Shown: positions 1 to 64,000 of the stretch, piece by piece | Position numbering within the stretch: position 1 is the first letter of the stretch | Layout of the letters: each line of letters opens with the position of its first letter | Assembly: GCF_000695795.1 (NCBI RefSeq) | Contig: NZ_JNCA01000013.1 | Location: 62,001-126,000 of the forward strand | From: Flavobacterium seoulense | GTDB lineage: Bacteria > Bacteroidota > Bacteroidia > Flavobacteriales > Flavobacteriaceae | Length of the DNA stretch: 64,000 nucleotides | Direction of reading: 5' to 3' | Notes under the pieces: generated by a model | What the model was told of the DNA's origin: nothing | The model's database searches: none | Seen by the model: the letters and a program-made list of their open reading frames with translations, nothing else | Translations under genes and position numbers: made by a program

Positions 1-678
1 CAGCCAGGGATTACCAGAAGTGGTAGTGTAAAACCTCTAACTGGTACAAACAGGGAGATAGGTATTAAAAAAGACTGGTTCAACGGAGCATGGAGCACTA
101 CTCTATCTGCTTATAGTATATTGAAGCAGAATGAATTAACAAGTGACCCTCAAAATACTCCCGGAGAAAATTACAGTGTAATTTTAGGTGAGAATAAAGC
201 TGAAGGATTTGAGGTTGATTTAAGAGGTAAAATTGTAGAGGGTTTAAACTTAATTGCCAATTACGCTTTTACAGAATCTAAAGTAACTAAAATTTCAGAT
301 GCTATTTCTCAAGCTACAGGTATCAATAAAGGCGATATCATTCCTGGCTATTCAAAACATGTGGCAAACGCATGGTTAAACTATACATTCCCTAGCGGAA
401 TCTTAAAAGGTTTTGGCGCTTCTATTGGAGGAACTTATCTTGCCGGACGTCAAACTGATACCTGGAGTCCGGGATTAGAAAAATTACCAACCTATTTCAA
501 AATGGATGGTGGTTTGTCTTATGAAACAAATAAATTTAAAGTAACAGCTAATGTATTCAACATTTTAGACAAATATTTATACAGCGGTTCCTTTTATCAA
601 TGGGTTAGTGAAGGAGTATACTATTGGCAAACCGAAGCTCCTAGAAACTTTAGAGTTGGTGTGACTTACAAATTTTAA
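1..678 (+). CDS. TonB-dependent siderophore receptor, C-terminal part (5' truncated by window)
   Basis: The frame is open from base 1, so this is the last 225 codons of a longer gene and the true start lies outside the window. The visible part reads as outer-membrane beta-barrel: alternating polar and aromatic strands, a TGTNREIGIKKDW-type segment typical of siderophore receptors, and a C-terminal phenylalanine (VTYKF) as in barrel proteins recognised by the BAM machinery. Family knowledge: such receptors import ferric siderophores or other ligands using TonB/ExbBD energy. The plug domain is not visible, so the substrate cannot be judged. A hairpin terminator follows the stop. Confidence 0.85.
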   Translation, partial: QPGITRSGSVKPLTGTNREIGIKKDWFNGAWSTTLSAYSILKQNELTSDPQNTPGENYSVILGENKAEGFEVDLRGKIVEGLNLIANYAFTESKVTKISDAISQATGINKGDIIPGYSKHVANAWLNYTFPSGILKGFGASIGGTYLAGRQTDTWSPGLEKLPTYFKMDGGLSYETNKFKVTANVFNILDKYLYSGSFYQWVSEGVYYWQTEAPRNFRVGVTYKF

Positions 679-698
679 AAATTACACTTTATAATGCT

Positions 699-737
699 AA
701 AAGGCTTGTTAATCTTATGGATTACAAGCCTTTTTTT
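699..737 (+). terminator. Intrinsic terminator after the TonB receptor
   Basis: A stem of AAAGGCTTGTTAATC against GATTACAAGCCTTT with a short loop, followed by a T-run. It lies 20 bp after the receptor stop and before the convergent OsmC gene. Confidence 0.75.
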
Positions 738-767
738 CATAAAAGTAGTACTACTTCAGTTTTATAC

Positions 768-1217
768 TTACTCTACCCTACATTCTGGAAAATGTAAAAT
801 GGGAAAATTACAAGAATTGGCTATAAAACAAAGTTCATTTGCTTTTGTGTGTAAACTTAAAGCTTCTTCTGTTTTTTCCTTTTCCTGAATAATTACTTTA
901 GGAAACAAACGTATTTCTACAATTCGGCCTGAACCATTTTCTAAAACTTCAAGAGTTGCTTCGGCATTATCTTCATATGAAATTACAGTTATATTGTTTT
1001 GAGAACACACATACAAATAAGACATCATGTGACAGGAAGTTACACTGCTCAACAATAAGTCTTCGGGATTGTATAAATTAGGATCACCCTTGAATGCTTT
1101 GGCTGCCGAAACATCTAAAATAGCCTTTCCATCAATACTAATTTGGTGCGTTTTAATATATCTTTTGAAAACCAAATTCCAGTTTAATTTTGCCTTGAAT
1201 AAATGCTTAAATCCCAT
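768..1217 (-). CDS. OsmC/Ohr family protein
   Basis: 149 residues, the usual length for OsmC-like proteins. The family reduces organic hydroperoxides with a pair of cysteines. Here Cys62 lies in the typical SSVTSCHMM helix start, and Cys130 follows a His-rich helix (HTKANELC), matching the two reactive positions. An extra Cys136 is present. The PEDLLLSSV segment is the conserved core entering the central helix. No signal peptide, so cytoplasmic. It stands alone and converges on the TonB receptor gene. The exact subfamily (OsmC, Ohr or YhfA-like) cannot be settled by eye. Confidence 0.85.
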   Translation of the reverse strand: MGFKHLFKAKLNWNLVFKRYIKTHQISIDGKAILDVSAAKAFKGDPNLYNPEDLLLSSVTSCHMMSYLYVCSQNNITVISYEDNAEATLEVLENGSGRIVEIRLFPKVIIQEKEKTEEALSLHTKANELCFIANSCNFPILHFPECRVE

Positions 1218-1237
1218 ATATCAAATATAAATCTACT

Positions 1238-1332
1238 TAACCGCAAAGGTCGCAATGTTTTTCGCAAAGGGCACAAAGATTTAAAAAAATTTAATCTGTA
1301 CCAATTTCTTAAATCTGTTTAATCTGCGTTCC
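1238..1332. repeat. Short-period degenerate intergenic repeat tract (CGCAAAG type)
   Basis: A run of CGCAAAG-like words spaced 9 or 12 bp apart (1241-1280), followed by repeated TTAATCTG/AAATCTG words (1290-1330). A second copy of the CGCAAAG part occurs in inverse orientation at 39291-39342. It lies between divergent genes and shows no reading frame. Confidence 0.6.
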
Positions 1333-1400
1333 AATTTTTATACTAGACTTTGAAAAGAAAAATTAGGATATCATAAACAGCTAATCTGTATTTGCTTTAT

Positions 1401-1408
1401 TATATTTG
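1401..1408 (+). promoter_or_regulatory. Putative -7 promoter element of the META-msrB unit
   Basis: TATATTTG matches the Bacteroidota -7 consensus TANNTTTG exactly, 27 bp before the META start. No clear -33 TTG is seen at 17-23 bp upstream, so this is a sequence match only. Confidence 0.35.
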
Positions 1409-1434
1409 TAATAACAACCTTAAACTGCCCCAAA

Positions 1435-1884
1435 ATGAAAAAGCACTTCAAAATAATTGGCTTATTCTCTTTTTCTATTTTATTATTTTCTTGTAATAGT
1501 ACAAAAAATGTAAAAAACGAAAAAAGCTCTGAAATCACCGAAAAATATTGGAAATTGATTGAAATTAACGGTCAAAAAGTAACCGTAGAAAATTTTGCAG
1601 CCAAAGAACCTCATTTAATTTTAAAAAAAGAAGAAAATAGAGTTAACGGAAACGGTGGCTGTAATTCTTTTTTCGGAACTTATGAACTACAGGCAAATGT
1701 GAATCGTATTTCATTTTCAAAAATAGGTTCCACAAGAATGGCCTGTTTAAAGCCTACCGTTGAAAATGACTTTTTTAAAGTACTTGAAACAGTTGATAAT
1801 TACACGATAAAAAACGATACTTTACAATTAAACAAAGCGAGAATGGCTCCTTTAGCCAAATTTGTAGCCGTATATCTTAAATAA
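1435..1884 (+). CDS. META domain (HslJ-like) lipoprotein
   Basis: 149 residues. The N-terminus is a lipoprotein signal (hydrophobic stretch ending LLFSC, lipid Cys20), so the protein is probably anchored in the envelope. The rest is one META/HslJ domain: a WKLIEINGQ start, the GNGGCNSFFGTYEL core motif, and a closing segment with two cysteines (Cys at the motif and in RMACLKP). HslJ-like proteins are linked to heat and antibiotic stress, but the molecular function is unknown. The stop lies 6 bp before msrB, so the two are probably co-transcribed. Confidence 0.85.
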   Translation: MKKHFKIIGLFSFSILLFSCNSTKNVKNEKSSEITEKYWKLIEINGQKVTVENFAAKEPHLILKKEENRVNGNGGCNSFFGTYELQANVNRISFSKIGSTRMACLKPTVENDFFKVLETVDNYTIKNDTLQLNKARMAPLAKFVAVYLK

Positions 1885-1890
1885 AAAAAT

Positions 1891-2337
1891 ATGCTAAACT
1901 GGAACGACCTTATAAAATATGCCACACATGGCAATCCAACTCCACCAAAACGAGTAGAAAAAACTGCTCAGGAATGGAAAGCAATGTTAACTGACGAAGA
2001 ATATTATGTAACGCGTCAGCAAGGAACTGAAAGAGCACATAGTTCAGAAATGTGTAATCTTTTTGAACCTGGAAAATATGCCTGTAAATGTTGTAAAACA
2101 CCTCTATTTGATGCTACAACTAAATTTCAAAGCGGAACAGGCTGGCCTTCTTTTACGCAGCCAATGGTTGTTGAAAATGTTGCTTACAACAAAGATGTGA
2201 GTTATGGAATGATTCGAATTGAATGTGTTTGCAATATTTGTGATGCTCATCTAGGACATGTTTTTCCTGATGGACCTGAACCAAGCGGTTTACGTTATTG
2301 CATTAACGCAGTTTCTTTAGAAAAAATAAAAGAGTGA
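1891..2337 (+). CDS. msrB: Peptide-methionine (R)-S-oxide reductase MsrB
   Basis: 148 residues, full length for a stand-alone MsrB. The enzyme reduces methionine-R-sulfoxide in proteins. All hallmarks are visible: zinc-binding pairs CKCC and CNIC, the GTGWPSF substrate loop, HLGHVFPDGP, and the catalytic cysteine in GLRYCINAVSL. No signal peptide, so cytoplasmic. It follows the META lipoprotein by 6 bp and is closed by a hairpin terminator. The pairing of a stress lipoprotein with an oxidative repair enzyme is plausible but inferred from position only. Confidence 0.95.
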   Translation: MLNWNDLIKYATHGNPTPPKRVEKTAQEWKAMLTDEEYYVTRQQGTERAHSSEMCNLFEPGKYACKCCKTPLFDATTKFQSGTGWPSFTQPMVVENVAYNKDVSYGMIRIECVCNICDAHLGHVFPDGPEPSGLRYCINAVSLEKIKE

Positions 2338-2400
2338 AAGTTCTTAAATCATTAAGAAATTTAGAGAATTAAGAGTTAAAAATTCCGAACATTAAAAACA

Positions 2401-2438
2401 AAGCCGACAGTCTTTAAAAAACTTGTCGGCTTATTTAT
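2401..2438. terminator. Bidirectional terminator between msrB and lutC
   Basis: AAGCCGACA pairs with TGTCGGCTT around a 14-nt A-rich loop, followed by TTATTTATTTTT on the plus strand. It sits between convergent genes, so it can serve both. Confidence 0.7.
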
Positions 2439-2489
2439 TTTTAAAATAAAACTTAAATTACCTGAATTTCTTAATGGTTTAATAAACAA

Positions 2490-3077
2490 TTAGTTCATTA
2501 AAAAAACAACTAATCCTCTGGCTCCATGAGCTCCAAGAACTAATGACTGTTCGATATCGGCAGTTTTAGAAGGTCCGGCTATAAAAGTACCAAAACCATA
2601 ATCTAAATTACCAATACGCTCATAAGCCTGTTGCATTGTAGGCAAAATGTCTTTTTTATTTACAATAATAGATAAATATTGCGCGATAAAAGGAGAAACT
2701 CTTTGACCAAGAATTCCATCGGTCACCCAAAGTCCTGAATTTTCAGCCACACCAAAATGAGCTGTTACAATTGATAAATCAACATTAGCTAAACTATGCG
2801 GATCATCATTTGTCCAATCCGTTTCTGCAATATCTCCAAATTCCGGGATAGTGGTAATTATTCTTTTAGCGGTAGGATAATGAGTAGCAATGTAAGCTTT
2901 CACTTCTTCAATACTGTTCACTTCTTCACAAAAACCACCAATTCCCTTCAAAACCGTTTTATAAGTTTCAATTACATCTATCTTATCTAAACCTAAAAAG
3001 CTAAGACTAGGTAATTCATTTAGGTCTGTAGGCTGATTACTTTTTATTTTATTTAAAATACTATCTCTACTGCTCAT
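2490..3077 (-). CDS. lutC: LutC-type lactate utilization protein (LUD domain)
   Basis: 195 residues, LUD superfamily. Together with LutA and LutB it forms the iron-sulfur L-lactate dehydrogenase that oxidises lactate to pyruvate. The C-terminal half shows the family pattern: HFGVAENSGLWVTDG, a stretch of hydrophobic strands, then the FIAGPSKTADIEQSLVLGAHGA signature. It is the last gene of the lutA-lutB-lutC run; its start codon shares a base with the lutB stop, so translation is probably coupled. Assignment is supported by both motif and operon order. Confidence 0.92.
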   Translation of the reverse strand: MSSRDSILNKIKSNQPTDLNELPSLSFLGLDKIDVIETYKTVLKGIGGFCEEVNSIEEVKAYIATHYPTAKRIITTIPEFGDIAETDWTNDDPHSLANVDLSIVTAHFGVAENSGLWVTDGILGQRVSPFIAQYLSIIVNKKDILPTMQQAYERIGNLDYGFGTFIAGPSKTADIEQSLVLGAHGARGLVVFLMN

Positions 3078-4468
3078 TATTTCTTGTCTTTAGATTCTTT
3101 TGCTCTTTTAGCATACCATTCTCTAAATGATTCCTCTGGTGGTGCTGGCATTTCTCGTTGGTTGTACCAGGCATTCATACTATTATTAACCATAAACGGC
3201 ATGTTTTTAATCACAAATCGGCCTGCTTTTCCTGCGATTTTAAAAACTGTAGGATTTGCTAAAACTGCCGACATTCCTTTCATAGCCATTGTTTTAGAAG
3301 ATGGAGTATAACCTTCTTTAACTAAAACCTGACGCCATTTATACAACTGATCGTGAATATCAATTTTTACCGGACAAACATTAGTACAAGAACCACATAA
3401 AGTACTTGCAAATGGCAAATCGGCATTCTTTTTCATGTCTAAGTTTGGAGCCAAAATCGAACCAATAGGACCTGCAACGGCATTGTGATAACTGTGTCCT
3501 CCACTTCTTCGGTAAACCGGACAAGTATTCATACAAGCTCCACAACGGATACATTTTAATGAGTTTCTAAATTCTTCACGTCCTAATTGAGTACTTCTGC
3601 CATTATCAACAATTACAATGTGCATTTCCTGACCTTCTCTTGGTTTTTTAAAATGGCTTGAAAAAGTTGTAATAGGCTGTCCTGTAGCACTTCGGGCTAA
3701 AAGTCTTAAAAATACTCCCAGATGTTTACGTTCTGGAACCAGCTTTTCAAATCCCATACAGGCAATATGTACATCAGCAAGATGTGCACCCATATCGGCA
3801 TTTCCTTCATTGGTACAAACCACAAACTCTCCTGTTTCGGCAACAGCAAAGTTTACTCCTGTCAAAGCTATTTTGCGCGTCAGAAACGTATTTCTTAATT
3901 CTTGTCGGGCAGCTTCGGTTAAATATTGAGGATCGTTATTCCCTTTTTCTGTATGTAAATGTTCATGAAAAGTATTACTTACATCTTCTTTTTTAAGATG
4001 AATTGCAGGCAATACGATATGACTTGGCGGTTCTTTTCTTAATTGAACAATAAATTCCCCTAAATCAGAATCAATTACTTCAATTCCATTGTCTGCTAAG
4101 TAATCATTCAAATGACATTCTTCGGTAAGCATTGATTTTGATTTTACCATTTGGGTAACACCATGCTTAGCAATGATCGAATGTACTATTTTGTTGTGTT
4201 CGGCTCCATCGGCAGCCCAGTGAACAATGATTCCGTTTTCTTTGGCTTTAGCTTCAAATTCCTGTAAATAATGATGCATGTTAGAAAGCACATTAAATTT
4301 TATTTTAGAAGCAGTATCACGTAATGCTTCCCATTCTGGTATAGCATGAGCTGATTTATCTCTTTTTGAACGAACAAACCAAAGTGTTTGATCGTGCCAG
4401 TTTACACGTTCTACATCTTTATTAAAAATAGCCGCTGCGTGACTATGATCTATTGTATTTTCTTTCAT
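3077..4468 (-). CDS. lutB: LutB-type iron-sulfur lactate utilization protein
   Basis: 463 residues, standard length. Order of parts: an N-terminal LUD-like domain (to about residue 300), then a ferredoxin-like domain with two CxxCxxCxxxCP clusters (CIRCGACMNTCPVYRR, CGSCTNVCPVKI) that bind 4Fe-4S centres, then a C-terminal helical tail. It is the electron-transfer core of the LutABC lactate oxidase complex. It lies between lutA (67 bp away) and lutC (stop and start share one base). A role in lactate oxidation is established for the family; the link to rhamnose degradation is inferred from the neighbouring rha genes. Confidence 0.93.
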   Translation of the reverse strand: MKENTIDHSHAAAIFNKDVERVNWHDQTLWFVRSKRDKSAHAIPEWEALRDTASKIKFNVLSNMHHYLQEFEAKAKENGIIVHWAADGAEHNKIVHSIIAKHGVTQMVKSKSMLTEECHLNDYLADNGIEVIDSDLGEFIVQLRKEPPSHIVLPAIHLKKEDVSNTFHEHLHTEKGNNDPQYLTEAARQELRNTFLTRKIALTGVNFAVAETGEFVVCTNEGNADMGAHLADVHIACMGFEKLVPERKHLGVFLRLLARSATGQPITTFSSHFKKPREGQEMHIVIVDNGRSTQLGREEFRNSLKCIRCGACMNTCPVYRRSGGHSYHNAVAGPIGSILAPNLDMKKNADLPFASTLCGSCTNVCPVKIDIHDQLYKWRQVLVKEGYTPSSKTMAMKGMSAVLANPTVFKIAGKAGRFVIKNMPFMVNNSMNAWYNQREMPAPPEESFREWYAKRAKESKDKK

Positions 4469-4535
4469 ATATGTGAAAGTTTAATTTTTTATTGTCAAAT
4501 ATGGTATCACCTTGTATTTATTAATAGTGGCGATT

Positions 4536-5270
4536 TTATATTGAGTTTAAAATTTCTGCAATGTGAATTACTTTAATATTGCTTTTTTGTCTTCTTAGAA
4601 TTCCTTCTAAATGCATTAAGCAAGACATGTCTCCTCCTGTAATGTAATCTACATTGTGTTCTTTGTGATCTTGTATACGATCTTGTCCCATTTTTACTGA
4701 AACTGCCTCTTCTGTAACACAAAAAGTTCCTCCAAAACCACAACATTCATCTTTTCTGTTTAAAGAAACTAATTCTAAACCTTTAATAGAACTTAATAAC
4801 TGATTAGGTTTAGAAAAAGGAGCAGCATTAAGCTCACTCATTTGCGAAAGCTTTAATCCACGCTGCCCGTGACAACTTTGATGCATTCCTACTTTGTAAG
4901 GAAAATTTCCTTCAATCGATTCTACTTTTAATACATCGGTTAAAAATTCTGTCAATTCATACACATGCTTTCTAATATGCGTAGCAGCAGCTTCATTCTC
5001 TTTAGAATGAAGGTGTTCCTTCACATGCATAGTACAACTTCCGGAAGGACAAACGACATAATCAAATTCAGAAAAATTATTTACAAAATTAGTATCACAT
5101 CCTCCTGTTAAATGAGCGTAACCGCTATTAGCCATTGGTTGACCACAGCAGGTTTGATCCATTGGGAAACTTACTTCACATCCAAATTTCTCTAACAACT
5201 CTAAGCTTGCAATACCTATTTGCGGATAAAATTGATCCACATAACAAGGTATAAAAAGTCCAACTTTCAT
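4536..5270 (-). CDS. lutA: LutA-type lactate utilization protein (CCG domain)
   Basis: 244 residues from the ATG at 5270. A 23-residue upstream extension of the frame is possible but has no family resemblance, whereas MKVGLFIPCYVDQFYP is the typical beginning. Two CCG motifs (PMDQTCCGQP and KDECCGFGGTFCV), each closing a cysteine-rich module, are the hallmark of the heterodisulfide-reductase-like subunit of the LutABC complex. First gene of the lut operon, with a TATCTTTG promoter match at 5292-5299 upstream. Confidence 0.93.
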   Translation of the reverse strand: MKVGLFIPCYVDQFYPQIGIASLELLEKFGCEVSFPMDQTCCGQPMANSGYAHLTGGCDTNFVNNFSEFDYVVCPSGSCTMHVKEHLHSKENEAAATHIRKHVYELTEFLTDVLKVESIEGNFPYKVGMHQSCHGQRGLKLSQMSELNAAPFSKPNQLLSSIKGLELVSLNRKDECCGFGGTFCVTEEAVSVKMGQDRIQDHKEHNVDYITGGDMSCLMHLEGILRRQKSNIKVIHIAEILNSI

Positions 5271-5291
5271 AGTGCTGATTTTTATTTTTTT

Positions 5292-5299
5292 CAAAGATA
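5292..5299 (-). promoter_or_regulatory. Putative -7 promoter element of lutABC
   Basis: Minus-strand TATCTTTG fits TANNTTTG exactly and lies 22 bp before the chosen lutA start. That placement also supports starting lutA at 5270 rather than further upstream. No clear -33 element. Confidence 0.4.
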
Positions 5300-5398
5300 C
5301 TATGTAATTCGCATAACTACTATTGGAATTTACATCCAACTTTAGTTTATACTCATTCCATAGAGTTTTTATTTATTGTTTAACACTTTAATTAAAAT

Positions 5399-5437
5399 TG
5401 CCTATCAATATTCTTTTAAATTGAATGATGATAGGCA
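5399..5437 (-). terminator. Hairpin downstream of the rhamnulokinase gene
   Basis: TGCCTATCA pairs with TGATAGGCA, extended by ATTC/GAAT inside; on the minus strand it is followed by AATTTTAATT. It lies just after the kinase stop and before the lut promoter, so it probably separates the two transcripts. Confidence 0.6.
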
Positions 5438-5445
5438 TATTTATA

Positions 5446-6795
5446 TTAATGTTTGTAAAATTTTAAATCTATTAAATCATTTTGAATTGGTTTTGCATTC
5501 CAATTCTTATGAATGGCCAGAGCGGCTCCCAATGAACTGGCTTGTGCCATCGATGCGGCATAAACTTCCATTGTTGGGAAAGCTTCGGCTAATAAATTCA
5601 TATAAATTGAGTTTTTACTAAATCCTCCGTCAACAAAAACTTTCTTTACCGGACTGTTGTGAATCACTAAGTTAGTAGAAACAATTTGTTGAGCGATTAG
5701 ATCTAACATCAATTGGTGATAAGCTACATCATAGTTTTCAAAAACCGATAAATCTCTCGTGTTGAAAGGACAGTCTTTTAAAATACTACTGTCTCCCTGA
5801 TACTGAACAAATTTAGCTCTTAATTCATTAATAATATCCTTATCATAAAGAACGTGCTTGTATGAATCAACGGCTACATTAAAATGTTTTGCCAGTTTTA
5901 ACGATTGAATTTCGTGTTCATTTCCTGCAAACAAACGAGAAGCTTTTACTGGTTTACCTTTATAATGTAAAAAGCATAAGCAATCGTTTTGTAATTCATC
6001 AAAGGTTAGCTTTTTATCATTAAACGGGTTCATTGTAATTACCCAGGTTCCTGTTGATAATAACACAAACGGATCTTCAAAATTGATAATGTAAGGAATC
6101 AAAGCTGATGAACTGTCATGTAAACCAATTCCTACTGCAATATCGTTTTCGATAATAACAGCGTCTTCTGAACTATGAATTGGAGCTAACTTTTCAGTAA
6201 TATTTTGCTTTCTAATCCATTTGTGGTATTTCATTTTATTGAAATTCCAAAGATTAGTATGACATCCTATACTTGTAATATCAGTAAATCCTTCTTTTGT
6301 TAAGAGAAAACTCATGTATTGTGGTAAATGCAAACAGTATTTTACCTTGTCAAAAACCTCTGGGTTTTCTTTTTTCAAACGGTAAATTTGCATTCCGGAA
6401 TTTAAGCTTCCCAAAACTGGTGAAGCAGTTTTTACTGCAAAAACTTCTTCTCCTTTGTATTTAGTATAAAACTTATTCTTAAGATTTTCAGGATATGGTT
6501 TCAGGTAATTGTACAAAGGCGTTAAAGGATTTCCTTCTTCGTCAATATACACAAAACTAGCACCATAAGTACTAAAATTAACGGCTTTTAAGTTATATTG
6601 GGTTTGAGATTTCATCTGTTCCCAACAGCCCAAAAACCAGTCTTTTAGCGCTACAATATCTTCGCATGGAAATCCGTCTTCATCAACTGTCTCTGAAAGA
6701 TTTACTGAATTTTCCCAGACAATTTGATAGCTTTCGTTAAATAGAAAGGCTTTTTTATTTGTTTTTCCAATATCGAAAATGGCTACTGCATTCAT
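5446..6795 (-). CDS. rhaB: FGGY-family carbohydrate kinase, probable L-rhamnulokinase
   Basis: 449 residues. FGGY kinases phosphorylate sugars; the N-terminal phosphate-binding loop (AIFDIGKTNKKAF) and the second-domain ATP motifs (LLSTGTWVITMNP; VDGGFSKN near residue 390) are visible. Family members range over many sugars, so substrate is assigned from context: it follows rhaM and rhaI, and no other kinase is in the rhamnose cluster. The role would be L-rhamnulose to L-rhamnulose-1-phosphate. A 140-bp gap with CATAACT-type repeats separates it from rhaI, so it may not be strictly in one transcript. Confidence 0.85.
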   Translation of the reverse strand: MNAVAIFDIGKTNKKAFLFNESYQIVWENSVNLSETVDEDGFPCEDIVALKDWFLGCWEQMKSQTQYNLKAVNFSTYGASFVYIDEEGNPLTPLYNYLKPYPENLKNKFYTKYKGEEVFAVKTASPVLGSLNSGMQIYRLKKENPEVFDKVKYCLHLPQYMSFLLTKEGFTDITSIGCHTNLWNFNKMKYHKWIRKQNITEKLAPIHSSEDAVIIENDIAVGIGLHDSSSALIPYIINFEDPFVLLSTGTWVITMNPFNDKKLTFDELQNDCLCFLHYKGKPVKASRLFAGNEHEIQSLKLAKHFNVAVDSYKHVLYDKDIINELRAKFVQYQGDSSILKDCPFNTRDLSVFENYDVAYHQLMLDLIAQQIVSTNLVIHNSPVKKVFVDGGFSKNSIYMNLLAEAFPTMEVYAASMAQASSLGAALAIHKNWNAKPIQNDLIDLKFYKH

Positions 6796-6803
6796 TATTT
6801 AAT

Positions 6804-6924
6804 TATGTGTTATATGTTATGAGTTATGGGTTATGGGTTTATTATTTTAGTCCGAAAGGGCTCAATCATATACAGTCAGTTTTTTTAATAATAAAAAAAC
6901 TTCATAACTCATAACTCATAACTC
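6804..6924. repeat. Inverted 7-bp tandem words (GTTATGA / CATAACT) between kinase and isomerase
   Basis: GTTATGA-GTTATGG-GTTATGG at about 6815-6837 is mirrored by three CATAACT units at 6903-6923. The arms are inverted and 65 bp apart. No reading frame. It is one of several short-period tracts in this window. Confidence 0.6.
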
Positions 6925-6935
6925 CTAATTCAAAA

Positions 6936-8210
6936 TTATAATCCTGTTGCTACAGTTTTTAATCCTCTTTCTCCAATTAAGTTCTCACGAACTCCTAATT
7001 GACGGTATAAAGCCACTGGATTAAGAGCTGCACCAGAACGTAAACGAGCTTCAGCAACTAATGCACGAACATCTGTACGGAAAGCATTTTGTAAAATTTC
7101 CTGAGCTTTCACTACATCATTTTCGTTTTGAGCAATTTCTAAAGCTTTTCTGTCAACAGAAAGAGCCTGAGCATAAGCAATCATAATCGCCTCAACAGAT
7201 TGTAATAAATCTTCCATTGGATCTTTTATATTGTGAGAAGCATCAATCATCCAACCTAAATCAGTTGCATGGTTCATTCCTCTGGCGTCCATTCCTTCAA
7301 CTAATTCGCTAAAGATTAAGAATAACTGATAAGGTTTTAATGCACCTGCAGTTAAATCGTCATCTCCGTATTTAGAATCATTGAAGTGAAAACCTCCTAA
7401 TTTATCATCCATCAATAAGATAGAAACAATTTGCTCAATATTAGCATTTGGAAGGTGGTGACCTAAATCAACTAAAGTTTTCGCTTTATCACCTAATTTT
7501 TTTACATAAGAGTAAGATTGTCCCCAGTCAGCTACTGTAGTTGAGTAGAAGTTAGGCTCAGCACATTTGTACTCTAAGAATAATTTCCAGTCAGCTGGTA
7601 ATGCAGCATAAATTTCCTGTAAACTTTCTAAAGTATTTTCGTAAGCTTTACGGAAATTCAATTGTCCTGGAAAATTAGATCCATCAGCTAACCAGATTGT
7701 TAATGAATTAGAACCTAATTCAGCTCCTTGCTGGATCACATCAATATTATGTTGAACCGCTTGTTTACGGATTGCTTTGTTTACATTTTGTAATGAACCA
7801 AACTTGTAAGAATGCTCACTATTAGCCTGGTCTTGAAATGTATTAGAGTTAACAGCGTCAAATTTCAAATCGTGTTGAGCTGCTAAAGCTTTGATAGACT
7901 TATAATCAGTCACAGTATCCCAAGGAATGTGTAATGAAATAGCTCCTGAAGCTTTGTTTAAAGCGTGTAGCAAACCTACATCTTCGATTTTTTCTTCTAA
8001 TGAACGAGGCTCTCCACCACCTGCAAAACGACCAAAACGAGTTCCTCCTGTTCCTAAAGCCCAAGATGGAATTGCAATTTGGAAATCAATTAATTTTTGA
8101 ATGATGCTTTCACTTTGAGCAATTTCTGATGCTGTGAAAACTAATTTGTTTTTATGTGCAGTATAAAGCCCTTCGTTGTGAGCTGCAATTTTATTAGAAT
8201 CTAATATCAT
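6936..8210 (-). CDS. rhaI: L-rhamnose isomerase (RhaI type)
   Basis: 424 residues, a TIM-barrel xylose-isomerase-like enzyme of the Pseudomonas-type rhamnose isomerase group, distinct from E. coli RhaA. Metal-site residues are visible in order: Glu in FLEYK, Asp/His in LVDLGHH, His and Asp in GGFHFNDSKYGDDDL. The N-terminal GTGGTRFGRFAGGGEPR loop is typical of this subgroup. Reaction: L-rhamnose to L-rhamnulose. It starts 14 bp after rhaM, so the two are one operon. The identity is strengthened by the neighbouring mutarotase, aldolase and RhaT. Confidence 0.92.
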   Translation of the reverse strand: MILDSNKIAAHNEGLYTAHKNKLVFTASEIAQSESIIQKLIDFQIAIPSWALGTGGTRFGRFAGGGEPRSLEEKIEDVGLLHALNKASGAISLHIPWDTVTDYKSIKALAAQHDLKFDAVNSNTFQDQANSEHSYKFGSLQNVNKAIRKQAVQHNIDVIQQGAELGSNSLTIWLADGSNFPGQLNFRKAYENTLESLQEIYAALPADWKLFLEYKCAEPNFYSTTVADWGQSYSYVKKLGDKAKTLVDLGHHLPNANIEQIVSILLMDDKLGGFHFNDSKYGDDDLTAGALKPYQLFLIFSELVEGMDARGMNHATDLGWMIDASHNIKDPMEDLLQSVEAIMIAYAQALSVDRKALEIAQNENDVVKAQEILQNAFRTDVRALVAEARLRSGAALNPVALYRQLGVRENLIGERGLKTVATGL

Positions 8211-8224
8211 GATAATTTAAATTT

Positions 8225-8539
8225 TTAAGGTAAATAAAAAACTTCTTTAAGTGAAATACTCACTGGAGAATTGTCAGGATTGGCATCCATAATGTCTCCC
8301 ATATATTTCCACCATTTTTGCATAACAGCATGTTTAGGTAGTTCGTCTAATCGGCTAGGATCTTCAATTTTTAAAACACCAAAAAGGGCATGTGTATCAT
8401 CATCAAAAAAAATGGAGTAATCTTCTACTCCTACACTTTTTAGTAATTCGGCTAATTCCGGCCACAATTCATCATGTCTTTTTTGGTACTCTTGAACCTT
8501 ACCCTGATGCAATTGCATTTTAAATGCTACTTTTTTCAT
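8225..8539 (-). CDS. rhaM: L-rhamnose mutarotase RhaM
   Basis: 104 residues, exact family size. RhaM interconverts alpha and beta L-rhamnose so the isomerase gets its preferred anomer. Visible family marks: the MKKVAFKMQL start, the HDELWPEL segment with the catalytic His, and the WWKYMGDIMDANPD segment near the C-terminus. First gene of the rhaM-rhaI unit, with its own 180-bp promoter region behind the rhaEW terminator. Confidence 0.95.
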   Translation of the reverse strand: MKKVAFKMQLHQGKVQEYQKRHDELWPELAELLKSVGVEDYSIFFDDDTHALFGVLKIEDPSRLDELPKHAVMQKWWKYMGDIMDANPDNSPVSISLKEVFYLP

Positions 8540-8571
8540 ACTAAATGGAAGTTATAAATTAGGAAGTCCTA

Positions 8572-8596
8572 AACAATTTTGAAACCCTAAATTGTT
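8572..8596. promoter_or_regulatory. Dyad in the rhaM promoter region
   Basis: AACAATTT and AAATTGTT form a perfect 8-bp dyad with a 9-bp spacer, 33-57 bp upstream of the rhaM start. It could be an operator or simply a hairpin; no second copy was found at the other rha promoter. Confidence 0.3.
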
Positions 8597-8652
8597 ATAA
8601 AAAATTATTTTAAAAAAGGATAAAAAAATTAAAGATGCAGTAATCAGATTAA

Positions 8653-8688
8653 GAAAAATCTAACGCCCGAAAAGAATCGGACGTTAGA
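8653..8688 (-). terminator. Terminator downstream of the bifunctional aldolase gene
   Basis: CTAACGTCCGA pairs with TCGGGCGTTAG (minus strand; one mismatched or wobble position), followed by ATTTTTC. It lies 30 bp after the aldolase/dehydrogenase stop. Confidence 0.7.
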
Positions 8689-8717
8689 TGAATCAATCTA
8701 AAAACTAACATCTAAAA

Positions 8718-10853
8718 TTATCTATAAAAGCCCATAGATACTCCACCGTCAACATTTAATGCATTCCCTGTTGATTTGCTTAACAAACCTCCAACAAAAG
8801 CATAACATGCGTTAGCGATATCGTCTGGTAATATAATTTCGTTTAATAAAGTACGCTTAGCGTAGTAAGCTGGCAATTCAGCTACAGTAATTCCGTAAGC
8901 TTTAGCACGTCCTTCAGCCCATCCACCTGACCAAATGTTTGAATCAGAGATTACAGCATCTGGGTTTACAGTGTTCACACGGATTTTATCAGCTCCTAAT
9001 TCAGCAGCCATCAAACGAGTCAAGTGAGCCTGAGCCGCTTTAGCTGAACCGTATCCAGGGTTGTTTGGTCCTGCAACAACTGCATTTTTAGATACGATGT
9101 TTACGATATCTCCACCAAAACCTTGCTTACGCATTACTTCGATTCCAGCTTTAGAAACAATAAATTGTCCTTTAACTAAGATATCATATAATCTATCCCA
9201 CTCCTCTAATGAATGCTCAGCAATTGATTTAGAAATACTGATTCCTGCATTGTTAACTACAATATCAACTCCTCCAAATGCTAAACAAGCAGCATCTAAA
9301 GCTAAAGCTGTACTAGCATCATCAGTAACGTTTAATAAAGTACTAGAAACAGCATCTTTACCAAAAGTTTTTACGAAATCAGCAGTTGCTCCTTCTAAAC
9401 GCTCTTCGTTAATATCATTGATTACGATACAAGCACCTTCTTCAGCGAATTTTTTAGCGATAGCCTTACCAATTCCTCCTGCAGAACCAGTAATTAAAGC
9501 GATTCTTCCAGATAATGCTTTTGGTTTTGGCATACGTGATAATTTAGCTTCTTCTAACAACCAATACTCGATATCAAAAGCTTCCTGACGTGGTAATGCA
9601 ATGTACTCAGAAACTGCCTCAGCTCCTTTCATTACATTTACAGCATTTGTATAATATTCAGATGCCAAACGAGCCATTGTTTTGTCTTTTGCAAAAGTAA
9701 ACATACCAACTCCTGGATATAAAATTACAACCGGGTTTGGATCACGCATTGCTGGTGAGTTCGATTTTTTGCAAGTGTTATAGTACTCAGTGTACATTTG
9801 ACGATACGCTTCAAAAGCAGGAGCTAACTTCGCTTTGATAGCATCAACATCAGATAAATCTTCGTTTGGAGCCAATTCGATTACTAAAGGACTAATTTTA
9901 GTTCTCAAGAAGTGGTCAGGACAAGAAGTTCCAAGAGGAGCTAATTTCTCTAAATCATTAGAGTTGATGAATTCTAAAACTCTTGCGTCATCAGTATAGT
10001 GACCAATCATTTTACGCTCAGAAGAACAGAAACCTCTCAAGATTGGAGCTAATTTAGCAGCCTGTACTTTACGAGCTTCAACATCTAAACTTTCGATTTT
10101 TTGACCTCCAAAAACAGGACGTGTTTTTCCGTAGTTAGACTCTAAATACTCAGCACATTTCTCGATTACTTCAAGAGTGTTGATATAACTTTCGTATGAA
10201 GTATCTCCCCAAGTAAATAAACCGTGAGATCCTAACATTACTCCTTTTAATTTTTTTCCTTTAGCAGCAGCTTCTTCAAGGCAGGCACGCATTTGCAAAC
10301 CTAAGTCGAAACCTGGACGTTGCCATCCAACCCATCCAATCTCACCATTGAATAATTCTTCAGTGATTTTTTTACCGTCTTTTGCAGCAGCAATAGCAAT
10401 AGCAGCATCCGGGTGTAAGTGATCGATGTGAGCAAATGGTAAGAAACCGTGTAATGGAGTATCGATTGAAGGCGCTTTTGAAGCTAAATCAAAAATACAG
10501 TGGTTGAATAATTCCACCATTTCGTCTTCATGCTCGATTCCTCTGTAAACGTTTTCTAAGTTGCGTAATCTTTCTAAGTAAAGAGCAGCACAACCTGATT
10601 TTGTTAATGTTCCAATATCACCACCAGAACCTTTAATCCACATTACTTCAGAATCAGCTCCTGTTAATGGATCTTTATCAGTAATTTTTACAGAAGTATT
10701 ACCACCCCCGTAGTTCGTTAATCTCAAATCAGCTCCTAATAAATTAGAGCGATAGATAAAAAGTGCTACTTCATCTCCTGCTAGTTCAGCAGCTTTTGCA
10801 TCATCCCAAAGGTAACTTACGTGTTTAAAAGTCATTGTGTTTGTATTTGACAT
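8718..10853 (-). CDS. rhaEW: Bifunctional rhamnulose-1-phosphate aldolase / lactaldehyde dehydrogenase (RhaEW)
   Basis: 711 residues in two domains. Residues 1 to about 430 are a class II aldolase/adducin domain with zinc-ligand histidines (TPLHGFLPFAHIDHLHPD, LGSHGLFTWG). Residues about 445-711 are a short-chain dehydrogenase with the TGSAGGIGKAIAKK nucleotide loop, NNAG, and a YGSAKAAQ active site. Family knowledge: the aldolase splits rhamnulose-1-phosphate into DHAP and L-lactaldehyde, and the dehydrogenase oxidises lactaldehyde to lactate. This is the step that links rhamnose to the adjacent lutABC operon. It is 32 bp downstream of rhaT and probably co-transcribed with it. Confidence 0.93.
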   Translation of the reverse strand: MSNTNTMTFKHVSYLWDDAKAAELAGDEVALFIYRSNLLGADLRLTNYGGGNTSVKITDKDPLTGADSEVMWIKGSGGDIGTLTKSGCAALYLERLRNLENVYRGIEHEDEMVELFNHCIFDLASKAPSIDTPLHGFLPFAHIDHLHPDAAIAIAAAKDGKKITEELFNGEIGWVGWQRPGFDLGLQMRACLEEAAAKGKKLKGVMLGSHGLFTWGDTSYESYINTLEVIEKCAEYLESNYGKTRPVFGGQKIESLDVEARKVQAAKLAPILRGFCSSERKMIGHYTDDARVLEFINSNDLEKLAPLGTSCPDHFLRTKISPLVIELAPNEDLSDVDAIKAKLAPAFEAYRQMYTEYYNTCKKSNSPAMRDPNPVVILYPGVGMFTFAKDKTMARLASEYYTNAVNVMKGAEAVSEYIALPRQEAFDIEYWLLEEAKLSRMPKPKALSGRIALITGSAGGIGKAIAKKFAEEGACIVINDINEERLEGATADFVKTFGKDAVSSTLLNVTDDASTALALDAACLAFGGVDIVVNNAGISISKSIAEHSLEEWDRLYDILVKGQFIVSKAGIEVMRKQGFGGDIVNIVSKNAVVAGPNNPGYGSAKAAQAHLTRLMAAELGADKIRVNTVNPDAVISDSNIWSGGWAEGRAKAYGITVAELPAYYAKRTLLNEIILPDDIANACYAFVGGLLSKSTGNALNVDGGVSMGFYR

Positions 10854-10885
10854 TGTTATATTAAATTTAAAATTGTTAATCTATT

Positions 10886-11956
10886 TTATAGTGAATTCCC
10901 TATACCAACTAAAACAATTGACAAGAACATTAATGAAATTCCGAAAAAGAAAACTTTATAAGTCTTATCCGAAACACCTTTCCATTCTTTCAAATAGAAG
11001 CCCCAGAAATTAGCTGTCAAGATAATTGTTGACATGTGTAAAATCCAAGATCCTGCTCCATTCCCCATTTTACTTTCTCCCATTCCATAGAAGAAAAATT
11101 GTAAAAACCACATTGTTCCGGCAATAGCAGAAAATATAACGTTTTTAGCAATAGGAGTATTTGCATTAGTATAATCGCTAAATGTTTTATTTTTAAAATT
11201 AAGGTACATACACCATAAGAAATTGGTTGTAAGACCTCCCCAAAGCAACACTACATAAGTAACGTTATTTTGGTACAAAAATTCTCCCTGTCCTGGATTT
11301 AATACTTTCCAAGCCTCATTAGCTGTATCAGCCATTGCTTTTCCTGCTTCAATTCCGAAATTAAAGAACGAACTTAAAATACCTGAAATAATAGCAATGA
11401 TAAGACCTTTAACCAAGTTAAAATCTTTGTCTTTGTCCTCATGTCCTACAGCAAAGTCTTTTTCTTTAAGTGTTCCTGCTTTTCCTAAGAATACAATTCC
11501 TAAAATACAAACTAATACCCCTAACAAAACTAATTGTCCTCCTGAAGTAGAAGCCATTTCAGTAAATGATTCTTTTCCTGTAGTAGGATTAAAATTATAA
11601 TAAATAGGCGGTACTAAAGCTCCAAAAGCCGAGCAAAAACCTAAAGTAATCGAATTTCCTAATGACATTCCTAAATAACGAACACCTAAACCGTATGTTA
11701 ATCCTCCAATTCCCCAAATTAATCCCATTGTATAAGTAACGGTTTTAATTGATGGCGAAGCAGCAGCAATAATATCAGTGAAATTTGGAATCGTTAAGTA
11801 AGCTGCCAATGGCGGAACAATCAACCATGAAAAAAAACCTCCTACAATCCAGTAGCTTTCCCAAGCCCAACCTTTGACCTTTTTAAAAGGCATATAAAAA
11901 CTTCCGGAAGAAAATCCTCCAATTGAGTGAAAAAGAATACCAAGAATTGATTCCAT
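10886..11956 (-). CDS. rhaT: L-rhamnose/proton symporter RhaT
   Basis: 356 residues with about ten hydrophobic segments, as in the RhaT family of the drug/metabolite transporter superfamily. The N-terminal GILFHSIGGFSSGSFYMPFKKVKGW segment and the GLIWGIGGLTYGLGVRYLGMSLG segment are strongly typical. It imports L-rhamnose through the inner membrane with protons. It lies directly upstream of the aldolase gene. A 206-bp region ahead of it holds a palindrome that may bind the GntR regulator encoded next door. Confidence 0.93.
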   Translation of the reverse strand: MESILGILFHSIGGFSSGSFYMPFKKVKGWAWESYWIVGGFFSWLIVPPLAAYLTIPNFTDIIAAASPSIKTVTYTMGLIWGIGGLTYGLGVRYLGMSLGNSITLGFCSAFGALVPPIYYNFNPTTGKESFTEMASTSGGQLVLLGVLVCILGIVFLGKAGTLKEKDFAVGHEDKDKDFNLVKGLIIAIISGILSSFFNFGIEAGKAMADTANEAWKVLNPGQGEFLYQNNVTYVVLLWGGLTTNFLWCMYLNFKNKTFSDYTNANTPIAKNVIFSAIAGTMWFLQFFFYGMGESKMGNGAGSWILHMSTIILTANFWGFYLKEWKGVSDKTYKVFFFGISLMFLSIVLVGIGNSL

Positions 11957-12019
11957 AAATAAATTTAAGTTAAAGGTTAATTAAATAGAAGTGTAAAATA
12001 AAAAAAAAGGAAATTTAAA

Positions 12020-12034
12020 ACTGTCCTGTACAGT
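12020..12034. promoter_or_regulatory. Palindrome in the rhaT promoter, candidate GntR operator
   Basis: ACTGT-CCTGT-ACAGT, a 5-bp dyad that also contains CTGTACAG. It lies 64 bp upstream of rhaT and just downstream of the GntR gene. GntR proteins bind short dyads as dimers, so this is a reasonable target, but no second copy was found in the window. Confidence 0.35.
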
Positions 12035-12162
12035 CCTTGTATTGGCAAGATTTATGAGTATTTTAAACATTTATTACAGATTTTATACTAATTGTTAAAA
12101 ATCGATCAAAATTATCAGCATAAAAGATAATTGAAAATAGAGCGGTTAAACAACCCAAACAC

Positions 12163-13194
12163 CTACAAAGAACCTCTGAGAATCAATTTAAAAGGATTTT
12201 CAATATGCTCTTTATTATTTTCTAACACTAAATTTGCTGCTGTAATTCCCATCATTTTAAAATCTGTAGAAATAGTGGTCAGTCCATTCATTATATAATT
12301 TTTTAATGGCGTTTCATTGTAGGAAATCAAACCTACCTGCTTTCCTACCGTTAAATTCAGGCTAATGATTTTATCGAGAATTTTAACCAAATCTTCTTCC
12401 ATCAGGTTAATATAGACTTCTCCTTCGCTTACTTTTTCTTCATCAAGATTATTAACGATTTTAAAGTTAAACGCATAATTGTAACAAAAATTCTCAAAGC
12501 CTTTTACAATCTCTTTCGAGAAATAACTATTAACAGGGAAAATCAATTTTAAAGTATGGTATTTACTCAAAGGCTCTAAAGCTTCACTTAAAGCATTGTA
12601 GATATCAAGTTCAAAATTTTCATAAACGGCAGCATAATCTCCGCTAATATTTTTGATTTTTTTACCAACTAGGATTAATTTATCTTTTGGAATATCTTCA
12701 ATCAATAATCGATAAGCATCTGATTTTTCGATAAAATGGGGGATAATAACATAATGAGTATATTCTGTTTTTTGTTGCTTCAGTAATTTTTTGAACAAAG
12801 CATAATCATTATTATAAATGTAAAAATCAATTGCGGCTTTATCTCCCAGAGTTTCAACAAAGGCATCATAAATTATTTTTTTATGCGCACTTAGTTTATT
12901 AAACATTAAAAATATCTTAATATCCTGCGAAACATCAGTATTGGCAATAAAATAACCTTTACCATGAAAAGCTTCTAAAATTCCCATTTTTCGGAGAATA
13001 TTATAGCCTTTTTCAACTGTAACTCTCGACATTTCGTATTGAAAACTGAGTTCATTAATAGAAGGCATTGCATCTCCTGTTTTCAAAACTCCCTGCTTAA
13101 TAGCATTTAGAATAGCATTTACTAATTGCTGGTATTTTGGCGTAGCCGAAAATTCATCAATAGTGAGACTATCTATTTTTGAAGTTTTTTTCAT
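12163..13194 (-). CDS. GntR-family regulator with sugar-binding-like domain, probable rhamnose regulator
   Basis: 343 residues. Residues about 15-80 are a GntR winged helix-turn-helix (ending HGKGYFI). Residues about 90-343 resemble a periplasmic-binding-protein/LacI ligand domain (KIFLMFNKLS..., a GLISYNETPLKNYIMNGLTTISTDF segment). Proteins of this build are common sugar regulators in Bacteroidota. Its place immediately upstream of rhaT suggests it senses rhamnose or an intermediate. Whether it represses or activates cannot be told from sequence. A TATATTTG promoter match lies at 13226-13233. Confidence 0.85.
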   Translation of the reverse strand: MKKTSKIDSLTIDEFSATPKYQQLVNAILNAIKQGVLKTGDAMPSINELSFQYEMSRVTVEKGYNILRKMGILEAFHGKGYFIANTDVSQDIKIFLMFNKLSAHKKIIYDAFVETLGDKAAIDFYIYNNDYALFKKLLKQQKTEYTHYVIIPHFIEKSDAYRLLIEDIPKDKLILVGKKIKNISGDYAAVYENFELDIYNALSEALEPLSKYHTLKLIFPVNSYFSKEIVKGFENFCYNYAFNFKIVNNLDEEKVSEGEVYINLMEEDLVKILDKIISLNLTVGKQVGLISYNETPLKNYIMNGLTTISTDFKMMGITAANLVLENNKEHIENPFKLILRGSL

Positions 13195-13225
13195 CTATTA
13201 TGCACTGAAATTAAAAATCAGACGT

Positions 13226-13233
13226 CAAATATA
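13226..13233 (-). promoter_or_regulatory. Putative -7 promoter element of the GntR gene
   Basis: Minus-strand TATATTTG, an exact TANNTTTG match 32 bp before the start codon. No clear -33 element. Confidence 0.35.
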
Positions 13234-13319
13234 GTATTAAAAAAAACTCTAATCTATAAATTTAGTATCGAAAAAATTAAAAGACTATATTTTACACTTT
13301 AATTACTAAATAGTATCTA

Positions 13320-14687
13320 TTAGTACTTTCTTTTTAACCACTCTTCTGGAACCGGAATTATACAAATATTCATACTGCGATTATCTTCGCTCAACATAGC
13401 CGACTGAATTTGGATTTTAGTTCCGTCAGGACTCATCGTAGGATGTGGATGATCAGATGCTGTTGTTTTATGACCTGTAGAAAGCAATAACATTTCATGA
13501 GTATGGCGATCAATCAGATAAATACTTCTAGAAAAATCATCTCCTACCGCCCATCGGCCGTCCGGCGAACCACTTACATGCCATAAACCGCTACCTTTCT
13601 CGGTTTGACCTTCTATTCTCATTTCTCTGGTTCGAAAATTTACAATACCCAATCCCGTTGGTTTTTCTCTTGTTCCCGAAATTCCCCAGGCTGCTTCCTG
13701 CCCAGGATTAGCTCCGCTTACTGCCGTACCAGTGGTATCTAAACCTTGAATTTTTCGGTGCCCCATAATCGCAAATGCTACTTCGTCTTTACTAATTACC
13801 GCTTCATGCGTTACCCATTCGTATTCTGATTCGGGATATAATGGTCGAAGTCCTGTTCCGTCACTCAACACAGTCCAGGTACGTTGTGGAGATTTCCCTC
13901 CTGTTTCCCAGCAAAAAACAATTTCGCCCGCTACCCAAGGATTGGTTTGTATGTGTCCTACTTGAAAAGGAACTGATATCACATGTTTTAACTCGGCAGT
14001 ATGTACATTCATAGCTGCAATTCCTGAAGGCCCTGCTCCCATTTTTCTGGGACCATAACTTTCTTCCAATTTTGTATCAGGAGCCAAATGTCTCGCTGCT
14101 TCTTCTTTTCCTACTCTAAAATAAGCCCAGTTTTCATCACCATCCAAAGCCAAATCACCACCTGCTCCTATCTCTGGTTTTATGGTGCCGCAAATTCGCT
14201 GATAGTAATTTGCTTTTTTAAGTTTTCCAATTTCACTATCAGCGAATAATTTTTCCAAATCTACTTCTACAATTTGCATTGCTGCCGGTTCCGATTTATC
14301 AACTTTAGTTTTATTTACAGCCTTATCTGATGCTTTTCTCATAAAATAAAGCTTCATGCTATTACGTGCTACATTGAGCATGCCTACAAAACCACCTTCG
14401 GTTACCTGAACCATTTCACCAGTTTGCTCATTTACAGCCATCGCTTCACCTTCTACTCTATTCGAACGAAAAATAAGCCACTTCCCATCAGATGTCCATT
14501 GATTGTGTGTTTGATAAATTTTATTATCACCCATTGGTTTACTAGTCAAAAAAGTCAGCATCGTTCCCGTAACAGGATCTTTTACCACTTTTTGTTCCGA
14601 AGGAAATCGTTTTCCTATTTGCGCATTGGCATTCGCCGTTAGCAATAAAAAACTACTCAAAATGCTAATAATAGTAAACTGTTTCAT
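13320..14687 (-). CDS. Secreted PL22-like oligogalacturonate lyase (beta-propeller)
   Basis: 455 residues with a cleavable signal peptide ending ANANAQ. The rest is a seven-bladed beta-propeller with repeated WTSDGKWLIF/SPDGRWAVGDD/MSPDGTKIQI blade motifs. Three segments match oligogalacturonate lyases of family PL22 in order: VGHIQTNPW (the expected catalytic base His), WVTHEAV, and the SDHPHPTMSPDG metal-site region. The family cleaves unsaturated di- and oligogalacturonides from pectin by beta-elimination. Bacterial PL22 enzymes are often cytoplasmic, whereas this one is exported. It is 11 bp downstream of the GH28 gene, so one transcript is likely. Confidence 0.75.
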   Translation of the reverse strand: MKQFTIISILSSFLLLTANANAQIGKRFPSEQKVVKDPVTGTMLTFLTSKPMGDNKIYQTHNQWTSDGKWLIFRSNRVEGEAMAVNEQTGEMVQVTEGGFVGMLNVARNSMKLYFMRKASDKAVNKTKVDKSEPAAMQIVEVDLEKLFADSEIGKLKKANYYQRICGTIKPEIGAGGDLALDGDENWAYFRVGKEEAARHLAPDTKLEESYGPRKMGAGPSGIAAMNVHTAELKHVISVPFQVGHIQTNPWVAGEIVFCWETGGKSPQRTWTVLSDGTGLRPLYPESEYEWVTHEAVISKDEVAFAIMGHRKIQGLDTTGTAVSGANPGQEAAWGISGTREKPTGLGIVNFRTREMRIEGQTEKGSGLWHVSGSPDGRWAVGDDFSRSIYLIDRHTHEMLLLSTGHKTTASDHPHPTMSPDGTKIQIQSAMLSEDNRSMNICIIPVPEEWLKRKY

Positions 14688-14698
14688 ATATGATAGTA

Positions 14699-16267
14699 TT
14701 AATAGGTTTTGTTTTTTATTGTTTTCAATTCCAAATCTTTCAAAGGCTTGCTATCTTTTACTGAAAAATTATCAACGTTCTTCAACACAATTGATGACGA
14801 ATTTTCTCCTTTATCCATGGTGACATTTCGAAGTTTAATTCCATTTACATCGTTTACTATTATCGCGGGACGTGTTTCATTCCCCATCAAATAGAGATTA
14901 ATATTATTCAATTCTATGTTTTTAACATGCCGGATAAAAAATCCGTAGGCAGGAATTATTCCGAATTTTTGTGGCTCCGGATATGCTTTTTCAAATTCCG
15001 GAACTTGTTGCTGAATATTTTTTATCGAAAGAGAATCAAGCGGACGGTACCAAATACTGATATTACTCAAACGTACCTCTTCAATATCATGACCCGGAAT
15101 TCCGCTAATTAGTGTTGCAAAACGGGAATCGGCATTGTACACATTGATGTTACTGATATTAATACGCTTCAAAGATCCTATTGGTGTGCCTTCTGGTGCC
15201 CGCATTCTACCACCAAGGCGTAAAAAAATAGGTGAATTAATAATATCCCGCATGGTAATATTAGTAATCGTAACATCTTCCAGCAAACCACCATCGACAG
15301 TTTCAAGTGCTAATCCGCGGCAATATTCGAAAATACAATTACTTATTGTAATATTTTTAAAACCACCATTCGATTCGGTTCCAAATTTAATACGGCCTGT
15401 TGGTCCTTCTTTATCTGGCACTAAATGAGCTTCATTACGCTGATACGTTCCATTGTAAAAAGTACCACGATCAAAACCGCTTACGCTACAATTAGTAATT
15501 GTTACATTTTCGGTTGGTCTGGCATAGCCCAAAGCAAAGGAACTTTTTAAACAAATTCCGTCATCCCAAGGAGAATTAACAGTGCAATTTGAAACACGAA
15601 CATTTTTACAGCAATCAATATCAATTCCGTCCCGATTAGTATCAATCTTAAGATTATCAATTGTTAAATTATTTACTCCTGTTGCTAATATCCCAAAATG
15701 ACCGCCATATAAAATCGTAAAATCTTTCAATATTACGTTTCGGCATAATTTTAAAGCAATGGCTTTGTTGCCTATTGGCGCCCGCAATGGTCCATGTCTG
15801 GTTAGTCCTTTACCATGAATTATTCCCGGACCAAGAATAGAAATGTCTTCTAAATTCTCGCCCCAAATTAAGCTGTTATGCCAATGACTGTGTCCAAAAT
15901 CCTGAAAAGTATCATTAATTGCGGTTTCGGGTGCATCATAACCCAAATCTCCTGAAAGTGTTGCCGCTTCAATTGTAGCCCCCTGATCTAAATAAAGTGA
16001 AATATGACTTTTAAGCCGGATTGAAAAACTAAGATAAGTTCCCGCTGGAAAATAAACCGTACCTCCGCCTGCTTTGGCAGCAGCTTCAATAGTTTTATTA
16101 ATAGCTTGGGTGTCTAAAGTTTTACTATCACCTTTAGCACCAAAATTCCTAACATTAAAAACAGTTTCCTGTGCCGCCTGAATAGTACTCAAACTTAAAA
16201 ATATAAAACAGAAACACAGTAAATATTTCGGCAAAAATAGTTTGACAAAGCCAATGCTTTTTTTCAT
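14699..16267 (-). CDS. GH28-family glycoside hydrolase (rhamnogalacturonan/polygalacturonan type)
   Basis: 522 residues with a signal peptide (cleavage near IQAAQ). A right-handed beta-helix of the polygalacturonase fold: NVRNFGAKGDSKTLDTQAI start, repeated N-I-T-I-S-N rungs. Of the GH28 active-site motifs, NRDGIDID and WDDGICLKS (catalytic aspartates) are present. The usual GHG histidine and RIK pair are not seen; GTESNGGFKN follows GRIKF where they would be expected. Loss of these is known in rhamnogalacturonan-acting members, so the backbone of rhamnogalacturonan is the likely target. The upstream gap (16268-16419) contains two CATCCTG words 11 bp apart. Confidence 0.85.
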   Translation of the reverse strand: MKKSIGFVKLFLPKYLLCFCFIFLSLSTIQAAQETVFNVRNFGAKGDSKTLDTQAINKTIEAAAKAGGGTVYFPAGTYLSFSIRLKSHISLYLDQGATIEAATLSGDLGYDAPETAINDTFQDFGHSHWHNSLIWGENLEDISILGPGIIHGKGLTRHGPLRAPIGNKAIALKLCRNVILKDFTILYGGHFGILATGVNNLTIDNLKIDTNRDGIDIDCCKNVRVSNCTVNSPWDDGICLKSSFALGYARPTENVTITNCSVSGFDRGTFYNGTYQRNEAHLVPDKEGPTGRIKFGTESNGGFKNITISNCIFEYCRGLALETVDGGLLEDVTITNITMRDIINSPIFLRLGGRMRAPEGTPIGSLKRINISNINVYNADSRFATLISGIPGHDIEEVRLSNISIWYRPLDSLSIKNIQQQVPEFEKAYPEPQKFGIIPAYGFFIRHVKNIELNNINLYLMGNETRPAIIVNDVNGIKLRNVTMDKGENSSSIVLKNVDNFSVKDSKPLKDLELKTIKNKTY

Positions 16268-16419
16268 AACCCTAAAGAAAATTGATTGATAATTCTATGC
16301 AATTTACAAATTCAAAATAAATAGTCATCCTGCTTCATCCTGTATTGAAAAATGTTTTTAAATAAAAAAACTAGTAAACTTTATATTTACCGGCTATATT
16401 ATACAATTCGAATGTAATT

Positions 16420-18441
16420 CTAATACTTCACAACTTTATTTTCTCCATTTGCAAAAGATACTTTTACTGTATTTTCTTCCGAAGAAAAATCAATCTTTTT
16501 AACAGCTAATAATTCTTTATCAGACCATTTTTCTCCTGACTTTTTCCAAAGCATTAAAGTAGCATAAATAGTGGATTGTTCTTTTTGAGGAACATAGTTA
16601 TTCGAAAGATTAATAACCGAACTTTCATCAGCTTCGGGATGCAAACCTTTGGCTGTAACAACTTCTGATTTATCCCAACCCAGAAGCGGAATCATTGCTA
16701 ATTGGTATTTTCCATTATCAATAATTGTCACTTCATGATTTTTTATTTTTCGAATAGTAGTTTTAATTTCACCATTCAATTTTGGTAAGGCATAATGTCC
16801 TAAACGCATTGCTAATGGCACAGTACTATTATTTTTATCCACTCTTAAAATTCCGTTTGCCAATGGAATATCAGCAAGATTGAATTTTACATTTGCATCG
16901 GTTTCTAAAACTACATCTCTGTAATAAATGCCATCTTCAAACTTTTTAAAATTGTACAAACGAAAAGCTTCCCATTTATCTGATTTATTTTTGATGACAT
17001 AATTCATCGCTACTTCGCCATTTTCACCATCAGCCTGCCAGAGAAAAGCGCTGTTATACGAAAGTCGGTTGTAGTTTTCGGTCGATCTGAATTTTTGCCA
17101 GTCGTCTTTTACTTTGGCATTACACCAGGCTCTTACTTCCGAAGCGCCAATATTTGGATAATCAGTAATCAGAATTTCAGAAATGCCCTGAAATTTATTG
17201 TACACCTTATTTTTCCTGAATTCGGTTTCCCAGGCACCATTATTTTCTTTGGCTGTCCAAAACGGATTATCATCAGGAACTAATAAACCGAAAAATATTT
17301 TTCCCATCCAATACACACTTCCGCGACAGCTGTAAATTTGTACCGCAGGTTCGAAAGGTCCATAAACGCCCAATGTAGGAACATTATCCTGCATAAAATC
17401 AGGATGTGTAAAAAATTGTTTTATCACTCCCGAAGCTATTCTTCGCATCCAACCGTAATTAATCGATGCATCTTTTTGAAATCCCATTAATGGAAACGGA
17501 ATCACAGCTCCTACTCTGTAACTCATGCTTCTGCCCCACACAATCATTTCGCCATTCTCACTAAATAAATACGGATAATTATTGTTTAAATCGCTAAAGT
17601 TTTTTTCAAATTTGGCAGCATATTCCGGGTAATATTTCTTTCCAAAATATTCTGACCACATCATACCATACATTTGAAAAGCCCACATACTGTAATAATC
17701 ATACGCCGGACTGTCGTTGTACCAACCATTTCCACGATAATCTAACAACGATTTATCTAAATATTCGACCAATAATTTTTCGTTGACAGCATAACCGTGT
17801 TGTTTAAAGAAACTCAGCACAAAAATGTTGAAGAATTTCCAATTCGAATTCACCGTAGGTCCATCGCCATAACTCAACATTGATTTTGCCAAAGCATCTT
17901 TTTGTTCCTGAGTCAAAGGATTCCACAATACTTCAGGGTTAACCAATAACGAAATGGATAAAGCACCAAATTCTACTAAATTCTGACTTGGCCCGCCATT
18001 TTTAGAACGAGGAACAATATATGAAGCACTTTTAGGATTAGTTAATTGCGTAATTTGGTGTCGGTAATAATCGGCAACTTTTATGTTATTGATTACTAAT
18101 TCCGGATTTTCTTTTAAAAGAGGAGCTGCTACAAATAGCGTTCTGCATAAGCCTTCCAGTTTTTCAGTTGGAACTTTAGACTCATCCTGCGGATAACTTT
18201 TCCCTTCTTGTTTTGGGAATTTCATTGGATCATCTAATGAATGAATGTAACCGAAAGCACCTTCCAGAAGATACATCGCAGCATCTTTCCAGTGCTGTTT
18301 TGTCATTCCTGTTTCAGGACTTAATTTAAAATCAGGATTCTTAATTTCGAATACTGAATTTGTTGGTTTTTCAACTGCTTGTTGCGCCCAGATGGGTAAT
18401 CCAAAAAGTAATAGTAAAACTAAAAGTTGGTGATTTTTCAT
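16420..18441 (-). CDS. Secreted DUF2264 protein, probable glycoside hydrolase
   Basis: 673 residues with a signal peptide ending WAQQ. The first about 400 residues are an alpha-helical DUF2264 domain (MTKQHWKDAAMYLLEG, GDGPTVNSNWKFFNIF, WYNDSPAYDYYSMWAF), a fold like (alpha/alpha)6 barrels; the rest is beta-rich. As I recall, CAZy lists this family as GH154 with beta-glucuronidase activity, but this is from memory and not visible in the sequence. Position inside the pectin cluster fits removal of glucuronic acid from side chains. It has its own promoter match (18474-18481), so it is probably a separate transcript from the GH43/GH27 unit. Confidence 0.8.
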   Translation of the reverse strand: MKNHQLLVLLLLFGLPIWAQQAVEKPTNSVFEIKNPDFKLSPETGMTKQHWKDAAMYLLEGAFGYIHSLDDPMKFPKQEGKSYPQDESKVPTEKLEGLCRTLFVAAPLLKENPELVINNIKVADYYRHQITQLTNPKSASYIVPRSKNGGPSQNLVEFGALSISLLVNPEVLWNPLTQEQKDALAKSMLSYGDGPTVNSNWKFFNIFVLSFFKQHGYAVNEKLLVEYLDKSLLDYRGNGWYNDSPAYDYYSMWAFQMYGMMWSEYFGKKYYPEYAAKFEKNFSDLNNNYPYLFSENGEMIVWGRSMSYRVGAVIPFPLMGFQKDASINYGWMRRIASGVIKQFFTHPDFMQDNVPTLGVYGPFEPAVQIYSCRGSVYWMGKIFFGLLVPDDNPFWTAKENNGAWETEFRKNKVYNKFQGISEILITDYPNIGASEVRAWCNAKVKDDWQKFRSTENYNRLSYNSAFLWQADGENGEVAMNYVIKNKSDKWEAFRLYNFKKFEDGIYYRDVVLETDANVKFNLADIPLANGILRVDKNNSTVPLAMRLGHYALPKLNGEIKTTIRKIKNHEVTIIDNGKYQLAMIPLLGWDKSEVVTAKGLHPEADESSVINLSNNYVPQKEQSTIYATLMLWKKSGEKWSDKELLAVKKIDFSSEENTVKVSFANGENKVVKY

Positions 18442-18473
18442 AAATTTTAAACGAAATTTTGGTTTGGTTGTTT

Positions 18474-18481
18474 CAAAGATA
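18474..18481 (-). promoter_or_regulatory. Putative -7 promoter element of the DUF2264 gene
   Basis: Minus-strand TATCTTTG matches TANNTTTG exactly, 33 bp before the start and downstream of the GH43 terminator. No clear -33 element. Confidence 0.35.
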
Positions 18482-18530
18482 AAAAGTCAATCTATCTAAT
18501 AGCACTACTTCCTACCAGTTTGTTACTAAC

Positions 18531-18561
18531 TTTAAAAACAAAAAGCACTTATAAAAGTGCT
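18531..18561 (-). terminator. Terminator after the double GH43 gene
   Basis: On the minus strand AGCACTTTTATAAGTGCT forms a stem with 7-bp arms, followed by TTTTGTTTTT, 30 bp beyond the GH43 stop. Confidence 0.75.
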
Positions 18562-18589
18562 CTCTGTTCTTTAGATGATAGTTGTATTT

Positions 18590-20527
18590 TTAATTCTTCT
18601 TCACAGGATTAATTCCCTCATGAGTAGGAACCACTTGCTTTATAGTTCCGTCAGCATTGAATTCTAATTTATCAATGGCGACTTCACGATGAAAACCTGC
18701 TGCGCCACCCATACTTATTCCTGTAGGATATGAAAAACGATGATACACAATATACCATTCGTCTTTTTTAGGTACTTTCACTACCGAATTATGTCCAGTT
18801 GCATAAATTCCATCTTCTTTTTTTCCTTGTATAACAATATTGTTTTCAGGAAATTCTAAAGGCCCAACAGGAGAATTTGAAACCGCATATCTCACTTTAT
18901 AGTTTGGACTTCTGGTATCGTCTTCGCTCCACATAAAGTAATATTTACCATTTCTGTAAAACACATAGGTTCCTTCGCGGTAACTATTATTTACAGTAAT
19001 TATTTTAGTACTTCCCGGTTTTAACGAAACCATATCCGGATTTAACTCAGCTACAGCCATGTACATATTTCCCCAGTACAAATAACTTTTTCCTGTTTTT
19101 GGATCAGTAAAAACATCGGGATCAATTTCCTGACCGTCTTTTATGCCTTCAGGTCGGGTAGCTACAATTGGTTTTCCGCTATCTTTAAATGGACCTGTAG
19201 GATTGTCTGAAACGGCAACACCTACTTTTTGTGCGCCTGTATAATAGTAGAAATACTGATATTTACCTTTTATTTTTTTCTCAATAATACAAGGTGCCCA
19301 GGCATTTCTTCCCGCCCAGGGAACATCTTTTTTAAGGTCTAAAATAACTCCTTCCGGTTTCCAATCGACTAAATTATCTGATGAAAAAGCTTTAAAATAG
19401 TAACCTCCCCAACCATCAAATCCGTCACTGGTTGGGTAGATATAATATTTCCCTGTTTTCTCAGCGTACAAAACTTCAGGATCAGCATGATAACCTTCCA
19501 GAACCGGATTATTGTTGATTTGTGGATAGTCTTTTGGCTTGCCCCATTTGGCAATTAATCGTTTTAATTCGGTACGGGTAATCGGTAAAATCGTTCCGTG
19601 ACGCGGATGAAAATCCATGGATATTTCGCTATCAATTACGGTGAAATTTTCTAAATCTTTCGTTTTTGTAAATTGGTATTTTCCTTTGGTATAAACATCA
19701 TACATCAGGATGTACTCGTCAGAATTATTTAGTTTGAATACACTAGAACCTTCGACCCCATCTTTTGTTTTTTGTAAATAATTATCGTTTTCTTTCCAAT
19801 TTCCAGAAGTTAAATCAGTCGTTGTTGCCACTTTAATTCCTGGTGTATTGGTTTCTGTTTTATAAAAAAGATGGTAAACGCCGTCTTTCTCGATAATATC
19901 ACCATCAATACAAGCATTTTTAGCCTTTGGAACAAACAATACTTTTGGCTCAGATTCTAAGGCTGTAAAATCCTTATTAGCATAAGCATAATAAATAATA
20001 TCAGGGCCACCAGCGTGTTGCATACTGAAATAAATCATGTATTTACCCGCTTTAGCATCATAGATAGTTTGTGGCGCCCAGACACGTTTTAAGTTTTCGT
20101 TTCCAGGAAAAGTCTTTTGGATATTGACTATGTTGCTTTTCCAGTTAACCAAATCGGTGCTTTTTAATAACACCATCGCCCGATTAGAATCCCAACCTTT
20201 GGAAGAAGTCATATCAGTCAACACCATGTAAAATGTTTTGCCGTCGTCACCTCTTAAAATATGCGGATCACGAACACCACCTGTAGAACTGATTATTTTA
20301 CTATCCAAAATAGGTTTGTTATCATTAAGATGATAATAATGATAGCCGTCTGCACTAATGGCGTAACGCACCGCTTCTTCTTCGACAGCATTTCCTGTGA
20401 AATACACAAACAAATAAGCTGTCAAATCTTTTTCGGCAATAACTGGCGGAACTCCGTTTTTATTTTGAGCTTTTGAAAAACTAATTACTAGTAAAAACAA
20501 AAGCAAACTGAATTGTACTTTACGCAT
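18590..20527 (-). CDS. Secreted protein with two tandem GH43 domains
   Basis: 645 residues with a signal peptide (VISFSKAQ). Two five-bladed beta-propeller GH43-like domains sit in series. Domain one (about 25-330) has LTAYLFVYFTG, GVRDPHILRGDDGKTFYMV and ACIDGDIIEKDGVYHLFY. Domain two (about 335-640) has PVLEGYHADPEVLYAE, NAWAPCIIEK and an EGTYVFYRNGKYYFMWSEDD segment. GH43 enzymes act on arabinose, xylose or galactose linkages; subfamilies cannot be set by eye. Domain two keeps the Asp of HADPE, the Asp of GQEIDPDVF and the Glu of REGTYVF. The start overlaps the GH27 stop (TAATG), so translation is probably coupled. Confidence 0.88.
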   Translation of the reverse strand: MRKVQFSLLLFLLVISFSKAQNKNGVPPVIAEKDLTAYLFVYFTGNAVEEEAVRYAISADGYHYYHLNDNKPILDSKIISSTGGVRDPHILRGDDGKTFYMVLTDMTSSKGWDSNRAMVLLKSTDLVNWKSNIVNIQKTFPGNENLKRVWAPQTIYDAKAGKYMIYFSMQHAGGPDIIYYAYANKDFTALESEPKVLFVPKAKNACIDGDIIEKDGVYHLFYKTETNTPGIKVATTTDLTSGNWKENDNYLQKTKDGVEGSSVFKLNNSDEYILMYDVYTKGKYQFTKTKDLENFTVIDSEISMDFHPRHGTILPITRTELKRLIAKWGKPKDYPQINNNPVLEGYHADPEVLYAEKTGKYYIYPTSDGFDGWGGYYFKAFSSDNLVDWKPEGVILDLKKDVPWAGRNAWAPCIIEKKIKGKYQYFYYYTGAQKVGVAVSDNPTGPFKDSGKPIVATRPEGIKDGQEIDPDVFTDPKTGKSYLYWGNMYMAVAELNPDMVSLKPGSTKIITVNNSYREGTYVFYRNGKYYFMWSEDDTRSPNYKVRYAVSNSPVGPLEFPENNIVIQGKKEDGIYATGHNSVVKVPKKDEWYIVYHRFSYPTGISMGGAAGFHREVAIDKLEFNADGTIKQVVPTHEGINPVKKN

Positions 20528-21894
20528 TATTTTTTGACTTTTAATTTATACAAAACAGAAGCGTGTTTGTTTAATGTAGCCGAAACTTCATTAGTAACTG
20601 CACCTACTTTTTTCCCTGTCCATAGATTAGTAACTTCGGCATTTTTAATTCCTAAATCAGATAAAGAAACGGTAACATTTTCAGTCTTTTTATCTGAGAT
20701 ATTAAACAATGCTAAGTAAATACTTCCGTCTTTTGGATTTTTTGAAGTCACTGCCACTTTTCCGTCTTTTTGAAAAAGTTGTTTTACATCAGTACTTTCA
20801 CGGTGCATTTTTAGGACTTCTTTATTGGTCAATAATGATAATGTAAACGCATCATTACTTGGTAAATCTCCACCAAAGAACAATGGCGATTTAAAGATGT
20901 TGAAAAAGGTAATCAAAGTATATTGTTCATCTTTAGTTAAACGGGACATTCTGTCTTCGCCACGTTCTCCTCTTAACGAAATTCTTCCTAATGGAATCAT
21001 ATCACAATCAGGCCAGGTTCCCGGAGCGATATACGGATACCATTTTTGAGCAACATCCATTAAATGCGTGATGTGTGGCCAGGTATCCCAAACATCATCC
21101 ACCATACGCCACATATTAGCATTGGTACTTACATGAGCAGCAGCCGAAATTGGCGTTTCTCCTGGCGAAGTGCTTAAAACTATTTTACGCCCGCATTTAT
21201 CAATGGCTTTTCTAATCAAATTGATTTCTGCTTCGTGATACGGTCTTGACAAATCGTCAATTTTGATAAAATCTACTCCCCATTGTGCGTACAATTCGAA
21301 CAAAGAATCATAATATTCCTGAGCTCCCGGTTTATCAGCAAGAATAGTATAATTGTCTTTTAACCATTTACATTGTAAATCGGTAGTGTAAATTTGATCG
21401 GCAGTAATTCCGTTAGCACCTTTAATTGGTAACTTTTCTTGTACTGCTTTTTTAGGAATTCCACGCATAATATGGATTCCAAATTTCAATCCTTTACTAT
21501 GAACATAATCTGCAAGAGGTTTAAATCCCTGTCCGTCTTTTGCAGAAGGAAAACGGTTTAATGCAGGCAGATACCTTCCGTATTGATCCATTACATAACG
21601 TGGATCTGTCTGATTGTAGCCTCCCGCTTTATCATTTTCTACAAACCATCTAATATCGACTACAATGTATTCCCAACCTGAACTTTTAAGGTTCTTCACC
21701 ATATAATCAGTATTGGCTTTTACCTCATGTTCTTCGACTGTTGATCCATAACAATCCCAGCTGTTCCACCCCATAGGTGGCGTTTGAGCCCACTGTTTAA
21801 ATTCTTCTTTTTTGAACACTGATTTTTGTGCATTGGTATTGACCGATACCAATACTACTCCTAGTGCAAGAGCAATTTTGTTTTTTAATTTCAT
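20527..21894 (-). CDS. Secreted GH27-family glycosidase (alpha-galactosidase-like)
   Basis: 455 residues with a signal peptide (VLVSVNTNAQ). A TIM-barrel GH27 domain with the classic TPPMGWNSWDCYG start, VDIRW, the nucleophile region WGVDFIKIDDLSRP and the acid/base region MWRMVDDVWDTW, then a C-terminal beta-sandwich. GH27 enzymes release alpha-galactose; some act on beta-L-arabinopyranose, and the two cannot be separated here. Pectic side chains are a fitting source of both. First gene of the GH27-GH43 pair, with a promoter match at 21928-21935 and a perfect dyad just upstream of it. Confidence 0.9.
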   Translation of the reverse strand: MKLKNKIALALGVVLVSVNTNAQKSVFKKEEFKQWAQTPPMGWNSWDCYGSTVEEHEVKANTDYMVKNLKSSGWEYIVVDIRWFVENDKAGGYNQTDPRYVMDQYGRYLPALNRFPSAKDGQGFKPLADYVHSKGLKFGIHIMRGIPKKAVQEKLPIKGANGITADQIYTTDLQCKWLKDNYTILADKPGAQEYYDSLFELYAQWGVDFIKIDDLSRPYHEAEINLIRKAIDKCGRKIVLSTSPGETPISAAAHVSTNANMWRMVDDVWDTWPHITHLMDVAQKWYPYIAPGTWPDCDMIPLGRISLRGERGEDRMSRLTKDEQYTLITFFNIFKSPLFFGGDLPSNDAFTLSLLTNKEVLKMHRESTDVKQLFQKDGKVAVTSKNPKDGSIYLALFNISDKKTENVTVSLSDLGIKNAEVTNLWTGKKVGAVTNEVSATLNKHASVLYKLKVKK

Positions 21895-21927
21895 TTTGGT
21901 TAATTAATATGTGTTAATATTACACTT

Positions 21928-21935
21928 CAAATATA
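21928..21935 (-). promoter_or_regulatory. Putative -7 promoter element of the GH27-GH43 unit
   Basis: Minus-strand TATATTTG, exact TANNTTTG, 34 bp before the GH27 start. A perfect 10-bp dyad at 21937-21963 lies directly upstream of it. Confidence 0.4.
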
Positions 21936-21936
21936 A

Positions 21937-21963
21937 TTAACTTTTTTTAGTATAAAAAGTTAA
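21937..21963. promoter_or_regulatory. Perfect dyad between GH2 and GH27 (operator or terminator)
   Basis: TTAACTTTTT and AAAAAGTTAA are perfect inverted arms with a 7-nt spacer. It lies 27 bp after the GH2 stop, so it may be that gene's terminator, but it lacks a clean T-run and abuts the GH27 -7 element, so an operator is equally possible. Confidence 0.4.
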
Positions 21964-21989
21964 GCAAAAACTATATTGTAAAAAGTGCT

Positions 21990-24425
21990 TTATTTAACAT
22001 TAATAGTTACTTCAACGGGTTTTAACCAAGGGCTTGAAAACTGAACTTTTATAGGTTCGTTAGCTCCATTAGCCTGAATATAAGCTAAAATATGTCCGTT
22101 AAAAACGCGTTGTACATTATCTGTATAATCAGTCATATCTGAATTATTTCCAGCTTCTAATCCTAATAAACTGGCTGAACCACTTAGAATTTTACAAGTA
22201 ATTTCGTTATCAGAAACCATAACCGGAATTCCGTTTTCATCTACAATTTGCAACAAAATTTCGGCTACTCCTTTGTCTTTATTGATGACTTTATCAGCAT
22301 TTTTTACAACAATAGCATGAGGCTGTTTTGACGAAGTAATAGCATAACGACTTACTTCTTTATTGTTTTTATCCAATCCTACTGCTTCCAGTTTTCCTGA
22401 TTGAAACGGAATATCCCAAGAAATAATTCCAGTTTCCTGATCGTAGTTTTTCACTTCGCCAACAACTTTTCCGTCTAATTCAAGACGAGCTTTAGCTGCA
22501 TTGGTATAACAAACCACTTTTACTTTTTGACCATCATTGTAATTCCACAATGACCAGGCATCCATTGATAAATCTTTTTTGTTTGGATTATTCGAAATAT
22601 AAGTTCCAATATAAATCATTGGAGTATCCGACCAAAGTGACTGACGGAAATAACCTCTTGGCTTAATCAATCCAGCAAAATCAACCAATCCAGAATAAAA
22701 TCCTCTTGATGGCCAGCGTCCTGATTCTCCTAAATAATCAATTCCTGTCCATAAAAATTGACCAAAAATATGTTCGTTGTTTTTTACCGCTAACCAGGCT
22801 TCATAATCATGACGGTTTTCGCTACCAAAAATTACTCTTTTAGGATATTTTTTATGATCGGATTGGTATTTACTTTCTGTATAATTATAACCTGTAATAT
22901 CCAAAGCACCCGGATATTCCGTTTCATTAGACATTGCAACACCAGCTAAACCAGCCGTTGTAGGACGGGATTTGTCGTATTTTTTTACCGCTGCAACCAA
23001 ACGTTTTGCAATTGCTCCCAAACGCATCGCATCCGGAGCATCTTTTTTATAACCACCATAAGCCGCTTGCGAAAATCCAGTATCACCACCACCAGCTAAA
23101 ACCGGATGCGAATATGGATCATTAGGATAATCTACCTCGTTACCAATACTCCATGCAAAAACAGAAAGATGATTGCGATCACGACGTACAAAATCTTCCA
23201 AATCTTTTTCGGCCCAATCGGCAAAAATATCAAACGAACCTTCAAATCCCGGAGTGCCCTGATTCCAGCCTTCTAACCATTTACGCTTAGGGAATTCCCA
23301 TTCGTCATAAGCTTCGTTTAAAACTAACAATCCTAATTGGTCGCACAATTCATAAAAATCCGGAGCTTGTGGATTATGACTTGTACGCACTGCGTTTACT
23401 CCTATTTCTTTCAGCGTTTTTAATCTGCCTTCCCAAACTTCACGAGGAACTGCTGATCCTAAAACTCCTGCATCATGGTGCAAACAAACTCCTTTTATTT
23501 TCATCCAATTGCCATTTAAAGCAAAACCTTTATTAGCATCGAAAGTAAAATTTCTAAAACCGGTTTGCGTTGTAGAATGATCAATTACTTGTCCGTCTTT
23601 TAAAACTGTCGTTTTTAACTGATACAAATTAGGATTTTCTAAATTCCATAATTTAGGATTATTTACGTTTAATTTTGCGGCAATTTTTCCTGATTGATTA
23701 GCTGCTATAGCAACATTATTACTAGTCTTCGCAACCGTTTTTCCATCATTCGAAATCAATTCATTAACAACAGTCAAATTTGATTTTTCAGCAGAACCGT
23801 TTTCTACAGCAACTTCAACATTCAAAGTTCCTTTGTTTTTATTTACTTCCGGATAAGCGTAAACTCCCCATTGCTCAATATGCACGGGATTAGCATATAC
23901 TACCCAAACATCTCTGTAAATTCCTGAGCCTGTATACCAGCGAGAATCAGCACTTTTACTATGATCAACACGAACAGCTATCGTATTTTTTTCTCCATAT
24001 TTAATGTATTGAGTAGCATCATAAGCGAAAGAAATGTAACCATTAGGACGTTTTCCTAAAGAATGTCCGTTGATAAAAACTTCGCTTCTATTGTAAACTC
24101 CTTCAAAATACAAGTACACTTTTTGCCCTTTCTTTGCCGATGGCACTTCCAAATTTTTTCTATACCAGGCAATTCCTCCCGGTAAAAATCCTGTTGCACT
24201 TGCCAGAGTAGGACTCAATTGCCCTTTAATACTCCAATCATGCGGAAGTTGTACCGATTGCCATTTATTGTCATTAAAAGAAGCATCCTGAAATTCTTTA
24301 TTGTCCTGCAGAATAAACTTCCATTGATTATTAATTTTTTGAGAATCTCCAAATGCTATCTGGCTAAAAGCTGATGCATACGAAAACATAAGAATGGCTA
24401 ATGCACTTTTTTTGATTGTAAACAT
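21990..24425 (-). CDS. Secreted GH2-family glycosidase (beta-galactosidase-like)
   Basis: 811 residues with a signal peptide (SYASAFSQ). Order: jelly-roll sugar-binding domain (LPHDWSIKG, FEGVYNRSEVFING, YTGSGIYRDVWV), immunoglobulin-like domain, TIM barrel from about 310 (KGVCLHHDAGVLG, VNAVRTSHNP, acid/base Glu in WSIGNEVDYP, nucleophile Glu in VIFGSENRHDYE), then C-terminal beta-sandwich domains including a DUF4982-like one. GH2 covers beta-galactosidase, glucuronidase and mannosidase; the closest feel is beta-galactosidase, matching galactan side chains of pectin. The upstream region carries two 22-bp direct repeats that may bind the adjacent hybrid regulator. Confidence 0.9.
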   Translation of the reverse strand: MFTIKKSALAILMFSYASAFSQIAFGDSQKINNQWKFILQDNKEFQDASFNDNKWQSVQLPHDWSIKGQLSPTLASATGFLPGGIAWYRKNLEVPSAKKGQKVYLYFEGVYNRSEVFINGHSLGKRPNGYISFAYDATQYIKYGEKNTIAVRVDHSKSADSRWYTGSGIYRDVWVVYANPVHIEQWGVYAYPEVNKNKGTLNVEVAVENGSAEKSNLTVVNELISNDGKTVAKTSNNVAIAANQSGKIAAKLNVNNPKLWNLENPNLYQLKTTVLKDGQVIDHSTTQTGFRNFTFDANKGFALNGNWMKIKGVCLHHDAGVLGSAVPREVWEGRLKTLKEIGVNAVRTSHNPQAPDFYELCDQLGLLVLNEAYDEWEFPKRKWLEGWNQGTPGFEGSFDIFADWAEKDLEDFVRRDRNHLSVFAWSIGNEVDYPNDPYSHPVLAGGGDTGFSQAAYGGYKKDAPDAMRLGAIAKRLVAAVKKYDKSRPTTAGLAGVAMSNETEYPGALDITGYNYTESKYQSDHKKYPKRVIFGSENRHDYEAWLAVKNNEHIFGQFLWTGIDYLGESGRWPSRGFYSGLVDFAGLIKPRGYFRQSLWSDTPMIYIGTYISNNPNKKDLSMDAWSLWNYNDGQKVKVVCYTNAAKARLELDGKVVGEVKNYDQETGIISWDIPFQSGKLEAVGLDKNNKEVSRYAITSSKQPHAIVVKNADKVINKDKGVAEILLQIVDENGIPVMVSDNEITCKILSGSASLLGLEAGNNSDMTDYTDNVQRVFNGHILAYIQANGANEPIKVQFSSPWLKPVEVTINVK

Positions 24426-24510
24426 ATATTGTATTTTTAATAGAATGAACTCAAAACAGATTCAAAATTTTTATTCGAATAGCAAAGAAATGATTTAAAG
24501 CCTAGAATTA

Positions 24511-24554
24511 TGAGGGGCAAATTCGCAAAAAATGAGGATAAATTCGTCAAAAAC
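24511..24554. promoter_or_regulatory. Imperfect 22-bp direct repeat upstream of GH2
   Basis: Two units beginning TGAGG and sharing AAATTCG and AAAAA, starting at 24511 and 24533, so 22 bp apart (about two helical turns). They lie 86-129 bp before the GH2 start. AraC-type outputs of hybrid two-component regulators commonly bind direct repeats, so the neighbouring regulator is the candidate ligand. Confidence 0.4.
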
Positions 24555-24598
24555 GACTTTTTATTAAAAAATAAGCTTACTTTTTTTGTTAAGCATAA

Positions 24599-24636
24599 AA
24601 AAACTCAAAATTATCATTCAATAATTCTGAGTTTTT
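24599..24636 (-). terminator. Terminator of the hybrid two-component gene
   Basis: On the minus strand AAAAACTCAGAATTAT pairs with ATAATTTTGAGTTTTT (one mismatch), followed by a T-run, 30 bp after the stop. Confidence 0.75.
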
Positions 24637-24665
24637 ATCAATTAGTTATTTATTTATAAAATGGA

Positions 24666-27600
24666 CTATTTTATAATATTCAAATCTTTATTAAAAGAAT
24701 CTTTATATTTTTTTACATACAAAGAAGGCGTCATTCCAAAGAGTTTGACAAATTGCTGTCTGAAATATTTTTGATCTTCAAATCCTACTTCGGTACTGGC
24801 TTGTGCAATATTCATATTTTCGGTAAGTAACAACAAAGCAGCTCTTCTTAATCGAATAGAACGAATAAAAGCATTCAAAGTTTCTCCCGAAATAATCTTG
24901 ATTTTTTTATACAAACTACTATGACTCATTCCCATTTCGTTAGCAAAAATTTTAATTGAAAAATCCCTGTTTCCAATATTCGCCTCTACAATATCAATAC
25001 ATCTTTTTAGGAAATCCTGATATTCTGCCGGAACTTTTTGAGCATTTTCTTTTAATGTTATGCTGTCTAAAAAGTACTTTCTCAAATTGCTTCTGTTTCT
25101 CAATAAAGTATCAACACGGGCCATTAAAATAGCATCATCAAATGGTTTTGTAATATAATCATCGGCACCATCAGTTATTCCTTGTAAATGGGTTTCCGGA
25201 TTATTAGAAGCCGTTAACAAAATCACCGGAATATGCGACAACTCTTCACTTTCTTTGATTCTTTTACACAATTCCAGACCATCCATGACTTCCATTGCAA
25301 TATCAGAAATTACAATATCCGGCATGTGTTTTTTAGTCAGTTTTAATCCTTCGTGACCATTTATAGCGCTGTAAACCAAATGAGTTTCCGCAAACAACTG
25401 AATCAAATAATTTCTAATTTCGGCATTATCATCAATTATTAAAACTGATTTTTTTTCGGTAAGCAATTCTTTGTTCAGTTCTTCATCTAAATTAGCAGTA
25501 TTTGAATCTTTGTTTTCATTCAAATCTTCGATCAAAAGTTCTTCAACTAATCCACTCATTTTAGGAACATTTGGATTAATTGATAAATTATCAAAATGCG
25601 TGTTTCCTTTTAAAAATGTTAATGTAAACGCACTTCCTTTACCTGGTTCGCTTTCGCAAAAAACAGTTCCCTTATGTTTATCTACAAAATATTTCACAAT
25701 GTAAAGGCCAATTCCGAAACCGGTACTAATGGAAACATTCGAATCTAATTGCTTGAATTTTTCGAAAATAGCTTCGATATTTTTTTGCTCAATTCCGGTT
25801 CCTGTATCCGAAATAACTACAGAAATTTCAGTTTCAGTTTCGCTTAACTTCACAGCAATTGCTCCTCCGTCAGGCGTATATTTAAAAGCATTGGAAACCA
25901 AATTGAATAACGAAATTTCTATTTTTTCGTAATCCCCAATGATTATAAGTGTTTCCTGAGGAGCTTCAATTGTATAAGCAATATTTTTGTCTTTAGCCTG
26001 CGTTACAAAACATTGATAGACTTCCTGACACAAATGATTCATATTGATTTCAGACAATCGTAAAACATCAGCATCATTTTCGGCTTTTCGAAAAAGCAAT
26101 AATTGATCTACCAAACTTAAAAGTCGCCTTGCATTGCGATAAGCAATTTGCAAATCAGCTTTTGAAGGATCATTTTCCGGACTTTCTTTCTTAATTACTT
26201 TTTTTAGCGGATTTATAATTAACGAAAGCGGCGTGCGGAATTCATGAGAAATATAAGTAAACATTGACGATTGTTTTTCGGCAATTTCTTTTTCTTTTTC
26301 CCTTTCTAATTCGGCTATTTTAACCTTGTATTTTAAACGCTCCTTATATTTATTGTACTGAATATAATTGTAAATAATTGCGATTCCGATAAACAGATAC
26401 AACAGATAAGCCCACCAGCTGCGGTACCAGGGCGGTAAAACTAGAATTCGGATTAAGGTTTCTGCTTTGCTTGATTTATCCTGAAAATTAGAATTTTTTA
26501 CTTTAAAAAGATAAGTTCCTTCGGAAAGATGCGGATAATTTGCCTGTCTATTTTGTCCTACATTACTCCAGTTATTATCCCAGCCTTCCAAAAAATAAGC
26601 GTAATTAATGCCATTTGCATTCGAATAATCCAAAGCTACAAACTCTATTGCCAATGTAGTTTGATCGTATGGTAATCGAATTTCTTTGATTTGATTTTGA
26701 TTATTCCATTCGGAAATTAACTCTGGTTTGGTTTCGATAGGCTCATTATTTACATTTAAACCTGAAAGAAGAATTTTAGAATTAGAAACCGTCTCTTTTA
26801 TTGTTTCCGGATAAAACAAATTAAAACCATTAATCCCTCCAAATAAAAATTCGCCCGAATTCAGTTTCAAAGCGGCATTAAAACTAAACTGATTGCTTTG
26901 TAAACCATCATTGGTAGAAAAATTTCTAAATGTTTTTGTCTTGTAATTTAACCTGCTCAAACCATTGTAAGTACTCAACCATAAGTTCCCTTTTTTATCT
27001 TCTAATATTCTTAAAATAGTATTCGAAGGCAAACCATTGGCAGTAGTATATCTTTTAAAAGTATTTGTCTTTCGATTAAACAAAAGCAATCCACCTTCCT
27101 GAGTTGCCACCCAAAGTTGTTTATTTTTATCTTCAAGAATACAGCGCACAGGATAAGAAACATTTATTTTTCCGTGTTTTTTATTGTTCTTATCAATCCA
27201 GATAATCGAAGTATAATTTCCTCCCCACAATTTTCCATCACTGGTTTGGGTTAAACATTGTAAGTTAGTAATGGTTTTATCATAAAGCTGAAAAGCATTT
27301 TTATTTCGATCAAAAAGATACAAACAACCTTCATTTGTAGCACTTGCCCAAAGGTTTTTTTGAGCATCTTCATAAACCAGCCAAATGTTTTTTTCGACTT
27401 GTTTTGAATAAGGATTGTAACAGGAATAATGGCTTATCGTATTCGTTTTTGGATTAATTCGGTTTACTCCTCCTGCCCAGGTTGACAGCCAAATTTCATT
27501 ATTACTATCACGAATAATATTGGTTATAAAATTACTCGAAATTGGATTAGGAGAATTAGTATTGTAAACGCTATAAATATTCTTTTTTCTGTTCCAAAAA

Positions 27601-28721
27601 CGCAATCCTGCTCCATCCGTTCCAATCCATAAATTTTGGTTTTCATCTTCACAAGCTGACAAAATAAAGTTCTGAGCCAGATTATTGTCTTTTGCATTGT
27701 ACTTTATGGTTTTAAAATATTTGGGAACAGCACTAATCATACTAATTCCGCCCCGAAGCGTTCCTAACCAAATATTTCCAAAATGATCCTCATAAACACT
27801 CCAAACCGAGCTGCTTTTGATAATTTGCTGCTGATTGTCTTTTCGATAAGGAACAAGCTGTTGGTTTGATTTATTTAAAGTATAAAGTCCCGATCCATCA
27901 GTAGCTACCCAAAGCTGGTCTTTTTTATCTCTAAAAATATTTGAAACAATACATTTAGTAGTAAAATAATTTTTTGAAATAGAATAAGTAGTTGTATCAA
28001 ATAAAAAAAGTCCGTCGTCTGTTCCTAACCAGAGATTTCCTTTGCCATCCGTTTCCATACACTTTACTTCCATAAGTAAAGGTGTAATTAATTTGATTTT
28101 TTTAGAACTATAATTGTAATTACAAATTCCTAAGTTTCTAACATATAACCAAAAACCAACTCCTTTTTTATCCTTTTGAATTCCTAAAACATCATAATTA
28201 TAAGGATTAGCCGAATTGATTATGGGAATGATTTTTCCAATAAAAGAACCTTTTTCAAAAGCTATTAAGCCCGAATTTTGTGTCGCCAATAATACCAAAT
28301 CATCAGAAACCGACTTGATTTGGTGCACCACGTTTTTTAAAACTATTGGTTGCTGCCCTTCTTTCTCTTTGAATTTTACAGAATAAAATAAGGCTTTTGA
28401 TTTATCATAAACACTGGCTCCTTTATTTCCACCTACCCAAATATGATGGTTTGCATCACCTTCTAAGCAATAAACCGTATTATTAGAAAGCGATTTTTCA
28501 TTATTGATTTCGTTTTTAAAGACCTTGAATGAATATCCATCATAGCGATTCAATCCATCGTAAGTTCCAAACCACATATACCCTTCTTTATCCTGATAAA
28601 TAGTAGTAACCGAATTGTTTGACAAACCATCCAACATATCCAGAAATCTCACTGAATTTTCTTGAGAAAAACTGATAAAGGGATAAAAAACAAATGCTAA
28701 TAATAAGGCTAGCTGTTTCAA
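24666..28721 (-). CDS. Hybrid two-component system sensor-regulator (HTCS)
   Basis: 1351 residues. Signal peptide (1-19), two-propeller sensor built of Reg_prop repeats (YQDKEGYMWFGTYDGLNRYDG and many like it) to about 720, a Y_Y_Y domain, one membrane helix (about 800-825), histidine kinase with the H-box YISHEFRTPLSLI, an ATPase domain (FKYTPDGGAI, GFGIGLYIVKYF), a receiver domain (SVLIIDDNAE; phospho-Asp in DIVISDIAMEVMDG), and a C-terminal AraC DNA-binding domain (FANEMGMSHSSLYKKIK ... GFEDQKYFRQQFVKLFG). Such proteins sense glycan fragments in the periplasm and switch on the neighbouring utilization locus, so pectic oligosaccharides are the likely signal. Confidence 0.95.
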   Translation of the reverse strand: MKQLALLLAFVFYPFISFSQENSVRFLDMLDGLSNNSVTTIYQDKEGYMWFGTYDGLNRYDGYSFKVFKNEINNEKSLSNNTVYCLEGDANHHIWVGGNKGASVYDKSKALFYSVKFKEKEGQQPIVLKNVVHQIKSVSDDLVLLATQNSGLIAFEKGSFIGKIIPIINSANPYNYDVLGIQKDKKGVGFWLYVRNLGICNYNYSSKKIKLITPLLMEVKCMETDGKGNLWLGTDDGLFLFDTTTYSISKNYFTTKCIVSNIFRDKKDQLWVATDGSGLYTLNKSNQQLVPYRKDNQQQIIKSSSVWSVYEDHFGNIWLGTLRGGISMISAVPKYFKTIKYNAKDNNLAQNFILSACEDENQNLWIGTDGAGLRFWNRKKNIYSVYNTNSPNPISSNFITNIIRDSNNEIWLSTWAGGVNRINPKTNTISHYSCYNPYSKQVEKNIWLVYEDAQKNLWASATNEGCLYLFDRNKNAFQLYDKTITNLQCLTQTSDGKLWGGNYTSIIWIDKNNKKHGKINVSYPVRCILEDKNKQLWVATQEGGLLLFNRKTNTFKRYTTANGLPSNTILRILEDKKGNLWLSTYNGLSRLNYKTKTFRNFSTNDGLQSNQFSFNAALKLNSGEFLFGGINGFNLFYPETIKETVSNSKILLSGLNVNNEPIETKPELISEWNNQNQIKEIRLPYDQTTLAIEFVALDYSNANGINYAYFLEGWDNNWSNVGQNRQANYPHLSEGTYLFKVKNSNFQDKSSKAETLIRILVLPPWYRSWWAYLLYLFIGIAIIYNYIQYNKYKERLKYKVKIAELEREKEKEIAEKQSSMFTYISHEFRTPLSLIINPLKKVIKKESPENDPSKADLQIAYRNARRLLSLVDQLLLFRKAENDADVLRLSEINMNHLCQEVYQCFVTQAKDKNIAYTIEAPQETLIIIGDYEKIEISLFNLVSNAFKYTPDGGAIAVKLSETETEISVVISDTGTGIEQKNIEAIFEKFKQLDSNVSISTGFGIGLYIVKYFVDKHKGTVFCESEPGKGSAFTLTFLKGNTHFDNLSINPNVPKMSGLVEELLIEDLNENKDSNTANLDEELNKELLTEKKSVLIIDDNAEIRNYLIQLFAETHLVYSAINGHEGLKLTKKHMPDIVISDIAMEVMDGLELCKRIKESEELSHIPVILLTASNNPETHLQGITDGADDYITKPFDDAILMARVDTLLRNRSNLRKYFLDSITLKENAQKVPAEYQDFLKRCIDIVEANIGNRDFSIKIFANEMGMSHSSLYKKIKIISGETLNAFIRSIRLRRAALLLLTENMNIAQASTEVGFEDQKYFRQQFVKLFGMTPSLYVKKYKDSFNKDLNIIK

Positions 28722-28832
28722 AATGAAAAATTTAATATTTTTTAATTCACTGGAGTCTAAAATTTTATAAAATTAATCAATCTTATAAAATTGTAAATAC
28801 AACAATAAATACAATCTTTATTTTAGAATAAA

Positions 28833-28869
28833 AAAAAGTGCGAAATAATAAAATTAAATCGCACTTTTT
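28833..28869 (-). terminator. Terminator of the first SSS symporter gene
   Basis: AAAAGTGCGA against TCGCACTTTT with a 16-nt AT loop; on the minus strand it ends in eight T. Lies 23 bp after the symporter stop. Confidence 0.75.
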
Positions 28870-28891
28870 ATAATATAATTTTAAAAATCTG

Positions 28892-30577
28892 CTACCAGAA
28901 CTTCACGTATAAAGCAGCGATAATTAATAAAGTAATGATGATTAATACTGTTGTTTGTGGTTTTACCTTGAACATTTCAGTATCTAATTCGAATGCTTTA
29001 GGGTTTACTTTTGGTCCTGCAAAACTAATTCCAATCATCAATAACATCGTAAACAAGAATGATAATCCCATACAAATGTGGAACGGAATTTCGAAACCAC
29101 CTTTACCATTTGGCCATGCCGTGTATAAGAATGTTTCGTTGCCAAACAATGCAGGAGCAAATTCATTAAATAAAACCGATAATAAGAATCCTGCAATTAC
29201 ACCAACAATAGCGGCTGTTCCTGTTGTTCTCTTCCAGAACATTCCTAAGAAAAACATAGCAAATACTCCAGGGCTAATAAATCCTGTATATTTTTGGATA
29301 TAGGTAAATCCTCCTACTCCGCCAATTCCTAAAACGTCATTCCAAGTAAACAATACAGCCAAAACCATTGAAGCAAAAACCGCATAACGACCAATGTTTA
29401 CCTGAGCTCTGTCTGAAGCTTCTTTTTGAATGTATTTTTTATGAACGTCTAAAGTATAGATAGTGGAAATACTATTTACTTTTCCAGCTAATGAAGCTAC
29501 GATAGCAGCAGTTAAAGCAGCAACTGACAATCCTTTTAATCCTGTAGGTAAGAATGTCAACATCGCTGAATAAGCTCCATCTTTTCCTCCAACTAATTGT
29601 GGTAAATGTCCTCCTTCGTATAAAACATAAGCTGCAATACCAGGTAACATTACAATTACAGGCATTAATAATTTTAATAATCCTGCAAATAAAATACCTG
29701 TACGAGCCGTTGTTAAATCAGCTCCAAGAGCTCTTTGCGTGATGTATTGGTTACATCCCCAATAGTTTAAGTTGATGATCCAGATACCCGCTAAATAAGA
29801 TAAAATTCCAGGAAAAGTAAGGTATTTGTCAATCTCTAATTGAGTAGAATTCTCATTTGGTCTTGGAATAATCATTTTAAAATGTTCCGGTGCTTTTTCC
29901 ATCAAAACATTGAATCCCGCAATAGCGTCCTGACCTACACCAAAATATTGTCCAACAGTTGTCAAGGCAATATAAGAAGTTACTAAACCTCCAATAATCA
30001 AAACCGCTACCTGAATAACATCAGTATAAGCTACCACTTTCATACCTCCAAGAGAGATAATCAAAGCAAAAATAGCTAATCCTAACATGATTACATGAAG
30101 ATAATCGCCTCCTGCTAATCCGTTGATAGCAACTGCTCCTAAGTATAGAATCGAAGTTAAATTCACAAAAACATATAAAAACAACCAGAAAACAGCCATA
30201 ATCAATGCTGTTGACTCATTATAACGTGTTTTTAAGAACTGCGGCATGGTGTAAATCTTGTTCTTTAAATAAACAGGAATAAACCAAATGGCAATAATAA
30301 TCAAAGCAATAGCAGCAACCCATTCGTAAGCAGCAACAGCAATTCCTAAGAAGAAACCTTCTCCACTCATTCCAATAAATTGTTCTGCTGAAATGTTAGA
30401 AGCAATAAGTGAAGCTCCAATTGCCCACCATGTTAAAGTTCCTTCGGCTAAGAAATACGCCTTAGCATCGTGTTCGTTTTTCTCGCGTTTGCGATAAACG
30501 ATATATCCGTAAATAGATACAATTAAAAAATAGATGATAAATACTGCATAATCTGCAAATTCGAGACTTGAGCTCAT
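28892..30577 (-). CDS. Sodium/solute symporter (SSS/SGLT-like)
   Basis: 561 residues with about 14 membrane segments. Shows SSS marks: FLAEGTLTWWAIGASLIASNISAEQFIGMSG near the N-terminus, the sugar-transporter-like NLNYWGCNQYITQRALGA segment and AALTAAIVASLAGKVNSISTIYTLD. These motifs are close to bacterial SGLT galactose/glucose carriers. It takes up a monosaccharide with sodium ions. Located beside the HTCS, it is a candidate importer for galactose or another sugar released by the cluster; the substrate is inferred. A 421-bp gene-free region lies upstream. Confidence 0.9.
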   Translation of the reverse strand: MSSSLEFADYAVFIIYFLIVSIYGYIVYRKREKNEHDAKAYFLAEGTLTWWAIGASLIASNISAEQFIGMSGEGFFLGIAVAAYEWVAAIALIIIAIWFIPVYLKNKIYTMPQFLKTRYNESTALIMAVFWLFLYVFVNLTSILYLGAVAINGLAGGDYLHVIMLGLAIFALIISLGGMKVVAYTDVIQVAVLIIGGLVTSYIALTTVGQYFGVGQDAIAGFNVLMEKAPEHFKMIIPRPNENSTQLEIDKYLTFPGILSYLAGIWIINLNYWGCNQYITQRALGADLTTARTGILFAGLLKLLMPVIVMLPGIAAYVLYEGGHLPQLVGGKDGAYSAMLTFLPTGLKGLSVAALTAAIVASLAGKVNSISTIYTLDVHKKYIQKEASDRAQVNIGRYAVFASMVLAVLFTWNDVLGIGGVGGFTYIQKYTGFISPGVFAMFFLGMFWKRTTGTAAIVGVIAGFLLSVLFNEFAPALFGNETFLYTAWPNGKGGFEIPFHICMGLSFLFTMLLMIGISFAGPKVNPKAFELDTEMFKVKPQTTVLIIITLLIIAALYVKFW

Positions 30578-30998
30578 AAGAAAACGTTTTTTTTAGTTAG
30601 TTAATAATAGATTTTAGTTGATAATTTATATTTTTTTATGATAACTCAGTGTAATAATCATTCTAAAAACGCAATGAGAATAATTTATTCGTAATGATTT
30701 ATCACCTTAGAATTTCGTTGCAAATACTGTTATAAAATAGTACATCAATTATATTTTTGTACATTTTTTATGAAAAACGAAATCCAAAAGTAAAATAAAA
30801 AAGCTTACCTACATCATTTTTTTAAATGTAATTCCAACATTTAATAAACAAACAGAACATAAAAACCTAAAAAACAACAATTTAACAATTAAAAAAACTG
30901 GTATGGTTCATTAAAATTTAACTAAAAACAGTCTAAATAATTTTAAAAAATCTTACATTATTTAATTGAAAACATAAAGAATTGCCGTTATTAAGAAA
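30578..30998. other. 421-bp gene-free region upstream of the SSS symporter
   Basis: Very AT-rich, with no convincing reading frame, RNA fold or tandem repeat. It contains the symporter leader, and a TACTTTTG match to the -7 consensus on the minus strand near 30788 that would give a leader of about 200 nt. Otherwise I see nothing in it. Confidence 0.4.
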
Positions 30999-31727
30999 TC
31001 AATACAACATTTGAATTTCTTTAATTCCATATTCTTCAATACGATCGTTTTCTAATAAAAGCACTAACTTTCCTCTATTCGAAACTCCTTTTATAATTCC
31101 CATAAAAGGTTTTTGATTAGCAATTGAAAAAGCCATTGGAATTCCTTTTTTAAAAAGTAAGTCTAAATAACTTTTCCATAAAACATCAGGATTAGTGCTA
31201 AGAAGTTCGAAATTTACTTTTAATCTTTCTACTATCAGTACTACCAATTCGTCTTTATCAAAAGTAGCATTAGCCACAACTGCCATCGACGAAGCTTTGG
31301 GTAAATTATCAAAATCAGTTTGATTAACATTTAAACCAATTCCAATAATTGTAGTAATGGAACCATCGCTTTTAAAACTATTTTCAATTAAAATGCCAGC
31401 CAATTTAAAATTATCTGACATAATGTCGTTAGGCCATTTAATGCTTAAATTCTTTATACTAAAAGTTTTCAGCACTTCAATCACTGCTAATGCGGTGGCA
31501 ATATTGAGTTTATAAATTTCATCTGAATTCACTAACAAATCCTTTACAAAAACACTCATTATTAGATTTTTAGACTTTTCAGAATTCCAAACTGCCCCCA
31601 TTTGCCCCTTGCCTTTTGTTTGATTTTCAGCAGTAACAACTGTGTAGTTTTCAAGTTCCTGTGTAGCTGATATTCCTTTGAGAAAATCATTTGTAGAATC
31701 TATGGCATCGAGTTTGATTAGTTTCAT
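30999..31727 (-). CDS. birA: Biotin--[acetyl-CoA-carboxylase] ligase
   Basis: 242 residues from the ATG at 31727; a TTG two codons upstream is less likely. The single-domain type without the DNA-binding repressor domain of E. coli BirA. Motifs: LDAIDSTNDFLKG start, the biotin-loop region TKGKGQMGAVWNS (usual form GRGRxG), LSIKWPNDIMSDNFKLAGILIEN (KWPND) and GIGLNVNQ. It joins biotin to the carboxylase carrier protein via biotinyl-AMP. Divergent from rsfS; the shared 97-bp gap holds both promoters. Confidence 0.93.
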   Translation of the reverse strand: MKLIKLDAIDSTNDFLKGISATQELENYTVVTAENQTKGKGQMGAVWNSEKSKNLIMSVFVKDLLVNSDEIYKLNIATALAVIEVLKTFSIKNLSIKWPNDIMSDNFKLAGILIENSFKSDGSITTIIGIGLNVNQTDFDNLPKASSMAVVANATFDKDELVVLIVERLKVNFELLSTNPDVLWKSYLDLLFKKGIPMAFSIANQKPFMGIIKGVSNRGKLVLLLENDRIEEYGIKEIQMLY

Positions 31728-31824
31728 TAGCAATTATTTTTGTAACATATTTTAATATTATGTTAAGGTTCAAAAATAATGACAAAAAATGGTAACTTTA
31801 CACACTTATTATTAAAAATAATTC

Positions 31825-32196
31825 ATGGCAAAAAAAACTGTAAATAATGATGCCTTATTAGCAAACATTATCAAAGGAATAGAAGAAGTAAAAGGAAATG
31901 ATATAGATATTCTCGATCTTAGAGAAATTGACACCGCAGTTTGCGACTATTTTGTTATCTGCAACGGAAATTCAAATACTCAGGTTAACGCAATTGTTAA
32001 CTCCATTCAAAAAGTTGTTTCAAAAGAAATTAAAGATAAACCATGGCATGTTGAAGGAACTGACAATGCCGAATGGGTACTTATGGACTATGTAAACATT
32101 GTAGTGCATGTTTTCCAAAAACAAATTAGAGAATATTACAATATCGAAAGTTTGTGGGGAGACGCAAAAATAACTACAATTGTAAATAAATACTAA
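31825..32196 (+). CDS. rsfS: Ribosome silencing factor RsfS
   Basis: 123 residues, normal for RsfS/Iojap. The factor binds ribosomal protein uL14 and blocks subunit joining in starved cells. The conserved core is plain: DILDLREIDTAVCDYFVICNGNSNTQV, KPWHVEG, AEWVLMDYVNIVVHVF, and YYNIESLWGDAK. It precedes ftsH by 15 bp, an arrangement often seen in Flavobacteria, so the two are probably co-transcribed. Confidence 0.95.
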   Translation: MAKKTVNNDALLANIIKGIEEVKGNDIDILDLREIDTAVCDYFVICNGNSNTQVNAIVNSIQKVVSKEIKDKPWHVEGTDNAEWVLMDYVNIVVHVFQKQIREYYNIESLWGDAKITTIVNKY

Positions 32197-32211
32197 AGAA
32201 GACAATAAATA

Positions 32212-34137
32212 ATGGCTAAAGACAACAACCCAAATCCTAATAAATTTAGAATAAGTCCATGGTTAGTATACACTGCCATTTTGCTTATTTTCTTATTTAT
32301 CAGCTTTGTAACTGGCAGTTCCAGCTTACAAGAGCCGGCTCAATTAAAGTCCTCTAACATTGACAATATGTTAGCCAAAGGGCAAATTAAAAATGTTATT
32401 ATTTTTAACAACAAAGATGCTGAAATTTACCTTTCGGATGCAGGATTAAAAGATCCGGCAAATAAAAGCGTAGCTAAAGATATCTTTGACAGACCAAACA
32501 AAGGACCACATTACACCACAAAATTTGGTGATTTAAAATCTTTTCAGGAAAAATTAGATCAGGCAAAAGCCGAGAAAAAATTAGTTGATTACGATTTTAA
32601 AGAAGCAAGCAACTGGTCTGACATCCTTATCAGTTTACTTCCTGTAATTATCATCATTGGAGTTTGGATTTTTATAATGCGTAAAATGTCAGGTGGTGGC
32701 GCTGGTGGTGGCGGACAAATTTTCAACATCGGAAAATCAAAAGCAAGACTTTTTGACGAAAAAAACGATGTAAAAACTACTTTTAAAGATGTTGCCGGAT
32801 TAGAAGGTGCTAAAGAAGAAATCCAGGAAATTGTTGAATTTCTTAAAAACCCTGAAAAATTCACTAATCTTGGAGGTAAAATACCAAAAGGTGCTTTACT
32901 TGTAGGGCCTCCGGGAACAGGAAAAACATTGTTGGCTAAAGCTGTAGCCGGTGAAGCTCAGGTACCATTTTTCTCTTTATCAGGTTCTGATTTTGTCGAA
33001 ATGTTTGTTGGTGTTGGTGCTTCGAGAGTACGTGATTTATTCAAGCAAGCTAAAGAAAAATCGCCAGCCATTATTTTCATTGACGAAATTGACGCTGTAG
33101 GTAGAGCTCGTGGAAAAAACAACATGTCAGGCGGAAACGACGAAAGAGAAAACACTTTGAACCAATTGCTAACCGAAATGGATGGTTTTGGCAGTAAAAC
33201 CAATGTGATTGTCTTAGCAGCAACCAATAGAGCCGATGTACTAGACAAAGCTTTAATGCGTGCAGGTCGTTTTGACAGACAAATTTATGTAGACTTACCG
33301 GACGTTCGTGAACGTGCCGAAATTTTTCAGGTACATCTTGCTCCTTTGAAAAAAGTAGAAGGCTTAGATCTTGACTTTTTAGCAAAACAAACTCCAGGTT
33401 TTTCAGGAGCTGATATTGCTAACGTATGTAACGAAGCGGCGTTAATTGCTGCACGTAACAATAAAACCGCTGTTGACAAACAAGATTTCCTTGATGCTGT
33501 TGACAGAATTGTAGGTGGATTAGAAAAGAAAAATAAAATCATCACTGCTGAAGAGAAGAAAGCAATCGCTATTCACGAAGCAGGTCACGCCACTGTGAGC
33601 TGGATGTTAGAGCACGCTGCACCATTAATCAAAGTAACTATTGTTCCTCGTGGGCAGAGTTTAGGAGCTGCATGGTATTTACCGGAAGAACGTCAAATTG
33701 TACGTCCTGACCAAATGCTGGACGAAATGTGCGCTACTATGGGAGGAAGAGCTGCTGAAAAAGTAACTTTCAACCGTATTTCGACCGGTGCTTTAAGCGA
33801 TTTAGAAAAAGTGACTAAACAAGCTCGCGCTATGGTTACTATCTATGGTTTGAATGACAAAATAGGAAACGTTACTTATTATGATTCATCAGGACAAAGC
33901 GAATATAGTTTCTCAAAACCGTATTCTGATGAGACCGCAAAAATCATAGATAGCGAAATATCAGCACTTATCGAAAGTCAATACGAAAGAGCGATTCAAA
34001 TCTTAGAAGAAAACAAAGATAAATTAAATCAGCTTGCTGATATTCTTATCGAAAAAGAAGTAATTTTTAAAGACGATTTAGAAGCTATTTTTGGAAAAAG
34101 AAGCTTTGACAAAAATTTAGAAGAAGTAGTCTCTTAA
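32212..34137 (+). CDS. ftsH: ATP-dependent zinc metalloprotease FtsH
   Basis: 641 residues. Two N-terminal membrane helices (about 18-35 and 139-157) flank a periplasmic domain. Then an AAA+ ATPase: Walker A GPPGTGKT at 232-239, Walker B IIFIDEIDA at 287-295, second region of homology ATNRADVLDKALMRAGRFDR. The M41 peptidase has the zinc motif HEAGH at 455-459. A glycine-rich linker (MSGGGAGGGG) follows the second helix, as in Bacteroidota. It degrades misassembled membrane proteins and short-lived regulators. Closed by a very strong terminator. Confidence 0.97.
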   Translation: MAKDNNPNPNKFRISPWLVYTAILLIFLFISFVTGSSSLQEPAQLKSSNIDNMLAKGQIKNVIIFNNKDAEIYLSDAGLKDPANKSVAKDIFDRPNKGPHYTTKFGDLKSFQEKLDQAKAEKKLVDYDFKEASNWSDILISLLPVIIIIGVWIFIMRKMSGGGAGGGGQIFNIGKSKARLFDEKNDVKTTFKDVAGLEGAKEEIQEIVEFLKNPEKFTNLGGKIPKGALLVGPPGTGKTLLAKAVAGEAQVPFFSLSGSDFVEMFVGVGASRVRDLFKQAKEKSPAIIFIDEIDAVGRARGKNNMSGGNDERENTLNQLLTEMDGFGSKTNVIVLAATNRADVLDKALMRAGRFDRQIYVDLPDVRERAEIFQVHLAPLKKVEGLDLDFLAKQTPGFSGADIANVCNEAALIAARNNKTAVDKQDFLDAVDRIVGGLEKKNKIITAEEKKAIAIHEAGHATVSWMLEHAAPLIKVTIVPRGQSLGAAWYLPEERQIVRPDQMLDEMCATMGGRAAEKVTFNRISTGALSDLEKVTKQARAMVTIYGLNDKIGNVTYYDSSGQSEYSFSKPYSDETAKIIDSEISALIESQYERAIQILEENKDKLNQLADILIEKEVIFKDDLEAIFGKRSFDKNLEEVVS

Positions 34138-34161
34138 TTAAGTACTTAGTATAAATTATTT

Positions 34162-34203
34162 AAAATCTTAATTCAAAACAGCGTTTTGAATTAAGATTTT
34201 TTT
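34162..34203 (+). terminator. Strong terminator after ftsH
   Basis: An 18-bp perfect stem (AAAATCTTAATTCAAAAC against its complement) with a 3-nt AGC loop, then TTTTTTTA. The stem's right arm runs into the T-tract that also begins the next promoter match. Confidence 0.9.
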
Positions 34204-34210
34204 ATCTTTG
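34203..34210 (+). promoter_or_regulatory. Putative -7 promoter element of the LUD-cdsA-psd unit
   Basis: TATCTTTG, exact TANNTTTG, 38 bp before the LUD gene start and touching the ftsH terminator. A TTTG at 34185-34188 is only 14 bp away, closer than the usual 17-23. Confidence 0.4.
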
Positions 34211-34247
34211 AACGGTTACTAACACTATATTAAGTCACCTACAAAAT

Positions 34248-34853
34248 ATGAGTCTTTTTAGAAAACTTTTTGGATCTAGTATTTCGGCATCAGATGAGGA
34301 AAAAGAAACTCAGGAAAACAACTTCTTTCCTGAAAACAATAATATATCTGTAGACGAGCGATTTATCTTCAATTTTAAAAAAAATGGAGGTAAATTTTTA
34401 TACTGTGAAAATGCTCAGGAAGTAAAAGACCAATTTGAAAACATACTCGAAGAAAATGACTGGTTTGAGAGCGAAGTACTTTGCTACGACTCCAACTTAT
34501 TTGGATTATTAGACGAAAATAAACTAAGTTACAATAAACCATCAAATCCTAAATTCCTTTTATCGAGTTGTGAAAATTTAATTGCCGAAGAAGGTTCTAT
34601 ACTTTTTTCGTCAAAACAAATCAAACAACACAAGCCAAACGAACTACCAACCGACATTGTAGTTCTGGCAACAACAAGCCAAATCCTTGCCATGAAAAGC
34701 GACGGATTGAGCGCTATAAAAAAGAAATACGAACGAGATTACCCTACCAATATTACAGCTATTAAATATTTTGAAAAAGCAAAAGAAGAAGACTTTACCC
34801 AATATGGAAGTTCGGCTAAAAATCTTTATTTATTGCTTTTAGAAGATCTTTAA
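34248..34853 (+). CDS. LUD-domain protein of unknown role
   Basis: 201 residues. The C-terminal half resembles the LUD (LutB/LutC) fold: KFLLSSCENLIAEEGSILFSS, PTDIVVLATTSQILAMKSDGLSAIKKKY. The N-terminal 50 residues are charged and probably flexible. It is much weaker than the true lutC at the left end of the window and has no cysteine clusters. It is placed between ftsH and the phospholipid genes, ending 1 bp before cdsA, so translation is close-coupled. A role in lactate use is doubtful; it may be a domain reused for another function. Confidence 0.75.
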   Translation: MSLFRKLFGSSISASDEEKETQENNFFPENNNISVDERFIFNFKKNGGKFLYCENAQEVKDQFENILEENDWFESEVLCYDSNLFGLLDENKLSYNKPSNPKFLLSSCENLIAEEGSILFSSKQIKQHKPNELPTDIVVLATTSQILAMKSDGLSAIKKKYERDYPTNITAIKYFEKAKEEDFTQYGSSAKNLYLLLLEDL

Positions 34854-34854
34854 A

Positions 34855-35745
34855 ATGAATGAAACTTTAAAAAGATCAATATCGGGTGCTATTTATATCC
34901 TTTTATTGATAGCTTCTATATTATTTTCGACCGAAAGTTTTTTTATACTTTTTGGTATATTTTTAATTATTGCCATTTACGAGTTTTGTAATCTTACACA
35001 AGTCAACAAAATACTACCATTAATTGCCGGAACTTTATTGTATTGCACCATAACATTAATTAGTCATTACAATAAAATAACTGCCGCCACAATTAGCGAA
35101 TATCTAGGGACAAATATTGAAATCACAGTCAATATTCAGCAGCTCAACATTATATTATTAGCAGTTACATTAGTTGTTTCGGTAAAATGTATTCTTTTCC
35201 TTTTTTATGATAATGTTCAAAAAATAAGTACTTCGTCTAAATATCTTTATTTAGTGGGATACATTATATTACCGTTTGTATTTATAACTAAGATTTCTTT
35301 CGGAATAAAAGATTATAACCCAAAAATCATTCTTGGATTATTCATTTTAATTTGGACCAATGATTCCTTCGCATACATTGTTGGAAAATCCATTGGAAAA
35401 AACAAATTATTCGAACGCATATCTCCTAAAAAAACTATTGAAGGATTCTTAGGAGGATTAGTTTTTGCTGTTTTTGCAGGTTATTTAATCTCTAAATATT
35501 ACATAAAAGCAAAACCTGAATTTAGTCAACAATCCATATTAATTTGGACATCAATCGCTGCTATTGTTGGTATATTTGGCACCATTGGCGATTTGATAGA
35601 ATCTAAATTCAAACGAATTGCCGGCGTAAAAGACAGCGGAAATATTATGCCCGGACACGGAGGTGTACTAGATAGACTAGATAGTGTTATATTTGTAGCG
35701 CCATTTATATTTTTATTTTACCAAATTTTAAATTATGTTTCATAA
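34855..35745 (+). CDS. cdsA: Phosphatidate cytidylyltransferase
   Basis: 296 residues with about eight membrane segments. The CdsA signature is complete near the C-terminus: SKFKRIAGVKDSGNIMPGHGG followed by LDRLDS. Also typical is WTNDSFAYIVGKSIGKNKLFERISPKKTIEG. It makes CDP-diacylglycerol from phosphatidate and CTP, the branch point for phospholipids. Its last 11 bases overlap psd, so both are translated from one transcript. Confidence 0.95.
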   Translation: MNETLKRSISGAIYILLLIASILFSTESFFILFGIFLIIAIYEFCNLTQVNKILPLIAGTLLYCTITLISHYNKITAATISEYLGTNIEITVNIQQLNIILLAVTLVVSVKCILFLFYDNVQKISTSSKYLYLVGYIILPFVFITKISFGIKDYNPKIILGLFILIWTNDSFAYIVGKSIGKNKLFERISPKKTIEGFLGGLVFAVFAGYLISKYYIKAKPEFSQQSILIWTSIAAIVGIFGTIGDLIESKFKRIAGVKDSGNIMPGHGGVLDRLDSVIFVAPFIFLFYQILNYVS

Positions 35746-36394
35746 AGAAGGAGCCCCATCAATTTCATTAGGTATAGTATTTACTGTTGCTGTACTATTA
35801 CTTGCTGATAAATTTATCGATATCTATTGGTTGCAAAAATCGGTTCAAATCTTTGGCCTTTTAGTTTTAATCATCATTTTACAATTCTTTAGAAATCCTA
35901 AAAGAAAAGTAACTATCAACGAAAATCAAATCATTGCTCCAGTTGATGGAAAAGTAGTGGTTATTGAAGAAGTTTACGAAGGTGAATATTTTAAAGACAA
36001 ACGTTTACAGGTTTCTATCTTCATGTCGCCTATCAATGTTCACGTAACTCGATATGCTATGAACGGAATTATTAAGTTTAGTAAATACCATCCCGGTAAA
36101 TTTTTAGTAGCCTGGCATCCAAAAGCAAGCGAAGAAAATGAAAGAACCACTGTGGTGATTGAAAACAATACTTTTGGTGCTATTTTATACCGTCAGATTG
36201 CCGGAGCTTTAGCACGCCGAATTGTAAATTATGCACAGGAAGGAATGCAGGTAGTACAGGGAACTGATGCCGGATTTATTAAATTTGGCTCAAGAGTAGA
36301 TTTATTTTTACCTTTAGGAACTCCAATAAATGTAGTATTGAATCAAAAAGCAATTGGAGGAAAAACAATTATTGCAACAAAAGATAATGACTAA
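35735..36394 (+). CDS. psd: Phosphatidylserine decarboxylase proenzyme
   Basis: 219 residues, the short type. An N-terminal membrane helix pair, then the catalytic domain with VDGKVVVIEEV, MSPINVHVTRYAM, and the self-cleavage site in KFGSRVDLFLP, where the Ser becomes the pyruvoyl group. It converts phosphatidylserine to phosphatidylethanolamine, the main Bacteroidota phospholipid. Overlaps cdsA upstream (11 bp) and the acyl-CoA-binding gene downstream (8 bp), giving a tight lipid operon. Confidence 0.95.
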   Translation: MFHKEGAPSISLGIVFTVAVLLLADKFIDIYWLQKSVQIFGLLVLIIILQFFRNPKRKVTINENQIIAPVDGKVVVIEEVYEGEYFKDKRLQVSIFMSPINVHVTRYAMNGIIKFSKYHPGKFLVAWHPKASEENERTTVVIENNTFGAILYRQIAGALARRIVNYAQEGMQVVQGTDAGFIKFGSRVDLFLPLGTPINVVLNQKAIGGKTIIATKDND

Positions 36395-36653
36395 AAAAGA
36401 TTTAGAGACTCGATTTAATGAAGCTGTCGAAAAAGCTTCACAAATGACTCAGGCATCTTTACCACAAGATGTTCAACTACGTCTTTATGCTTTTTATAAG
36501 CAGGCAACTATTGGCACCATGGAAATTAGACAAACTTCTAATTTTCACTTAAGAGATGCTTTTAAAACCAATGCCTGGATGCAAATTAGCCATATTTCTG
36601 CCGATGAAGCTAAAGAAAGTTATATTGAAATTATTAATTCTCTCGAAAAATAA
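36387..36653 (+). CDS. Acyl-CoA-binding protein
   Basis: 88 residues from the ATG at 36387, which overlaps the psd stop; an upstream ATG in frame at 36354 lies deep in psd and is unlikely. It is a four-helix ACBP: FNEAVEKASQM, a LYAFYKQATIG motif and an AWMQISHISADEAKESYIEII end. ACBPs carry long-chain acyl-CoA in the cytosol and are uncommon in bacteria outside certain groups. Position after psd suggests a role in lipid supply. Confidence 0.92.
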   Translation: MTKKDLETRFNEAVEKASQMTQASLPQDVQLRLYAFYKQATIGTMEIRQTSNFHLRDAFKTNAWMQISHISADEAKESYIEIINSLEK

Positions 36654-36663
36654 TAGCATCACA

Positions 36664-37443
36664 ATGAAAAGATTATTTTTTACAATTACAAACTTGCTGC
36701 TTTTCGTTTTTTTAACTTCATGCAATAACAAAAAACTTACTGAAGTCGTAGAAGTTCCGCTTCCATCGGCTCAGGAAAAAATAACTATTGGTTTCCCTGA
36801 CGATGTAAAAGCCGATCCGGGATCTTTTTTAGTAGAAAAATTACCTTATCCTTATGATGCCTTAGCACCGGCTATTTCTCCTTTAACTCTGGAAATGCAT
36901 TATTCTAAGCATTATTTAACTTATACTAATAACTTAAATAAAGCAATTGCCGGGACCGAATATGAAAATTTGTCTATTGAAGAAATATTAAAAAAATTAA
37001 ATATTAACGACACCGAATTAAGAAACAATGCCGGTGGTTATTACAATCATTCCCTTTACTGGAAATCGATGGCTCCCAACGCCGGCGGAACTCCTACAGA
37101 CACCATTGCGTCTGTAATTACCAGAGATTTTGGTTCGTTTGAAGATTTTAAAACCGCTTTTAAAGCCGAAGCTAATAATCAATTTGGTTCTGCTTGGGTT
37201 TGGTTAATTGTTGACAGAGCAGGAAAACTTCAAATCACTAATTCACAAGATCAGGATAATCCATTAATGCGAAATGCAGCTGTTCCAGGAACTCCTATTT
37301 TAGCTTTAGATCTTTGGGAACATTCTTATTATTTAGGATACCAATACCGAAGAGGTAATTATATTGATGCTTTTTTTAATGTAATCAATTGGGCAAAAGT
37401 CAATGAAAATTATGAAAATACGTTTATTAAGAAGCGTTATTAA
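36664..37443 (+). CDS. Fe/Mn superoxide dismutase with lipoprotein signal
   Basis: 259 residues from the ATG at 36664 (an earlier in-frame ATG at 36556 lies inside the ACBP gene). The start carries a lipoprotein signal: MKRLFFTITNLLLFVFLTSC with Cys20. The SOD domain has all four metal ligands: His in HYSKHYLTYTNNLN, His in YYNHSLYWKSM, and Asp and His in LDLWEHSYYLGYQ. It turns superoxide into hydrogen peroxide and oxygen. Most bacterial Fe/Mn SODs are cytoplasmic; a lipid anchor implies placement in the periplasm or outer envelope. Confidence 0.93.
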   Translation: MKRLFFTITNLLLFVFLTSCNNKKLTEVVEVPLPSAQEKITIGFPDDVKADPGSFLVEKLPYPYDALAPAISPLTLEMHYSKHYLTYTNNLNKAIAGTEYENLSIEEILKKLNINDTELRNNAGGYYNHSLYWKSMAPNAGGTPTDTIASVITRDFGSFEDFKTAFKAEANNQFGSAWVWLIVDRAGKLQITNSQDQDNPLMRNAAVPGTPILALDLWEHSYYLGYQYRRGNYIDAFFNVINWAKVNENYENTFIKKRY

Positions 37444-37465
37444 ACTCTTTATACAAACAATTACA

Positions 37466-37505
37466 AAAGCTGATGCATTACTTTAAGTAGACATCAGCTT
37501 TTTTT
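37466..37505 (+). terminator. Terminator after the SOD gene
   Basis: AAAGCTGATG pairs with CATCAGCTTT, then seven T. It ends the rsfS-to-SOD region. Confidence 0.85.
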
Positions 37506-37591
37506 ATGCAATCAAAAATCATGATTACAAAAAGCGACTTTTCTAAATCATAAATAAATAGTAATATTTATTAGGATTGTTTCCTTTTTCA

Positions 37592-37599
37592 TAAATTTG
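37592..37599 (+). promoter_or_regulatory. Putative -7 promoter element of the OstA-like gene
   Basis: TAAATTTG, exact TANNTTTG, 16 bp before the TTG start. It would give a leader of only about 10 nt. Confidence 0.4.
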
Positions 37600-37615
37600 G
37601 CAAAAATATACACCC

Positions 37616-39250
37616 TTGAATAAATTACTTATTTTCATCTGTTTTAGTCTGTTTTTAATTACTTCGATAAAAGTAAATGCACAAAAAACACCTAAAAAAA
37701 TAATTATTGAACATTCTGATTTCGCTGATGTAAATCAAGCTGAAATGCCCGATGCTTTTTTACTTACAGGAAACGTAGTAGTAAATCATGATGGTGTGGT
37801 ACTTACCTGTAATAAAGCTTATTTCTTCCAAAAAGAAAACTACATTAAAGCTTTTGGAAACGTACAATTAGTTCAAGGAGATACACTCTATTTGAATAGT
37901 AAATATGCTGAATACAACGGAAATGTAAAAAAAGCATTTGCCACTGGTGATGCCGTAATGACTTCTCCGGATGCAACTCTTTCGACAGATACCATCAATT
38001 TTGACCGAAACGTTCAGGAAGTTTTTTATAATACTAAAGGAACTATAGTCAACAAAGAAAACACTTTAGTTAGTAAATCTGGAAGGTATTATGTTGCTCA
38101 AAAAAAATTCCAGTTTTTAACCGAAGTTGTTGTTACTAATCCTAAATATGTCATGAAATCCAATCATTTGGATTATTACAGCAATTCGGGACATTCCTAT
38201 CTTTTTGGACCATCAACAATAACGAGTGCGGCCAATTTTATTTATACCGAAAAAGGATTTTATGATTCCAAGAAAAACCTGTCTCATTTTCTCAAACGAT
38301 CCTATATAAAATACGACAACCGACTCATAGAAGGCGACAGTTTGTATTATGATCGAAATAAAGAATTTGCTTCAGCAACACGAAATGTAAAAATTACGGA
38401 TTCGATTAATCAGGGAATTGTAAAAGGTCATTATGCCGAAGTTTTCCAGAAAAAAGATTCGATGTATGTAACTAAAAGAGCCGTTGCTGTCAATTTTGTA
38501 GATAATGATTCTGTGTATATTCATGGAAAAAAACTCATGGTAACAGGAAAAGAAGGTGATCGAATTATTCGCGCTTTTAATAATGTTCGCTTTTACAAAA
38601 CCGACATGAGCGGAAAATGCGATTCTATTCATTCGAGTTCTAAAATTGCATTAACAAAACTAATTGGAAATCCTATTTTATGGAATGGCGAAAGCCAGAT
38701 TACGGGCGATATTATGCATCTTATAGGCGATAATAAAACTAAAAAACTGGATTCACTGAAAGTCCTCGGTAATACTTTTATTATTTCAAAAGATACCCTC
38801 GGAACAGGTTATAATCAAATTAAAGGTTTAAATCTCTTTGGTAAATTCAAAGAAGGAAAACTCCACGATGTTGATATTGTAAAAAATGCCGAAGTAATTT
38901 ATTACATGCGAAATGACGATCATGAGCTCATTGGTATTAATAAAAACGTAAGCAGTAAAATCAATATTCTTTTTGACCAAAATACAATCGAAACCATTAC
39001 TTTTTTTCAGCAGGTTGACGGAGATATTTTCCCTGAAGACGAACTTGACGAACATGATCGAAAATTTAGAGGATTCAAATGGCGTGGCGATGAAAGAATT
39101 AAATCGAAAGACGATATTTTCCCTGAAGAAGAAAATATTTATCACGACAAGATGATTGAGGAAACTAAAAAAGACGATGCAAAAGAAAATGTCCCGATGA
39201 AAGTGAGAAAAGAAACACTTGATTACGATAAAAAGAAGAAGAAAAAATAG
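37616..39250 (+). CDS. OstA-like LPS-transport protein
   Basis: 544 residues with a signal peptide (LFLITSIKVNAQ). The start is TTG; no ATG upstream fits, and the signal sequence begins right there. Multiple OstA-like repeats of beta-strands (MPDAFLLTGNVVVNHDGVVLTCNKAYFFQKENYIKAFG-like) form a beta-jellyroll as in LptA. The last 60 residues are highly charged. The family is thought to bridge lipopolysaccharide across the periplasm in Bacteroidota. It is the first gene of a probable unit with the aminotransferase that follows. Confidence 0.85.
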   Translation: MNKLLIFICFSLFLITSIKVNAQKTPKKIIIEHSDFADVNQAEMPDAFLLTGNVVVNHDGVVLTCNKAYFFQKENYIKAFGNVQLVQGDTLYLNSKYAEYNGNVKKAFATGDAVMTSPDATLSTDTINFDRNVQEVFYNTKGTIVNKENTLVSKSGRYYVAQKKFQFLTEVVVTNPKYVMKSNHLDYYSNSGHSYLFGPSTITSAANFIYTEKGFYDSKKNLSHFLKRSYIKYDNRLIEGDSLYYDRNKEFASATRNVKITDSINQGIVKGHYAEVFQKKDSMYVTKRAVAVNFVDNDSVYIHGKKLMVTGKEGDRIIRAFNNVRFYKTDMSGKCDSIHSSSKIALTKLIGNPILWNGESQITGDIMHLIGDNKTKKLDSLKVLGNTFIISKDTLGTGYNQIKGLNLFGKFKEGKLHDVDIVKNAEVIYYMRNDDHELIGINKNVSSKINILFDQNTIETITFFQQVDGDIFPEDELDEHDRKFRGFKWRGDERIKSKDDIFPEEENIYHDKMIEETKKDDAKENVPMKVRKETLDYDKKKKKK

Positions 39251-39347
39251 TAATCAGTGGTCAATTTTTAGTGGTCAGTCAACTTCAATAAAAAAACTTC
39301 GTAAACTTTGCGAAATGCTTTGCAGACTTTGCGGTAAATAAAAAAAA
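39251..39347. repeat. Intergenic degenerate repeats (AGTGGTCA and CTTTGCG words)
   Basis: Two AGTGGTCA-like words (39255-39278) are followed by CTTTGCG/CTTTGCA words (39291-39342) that are the inverse of the tract at 1241-1280. No reading frame. Confidence 0.55.
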
Positions 39348-40541
39348 GTGAACAACGATTTCATAAAATATCAGGCACAAACTTCTCCCTATCCTTTAGG
39401 TATGGAAGTTTCGCATGCGATAGGTTCTTATATCTACGATACCAACAATAAAAAATACCTGGATTTTGTAGCAGGAGTTTCGGCTTGTACGCTAGGTCAT
39501 CAGCATCCAAGAGTAAATCAGGCTATTAAAGACCAATTAGACAAATATTCGCACGTAATGGTTTATGGTGAATATTCACAAAGTCCGGCGGTAGAATATT
39601 GCAAGCTAATGGCCTCACTCCTTCCCGCTCCTTTAGATAAAACTTATTTGGTCAATTCAGGAACCGAAGCCATTGAAGGTTCGCTAAAACTAGCTAAAAG
39701 AGTAACCGGCAGAAGCCAATTGATTTCCTGCCATAATGCGTATCACGGAAACACCATGGGTTCTATGAGCGTAATGGGATTTGAAGAACGCAAACAGGCT
39801 TTTAGACCATTGCTTCCGGATGTAGAATTTATCACTTTCAATAACGAAGCCGATTTAGAAAAAATCACCACTAAAACAGCCGGAATTTTATTAGAAACTA
39901 TTCAGGGTGGAGCAGGATTTATTCAGCCTCATAATGATTTTCTAAAAAAAGTACGTGCACGTTGTACTGAAGTTGGAGCGATAATGATTCTGGACGAAAT
40001 CCAACCGGGTTTTGGACGAACAGGAACTTTATTTGGTTTCCAGAATTATGATGTAGTTCCTGATATTGTTGCCATGGGAAAAGGTATGGGCGGCGGAATG
40101 CCTGTAGGTGCTTTTACAGCTTCATCCGCTATGATGGATTTATTGACTGAAAATCCAAAATTAGGACATATCACTACCTTTGGCGGACATCCTGTCATTG
40201 CGGCAGCTTGTTTGGCTACTTTAAAAGAAATAACCGAAACCAACCTGATGAACGAAGCTTTAGAAAAAGAAAAGCTTTTCAGATCACTTTTGGTACATCC
40301 TTTGATACAGGATATTAGAGGAAAAGGATTGATGCTGGCCGCAATGACTGCAGATGCTGAAATCACGAATGAAGTTATTTTAAGATGTCAGGACAAAGGA
40401 CTTATATTATTCTGGCTACTCTTTGAAGGATGTGCCATCAGAATTACGCCTCCTTTAACCATTTCTAACGAAGAAATACGTGAAGGATGTGCCATAATAC
40501 TAGAAGTAATGGACGAAGTAATGACTTTATCAAAAAAATAA
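39348..40541 (+). CDS. Class III aminotransferase (acetylornithine-like)
   Basis: 397 residues with a GTG start. A PLP enzyme of the class III group: TYLVNSGTEAIEGSLKLAKRVTG, SCHNAYHGNTMGSMSV, LDEIQPGFGRTG, and the PLP-binding Lys in IVAMGKGMGGGMPVGAF. The fold is shared by acetylornithine, ornithine and GABA aminotransferases, and no arginine or lysine genes are nearby, so the amino donor is not clear. It follows the OstA-like gene with a 97-bp repeat-filled gap and precedes a TPR gene. Confidence 0.9.
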   Translation: MNNDFIKYQAQTSPYPLGMEVSHAIGSYIYDTNNKKYLDFVAGVSACTLGHQHPRVNQAIKDQLDKYSHVMVYGEYSQSPAVEYCKLMASLLPAPLDKTYLVNSGTEAIEGSLKLAKRVTGRSQLISCHNAYHGNTMGSMSVMGFEERKQAFRPLLPDVEFITFNNEADLEKITTKTAGILLETIQGGAGFIQPHNDFLKKVRARCTEVGAIMILDEIQPGFGRTGTLFGFQNYDVVPDIVAMGKGMGGGMPVGAFTASSAMMDLLTENPKLGHITTFGGHPVIAAACLATLKEITETNLMNEALEKEKLFRSLLVHPLIQDIRGKGLMLAAMTADAEITNEVILRCQDKGLILFWLLFEGCAIRITPPLTISNEEIREGCAIILEVMDEVMTLSKK

Positions 40542-40667
40542 ATACAACACTACAATTAACCAAGCCCCTTTGTTAATTAAATTGTTCACAATAATTCATT
40601 TTTTTCTTCAAAAATAACACTAAGGATGCCTAACTTTAAGGTAGGCCAAATTCTAAACACAGAAAGT

Positions 40668-42065
40668 ATGCAACTAAGCAACGAAGAAGAAGATTATAAC
40701 TTATCTCTATCCAAATTTGAGTCTATGTTGAAAACCAACAAAGTACTCTTTTTTGACTCTGAAGAATTTGAAGAAATCATACTTCATTATCTTGATACAG
40801 GTAAGGCCGCTTTAGCGAAAAAAGCGCTTAAACTAGCACTAGAACAACATCCAAAGTCTACGGGCTTAAAACTGGTACAAGTTGAAATGCTGGTTTATGA
40901 TGATAAACTGGATATAGCTGAGAAGTTACTTAACGAGCTATATGCCATTGAGCCCAATAATGAAGAAATTTATATTCAAAAGGCAAACATTTACTCTAAA
41001 AGAGACCAACATGAAAAAGCCGTTGAATTACTAAAAATTGCTTTACAATACACCGATGATTATGCCGATGTGTATAATTTAATAGGAATGGAATATCTTT
41101 TTATGGACAATCTCGAATTAGCCAAAGAAAGTTTTATTAAATGCTTAGAAGAAGATATCGAAGACCAGTCTGCCTTATACAATGTAGTATATTGCTATGA
41201 GTTTTTAGATCAAAATGAACAAGCAATCATTTACTTAGATAACTATATCGAAAAAAATCCATATAGTGAAATCGCCTGGCACCAAAAAGGAAGATTACAC
41301 TATGGCTTAAAAGATTATGAAAATGCCATTCGTGCTTTTGATTATGCCACGCTTATTGACGAAGAATTCTTAGGTGCTTTTATGGAAAAAGCTAAAGCCT
41401 TAGAGCGTTTAGGTAAATATGATGAAGCCATTGAAAGTTACAGCAGAACCATCGAATTAGACGATGCCACTTCGTATGCTTTGCTTCGAATAGGAAAATG
41501 TCATGAAAAATTAGGTAATAAAGTATTAGCGCTTAAATTTTACAACGAAACCGTACATGAAGATCCGCTTTTAGACAAAGGATGGATTGCTATTACTGAT
41601 TTCTATTTGCGTGAGCAAAACTTTCAAAAAGCCTTATTTTATGTAAATAAAGCGCTTGCAATAGATAATCAAAATCGTTTGTACTGGAAAAGATATGCCA
41701 CGATTAATAAACAAATGAACTTTTTTGAAGAAGCCGAATTTGGTTTTAGAAAAGCAGTAGAATTTGGAGATACTGAACTCGACACCTGGTTATTCTGGGT
41801 TGATATTTTACAGTTCCTTGGCGAATTTGAAAGTGCTATTCACACTTTATTGCAAGCAGCAGAATATTTCCCGGAAGCAAATGAAATCGAGTATCGTTTA
41901 GCAGGACTTTATTTTATGATACAAGATACCAGAAAAGCTAAATTTCATCTAAGCAATGCGCTTCGATTAAATTTTGACAATTATATCTTAATCGAAGATT
42001 TATTTCCTGTAGTCTGGACAAATAAAATGGTGCAAAATTATATCGAAAAACATAAAAAACAATAA
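40668..42065 (+). CDS. TPR-repeat protein
   Basis: 465 residues from the ATG at 40668. The frame is open from an ATG at 40626, but the family-like start is MQLSNEEEDYNLSLSKFE; both are possible. About eleven tandem TPR helix pairs (AWHQKGRLHYGLKDYENAIRAF and similar) form a scaffold that binds partner proteins. No signal peptide, so probably cytoplasmic. Its stop overlaps the aroE start (TAATG), so the two are coupled. Partner unknown. Confidence 0.88.
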   Translation: MQLSNEEEDYNLSLSKFESMLKTNKVLFFDSEEFEEIILHYLDTGKAALAKKALKLALEQHPKSTGLKLVQVEMLVYDDKLDIAEKLLNELYAIEPNNEEIYIQKANIYSKRDQHEKAVELLKIALQYTDDYADVYNLIGMEYLFMDNLELAKESFIKCLEEDIEDQSALYNVVYCYEFLDQNEQAIIYLDNYIEKNPYSEIAWHQKGRLHYGLKDYENAIRAFDYATLIDEEFLGAFMEKAKALERLGKYDEAIESYSRTIELDDATSYALLRIGKCHEKLGNKVLALKFYNETVHEDPLLDKGWIAITDFYLREQNFQKALFYVNKALAIDNQNRLYWKRYATINKQMNFFEEAEFGFRKAVEFGDTELDTWLFWVDILQFLGEFESAIHTLLQAAEYFPEANEIEYRLAGLYFMIQDTRKAKFHLSNALRLNFDNYILIEDLFPVVWTNKMVQNYIEKHKKQ

Positions 42066-42814
42066 TGACACAAAATTCTAAAAAGCGCTTCGGGTTACTG
42101 GGGCGCAATATCAGTTATTCCTTTTCAAAAGGACACTTTACAACTAAATTCGAAAAAGAAAAATACCAAGGTTACACTTACGAAAATTTTGATATTCAGG
42201 AAATTAATGTATTTCCTGAAATTATTCAAAATACTGAGTATTTAAAAGGATTAAATGTTACTATTCCGTATAAGGAAGATGTGATTCCTTTTTTAGATAA
42301 ATTATCAAAAAAGGCAAAAAAAATTGGTGCTGTAAACACTATTAAAATTACCAAAAAAGGAAAATTAAAAGGCTACAATACTGATTATTTCGGCTTTCTA
42401 AAATCATTAAAACCTTTATTGAAATCACACCATAAAAAAGCCTTGATTTTAGGAACAGGCGGTGCTTCAAAAGGAGTTGCATTTGCTTTAGAAGAATTAG
42501 GTATCGAATATCAATTTGTTTCCCGAAATGCTTCCGAAAAAGCTATTGATTACAGTCAGTTAAATTCGGATGTTTTTAAGGAATACCAAATTATCATTAA
42601 TTCGACGCCAATAGGAACAAGTCCAAATATAACCTCTTGTCCTGATATTCCTTATGAATTATTTACAGAACAGCATATTGCTTACGATTTAATTTACAAT
42701 CCGGCAGAAACGCAGTTCTTAAAAAATGCAAAAGAACGAGGCGCACAAATAAAAAACGGTTTAGATATGCTTATTTTTCAGGCCGAAAAAGCTTGGGAAA
42801 TTTGGAACAAATAA
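42065..42814 (+). CDS. aroE: Shikimate dehydrogenase
   Basis: 249 residues, typical for Bacteroidota. Substrate domain: GLLGRNISYSFSKGHF, LKGLNVTIPYKEDV with the catalytic Lys, IGAVNTIK. NADP domain: LILGTGGASKGVAF and a NSTPIGTSP loop. Catalyses NADPH reduction of 3-dehydroshikimate to shikimate in aromatic amino acid synthesis. Translationally coupled to the TPR gene and closed by a hairpin terminator. Confidence 0.95.
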   Translation: MTQNSKKRFGLLGRNISYSFSKGHFTTKFEKEKYQGYTYENFDIQEINVFPEIIQNTEYLKGLNVTIPYKEDVIPFLDKLSKKAKKIGAVNTIKITKKGKLKGYNTDYFGFLKSLKPLLKSHHKKALILGTGGASKGVAFALEELGIEYQFVSRNASEKAIDYSQLNSDVFKEYQIIINSTPIGTSPNITSCPDIPYELFTEQHIAYDLIYNPAETQFLKNAKERGAQIKNGLDMLIFQAEKAWEIWNK

Positions 42815-42832
42815 CAACTTTGTAATCAGCTT

Positions 42833-42871
42833 AAATCACGGATTCCTTCAAAAAGAATCCGTGATTTTTTT
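42833..42871 (+). terminator. Terminator after aroE
   Basis: A 13-bp perfect stem (AAATCACGGATTC) with a 9-nt loop and a T-run. Confidence 0.9.
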
Positions 42872-42890
42872 ATACTATAAAATTCTAAAA

Positions 42891-44351
42891 ATGAAAAAAA
42901 TCAGGAAATATATCTTGCCCATAATAACACTATTTGCATTTATTCCAAATCTTTTTGCCGATGTAACACTGCCTAAAATTTTAGGACACAATATGGTTTT
43001 GCAGCAAAACAAACAAGTAGCAATATGGGGAACAGCTGCGCCAAAAGAAAAAATATCAGTTTCTTTTGCCGGACAAAATAAAACCACAATTGCTGATAAT
43101 ACAGGAAAATGGTCGATAAACTTAAATCCGATGAAGGCTTCATTCTCTGCACGCGAAATGATCATCAAAGGAAAAAATACAATTGTATTAAAAAATATCT
43201 TAGTAGGCGAAGTTTGGTTATGCTCTGGTCAGTCAAATATGGAATTTGCCTTACGTAAATACAGCAAATACGATTCTTTAGCAAAAGGAAAAAGACCTCC
43301 GGTAAATGATTTAAAAACGGCTAACAATCCTAATATTCGTATTTTTCTTGATCGTCGAAAATACATGTCGCCAAGTCCTGAACATCTGGGTTGGGATGAA
43401 GCTATCGGTAGATCTCTGGTTGATTTTTCTGCTGTAGGTTATTATTTTGCCAAAGATTTGTACACTAAACTGAATGTTCCTATTGGAATAATTTCAGCAG
43501 CAGTTCCAGGCAGCCGTATAGAACCCTGGATTCAATCTGAAAAACTACAAATAGAGCCTAAATTAAAAAATGGAAAAATACTTGATAAGCTAAGCAATGA
43601 TGACGGCGACGCAGGTAAATTTTACGACACCATGATTCAGCCACTAATTCCATTTACGCTTAAAGGTTTTTTATGGTATCAGGGAGAGTCTAATTGCTTT
43701 TTGGGCGAAAACATTCGATATGCTTATAAATTAAAAACACTTATAGAAAGTTGGCGTAATGACTGGCAAGACAAGAAAATGCCTTTTTATTTGGTTCAAA
43801 TTGCACCTTACAATTATTCGGCTTCCAAAGACAGACCATTGAGTTCCGAAACACTTCCTGAATTTTGGGAATCACAATCACTCGTACTAAAATTAAAAAA
43901 TACGGCTTTAATTTCAATTACTGATTTGGTCGAAAGCACAACCGAATTACATCCTGTAAACAAATGGGAAATTGGTAAACGTTTAAGCTTACTCGCAACA
44001 AATAAAACTTATAATCAAACAAATGTCATTTATTCCGGACCAGTTTACCAAAATATGAAAATTGTAAACAATACCATTGAAGTTACATTTTCTAATACAG
44101 GAAGCGGACTTGCAAGCCGAGATGAAAAACCGCTTACTCATTTTACTATAGCTGGTACCGATGGGAAATTTGTACCTGCTAAAGCAGAAATAAAAGATAA
44201 TAAAGTAATTATTTCTTCAACAAAAGTACAACATCCTTATAATGTTCGTTTTGGATGGAATGAAGCAGCACAATCTAATTTCATCAATAACGAAGGACTT
44301 CCTGCTGTTCCCTTTAGAACAGATAATCCGTGGAAAAAGCTTTTTAAATAA
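42891..44351 (+). CDS. Sialate O-acetylesterase-type SGNH hydrolase
   Basis: 486 residues from the ATG at 42891 (an earlier in-frame ATG lies in the aroE terminator). Signal peptide (FIPNLFADV), then the SGNH/SASA esterase: LCSGQSNMEFAL nucleophile Ser, GFLWYQGESN, and HPVNKWEIGKRL with the catalytic His. Family members remove O-acetyl groups from sialic acids or pectins and xylans. No sialic acid genes are nearby, so polysaccharide deacetylation is at least as likely; this is inferred. Stands alone between two terminators. Confidence 0.88.
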   Translation: MKKIRKYILPIITLFAFIPNLFADVTLPKILGHNMVLQQNKQVAIWGTAAPKEKISVSFAGQNKTTIADNTGKWSINLNPMKASFSAREMIIKGKNTIVLKNILVGEVWLCSGQSNMEFALRKYSKYDSLAKGKRPPVNDLKTANNPNIRIFLDRRKYMSPSPEHLGWDEAIGRSLVDFSAVGYYFAKDLYTKLNVPIGIISAAVPGSRIEPWIQSEKLQIEPKLKNGKILDKLSNDDGDAGKFYDTMIQPLIPFTLKGFLWYQGESNCFLGENIRYAYKLKTLIESWRNDWQDKKMPFYLVQIAPYNYSASKDRPLSSETLPEFWESQSLVLKLKNTALISITDLVESTTELHPVNKWEIGKRLSLLATNKTYNQTNVIYSGPVYQNMKIVNNTIEVTFSNTGSGLASRDEKPLTHFTIAGTDGKFVPAKAEIKDNKVIISSTKVQHPYNVRFGWNEAAQSNFINNEGLPAVPFRTDNPWKKLFK

Positions 44352-44370
44352 AATAGCTCTTAAATTAAAA

Positions 44371-44408
44371 AACCCCATTTTGATATTTAATATTGAAATG
44401 GGATTTTT
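44371..44408. terminator. Bidirectional terminator between esterase and alcohol dehydrogenase
   Basis: CCCATTT pairs with AAATGGG around an AT loop, flanked by A-run and T-run, between convergent genes. Confidence 0.8.
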
Positions 44409-44428
44409 TAAAATCTAGAAGCTCAAAA

Positions 44429-45601
44429 TTAATTAACTGAACTTAAAACATTTTCCTGATACACAACTCCGTCATAACAAGCGTTGTAAATTTCTTTTAA
44501 TTCATCAACAGTTGGTTTTCTAGGATTGAAACCAGTACATGGATCTAAAAACGCATTGTTTGCAATAAAATCAAGATTTTTATCCCAATCTTCACGCGAA
44601 ATTCCGAAATCTTTAATTGCTGACTGATTGTTTACTTCAGTTCTTAAAGTTTCTATAGCTTGTGCTAAATCTTCGGCTGTTTCTTTTCCGATTACTTTTG
44701 CCAAATCTGGAAAACGATTACTTTCTTTTGCATTAAAACGAATCACATTTGGTAAAAAGATTGCGTTAGATGCTCCATGAGGAATTCCGTATAATGCTCC
44801 TACCTGATGTGATAATGAGTGAACAATTCCTAACCATGCATTATTAAAAGCAAGTCCTGCCATAAAAGAAGCATCATGCATATTTTGACGTGCCTGAATA
44901 TTTGACGGATTTTGTACCGCTTCTTTTAGATTATTAAAAACAATTTCCAATCCTCCTTTAGACAATACATCTGCATAATTATTTTCAATATTAGAAACAT
45001 AAGCTTCTACGCAATGTGTCAAAGCATCCAATCCTGTATTTGATGTTACGTGAGCTGGCATAGATGCACAAATCTCACCATCAACAATTGCGATATCCGG
45101 TGTAAGTTCATAAGAAACAATTGGATATTTCACTCCTTTTTCACGATCTGTAATAACTGCTAAACCAGTAGTTTCTGTACCTGTTCCGCTTGTAGATGGA
45201 ATAGCAATAAATTTAGCTTTATTACGTAAAACCGGTACATTAAACGGTTTGATCATGGCTTCGAAATCGGCATCCGGATATTCGTAAAAAACCCACATCA
45301 TTTTTGCCGCATCAATAGCTGAGCATCCACCCAAACCAATAATCCAGTCAGGTTGAAAGCTTTTCATTAATTCCGCCCCTTTAAAACAAGTAGCCGATGA
45401 CGGATCTTCTTCTACTCCTTCAAAAATTTTAGTTTCTATTCCAGCTTCTTTAAGATAAGCTGCTGCTTTATCCAACGATCCGCTGTTTTTCATTGAACTT
45501 CCGCCTGTAACGATTACAGCTTTGCTCCCTTTAATATTTTTTAATTCCTCAAGACTTCCTGCGCCATGAAAAACTTCTCCTGCAATAAATAATTTACTCA
45601 T
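44429..45601 (-). CDS. Iron-containing alcohol dehydrogenase
   Basis: 390 residues. Group III alcohol dehydrogenase: NAD loop in IIGLGGCSAIDAAK (Cys in place of the usual second Gly/Ser), AIPSTSGTGTETT, and metal ligands Asp and His in NTGLDALTHCVEAY and two His in GIVHSLSHQVGALYGIPHG. It interconverts alcohols and aldehydes or ketones; substrate is open. It sits 75 bp downstream of an AraC regulator on the same strand, with its own promoter match at 45634-45641. Confidence 0.92.
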   Translation of the reverse strand: MSKLFIAGEVFHGAGSLEELKNIKGSKAVIVTGGSSMKNSGSLDKAAAYLKEAGIETKIFEGVEEDPSSATCFKGAELMKSFQPDWIIGLGGCSAIDAAKMMWVFYEYPDADFEAMIKPFNVPVLRNKAKFIAIPSTSGTGTETTGLAVITDREKGVKYPIVSYELTPDIAIVDGEICASMPAHVTSNTGLDALTHCVEAYVSNIENNYADVLSKGGLEIVFNNLKEAVQNPSNIQARQNMHDASFMAGLAFNNAWLGIVHSLSHQVGALYGIPHGASNAIFLPNVIRFNAKESNRFPDLAKVIGKETAEDLAQAIETLRTEVNNQSAIKDFGISREDWDKNLDFIANNAFLDPCTGFNPRKPTVDELKEIYNACYDGVVYQENVLSSVN

Positions 45602-45633
45602 TTTATACTCTATTTTTATGTTTAAATACAGTA

Positions 45634-45641
45634 CAAAAGTA
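45634..45641 (-). promoter_or_regulatory. Putative -7 promoter element of the alcohol dehydrogenase gene
   Basis: Minus-strand TACTTTTG, exact TANNTTTG, 33 bp before the start. A TTG lies 16 bp upstream of it on the same strand, slightly closer than usual. Confidence 0.4.
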
Positions 45642-45676
45642 TTTCAGTCATTACGGACAATGTTATACAATCGGGT

Positions 45677-46549
45677 CTATTTGATATAAATTTGAGCCAG
45701 TTCCTTTTGAAGTTCCGTAGGCGTTTCGTCCAGTTTACTTTTAACAAATTTATTAAGAGCCGAAGGCGAACTAAATCCAAGTTCGAGGGAAATCTGTTTA
45801 TGAGAAAGATCAGAAAACAATAGTAATCTTTTAATTTCCTGAAGAATACGGTTATGAATAGCATTACTAACGGTTTCTCCGCAATGTTTTTTAGTAATAC
45901 TATTTAGTTTTTTAGAAGTAACTGCTAAATTGGAAGCATAATATTGAACTGTCTTTTCATTCTTGTAGCGTTCGTTAAGCATTTTTTTGAAACGAATATA
46001 AAGCACTTTATCACTTTCATGTTGAAAAACAGGATGCTGGCCGTGAACAGATTCTATTAATCCCAAAAGCAAAATTTTGATATAAAATCTTCCCTGTTCT
46101 TTACGAATAAGACTTGGATCTGAATAAATATTTTCAATAAATGAAGCCGTAGCTTTTACATGTTGAAATTCCGACGGAGACAAAAATAGACACTTCAAAT
46201 GTGTCGAAAGATTGACATTATAAGACAATAATTCGTTTTTTAAAATATCCGAACAAAAGAGTATTTCTTCAAATAAAATTATTTTACCAGAAAGTTCAGA
46301 AGATAAAAATGAAACAGACGAAATCTGCTCTGGAAATATCATAGAAATTTTACCCGTTTTAAGATGTAAAATTTCTTCTTCTAAATGAACCTTAACCTCT
46401 CCAGATTCAATAATTAAGATACAAAAATGATCTTTTTTATGAGGCTCTAAATAATTTTGCAAATGCTCATGGGTGAGATCATAAACACGAAAAGAAAGAC
46501 TTTGATCTTCTTTTTTTTGAATAATTTGTTTGATTTCAAGCCTTTTCAA
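45677..46549 (-). CDS. AraC-family transcriptional regulator
   Basis: 290 residues. N-terminal cupin-like sensing domain (CILIIESGEVKVHLEEEILHLKTGKISMIFPEQ), C-terminal AraC double helix-turn-helix (YYASNLAVTSKKLNSITKKH ... HKQISLELGFSSPSALNKFVKSKLDETPTELQ). Immediately upstream of the iron alcohol dehydrogenase, which it may control; the inducer is unknown. Confidence 0.9.
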   Translation of the reverse strand: MKRLEIKQIIQKKEDQSLSFRVYDLTHEHLQNYLEPHKKDHFCILIIESGEVKVHLEEEILHLKTGKISMIFPEQISSVSFLSSELSGKIILFEEILFCSDILKNELLSYNVNLSTHLKCLFLSPSEFQHVKATASFIENIYSDPSLIRKEQGRFYIKILLLGLIESVHGQHPVFQHESDKVLYIRFKKMLNERYKNEKTVQYYASNLAVTSKKLNSITKKHCGETVSNAIHNRILQEIKRLLLFSDLSHKQISLELGFSSPSALNKFVKSKLDETPTELQKELAQIYIK

Positions 46550-46603
46550 ATTGATGCAGTTTTCGTTTTATAATTTCAGTATTTCTATGGTACTAAAAAC
46601 AAA

Positions 46604-46629
46604 AAAGCCACTCAATTGAGTGGCTTTTG
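46604..46629. terminator. Perfect palindrome ending the tRNA operon
   Basis: A 26-bp perfect palindrome with arms AAAAGCCACTCAA directly after tRNA-Arg, followed by a T-run on the minus strand. It acts as terminator for the tRNAs. Confidence 0.8.
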
Positions 46630-46703
46630 TGATCCCAGAAGGATTCGAACCTTCGACCTACGCATTAGAAGTGCGTTGCTCTATCCAGCTGAGCTATGGA
46701 ACC
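46630..46703 (-). tRNA. tRNA-Arg (anticodon TCT)
   Basis: 74 nt cloverleaf: acceptor GGTTCCA/TGGGATC, D arm GCTC...GAGC, anticodon arm ACGCA-CTTCTAA-TGCGT with TCT, T arm GAAGG-TTCGAAT-CCTTC, discriminator A. No CCA encoded. Confidence 0.95.
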
Positions 46704-46736
46704 ATAATATTTTTTACAAAAAAATATTAAAAAAAG

Positions 46737-46811
46737 TCGGGGTGGCAGGATTCGAACCTGCGGCCTCCTGCTCCCAAAGCAGGCGCGATAACCGGGCTAC
46801 GCTACACCCCG
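46737..46811 (-). tRNA. tRNA-Pro (anticodon TGG)
   Basis: 75 nt: acceptor CGGGGTG/CACCCCG, anticodon arm CCTGC-TTTGGGA-GCAGG with TGG, T arm GCAGG-TTCGAAT-CCTGC, discriminator A. No CCA encoded. Confidence 0.95.
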
Positions 46812-46827
46812 AAGACAAAGTATTAAG

Positions 46828-46911
46828 CGGAGAGACAGGGACTCGAACCCTGGCGACGGTTACCCGTCGACAGATTAGCAATCTGCTCCATTACCGCTCT
46901 GGCACCTCTCC
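46828..46911 (-). tRNA. tRNA-Ser (anticodon GCT)
   Basis: 84 nt class II tRNA: acceptor GGAGAGG/TCTCTCC, anticodon arm GCAGA-TTGCTAA-TCTGT with GCT, a variable arm CGACGGGTAACCGTCG, T arm CAGGG-TTCGAGT-CCCTG. First of a three-tRNA minus-strand operon. Confidence 0.95.
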
Positions 46912-47117
46912 AAGCTCAAAGAACGTGTCTTGTTTTGCGGTTGCAAATGTAACACATCATCTCATTTCTCACAACTATTTTTGCAGTTTTTTTTATTATT
47001 TTTTTCACTTAATTCAAAAAACACTAACAATCAAACACATAGATTCAAATAAAATTAAAACTATTTTTAGACAAAGAGAATCAACAACTGAAAATATAAA
47101 TTTTGTACAAAAAAGAG

Positions 47118-47125
47118 TAAATTTG
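47118..47125 (+). promoter_or_regulatory. Putative -7 promoter element of the thiolase gene
   Basis: TAAATTTG, exact TANNTTTG, 34 bp before the start. Confidence 0.4.
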
Positions 47126-47158
47126 CTACACCTATACAATCCAAATAGTATTTAAGTC

Positions 47159-48337
47159 ATGAACAAAAAAGTAGTTATCGTTTCTGCCGCAAGAACTCCA
47201 ATAGGAAGTTTTATGGGCGGTTTATCTAGTGTTTCAGCTCCTCAACTTGGCGCAACAGCCATCAAAGGTGCTTTAAATAAAATAAACTTAGATCCTGCTC
47301 TGGTTGACGAAGTACTTATGGGTAATGTAATTCAGGCTGGTGCGGGACAAGCTCCTGCGCGTCAGGCAGCACTTTTTGCAGGATTAAATAATCTTGTTTC
47401 GTGTACTACTGTAAATAAAGTCTGTGCTTCCGGAATGAAGGCCGTAATGATGGCGGCTCAGGCAATACAATCTGATGATGCCGAAGTGGTAATTGCTGGC
47501 GGTATGGAAAATATGAGTTTGATTCCGCATTATACCAATTTGAGAAACGGAACTAAATTTGGCCCAACTACTCTTATCGACGGAATGCAAAAAGACGGAT
47601 TAACTGATGCTTATGACAATCAGGCGATGGGTGTGTATGCTGATCTTTGCGCTACGGAATACAACATTAGCCGAGAAGAACAAGATAATTATGCTATTGA
47701 ATCTTACAATCGTTCTGCTCAAGCCTGGGCATCCGGTAAATTTGATGCTGAAGTTGTTCCTGTAGAAGTTCCACAAAGACGTGGCGAACCAATTATAATT
47801 GCTAAAGACGAGGAATTTGCCAATGTCAAACTAGACAAAATTCCAAGTTTGAATGCTGTTTTTACAAAAGACGGAACCGTAACTGCTGCTAATGCTTCAA
47901 CAATAAATGATGGTGCCGCAGCTTTAATTGTAATGTCGGAAGAAAAAGCACTTGAGTTAGGATTAAAACCTTTAGCTTACATAAAAGGCTATGCCGATGC
48001 TGCACAAGAACCAAAATGGTTTACTACAAGTCCGGCAAAAGCCTTACCTAAAGCCTTAGCCAAAGCTGGAATAACAATAGATGATGTTGATTTTTTCGAA
48101 TTTAACGAAGCTTTCTCTGTTGTAGGTTTGGCTAATATCAAAATCCTTGATTTAGATAGTAACAAAGTAAATGTAAACGGAGGCGCCGTTTCCTTAGGAC
48201 ATCCTCTGGGATGTTCTGGTGCCAGAATCTTAGTAAGTTTACTTCATATTTTAGAACAAAATAATGCCAAAATTGGAGCTGCAGCTATTTGTAATGGTGG
48301 TGGTGGCGCTTCGGCAATTGTTATTGAAAGAATCTAA
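47159..48337 (+). CDS. Acetyl-CoA C-acetyltransferase (thiolase)
   Basis: 392 residues. Catalytic Cys in NKVCASGMKAVMMAAQAI, His in FEFNEAFSVVG and Cys in the GGAVSLGHPLGCSGARI ... AAICNGGGGASAI region. Condenses two acetyl-CoA to acetoacetyl-CoA or runs the reverse in fatty acid breakdown. No signal or targeting sequence. A peptidase gene follows after 13 bp and probably shares the transcript, though its function is unrelated. Confidence 0.95.
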   Translation: MNKKVVIVSAARTPIGSFMGGLSSVSAPQLGATAIKGALNKINLDPALVDEVLMGNVIQAGAGQAPARQAALFAGLNNLVSCTTVNKVCASGMKAVMMAAQAIQSDDAEVVIAGGMENMSLIPHYTNLRNGTKFGPTTLIDGMQKDGLTDAYDNQAMGVYADLCATEYNISREEQDNYAIESYNRSAQAWASGKFDAEVVPVEVPQRRGEPIIIAKDEEFANVKLDKIPSLNAVFTKDGTVTAANASTINDGAAALIVMSEEKALELGLKPLAYIKGYADAAQEPKWFTTSPAKALPKALAKAGITIDDVDFFEFNEAFSVVGLANIKILDLDSNKVNVNGGAVSLGHPLGCSGARILVSLLHILEQNNAKIGAAAICNGGGGASAIVIERI

Positions 48338-48350
48338 AAAAATAAAATTA

Positions 48351-49112
48351 ATGTTCGGAATTTGTAATCTAGCCATCATCCCTCTTCGATTTGAAGCAAG
48401 TGATAAAAGTGAAATTGTCTCTCAGGTTTTATTTGGAGAACATTTTGAAATCCTTGAAAAATTCAAACAATGGTCCCGTATTAAGCTACAATACGATGGT
48501 TACGAAGGTTGGGTAGATTCTAAACAATATCAGGAAATATCCAAGACTAATTTCGAACAATTATCTAAAGAAACACTTATATTAAATTCAGATTTAATCG
48601 AATATATCACTACATCTTCTAATTTGTTAATCCCTATTCCGTTGGGTTCTTCTTTATCTTTTTTAAATAATAGCGAAATCAACACTCAAAATTACGAATT
48701 CGAAGGCACAAAAGTAAACGGAACTAAAGACAAAAAAAACATTATCAATACTGCCTATTTATATTTAAATGCGCCTTATTTATGGGGCGGAAAAACACCT
48801 TTTGGAGTCGATTGTTCTGGTTTTACTCAAATGGTTTATAAGCTTAACGGATACAAACTTTTAAGAGATGCTTCGCAACAGGCTACACAAGGCGAAGCTT
48901 TAAGTTTTATTGAAGAAAGTGAACCTGGGGATTTGGCTTTTTTTGATAATGATGAAGGAAATATTATCCACGTGGGCATCATTATGGAAAACAACTACAT
49001 CATTCACGCCAGTGGTAAAGTACGAATAGACCGTATCGATCATTTAGGAATTTTTAATCCTGAAACCAATAAACATACACACAAACTAAGAGTGATAAAA
49101 AAGATAATTTAA
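48351..49112 (+). CDS. NlpC/P60 cell-wall peptidase (C40 family) with SH3b domain
   Basis: 253 residues from the ATG at 48351; the longer frame starting at 48264 runs inside the thiolase gene. N-terminal SH3b-like domain (NLAIIPLRFEASDKSEIVSQVLFGE, WSRIKLQYDGYEGWVD), then the C40 peptidase: LNAPYLWGGKTPFGVDCSGFTQMVY with the catalytic Cys, GDLAFFDNDEGNIIHVGI with His, and IIHASGKVRID. It cuts gamma-D-glutamyl peptide links in peptidoglycan. There is no signal peptide, so export route or a recycling role in the cytoplasm is open. Confidence 0.92.
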   Translation: MFGICNLAIIPLRFEASDKSEIVSQVLFGEHFEILEKFKQWSRIKLQYDGYEGWVDSKQYQEISKTNFEQLSKETLILNSDLIEYITTSSNLLIPIPLGSSLSFLNNSEINTQNYEFEGTKVNGTKDKKNIINTAYLYLNAPYLWGGKTPFGVDCSGFTQMVYKLNGYKLLRDASQQATQGEALSFIEESEPGDLAFFDNDEGNIIHVGIIMENNYIIHASGKVRIDRIDHLGIFNPETNKHTHKLRVIKKII

Positions 49113-49156
49113 AAAATTTGACATTTTAATTGGCATTTGATATTGTCATTGAAAAC

Positions 49157-49810
49157 CTATTTACACTCCCATTTTTCATTGGCAACCTTATCCTTTAAAG
49201 CTGATTGTAAATTGTAATGCCACCATTCTGAATCAAGTGCTTTAAAGCCATTTTTAAGCATAATTCTTTTAAGCAATTTACGATTGTTTTTTACATCTTT
49301 AGATAATTTATCATATTTATGACTGGCTTCGATCCCAAAAAAATCAAATCCAGTTCCCATATCCAGTTCCTTTCCATCTTTATCAACCAGCGTAATATCA
49401 ACCGCTCCTCCCCGATTATGAATCGAACCTTTAGCAGGATTCGCAACATAACTAGGATTTGAAACAATCTCCCACATCTTTTTTTGAATATCTAACGGAC
49501 GATAACAATCAAATAATTTAATTCGGAAACCTTTTTTTACAAAAACATTATTAGCCTCAATAAGCGCTTTTACAGTTTTTAGCCTCAAATAACATTCGGC
49601 GCAATCATAGACTTTGGCTTTCAAAAAATTATCCTCAGTTGCATATTTCATATCATAAATAAAATCAGCACTATAGTCTTTCAAATTCACAAAAGTAGTA
49701 TCATCAATTGTAGTAATTTTATTTTCTTTTACAACTGAATTTTGCGATTTACAAGATAAAAATACCGCTAAAAATAAAACAAGCATTATCGTTTTTAAAG
49801 AAGAAATCAT
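49157..49810 (-). CDS. D-Ala-D-Ala dipeptidase (VanX-like, M15) lipoprotein
   Basis: 217 residues. Lipoprotein signal with lipobox VFLSC (Cys20). The M15 metallopeptidase shows the zinc motif SIHNRGGAVDITLVD and the catalytic EWWHYN near the C-terminus, plus FDCYRPLDIQKKMW. VanX-type enzymes split D-Ala-D-Ala; in Gram-negatives they usually recycle cell-wall dipeptide rather than give vancomycin resistance. No vanH/vanA genes are near. Confidence 0.9.
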   Translation of the reverse strand: MISSLKTIMLVLFLAVFLSCKSQNSVVKENKITTIDDTTFVNLKDYSADFIYDMKYATEDNFLKAKVYDCAECYLRLKTVKALIEANNVFVKKGFRIKLFDCYRPLDIQKKMWEIVSNPSYVANPAKGSIHNRGGAVDITLVDKDGKELDMGTGFDFFGIEASHKYDKLSKDVKNNRKLLKRIMLKNGFKALDSEWWHYNLQSALKDKVANEKWECK

Positions 49811-49843
49811 TGGCAGAATTTTGAATTAATGAGGATCGAAAAA

Positions 49844-49851
49844 CAAATGTA
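49844..49851 (-). promoter_or_regulatory. Putative -7 promoter element of the VanX-like gene
   Basis: Minus-strand TACATTTG, exact TANNTTTG, 34 bp before the start; sits in the divergent region shared with the nuclease gene. Confidence 0.4.
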
Positions 49852-49888
49852 CAAAAATATAAAAGGGCATTTCTAAATTGATTTTATC

Positions 49889-49896
49889 TAATTTTG
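49889..49896 (+). promoter_or_regulatory. Putative -7 promoter element of the EEP nuclease gene
   Basis: TAATTTTG, exact TANNTTTG, 37 bp before the start; about 40 bp from the opposite-facing VanX element. Confidence 0.4.
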
Positions 49897-49932
49897 GCAC
49901 TTTTTCGAAAACATATCCTGCTACCATAATTC

Positions 49933-50736
49933 ATGAAAACCCTATTATTTACCTTTTTTCTCTTTTTTCCAACATTAATTTTCAGTCAAGTCAAACTCCT
50001 TTCCTGGAATATCGAAAACTTAGGAAAATCAAAAACAAATGAAGAAATTTCGTTTATTGCCGAAACCATCAAAAACCACGATATTATTGCTATACAGGAA
50101 GTCGTAGCAGGTTTTGGCGGACCACAAGCAGTAGCAAAATTGGCTGAGGAATTAAATCGAAAAGGCAATAAATGGGATTATAGTATTAGCGAACCAACAT
50201 CCAGCAGCGCTTATAAAACCGAGCGTTATGCTTTTATCTGGAAAACTTCAAGTGTGAAAAAAATTGGAGACGCCTGGCTCGAAAAAAAGTACCATTTAGA
50301 AATTGACAGAGAACCTTATTTTGGCACTTTCGAATATAAAAACAAACAATTTACAGTAGTAAATTTTCATGCCATCACAAAAAACAAACAGCCTGAAACA
50401 GAAATCAAGTATTTTAAATTTTTACCTGCTGAATATCCGACATTGAACTTAATTTTTGCTGGTGATTTTAATTGTCCCCAATCACACAATGTTTTTAATC
50501 CTTTGAAAAAAACGGGTTATAAATCAGCTTTTGTGAATCAAAAAACTTCTTTAAAGAAAACGCAAGTCAACAATGAAGTGCTGGCTTCTGAATTTGACAA
50601 CATCTTTTATTTGTCTTCAAAAGTAAATGTTTCTAATGCCGAAGCACTACATTTTTATAAAAAGTTTCCAACTCTCGAAAAAGCCAGAGAAATATCCGAT
50701 CATATTCCTATTGCAATTACTTTTTCGATGAATTAA
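49933..50736 (+). CDS. Secreted endonuclease/exonuclease/phosphatase-family protein
   Basis: 267 residues with a signal peptide (PTLIFSQ). DNase I-like fold: KLLSWNIENLG, IIAIQEVVAG with metal-binding Glu, VVNFHAITK with His, LIFAGDFNCPQSHN and a final SDHIPIAI. All catalytic residues for a metal-dependent phosphodiesterase are there. Export suggests digestion of external DNA for nutrients, though phospholipid or other phosphate ester substrates are possible. Confidence 0.9.
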   Translation: MKTLLFTFFLFFPTLIFSQVKLLSWNIENLGKSKTNEEISFIAETIKNHDIIAIQEVVAGFGGPQAVAKLAEELNRKGNKWDYSISEPTSSSAYKTERYAFIWKTSSVKKIGDAWLEKKYHLEIDREPYFGTFEYKNKQFTVVNFHAITKNKQPETEIKYFKFLPAEYPTLNLIFAGDFNCPQSHNVFNPLKKTGYKSAFVNQKTSLKKTQVNNEVLASEFDNIFYLSSKVNVSNAEALHFYKKFPTLEKAREISDHIPIAITFSMN

Positions 50737-50866
50737 GAGCTGATGCGTTAAAAAAAGTCTTTTTATACTATTTTCATTCGGCTATTAAATTTAAAAATGT
50801 ATTTTTATTTTTTGTTACTTAAAAAGTGACTTTTACATCACCAATAAAATTAAAAACAACATTAAA

Positions 50867-51316
50867 ATGATTGTAGATTCATTACAAAATGCCGCAAAAT
50901 ATTATAGCTTACATCCTGCTTTTGAAAAGGCATTTCAATTTTTAAATGAAAACGAATTAGCAAATTTAGCTGATGGCGTAACCCAATACTCTGACGATTT
51001 AAAGATTATTGTTAACTCTGGAAACGGAAATTCAAAAGAGCAAAGTTTAGCTCATTTTGAGTGTCATGATAAAAATATTGATATTCAGGTTTGTGTAGCC
51101 GGGCCAGAAACGTATGCGTGGAAACCAAGAGAAAAATGTGTTAGTCCAAATGGTGAATACAATGAGGAGAAAGATGTTCGTTTTTTCTTCGATCAGCCTG
51201 ATATGTTTTTTGAATTAAATCCGGGACAATTTACAATCTTATTTCCTGAAGATGCACACGCTGCCATGATTAGCAACGGAAAAATCAAAAAAATCATTAT
51301 CAAGGTTAAAATATAA
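50867..51316 (+). CDS. YhcH/YjgK/YiaL-family protein
   Basis: 149 residues, one cupin-like beta-sandwich domain. Marked by AHFECHDKNIDIQVCVAGPETYAW and the LNPGQFTILFPEDAHAAMI segment with metal-ligand-type His residues. Relatives occur in sialic acid and pentose loci and are thought to be sugar anomerases or isomerases, but the role here is unknown. A strong terminator follows. Confidence 0.9.
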   Translation: MIVDSLQNAAKYYSLHPAFEKAFQFLNENELANLADGVTQYSDDLKIIVNSGNGNSKEQSLAHFECHDKNIDIQVCVAGPETYAWKPREKCVSPNGEYNEEKDVRFFFDQPDMFFELNPGQFTILFPEDAHAAMISNGKIKKIIIKVKI

Positions 51317-51336
51317 ATTAGCTATTGAATCAAACA

Positions 51337-51366
51337 AAAACTACTTTTCGAAGTAGTTTTTTCTTT
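51337..51366 (+). terminator. Terminator after the YhcH-family gene
   Basis: A 10-bp perfect stem AAAACTACTT with a TTCG tetraloop and a T-run. Confidence 0.9.
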
Positions 51367-51390
51367 TTACAAAACATCGATTCTTCATTT

Positions 51391-51427
51391 ATTTGGCTTC
51401 AAAAAACTATCTTTTTTGAAGCCAAAT
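51391..51427. repeat. Long perfect inverted repeat
   Basis: Arms ATTTGGCTTCAAAAAA are perfect complements over 16 bp with a 5-nt loop. It follows a complete terminator by 25 bp and is not followed by a T-run, so it is not needed for ending the YhcH gene. Confidence 0.6.
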
Positions 51428-51529
51428 GATTATCGGTACATATTTTGTGAGACATTCTTACTTAAAATATCCCAATAACTGAAAATTGTAGCGGAATTTA
51501 GGAAAGATTTTATTCCAAAAAATAATTAC

Positions 51530-51537
51530 TACATTTG
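51530..51537 (+). promoter_or_regulatory. Putative -7 promoter element of the PIG-L gene
   Basis: TACATTTG, exact TANNTTTG, 27 bp before the ATG at 51565. It overlaps the alternative TTG start at 51535, which argues for the later ATG. Confidence 0.45.
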
Positions 51538-51564
51538 AAGTTATTGCCTTTAAACCCAACCAAA

Positions 51565-54093
51565 ATGCACAAAAATAGGACATTTTTTATTTTCAGCTTT
51601 CTTTTGTTTTTTCAATTCATAACAGCACAAAAACCTCAAAAACCAAATGCTGTCGAAATTTACAATCAAATTCAGAAATTAAATTTCCTTGGAAGTGTCC
51701 TTTACGTTGCTGCTCATCCTGATGATGAAAACACACGATTAATTTCATATTATTCGAATGAAAAAAGAGCCAGAACTGCTTATTTATCTTTAACCCGTGG
51801 TGATGGGGGGCAAAATTTAATTGGTTCAGAATTAAGAGAATTATTAGGTGTTATTCGAACTCAGGAACTGATTGAAGCCCGAAAAATTGATGGCGGAGAA
51901 CAGTTTTTTTCCCGAGCAAATGATTTTGGTTTTTCTAAAAATCCAGATGAAACTTTCGAAATTTGGAACAGAGAAAAAGTACTCGCTGATTTGATTTGGA
52001 CCATTCGAAAATTCCAACCCGATGTAATTATCAATCGTTTTGATCATCGTTCGCCAGGAACAACTCACGGACATCACACAGCTTCGGCAATTTTAAGTGT
52101 AGAAAGTTTTAATTTATCGAATAATCCTAAGCGTTTTCCTGAGCAATTAAAATGGTACAATCCGTGGCAGGCAAAACGTATTTTCTTTAATCCTTCGGTG
52201 TGGTATTATGGCAATCAGGAAAAATTTGATGCTGCAGATAAGTCAAAATTCATTACGCTGGAAACAGGCGTTTATTATCCCGAATTAGGAAAATCAAATC
52301 AGGAAATAGCTGCTTTAAGCCGAAGCAGTCATAAATCACAAGGTTTTGGAAGTACTGGAACACGTGGTAAAGAAACCGAATATTTAGAACTAATTAAAGG
52401 ACAAAAATTAAATAGTAAGAGTGATATTTTTGATGGAATTGACACCAGCTGGAATCGTGTAAAAGGCGGAAAACCAATTGGTGAATTGATTAGCGAAATT
52501 GCTTCCAAATTTAATTTTGCGCATCCATCGGCTTCTATTCCTGATTTGCTAAAAGCGTACGAAATGATTCAAAAACTTGATGATGATCATTGGAAATCAA
52601 TAAAATTAAACGAAGTTAAAAATACTATCGCTAACTGTGCCGGATTATACCTAGAAGCCGTTGCTATAGAACAGCAAGCTACTCCGGGAAGCATTATTCG
52701 ATTAAAAGTGGAAGCGATTAACAGAAGCCCAATTGTTATGGAATTAGTTAGTATTACTAGTTTTCCTGATCAAAAAATCACCGAAATCAACCAATATTTA
52801 GACAACAATACTTTAGAAAATAAAACCATCAATATAGAATTGCCGGAAGATTTAGAATACAGTCAGCCGTATTGGTTACAAGAAAAAGCTTCTGTTGGAA
52901 TGTATCAGGTTAGCAATCAGGAAAACATTGGAATTCCTGATATTATAAGAGATACTAAACTACAATTTAACATCAAAATCAATGAAATTGTGATTCCTTA
53001 TGAACGAACAGTTGTTTACAAACATACTGATAAAGTTAAAGGAGAAATGTACAGTTATCTTGATATTATTCCTGAAGTAAGTACTAAAATTTTAGATCAG
53101 ATTTCTTTTTTTAATGATGGTAAAACGCAGAAAATTGCCGTTCTGGTAAAAGCAGGAAAAGATAATATTAGCGGTACCGTACAATTAGAATTAACTGAAA
53201 ACTGGACAGTTGCACCAGCAACAATTGATTTTAGTTTAGAAAAAAAAGACAGCGAAAAAATTGTCTATTTTGATGTTACACCGCCTAATGAAGCTTCAGA
53301 AATAATTGCAAAAAGCATTGTATCAATCAACAATAAAAAACAGGATAAAGAGCAGATTATCATTAATTATGATCACATTTCGAAACAACAAATTTTACTT
53401 CCGTCAGAAGCTAAATTTAAAAAATTAGATTTAAAAATTACCAATGAACGAATAGGTTACATCATGGGAGCTGGTGACGAAGTTCCTGACTGCTTAAAAC
53501 AAATGGGATATTCTGTTAAACTTATTAAAGAACACGAAATTAACTCCAGATATTTAGCTAATTTTGATGTTATTATTACCGGAATTAGAGCTTATAATAC
53601 ATTGCCTAATTTAAAAAACAGACAGCATATACTATTAGAATTTGTAAAAAGAGGAAAAACTTTGATTGTACAATACAACACGCCAGACCGAACAATTCCG
53701 GCAAATATTGCACCTTATCCGTTAACATTATCGAGTGATCGTGTGACTGATGAAAACGCTGCAGTTGAATTTTTGGCTCCAAATCATCCTGTTTTGAATT
53801 ATCCTAATGTAATTACAAATAAAGATTTTAAAGGCTGGACACAAGAACAGGGTTTGTATTATCCTAATCAATATGATACTGCTTTTACTCCTATTTTGTC
53901 TTCTAATGATAAAGGAGAAACACCAAAAACAGGCGCATTATTAGTCGCTCCTTATGGAACCGGACAATATATTTACACTGGTTTAAGTTTGTTTAGAGAA
54001 TTACCAATGGGAGTTTCCGGAGCTTATCGATTAATAGCAAACATGATTGCATTAAAAACAACAGAAACCGAAACCATTGAAACACAAAAATAA
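51565..54093 (+). CDS. Secreted PIG-L family deacetylase with C-terminal amidotransferase-like domain
   Basis: 842 residues from the ATG at 51565. A signal peptide (FQFITAQK) leads into a PIG-L/LmbE domain with zinc residues in VAAHPDDENTRL and a THGHHTAS motif. Middle part is beta-rich (about 370-630). The last about 220 residues look like a class I glutamine amidotransferase-like fold without the full catalytic triad (FDVIITGIRAYNTLPNL, GTGQYIYTGLSLFRELPMG). PIG-L enzymes remove N-acetyl groups from sugars. A 35-residue membrane peptide and an SSS transporter follow within 120 bp, suggesting a shared operon for uptake of the product. Confidence 0.88.
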   Translation: MHKNRTFFIFSFLLFFQFITAQKPQKPNAVEIYNQIQKLNFLGSVLYVAAHPDDENTRLISYYSNEKRARTAYLSLTRGDGGQNLIGSELRELLGVIRTQELIEARKIDGGEQFFSRANDFGFSKNPDETFEIWNREKVLADLIWTIRKFQPDVIINRFDHRSPGTTHGHHTASAILSVESFNLSNNPKRFPEQLKWYNPWQAKRIFFNPSVWYYGNQEKFDAADKSKFITLETGVYYPELGKSNQEIAALSRSSHKSQGFGSTGTRGKETEYLELIKGQKLNSKSDIFDGIDTSWNRVKGGKPIGELISEIASKFNFAHPSASIPDLLKAYEMIQKLDDDHWKSIKLNEVKNTIANCAGLYLEAVAIEQQATPGSIIRLKVEAINRSPIVMELVSITSFPDQKITEINQYLDNNTLENKTINIELPEDLEYSQPYWLQEKASVGMYQVSNQENIGIPDIIRDTKLQFNIKINEIVIPYERTVVYKHTDKVKGEMYSYLDIIPEVSTKILDQISFFNDGKTQKIAVLVKAGKDNISGTVQLELTENWTVAPATIDFSLEKKDSEKIVYFDVTPPNEASEIIAKSIVSINNKKQDKEQIIINYDHISKQQILLPSEAKFKKLDLKITNERIGYIMGAGDEVPDCLKQMGYSVKLIKEHEINSRYLANFDVIITGIRAYNTLPNLKNRQHILLEFVKRGKTLIVQYNTPDRTIPANIAPYPLTLSSDRVTDENAAVEFLAPNHPVLNYPNVITNKDFKGWTQEQGLYYPNQYDTAFTPILSSNDKGETPKTGALLVAPYGTGQYIYTGLSLFRELPMGVSGAYRLIANMIALKTTETETIETQK

Positions 54094-54102
54094 AAGTCGA
54101 TT

Positions 54103-54210
54103 ATGGGACTAATGAAAGGAAAAAACTGGAAAGCAAATTACACCTGGGTACTTGTTGCCAATGCCATTTATATCATGGTTTTTTATTTAATAATGAAATT
54201 ATACTCTTAA
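54103..54210 (+). CDS. Small membrane protein (35 residues)
   Basis: A short frame starting MGLMKGKNWKANYTWVL and ending KLYS, with one membrane helix (about residues 14-31, rich in Val, Ile, Leu). It lies 9 bp after the PIG-L stop and 3 bp before the SSS transporter start, so the spacing is that of an operon gene. A short basic N-terminus, helix and basic tail suit a transporter subunit. Small helper peptides beside SSS carriers are plausible, but I know of no named family. Confidence 0.65.
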   Translation: MGLMKGKNWKANYTWVLVANAIYIMVFYLIMKLYS

Positions 54211-54213
54211 ACC

Positions 54214-55950
54214 ATGCAATTATTTGACTGGATTGTACTTATAATCACTTTACTTTTTATCGTAATTTATGGTACCTGGAAAACGAAAGGAAGTAAAAAT
54301 GTAGAAGATTTTATTCTGGGTAGTAATGAAACGCCCTGGCATACTGTAGGACTTTCGGTAATGGCAACTCAGGCCAGTGCCATTACTTTTCTTTCTACTC
54401 CCGGACAGGCCTATCATGACGGAATGGGATTTGTGCAATTCTATTTTGGACTCCCAATAGCCATGATTGTCATTTGCCTCACTTTTATTCCAATATATCA
54501 TAAATACAAAGTTTTTACAGCTTATGAATATCTTGAAAAACGTTTTGACTTAAAAACACGTTCACTGGCTGCGATTCTTTTTTTGTTCCAGAGAGGTCTT
54601 GGAACAGGATTAACCATTTATGCTCCGGCAATTATTTTATCGGCATTATTGGGTTGGAATCTAACCTATATGAACATTATAATCGGAATTCTGGTTATTT
54701 TTTATACAGTTTCAGGAGGTACTAAAGCCGTTAACGTTACTCAGAAACAGCAAATGTTTGTCATCATGTCGGGGATGTTTATTACCTTTTTTCTAATTCT
54801 GCATTTTCTTCCCAATGATATGACTTTTAGTAATGCACTCCATATTGCTGGTGCCAATGGAAAAATGAATATCGTTGATTTTTCTACTGATCCTGAAGAA
54901 AAATATACTCTTTGGAGCGGAATAACAGGTGGTTTTTTTCTGGCTTTAGCCTATTTTGGAACCGATCAATCGCAGGTAGGCCGATATTTATCAGGAAAAT
55001 CGGTTCGTGAAAGTCAGATGGGATTAATCATGAATGGACTTTTAAAAGTTCCGATGCAATTTTTTATTTTATTGACAGGAGTTATGGTTTTTGTTTTTTT
55101 CCAATTCAATCCAGTTCCGTTGAATTTTAATCCTAACAATAAACTAACTATTGAAAAATCAAAATATAAGGACGAATATCATGCATTAGAGAAAAAGTTA
55201 GAAACGCTTTCAGAAGATAAAAAAGTTATCAATCTTTTATATATCGATCAGCTGAATCAGGATTATGACAATCCTATTCTCAGAAAAGAATTAGTTGCCA
55301 TTTCGACCAAAGAAAAAGACCTAAGAGATCATGCCAAAGAAATTATCTTAAAAGCCGATAATGACAGTGAAACTAATGATAAAGATTATGTTTTCTTTCA
55401 TTTCATTTTGAATTACTTACCCAAAGGTTTGATTGGTTTATTGCTGGCTGTGATTATTTCGGCAGCTATGTCATCAACCGCTTCCGGACTTAATGCATTG
55501 GCTTCTACCACGGCAATTGATATTTATAAACGAAATTTAAAAGAAGAAAAAACAGAAAAACATTATCTAAATGCTACTAAGTTTTTTACTTTCTTCTGGG
55601 GGATTGTAGCCATTCTTTTTGCCTGTATTGGAACATTATTCGAAAACTTAATCCAGTTAGTCAACATCATTGGGTCTATATTTTACGGAACTGTTTTAGG
55701 TATTTTCTTAGTTGGATTCTATATAAAATTCATTAAAGCCAAAGCTATTTTTTACAGTGCTTTTATTACGCAATTAACTATTTTTATTATTTATTATTTT
55801 TCTAACTTTATTTATCCAAGCGGAGAAGAAAAATTAGGTTATTTATGGCTGAATTTCATCGGAGCTTTGATGACTATTATTCTTTCGGCTTTACTTCAGG
55901 CAACTATTTTCAAGAATGAAAAAAATACAACAATGCTTTTAGAAGAATGA
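54214..55950 (+). CDS. Sodium/solute symporter (SSS) with cytosolic insertion
   Basis: 578 residues with about 13 membrane segments. SSS motifs: FILGSNETPWHTVGLSVMATQASAITFLSTPGQAYHDG, YLEKRFDLKTRSLAA, LALAYFGTDQSQVGRYLSGKS and AVIISAAMSSTASGLNALASTTAIDIYKR. Between about residues 305 and 395 a charged, coiled-coil-like insertion (KSKYKDEYHALEKKLETLSEDKK) breaks the usual helix order. Probably carries an amino-sugar or sugar product made by the upstream PIG-L enzyme; the substrate is inferred. A terminator follows. Confidence 0.9.
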   Translation: MQLFDWIVLIITLLFIVIYGTWKTKGSKNVEDFILGSNETPWHTVGLSVMATQASAITFLSTPGQAYHDGMGFVQFYFGLPIAMIVICLTFIPIYHKYKVFTAYEYLEKRFDLKTRSLAAILFLFQRGLGTGLTIYAPAIILSALLGWNLTYMNIIIGILVIFYTVSGGTKAVNVTQKQQMFVIMSGMFITFFLILHFLPNDMTFSNALHIAGANGKMNIVDFSTDPEEKYTLWSGITGGFFLALAYFGTDQSQVGRYLSGKSVRESQMGLIMNGLLKVPMQFFILLTGVMVFVFFQFNPVPLNFNPNNKLTIEKSKYKDEYHALEKKLETLSEDKKVINLLYIDQLNQDYDNPILRKELVAISTKEKDLRDHAKEIILKADNDSETNDKDYVFFHFILNYLPKGLIGLLLAVIISAAMSSTASGLNALASTTAIDIYKRNLKEEKTEKHYLNATKFFTFFWGIVAILFACIGTLFENLIQLVNIIGSIFYGTVLGIFLVGFYIKFIKAKAIFYSAFITQLTIFIIYYFSNFIYPSGEEKLGYLWLNFIGALMTIILSALLQATIFKNEKNTTMLLEE

Positions 55951-55982
55951 TTATATAGAAATATAAAACAATTCACATACAA

Positions 55983-56010
55983 AAGCCTCTACTACTATAG
56001 AGGCTTACTT
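55983..56010 (+). terminator. Terminator after the second SSS gene
   Basis: AAGCCTCTA pairs with TAGAGGCTT around a 6-nt loop, followed by ACTTATTT. Confidence 0.65.
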
Positions 56011-56034
56011 ATTTAAAAACTTTAAACAAATATA

Positions 56035-56238
56035 ATGAAGGGATTTATTAAAATCACAGATACAGGAGAGCAGGAATACTATATCAATATTGACTATATT
56101 ATACAATTTACAACTACTAATGAAAATCAAGAAGGAAACACAATCATTGATATAAAATATGGAGAAAGAGTTGCTACAATACAAACAAATTGTACAACTG
56201 AAGAAGTATTACTCATGATAGCTTCGTCAAATAAATAG
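56035..56238 (+). CDS. Small hypothetical protein
   Basis: 67 residues: MKGFIKITDTGEQEYYINID, then an acidic central stretch and KYGERVATIQT. It has the beta-hairpin look of small FlbD-like proteins (short strands ending with a helix EEVLLMIASS), but the match is weak. It sits at the edge of the accessory patch, after the SSS terminator. Function unknown. Confidence 0.6.
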   Translation: MKGFIKITDTGEQEYYINIDYIIQFTTTNENQEGNTIIDIKYGERVATIQTNCTTEEVLLMIASSNK

Positions 56239-56395
56239 CGAATCGAAATTTAGTAAAAGCCAATGCCTCTAAAGTCGATTTTAGAATTAACTACAACTAC
56301 ACCATCGCCCCTCAAAAACCAAATTAAAAAAAGCACAATTTGCTCTTGAAGAACTAAAAGGCTTGCTTTATAAACATGGTATTGTTGTGGAGTAA
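56239..56395 (+). pseudogene. Gene remnant with frameshift
   Basis: Two frames read as protein across a poly-A run near 56325. The first reads NLVKANASKVDFRINYNYTI and then APQKPN to a stop. The second, in another frame, reads KKAQFALEELKGLLYKHGIV and ends VE-stop at 56395. Joined, they look like the C-terminus of one lost protein with a frameshift in the A-rich stretch. No start and no family recognised. It makes up most of a 321-bp gap before the nuclease. Confidence 0.4.
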
Positions 56396-56478
56396 ATTAG
56401 TTTTCAAAATATTTTTTTGTAAGAATATTTTAACATATTTGAAAACAAATAATACGCATTAATAATTAATAAAACTTG

Positions 56479-56523
56479 CGCATAACATGCCGTTTTGGAA
56501 CAAAACATGTCAAATTTATGCGT
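56479..56523. repeat. Nested inverted repeat upstream of the nuclease cassette
   Basis: CGCATAA (56479-56485) pairs with TTATGCG (56517-56523). Inside, CATG and TTTTG face CAAAACATG with a 3-nt bulge. With GCATAAC at 56480-56486 and GTTAGGC at 56534-56540, the 61-bp block has the rough shape of an attC site. One core base deviates from RYYYAAC. Confidence 0.5.
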
Positions 56524-56533
56524 GTATAAACTA

Positions 56534-56550
56534 GTTAGGCGCAACCATAA
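56534..56550. repeat. Left boundary core of cassette-like element
   Basis: GTTAGGCGCAACCATAA. The GTTAGGC part fits the integron core GTTRRRY. The same 17-nt block recurs as GTTACAAACAACCATAA at 57458-57474, 924 bp downstream, with 13 of 17 bases identical. Confidence 0.6.
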
Positions 56551-56559
56551 AAGCAACTT

Positions 56560-57324
56560 ATGATAACAACAGAAAGATTAGAACAACTAATTGATAAAGG
56601 TCAAGCAGTCTTAAGAACGCACGTTCCAAATCCTCCAAATATGATTGGCTTTACTACTTTAAACGGTGGGCAATTTACAGCATGGCAAACTCAGACATTA
56701 AGTTATTTACAATCAAATCTTTCTTCAGAAAACCAATATATTCTTTCTTTCAGAGCCAATGTAAAAAGAGGTTATACTAGTGATGTCAACAAAGGAATTG
56801 GAATATTACGATCATTAATCGAAGATATTAATTTAGGTCTTTTTGAAAATAATACTGTTGAAGAAAATTTTAATCCTACTAATTCTTTGCTAACTATTCT
56901 CGAGAGATTTCATTTAGTAGTCAGACAACTTCGGAACCGATATGATTCAAGAAACACTCTTGACGTTAACGATGAGTATGATGTTCAAAACTTACTACAT
57001 TCTCTTTTAATTCTCCACTTTGATGATATACGAGCTGAAGAATGGACTCCAAGTTATGCGGGTAAAAGTAGTAGAATGGATTTTTTATTAAAAGATTATA
57101 AAATTATAATCGAGGTAAAAAAAACTAGAAGTAATCTAAGAGCTAAAGAAGTTGGTTCGCAACTAATTGAAGATATTGCGAGATATAAAACTCATCCAGA
57201 TTGTGAAACTTTAATATGCTTTGTTTATGATCCTGAAGGTTTAGTTGGAAATCCTAGAGGATTAGAAAATGACCTAAGTAGTGATGATAATAATTTAAGA
57301 GTTAGAGTGTATATTCGACCTTAA
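56560..57324 (+). CDS. PD-(D/E)XK nuclease, DpnII/MboI type
   Basis: 254 residues. The N-terminal 130 residues are helical (ending VRQLRNRYDSR). The C-terminal half is a DpnII/MboI-type nuclease domain: LLHSLLILHFDDIRAEEWTP, then SYAGKSSRMDFLL with the active-site Asp, and KIIIEVKKTR with the Glu-x-Lys. The domain ends SQLIEDIARYKTHPDCETLI and YDPEGLVGNPRG. This is a metal-dependent DNA or RNA nuclease. No methyltransferase, antitoxin or other partner is beside it, and it sits alone between integron-like sites. The start ATG is 19 bp after the left core. Confidence 0.88.
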   Translation: MITTERLEQLIDKGQAVLRTHVPNPPNMIGFTTLNGGQFTAWQTQTLSYLQSNLSSENQYILSFRANVKRGYTSDVNKGIGILRSLIEDINLGLFENNTVEENFNPTNSLLTILERFHLVVRQLRNRYDSRNTLDVNDEYDVQNLLHSLLILHFDDIRAEEWTPSYAGKSSRMDFLLKDYKIIIEVKKTRSNLRAKEVGSQLIEDIARYKTHPDCETLICFVYDPEGLVGNPRGLENDLSSDDNNLRVRVYIRP

Positions 57325-57331
57325 TGGCAGC

Positions 57332-57464
57332 GCCTAACAGCGGTTTTGCGCCATTGCTGAATTTGTTGCAAAAGTTCATTTTTATTTCTTAATTTAGTTT
57401 TTGTGTAGCCGAGCGAACTCAGTTTCAATTTCCGCAGCGGACGCAAAGCCACAGGACGTTACAA
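57332..57464. other. attC-like recombination site
   Basis: GCCTAAC at 57332-57338 (fits RYYYAAC) begins 7 bp after the nuclease stop; GTTACAA at 57458-57464 ends the block. GCGGTTTTGCGC just inside faces ACGCAAAGCCAC at 57441-57452, giving the R''-L''...L'-R' layout of integron attC sites, 133 bp long. GCCTAAC is the exact complement of GTTAGGC at the left edge of the same gene, as expected when a cassette closes into a circle. Confidence 0.55.
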
Positions 57465-57509
57465 ACAACCATAAGTAATATATAATCTTCAAAAAATCTC
57501 AACAATATA

Positions 57510-57538
57510 AACTCCGCAGCTGCGGAGTTTTATTTTTT
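57510..57538. terminator. Perfect palindrome with T-run
   Basis: AACTCCGC-AGCT-GCGGAGTT, a perfect 20-bp palindrome, then TTATTTTTT. Terminator-like for transcripts leaving the nuclease cassette. Confidence 0.6.
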
Positions 57539-57600
57539 ACGCCACTCAAATCCCATAAATACTCATATAGTCCGTCAAGTCCGCAATCTAAGGCGATAAG

Positions 57601-57835
57601 CAAGTTGGAATTTGTAAAATATTCGAACTAAATTACATAGACCACCAAAGAAATTGCAAAAGTGCTTGAGCATTTTCAAACTGTCGTTGAGGAAATTGCA
57701 GAAGCCTTTGAGGAAGTTACAAAAGTACTTGAGGATTATCAAACTACCGTTGAGGAAATTACAAAAGCCTTAGAACATTGAGGAAATGTCTTTGAGGAAA
57801 TTGCAACAGAAGCATAGGAAACTGCATATAATACC
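57601..57835 (+). pseudogene. Eroded coiled-coil repeat ORF
   Basis: One frame reads KLEFVKYSN, stop, IT, stop, TTKEIAKVLEHFQTVVEEIA, EAFEEVTKVLEDYQTTVEEI, TKALEH, stop, GNVFEEIATEA, stop. Two repeat units of about 66 nt (KVLEHFQTVVEEIAEAFEEV and KVLEDYQTTVEEITKALE) are clear. Four in-frame stops of all three types show that it is no longer coding. No start is visible. Confidence 0.5.
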
Positions 57836-57890
57836 ATTTATATTTAAAAACTATTCTTATTATCTATTAGAATTGATGAACGTTATTAGT

Positions 57891-57987
57891 TTTTACACAG
57901 AGATAAGCAAAGCTAACACAGAGATTCACGAAGATTAAATTAACTTAGCGAATCTCTGTTTGATTTCCTCTGTGAATCTCTGTAAAA
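57891..57987. repeat. 97-bp imperfect palindrome of ACAGAGATT words
   Basis: TTTTACACAGAGAT...ACACAGAGATTCACGAAG is mirrored by CTTAGCGAATCTCTGT...CTCTGTGAATCTCTGTAAAA. Similar words occur in other intergenic tracts of the window. No frame. Confidence 0.55.
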
Positions 57988-58001
57988 TATAAATAAATTA
58001 A

Positions 58002-58041
58002 AAAATCCCATCTCGTTCACAAAAAAACGAGGTGGGATTTT
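58002..58041 (-). terminator. Terminator of the DUF2911 gene
   Basis: A 16-bp stem AAAATCCCACCTCGTT against AACGAGATGGGATTTT (one G-T) with A-run and T-run flanks, 24 bp after the stop. Confidence 0.85.
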
Positions 58042-58064
58042 CCATTTATAAAAGACTGGAAATA

Positions 58065-58907
58065 TTACCTACTCCATTCTTCAATACTAGCTTTATTCAT
58101 TTCGACATATTCCTTATTTCCTGCTGCTTCCGAAGCCGAAATTGACCATTTAGCTGTTTCGATAGCACCTTTTTTATCTCCTTCTTTTGCCTGAATTAAT
58201 GATTTTAATCTTAGGTAATAAAACGGAACATTCTTAGACATTTCGACTGCTTTATCAATATATGATCTTCCTTTTGCTATATCACCATTCGACTGATAAT
58301 AATACTGAGCTGCAGAATAATATTCTTCCGGTGTAGGTCCTGCTAATGTTTTTTCGATACTTGCTATAGCTATTTTTTTAGTAGGTACTTCAAATTTTAA
58401 AGACACATATGAGTTCTCCCATAAAATATCTAAAGTAGCCGAACTAGTATCTAAATTATTAATGGCTAAAGTAAAAGTTTCTACCGGTCTTGTTAAAGTT
58501 TCTTCTTTAACTGTAGTTTTCAAAGCTACTTTTGACTCATCAAAATCCTTAGGTGTTCCCCAATTATCAGTTGTAGTATAAAATAATACTTCCCATTTTT
58601 GAATATTCGGAATAGTATAAATGGCATACTTTCCTTTTTTTAAAGTCTTTCCGTCAATAACAACATCATCACCAAAAGTAATTATCGAATTATCATTGGC
58701 ACCTGTTCTCCATAATTGACCAAAAGGAACTAAATTACCTAAAACTGATCTTCCTCTTGCCGAAGGACGTGAATACACAATTTCAACATCAGTTAAACCA
58801 ACCACCTGTTTTACAACAGCTTTCGGACTCGTTTCAGGAAGTCTCACCTGAGCTTCTACAGCAAAATGAGAAATAATTAGGAACAGTACAATATATAATC
58901 TTTTCAT
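58065..58907 (-). CDS. Secreted DUF2911 protein
   Basis: 280 residues from the ATG at 58907; a 14-residue upstream extension has no signal-like start. Signal peptide (SHFAVEAQ), then a beta-sandwich DUF2911 domain (VGLTDVEIVYSRPSARGRSV, LVPFGQLWRTGANDNSIITF, DNWGTPKDFDESKVAL). The last 80 residues are helical, TPR-like (EEYYSAAQYYYQSNGDIAKGR). The domain is widespread in Bacteroidota; its function is unknown. Confidence 0.88.
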   Translation of the reverse strand: MKRLYIVLFLIISHFAVEAQVRLPETSPKAVVKQVVGLTDVEIVYSRPSARGRSVLGNLVPFGQLWRTGANDNSIITFGDDVVIDGKTLKKGKYAIYTIPNIQKWEVLFYTTTDNWGTPKDFDESKVALKTTVKEETLTRPVETFTLAINNLDTSSATLDILWENSYVSLKFEVPTKKIAIASIEKTLAGPTPEEYYSAAQYYYQSNGDIAKGRSYIDKAVEMSKNVPFYYLRLKSLIQAKEGDKKGAIETAKWSISASEAAGNKEYVEMNKASIEEWSR

Positions 58908-58958
58908 AATTCGGTATTTTTTAAATTCAAATTTACAATTTCTAGGCAACTACAGCTG

Positions 58959-59633
58959 TTAATTATTGCATAATTTAGAATCCAAATCTTTAACGCTGGA
59001 GTAATTTAATTCGTCAAAATGATTAACAACAAAATCAGCTATGGACAAATCCTGATTCTTAGAATGCAAGCTGTTGTAGCCTATACACAAAATCCCTGCC
59101 GCTTTTGAAGCTATAAGTCCATTTGTACTGTCTTCGATAACAATACAGCTTTCTTTTGGAGCAATCGATAAACTTGCGGCGTGTTCAAAAATTGCCGGAT
59201 GTGGTTTTGATTTTGGAAAATCTTCACCACTTACTTTATGTGTAAAATATTGATGCAAATCAAAACGATTAAAAATACGTTCGATAGTTACTTTTGAAGC
59301 TGATGAAGCCAAAATTAACTGTACTCCATTTTGATGTAAATCTTCAATTAAATTTCTAACTCCTGCTAATAATTCCAAATCCTTTTTGGTATCAAAAGCA
59401 TCATTAAAAATACTGCGTTTTCTTTGAATCAAATCCTCAACTTCCTGTTCCAGTTTAAAAATATCTTTTAATTTCTGAAAAATATTTCGCGTCGAATTTC
59501 CCGTAAAAGAAGTATATAATTCTTCACTTACTTCGATGTTTAATTCAGCAAATTGTTTGTAATAAGCATAACGGTGTACCGGTTCTGTATCGACAATCAC
59601 ACCGTCCATGTCAAAAATTACTGTTTGTATCAT
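58959..59633 (-). CDS. HAD-superfamily phosphatase (beta-phosphoglucomutase-like)
   Basis: 224 residues. Motif I DMDGVIVDTEP with both catalytic Asp, motif II LASSAS, motif III Lys in KSKPHPAIF, motif IV VIEDSTNG. Cap domain between. Phosphatase or sugar phosphomutase for small phosphates; substrate not determined. The downstream gene on this strand is DUF2911, 51 bp away. Confidence 0.9.
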   Translation of the reverse strand: MIQTVIFDMDGVIVDTEPVHRYAYYKQFAELNIEVSEELYTSFTGNSTRNIFQKLKDIFKLEQEVEDLIQRKRSIFNDAFDTKKDLELLAGVRNLIEDLHQNGVQLILASSASKVTIERIFNRFDLHQYFTHKVSGEDFPKSKPHPAIFEHAASLSIAPKESCIVIEDSTNGLIASKAAGILCIGYNSLHSKNQDLSIADFVVNHFDELNYSSVKDLDSKLCNN

Positions 59634-59648
59634 TTTTATTTTTTTTAG

Positions 59649-59680
59649 TTGCTAAGTTTCTAAGTTACTGAGATTCTAAG
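59649..59680. repeat. 8-bp tandem repeat
   Basis: Four 8-bp units TTGCTAAG, TTTCTAAG, TTACTGAG, ATTCTAAG in direct order between the HAD and tcdA genes. Noncoding. Confidence 0.65.
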
Positions 59681-59717
59681 CTTTTTTTACTTCCTAATTT
59701 TCCCAGCTTCCTACTCC

Positions 59718-60440
59718 TTACTTTTCACTTTTAAGCAAATGACGAATTACCGTTTCAGCAGCGTGTAAACCAAACAAACAAGGCATATAACTATTGGTTC
59801 CGTAAAAAGATTTCTTGAAATTAGTTCCATCTGTTCTTTTCACACTGCCTTCATCTGGTTTTTCGGTAGAAAATACGGCTTTCACTCCTCTACTCACACC
59901 CATTTTTTTAAGACGCTTACGCACCACTTTGGCTAACGGACAAACATCGGTTTTACTAATATCTTTTACCACTACTTTACTGGCCAGCATTTTTCCGCCG
60001 GCACCCATATTAGAAATAATTTTCACGCCTTTTTTCTTAGCGCCTACAATTAAATTCAATTTTGGAGTAATGCTATCAATACAGTCTAAAACGTAATCAA
60101 AATCGGTACTTATAATTTCGAAAGCACGCTCCGGAGAAAGAAATTCCTGTACGCGCGTCAATTGCAATTCAGGATTAATATCCATTAATCTATCGCCAAC
60201 AATGGTAATTTTTGGTTGACCTACAGTAGAATGCAAAGCTGGTAATTGTCGGTTAATATTAGTAATATCGACTACATCACCATCTACAATTGTCATTTTT
60301 CCTACTCCTGCTCTGGCTAAAAATTCGGCTGCAAACGAACCAACACCACCTAATCCTACTACAAGTACATGTGCATTTTGTAGTTTTTCTAATCCTTCTT
60401 TTCTAAATAATAATTCAGCTCTTTCGGTCCATTCAGCCAT
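59718..60440 (-). CDS. tcdA: tRNA threonylcarbamoyladenosine dehydratase TcdA
   Basis: 240 residues. ThiF/E1-like fold with VLVVGLGGVGSFAAEFLARAG nucleotide loop, the Arg and Asp of TNINRQ, and KLNLIVGAKKKGVKIISNMGAG. It cyclises t6A at position 37 of tRNAs that read ANN codons. The cysteine relay common to such enzymes is in KTDVCPLAK. The gene ends 84 bp from the HAD gene, with 8-bp repeats between. Confidence 0.93.
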   Translation of the reverse strand: MAEWTERAELLFRKEGLEKLQNAHVLVVGLGGVGSFAAEFLARAGVGKMTIVDGDVVDITNINRQLPALHSTVGQPKITIVGDRLMDINPELQLTRVQEFLSPERAFEIISTDFDYVLDCIDSITPKLNLIVGAKKKGVKIISNMGAGGKMLASKVVVKDISKTDVCPLAKVVRKRLKKMGVSRGVKAVFSTEKPDEGSVKRTDGTNFKKSFYGTNSYMPCLFGLHAAETVIRHLLKSEK

Positions 60441-60470
60441 AATTAAAATGTATTTGTTTATTTTGGTAAT

Positions 60471-61121
60471 TTATTTATTGGTAAAAACACTATCAAAAGT
60501 GTTCGAAATTATTTGTTGTAATTCTGCTATCGTTATCTTTCTATATTTTGCTGCTAAAGCATACACTTCTTCAATACTATAATCAGAAGTATCGGTTTCT
60601 AAGAAAAATCGATTTTCGGGAACATTGTTAAAAACATGTTCTAATTCTGGATTCAGCAATAAATATCTCCCAAATGACAGATAAAATCCGTTATCTAAAA
60701 GTTGTTTTGCCAATTGCTCTTTTTTTGAAAATCCATGAATGATTACAGGAATTGTAATCTTCAGTTTATTTTTTAACTCTATTAATTCCTGAAAAGCATG
60801 CACGCAATGTATCACTACTGGTTTTTGAAATTTTTCGGCTAATAAGAATTGTTTTTCCAAAACATTCAGCTGAATTTCAAAAGCGGTTTCGCTGCGCTTG
60901 TCTAAACCACATTCCCCAATAGCCAGACATTCGGGCAATGCTGCTTTTTGTTCTAAAATTTCAAAATCGCTTTCCAGTCTATCCTCATTAATATATAAAG
61001 GATGAATTCCAATGGAATAATTAGGTAAACCAGTATCAAATTCCTGCGGATATTGATTCACTAATTCCAGAACATGTTCCTGATTTTTAAACTCGTGGGT
61101 ATGTAAATTAAAATACTGCAT
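60471..61121 (-). CDS. TatD-family hydrolase
   Basis: 216 residues, about 40 shorter than E. coli TatD. Metal-binding motifs: FNLHTHEF, IGECGLDK, VIHCVHAFQEL, VIIHGFS, FFLETDTSDYS. A metal-dependent DNase/peptide-bond or deaminase-like fold; the Bacteroidota short form is common. Its start shares a base with the DUF1684 stop (TAATG), so translation is coupled. Confidence 0.9.
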   Translation of the reverse strand: MQYFNLHTHEFKNQEHVLELVNQYPQEFDTGLPNYSIGIHPLYINEDRLESDFEILEQKAALPECLAIGECGLDKRSETAFEIQLNVLEKQFLLAEKFQKPVVIHCVHAFQELIELKNKLKITIPVIIHGFSKKEQLAKQLLDNGFYLSFGRYLLLNPELEHVFNNVPENRFFLETDTSDYSIEEVYALAAKYRKITIAELQQIISNTFDSVFTNK

Positions 61122-61723
61122 TAGTCATGAAATTTTTTAACTCCTGCACGAATAGCCACTTTTAAATCATTTTCCAAAGGTACTTTTGGACAAGAATAAC
61201 GGTAATTATAAGCACAATACGGATTGTACGAAGTATTAAAATCGATTGTTATAGTATTTCCTTTTGGAATTTTTAAATCAATATATTTTCCGCCTATGTA
61301 ACTTTCCTTACCTGATGTTTCATCAAAAAAAGGCAAGAACAAATCGCCTTTATAATCTGGATTTCTGGCCGAAACCACATCCTGATAAAGATTTAGTTTG
61401 CATTTTTTGCCATTTATTTCAAAATGAGCTTCTCCATATTTTACAAAAATAGGTGTTCTGTCTGTAGAAGTTTTCATTTGAAATGGCTTCTCTTTTGGAG
61501 TTCTCACAAAACGTGCGTTCACAAAATACGTTTTACTTATTGGATAAAAATCCAAACCTTTAAACGATGCTAAATCGTTTGCCTCAAGCGGACTCGTTTT
61601 AGCATTGGCATATTCTTTATTTAATTCCTGCTGGTACTTTTTGGCTGCAGCATAATCAAATTTCTTTTGGCTAAAGCCAAAAACACTTTGCATAAAAATA
61701 ACAGTTAACAGAATATACCTCAT
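61121..61723 (-). CDS. DUF1684 protein, exported
   Basis: 200 residues from the ATG at 61723; a 25-residue upstream extension also reads hydrophobic, but MRYILLTVIFMQSVFGFSQ is a compact signal peptide. The domain shows PISKTYFVNARFVRTPKEKPFQM, FVKYGEAHFEINGKKCKLNLYQ, LFLPFFDETSGKESYIGGKYIDL, and a terminal YNPYCAYNYRYSCPKVPLEN with conserved cysteines. Function of the family is not established. Coupled to TatD. Its upstream gap with blaI holds three operator-like dyads. Confidence 0.85.
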   Translation of the reverse strand: MRYILLTVIFMQSVFGFSQKKFDYAAAKKYQQELNKEYANAKTSPLEANDLASFKGLDFYPISKTYFVNARFVRTPKEKPFQMKTSTDRTPIFVKYGEAHFEINGKKCKLNLYQDVVSARNPDYKGDLFLPFFDETSGKESYIGGKYIDLKIPKGNTITIDFNTSYNPYCAYNYRYSCPKVPLENDLKVAIRAGVKKFHD

Positions 61724-61809
61724 CTTCAAAATTTTAAGCAAAAATAGTTTAAAACTTAGAAAGCCACAAAGTATGAAGCAGATAATATTTGCCAGCAAAA
61801 CTGTTTTAA

Positions 61810-61865
61810 AACTAAAAACTTAGTTAAATAACTATAAAAATAGTTTTAAAACTAAAAATATAGTT
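61810..61865. promoter_or_regulatory. Three operator dyads at 20-bp period (blaI promoter)
   Basis: AACTA-N6-TAGTT occurs at 61810-61825, 61830-61845 and 61850-61865. All three have the same arms and 6-nt spacer and begin exactly 20 bp apart. The last dyad's final base is the first base of the -7 element. BlaI/MecI repressors bind dyads in their own promoters, so these are probable BlaI sites. Confidence 0.7.
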
Positions 61866-61872
61866 ATATTTG
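61865..61872 (+). promoter_or_regulatory. -7 promoter element of blaI
   Basis: TATATTTG, exact TANNTTTG, 18 bp before the start codon. The dyads cover the region just upstream, so a bound repressor would block it. Confidence 0.5.
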
Positions 61873-61890
61873 AATTTAAATTAAATAACC

Positions 61891-62247
61891 ATGGAAAAAT
61901 TAACCAACAAAGAAGAAGAAATCATGCAAATTTTATGGAAGCTCGAAAAAGCTTTTGTAAAAGAAGTAATGGCTGAAATCGCAGATGAAAAACCACATTA
62001 TAATACGCTTTCAACCATTATCAGGAATCTGGAAGAAAAAGGATATGTTTCTTATAATGCTTTTGGGAAAACGCATCAATATTTCCCGATTGTAAAAATG
62101 GAGGATTATCGTAAAAAATTCATGAACACTGCCATTGAGACTTATTTCAACAGTTCATATAAAAATATGGTTAGTTTTTTTGCGAAAGAAGAGAAAATAT
62201 CTGCCGAAGAATTACGGGAAATTTTAGCCATGATTGAAAAAAAATAA
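61891..62247 (+). CDS. blaI: BlaI/MecI/CopY-family repressor
   Basis: 118 residues, single winged helix-turn-helix domain: LTNKEEEIMQILWKLEKAFVKEV, YNTLSTIIRNLEEKGYVSYNAFGK, and a C-terminal dimerisation helix (ISAEELREILAMIEKK). In the classic system, an M56 membrane protease cleaves this repressor after sensing a signal. The M56 gene follows by 5 bp. No beta-lactamase gene is nearby, so its controlled genes are probably this pair itself and perhaps DUF1684. Confidence 0.93.
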   Translation: MEKLTNKEEEIMQILWKLEKAFVKEVMAEIADEKPHYNTLSTIIRNLEEKGYVSYNAFGKTHQYFPIVKMEDYRKKFMNTAIETYFNSSYKNMVSFFAKEEKISAEELREILAMIEKK

Positions 62248-62252
62248 TCGCT

Positions 62253-64000
62253 ATGGAAAATGGATTTATTTACCTCATCAAAGCCAGCGGTCTAATAGGA
62301 GTTTTTTATCTGGCTTACACCTTACTTTTAAGAAAAGAAACTTTCTTTTCAGGAAATAGATGGTTTTTACTTCTTGGATTAATTACTTCCAGCGTTTTAC
62401 CTTTATTTTTTATCACAAAAATAATCTGGGTAAAACCAACACCAACCAACATCGACTGGTCACAAATTCCAGTGACAACTTCGACAACTATTCCCGAACC
62501 GGAAACCGACTGGTATGCAATTGCAGCATATATTTATTTGACTGGAATTGTCATTTTATTCCTAAAGCTACTTTTTGATTTTAAAAGTTTATTCGGCTTA
62601 TTAAAAGGAAAAACTATTCAACAGCAAGGAAACTTCAAATTGGTCGATATTACCGAAAACATTGCTCCTTTCTCCTATTTTAATTACATCGTATACAATT
62701 CAACTTTATACAGCACTGCCGAATTGGAAAATATTTTAGAACACGAGAAAGTCCACAGCTCACAAAAACACAGCGTTGACGTATTGATTTCAAGATTGTT
62801 TTGTGTCTTTTTTTGGTTCAATCCGCTCATTTGGCTGTACAAAAAAGTCATTGCACAAAATCTGGAATTCATTGCCGATAGCGAAGCTGCTAAAAAAATA
62901 ACCGATAAAAAAAATTACCAATTGACCTTATTGAAGATAACTACACAGGAAAATTGTGTAGCGCTTACCAATCATTTCTATCAATCATTAATCAAAAAAC
63001 GAATTATTATGTTGAACCAAAACCAATCAAAAAAATCGAATTCGTGGAAATACGCTTTAATATTTCCTCCACTTGTTGCTTTTGTAATTTTATTTCAAAT
63101 TGAAGTTGTTGCTCAGGAAAAGGAAACTCCAAAACAAGAAACTGAAACAGTTATTATTAATAAAAAATCAGACAAATCTATTGTTACAGGAACTTCTGTA
63201 AAGCTGAATAGTAACAAAGATACTATACTAACTGATGAGAAGAAACCACTTATCATTTTAGACGGACATAGAAATCATAAACTAAAAGTTGAAGATATTC
63301 AAAATATCGACCCTAATTCAATAGAGCAAATTACTGTTTTAAAAGACAAAAATGCTGCAAACAAATATGGCGAAGAAGGAAAAAATGGTGCTATAGAAAT
63401 TACAACCAAAGAAAAAATTGGAAAAAATGGATTTTCTACTAAAGGATATAAATTAAAATCACACACAAAACCAAATACAAAGCAAGACATTCAGGTTATA
63501 GGATTTAAAACAGGATCTTCGTCTGGAAATGCTAATCAACAAAAAACAGTATTTGATGGTGAATATTTAAATCGAGAAAAAATTCTTGTAATTGTAGATG
63601 GAAAAAAATCAAAAACTGCTGTAAGTGATATAAATCCTGATTCAATAGAAAGTATCAATGTACTTAAAGATAAAAGTGCTGAAGATAAATACGGCGAAGA
63701 AGGAAAAAATGGTGTCATTGAAATTACAACAAAAGAAAAAATTTTAAAAAATGAATTTACCACTAAAGGATATAAATTAAAATCAGACACAAAACCAAAT
63801 ACAAAACAAGAAATTCAGGTTATTGGATTTAAAGCAGGATCTTCGTCTGGGAATGCTAATCAACAAAAAACAGTATTTAATGCTAAAAATATAGATCACG
63901 AAAAAATTCTTGTGATTGTAGATGGAAAAAAATCAAAAACTGCTGTAAAAGATCTAAATCCTGATTCAATAGAAAGCATCAATGTACTCAAAGATAAAAG
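62253..64000 (+). CDS. M56 (BlaR1-like) membrane peptidase with tandem SusC-plug-like modules (3' cut by window)
   Basis: At least 582 residues; it continues past the window. Membrane helices at about 4-24, 36-54, 88-107, an M56 peptidase with zinc motif HEKVH (in LEHEKVHSSQKH, near residue 166), and another helix near 270. After it, the periplasmic part repeats a SusC-plug-like motif three times: DPNSIEQITVLKD, then two near-identical copies of NPDSIESINVLKDK, each followed by YGEEGKNG. The module period is 324 bp. M56 proteins sense a signal and relieve BlaI repression. The plug copies resemble those found at the start of SusC receptors. Confidence 0.9.
   Translation, partial: MENGFIYLIKASGLIGVFYLAYTLLLRKETFFSGNRWFLLLGLITSSVLPLFFITKIIWVKPTPTNIDWSQIPVTTSTTIPEPETDWYAIAAYIYLTGIVILFLKLLFDFKSLFGLLKGKTIQQQGNFKLVDITENIAPFSYFNYIVYNSTLYSTAELENILEHEKVHSSQKHSVDVLISRLFCVFFWFNPLIWLYKKVIAQNLEFIADSEAAKKITDKKNYQLTLLKITTQENCVALTNHFYQSLIKKRIIMLNQNQSKKSNSWKYALIFPPLVAFVILFQIEVVAQEKETPKQETETVIINKKSDKSIVTGTSVKLNSNKDTILTDEKKPLIILDGHRNHKLKVEDIQNIDPNSIEQITVLKDKNAANKYGEEGKNGAIEITTKEKIGKNGFSTKGYKLKSHTKPNTKQDIQVIGFKTGSSSGNANQQKTVFDGEYLNREKILVIVDGKKSKTAVSDINPDSIESINVLKDKSAEDKYGEEGKNGVIEITTKEKILKNEFTTKGYKLKSDTKPNTKQEIQVIGFKAGSSSGNANQQKTVFNAKNIDHEKILVIVDGKKSKTAVKDLNPDSIESINVLKDK
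63311..64000 (+). repeat. 324-bp tandem repeat inside the M56 gene
   Basis: TTCAATAGA occurs at 63317, 63641 and 63965, and the ATTACAACnAAAGAAAAAATT segment at 63400 and 63724, all 324 bp (108 codons) apart. Copies two and three are nearly identical, which points to recent duplication. The array may continue beyond the window. Confidence 0.85.

Follow-up and report, generated by a model that had tools for sequence, protein, structure and literature searches.

How did a nuclease gene framed by inverted cores come to resemble an integron cassette at a place where no integrase is present, and is the resemblance more than formal? The window, i.e. the whole 64,000-nucleotide stretch of Flavobacterium seoulense DNA that was analysed, very probably contains one integron cassette, consisting of the nuclease gene and its attC, which occupies a spare attI and was inserted by a recombinase encoded on another contig of the same genome (C9) or by one lost locally.

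Anatomy of the window cassette

The features of the locus, in window coordinates, are as follows.

55928..57999, no strand: block of ~2.07 kb (attI, cassette and flanks), which the closest relative compared (G005) lacks at the corresponding position
56247..56395, + strand: what is left of the 3' part of a pentapeptide-repeat gene that also precedes the attI on contig C21
56418..56534, + strand: attI site, identified by homology to the C21 and C9 copies, with the crossover between G56534 and T56535
56535..57458, + strand: integrated cassette, 924 bp, delimited by the pair GTTAGGCGC/GCGCCTAAC and by the right box of the attC
56560..57324, + strand: cassette gene, 254-aa nuclease of DpnII-MboI type (Pfam PF18742, PADLOC Aga_Helical-REase)
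57330..57465, + strand: attC, with left box 57330-57338, arms and right box GTTACAA at 57458-57464; bottom-strand hairpin, modelled
57459..57474, + strand: right flank of the insertion (former right half of attI, or cassette remnant), repeating GTTA-N4-CAACCATAA

The anatomy was observed directly and agrees with the sequence-only reading, which had placed inverted cores on both sides of the gene. GTTAGGC lies at 56534-56540, 19 nt 5' of the ATG (56560), and GCCTAAC at 57332-57338, 7 nt 3' of the stop codon (57322-57324); the reverse complementarity of the two ends is real and extends over 9 nt rather than 7 (GTTAGGCGC / GCGCCTAAC). The cassette carries a single gene, the DpnII/MboI-type nuclease, and an attC of 134 nt. 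The boundary word GTTA-N4-CAACCATAA, said to recur 924 bp apart, has exactly two occurrences at that distance when the window and the whole genome are searched. Its GTTA part is the crossover site and the only part that is explained; the CAACCATAA part may be due to chance. The proposed inner arms are present and fold on the bottom strand, but the folding energy is no better than that of shuffled sequences (z 0.06), so that the nature of this single site was settled through its relatives, by covariation and not by energy.

Searches of the window alone were of limited value. An Rfam scan at gathering cut-offs revealed three tRNAs and nothing else. Scanning solely for matching ends plus a stem gave five matches on one strand and four on the other, missed the real site and yielded 1.7 matches per shuffled window (one strand); such a scan is unspecific because chance matches are too many. 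The cassette is identified by its matching ends in combination with homology to attC and attI. The absence of an integrase holds for the window (tblastn with two integrases, E 1e-3), but an intact one is located on contig C9 of the same genome. The description of the element as an integrase-less cassette is supported, with the qualifications that its flank is a copy of an attI and that the genome encodes an integrase elsewhere.

The attC family and its arrays

Plain DNA similarity, which involves no model and is thus not circular, connects the window attC to relatives at E values down to 1.1e-38. With the 161 bp around the site as query, 53/249 genomes of the genus matched at E 0.001 or better, many of the matches being short; they include two further copies in the source genome (C9 and C21) and tandem copies in genomes G270, G112 and G273. 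Copies recur every 500-700 bp across long distances and, in the stretch examined, lie between open reading frames. An attC covariance model built here (R1), the check that had been proposed, matches the window site at E 9.9e-28, a result that is partly circular as the window is one of the 50 training rows. The cassette interpretation would have been refuted by lack of an attC model match together with a nuclease always found between unrelated flanks at orthologous loci; this did not occur, since the model matches and the related nuclease of Flagellimonas oceanensis is likewise a cassette. Matches to the model are present in 203/249 Flavobacterium genomes.

The hairpin derived from fifty bottom-strand attCs comprises 21 pairs, a conserved C-A mismatch and unpaired bases at columns 19/132 and 25-27. 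Compensatory changes were observed in 12 of the 21 pairs, and 98.5% of cells were paired, compared with 89.6% after shuffling and 29-53% in slid versions of the structure; 0/500 shuffles were as high on any of five measures. As the structure was derived from the same sequences, the slid comparison is biased in its favour, and sequences that are related may surpass every shuffle on certain measures. In the C9 array, one cassette attC (L106:725-857) has a quite different body (GCTACTACAACGG...), indicating that attC sequence types mix within one array.

In integron cassettes, the first bases must complement the last bases before the cassette's own attC and not those of its neighbours. This pairing, at 8 nt or more, was observed in 115/125 cassettes, compared with 9.5 expected when right ends were shuffled among cassettes, and in 67/69 cassettes (3.1 expected) at loci that were chosen by their integrase and lie outside the attC-model training; the latter set counts only neighbouring sites that are separated by less than 3 kb and have both boxes identified. 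In the array of genome G112 own ends pair in 228/236 cassettes. The left and right boxes of the same attC match in just 11/141, as expected if the right box is part of the cassette that follows. Array orientation is equally regular. The 254 attC matches of G112, of which one is incomplete and another is truncated where a stretch ends, lie on one strand and extend from ~600 bp after the integrase across 177 kb. Around 20 integrase loci, 93 attCs were found downstream (186 kb) and none upstream (93 kb), all in the direction of the integrase, 12 weaker opposite-strand echoes of counted sites having been excluded beforehand. Three of the 20 loci have no attC match, and their contigs end 2156, 1139 and 131 bp past the gene. 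Locus L120 (contig C21 of genome G111) is an exception: its integrase-like frame is interrupted, and the attC matches are found on the other side of it, in the opposite orientation.

These data bear on the proposal that the element is a non-autonomous transposon with hairpin ends that merely resembles a cassette. Such an element would account for the repeated ends and for the 2.07 kb block missing from relatives, but not for ends that vary between cassettes yet match within each, nor for tandem, one-direction arrays beginning after an integrase, and we consider this explanation scarcely credible.

Among 153 cassettes picked by their matching ends (median length 560 bp), the longest frame of at least 60 aa runs forward in 136 and in reverse in 3, with none in 14. 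A Pfam scan of 110 of the 136 encoded proteins gave 32 families at E 1e-4; every family listed occurs in one or two members, which leaves at least about two thirds of the scanned proteins without a family. The matches include ParE, PemK, HepT-like, zeta toxin and GmrSD, and PADLOC returned 28 models, NucC included, each listed in one member. The minus strand of C9 (L106:2470-4677) carries a gene for a 735-aa prokaryotic Argonaute-like protein (PADLOC PprPIWI/pAgo), which is a cassette with 10-nt matching ends inside the integron of the source genome.

The integrase and the attI sites

The gene located directly before the arrays encodes a tyrosine recombinase. The C9 copy, intact and 345 aa long, is the sole match to the family in the source genome at E 1e-90 or better. 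The closest solved structures by sequence are XerA (5hxy; 200 bits), an archaeal Xer (189 bits) and IntI4 (180 bits), and the predicted fold is nearest to XerA, XerH and IntI4 (Z of 22.1, 19.3 and 18.9), other tyrosine recombinases reaching 17. The enzyme has its best sequence match in archaeal-type XerA and its nearest folds in XerA and bacterial XerH, and differs from both in adjoining cassette arrays and, in the main type, in an extra N-terminal domain of ~62 aa. This domain is predicted with a mean pLDDT of 87 and has no Pfam match over the cut-off and no significant Foldseek match, the best being the HARP domain of SMARCAL1 (E 0.41); its likeness to HARP is an assumption of ours that predates the structure search. 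Other shapes of the family include proteins of about 580 aa (G121) and 276 aa (G123).

Comparison with integron integrases reveals similarities and a difference. The C9 integrase is 26% identical to IntI1 over the shared part, and in the tree the family groups with IntI1, away from resident Xer proteins, with IntI1 as one long branch and sisterhood undecided. The IntI-specific insert is missing: IntI4 has 63 residues (180-242) where the flavobacterial integrases have 20 (profile positions 249-268), which explains why the IntI4 match is split in two pieces. The insert is reportedly necessary for activity, as held by Messier and Roy. All nine integrase proteins examined score 182-222 bits against TIGR02249, below its cut-off of 265, and NF040815 (site-specific tyrosine recombinase/integron integrase) is the best NCBIfam match for 8/9 (194-225 bits), its cut-off of 220 being reached by 4/9. 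TIGR02249 was discarded as an integron marker, since it matches in all 14 control genomes and so does not discriminate below its cut-off.

The window attI is ~91% identical over ~95-120 bp to the copies carried by C21 and by C9, of which the C9 copy adjoins the integrase, and 75% identical to DNA of genome G101 from the integrase stop codon onward. Three homologous copies were identified in the source genome, plus one weak 27-bp match. The C9 copy directly follows the intact integrase gene and is occupied by cassettes, one of which encodes the Argonaute, and the C21 copy carries a cassette with 10-nt matching ends and has no integrase nearby in the 18 kb examined. A fourth, less similar attI-like site on contig C10 also bears a cassette and lacks a nearby integrase in the stretches examined. 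Together, C21, C10 and the window provide at least two, and probably three, landing sites without a nearby integrase. In the family at large, the start of the first cassette was located by its matching end in 22/28 integrase loci, and the motif TATA-N-AC-N-AG|TT lies 93-105 nt after the integrase stop in 15 of these 22; at least two of the other seven starts, those at 223 nt and at 285 nt, seem to be coincidental.

The close attI copies also weigh on the possibility that a classical IntI integron inserted the cassette at a chance secondary, attG-like site, with the attI resemblance being incidental. The window cassette's right box, GTTAGGC, fits the classical GTTRRRY, and class 1 integrons are known to insert at attG according to the available text of PMC12901181. 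Nevertheless, none of 150 genomes, the source genome included, exceeds the TIGR02249 cut-off, and the left flank is ~91% identical to both an integrase-adjacent attI and a second copy; this origin is very unlikely.

A further question is whether the integrase acted from a distance. The window attI is homologous to the DNA beside the G101 integrase from about the stop codon of that gene onward, which suggests, as an inference from sequence comparison, that the window locus is a former full integron that has since lost its integrase. Identity with C21 extends over window positions 56247-56537 (87%; L107:7576-7868) and includes the end of the pentapeptide-repeat gene, which on C21 is open over 189 aa and matches pentapeptide repeats in Pfam (E 1e-23). 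Seven relatives were compared at the orthologous place: the flanks are 10 bp apart in G005, 32-100 bp in three others and 372 and 1310 bp in two, and the left flank is unmatched in one. Two repeats lie to the right of the cassette: degenerate tandem repeats of 21/42/63 nt at 57566-57827, also present downstream of the C21 attI (77-86% identical), and a 160-bp intergenic repeat at 57831-57990, 87% identical to a copy on C9 (L105:16440-16599).

It is a real possibility, if short of probable, that the spare attIs are relics, that insertion took place while an integrase adjoined the window attI and that no action in trans occurs now. This view overlaps with the preferred explanation, in which the source of the integrase stays open. 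The start of homology at the integrase stop codon is in its favour, as is the occurrence of at least one attC match in 64/100 genomes without integrase. Against it stand the intact 345-aa integrase and close attI copies in the same genome, and the two integrase-free attI copies that each carry a well-formed cassette.

In the preferred explanation, insertion by a C9-encoded or locally lost recombinase, the tyrosine recombinase would act on a cassette whose attC bottom strand it folds into a hairpin, would cut beside the conserved GTT and would insert the circular cassette into attI at the G56534/T56535 junction. On such a flavobacterial integron platform the integrase gene would come first, then attI ~100 nt after its stop and then the one-direction cassette array. 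The data show the anatomy, the homology, the logic of the arrays, the covariation and the co-occurrence of integrase and attCs; the recombination steps, use of the bottom strand, action in trans and local loss of the integrase are all inferred. No recombination assay supports them, the window has no integrase, and the integrase lacks an insert reputed to be necessary; genomes rich in attCs without integrase, genomes that have the integrase and no attC, the exception in G111 and a Chryseobacterium oryzae plasmid without attC, described below, also count against the explanation.

Distribution, passenger genes and relation to known systems

A candidate integrase was found in 149/249 Flavobacterium genomes (E < 1e-60), in several architectures that do not all have the N-terminal domain. 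Five or more attCs are present in 106 of these 149 genomes, compared with 19 of the 100 without integrase (Fisher 2e-16), and 10/149 have none. The E cut-off was our choice, and the genomes are not phylogenetically independent. Two genomes without an integrase below E 1e-60, G013 (L123) and G238 (L119), have at least 13 and 8 attC matches, respectively, and their cassettes sit at attI-like sites. Across the order, the attC model matches in 38/196 genomes, 25 of them outside the genus, and in 15/72 genera; the integrase, at E 1e-90 or better, is present in 45/196 genomes, and in some of them its N-terminal part is missing. The system is a native, widespread flavobacterial integron family and not a stray from Gammaproteobacteria.

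Full-length relatives of the integrase occur on plasmids of Chryseobacterium sp. SNU WT5 and C. oryzae. The SNU WT5 plasmid (NZ_CP041688.1; L217) combines the integrase with three attC matches (E 0.01 or better) and the attI motif, and thus the system can be plasmid-borne; this integron is of rainbow trout origin. No attC of the family was found in the 25 kb examined of the C. oryzae plasmid. DNA searches of plasmids gave no match with the window attC and only its own record with the Chryseobacterium site, and among phage records 26 have a partial integrase relative, none covering 80%.

The passenger nuclease matches PF18742 at E 5.5e-58 (195.2 bits, cut-off 27, domain criterion met) and PADLOC Aga_Helical-REase at E 8.8e-31, its catalytic half resembling the nuclease of Argonaute-associated systems; a role in defence is inferred and has not been shown. 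The closest homologue found, in F. araucananum, is 89% identical, is similar at the DNA level only between the ATG and a point shortly after the stop, and has a GTTAGGA box upstream and no attC match. A 65% identical relative in Flagellimonas oceanensis is itself a cassette: its two ends match each other over 10 nt, and the body of its attC is different. Most nuclease relatives are nevertheless not shown to be cassettes: after exclusion of 4/59 loci (L100-L103), cassette ends surround 3/55 (Flagellimonas, L047; Shewanella, L061; a deltaproteobacterial MAG, L064), which, with 0.5 expected and a shuffle maximum of 4, is weak as a set.

Sedentary chromosomal integrons of the Vibrio superintegron type share with the flavobacterial family an integrase, an attI, a one-direction array, attC hairpins and a cargo in which small genes without known function predominate, accompanied by toxin-antitoxin and defence-like genes. 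In sedentary chromosomal integrons integrase and array are usually divergent, in contrast with the flavobacterial ones, which share direction and whose integrase lacks the IntI insert and has the extra N-terminal domain. The classical end boxes have the consensus GTTRRRY / RYYYAAC. Flavobacterial ends match over ~10 nt and rarely fit GTTRRRY, a consensus also given in the available text of PMC12901181: only 1/245 right boxes of the G112 array conform, and this criterion is not met. The classical attC criterion (imperfect hairpin, conserved end boxes, unpaired bases) is met; the array criterion (one orientation, own ends matching) and that of an attI beside the integrase are met by the family, the window having a single cassette and an attI without adjoining integrase; and the criterion of the IntI-specific domain is not met. 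Given the missing insert and the poor fit to GTTRRRY, the family works like an integron and fails the tests that define IntI, and recombination has not been shown.

As far as the available portions of the integron literature go (PMC8618304, PMC9668308, PMC9024848, PMC8352920, PMC8138268, PMC2426708, PMC12901181, PMC12642874, PMC13148043), integrons have been reported, if seldom, from the phylum (Natural History of Integrons; archaeal integron paper), IntegronFinder 2.0 records for Bacteroidetes proper In0 elements and a single complete integron, that of Salinibacter, and Nemergut 2008 retained no integrase without the IntI-specific domain and still included the Bacteroidetes/Chlorobi group. 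No report of integrons in Flavobacterium was found in open-access full-text literature, subscription papers and preprints being outside the scope of the search. The family may have remained unnoticed because its integrase is without the domain by which integron integrases are usually defined.

Riemerella anatipestifer also belongs to the Flavobacteriales. Its capture of aph(3')-IVb is homology-free, the gene entering with a 140-bp 3' segment said to fold like an attC and, according to its authors, no integron lying near the insertion (PMC13148043, as far as its available text goes). A gene with an attC-like 3' segment in a host of the same order is common to both cases, and by this analogy we suggest, without any test, that a system of the flavobacterial-integron kind could lie behind the Riemerella capture. 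In a broader and rather doubtful proposal, Flavobacteria would have evolved or retained a second kind of integron, with a XerA-like integrase that has no IntI insert, perhaps carries a HARP-like N-terminal domain and reads attC hairpins; scattered attIs would share one integrase in trans, and this would be the missing machinery of Riemerella-type capture. If the integrase works, the additional domain would not be needed for integron recombination, a large cassette store would become visible, and it could be tested whether Flavobacteriales capture genes by this route.
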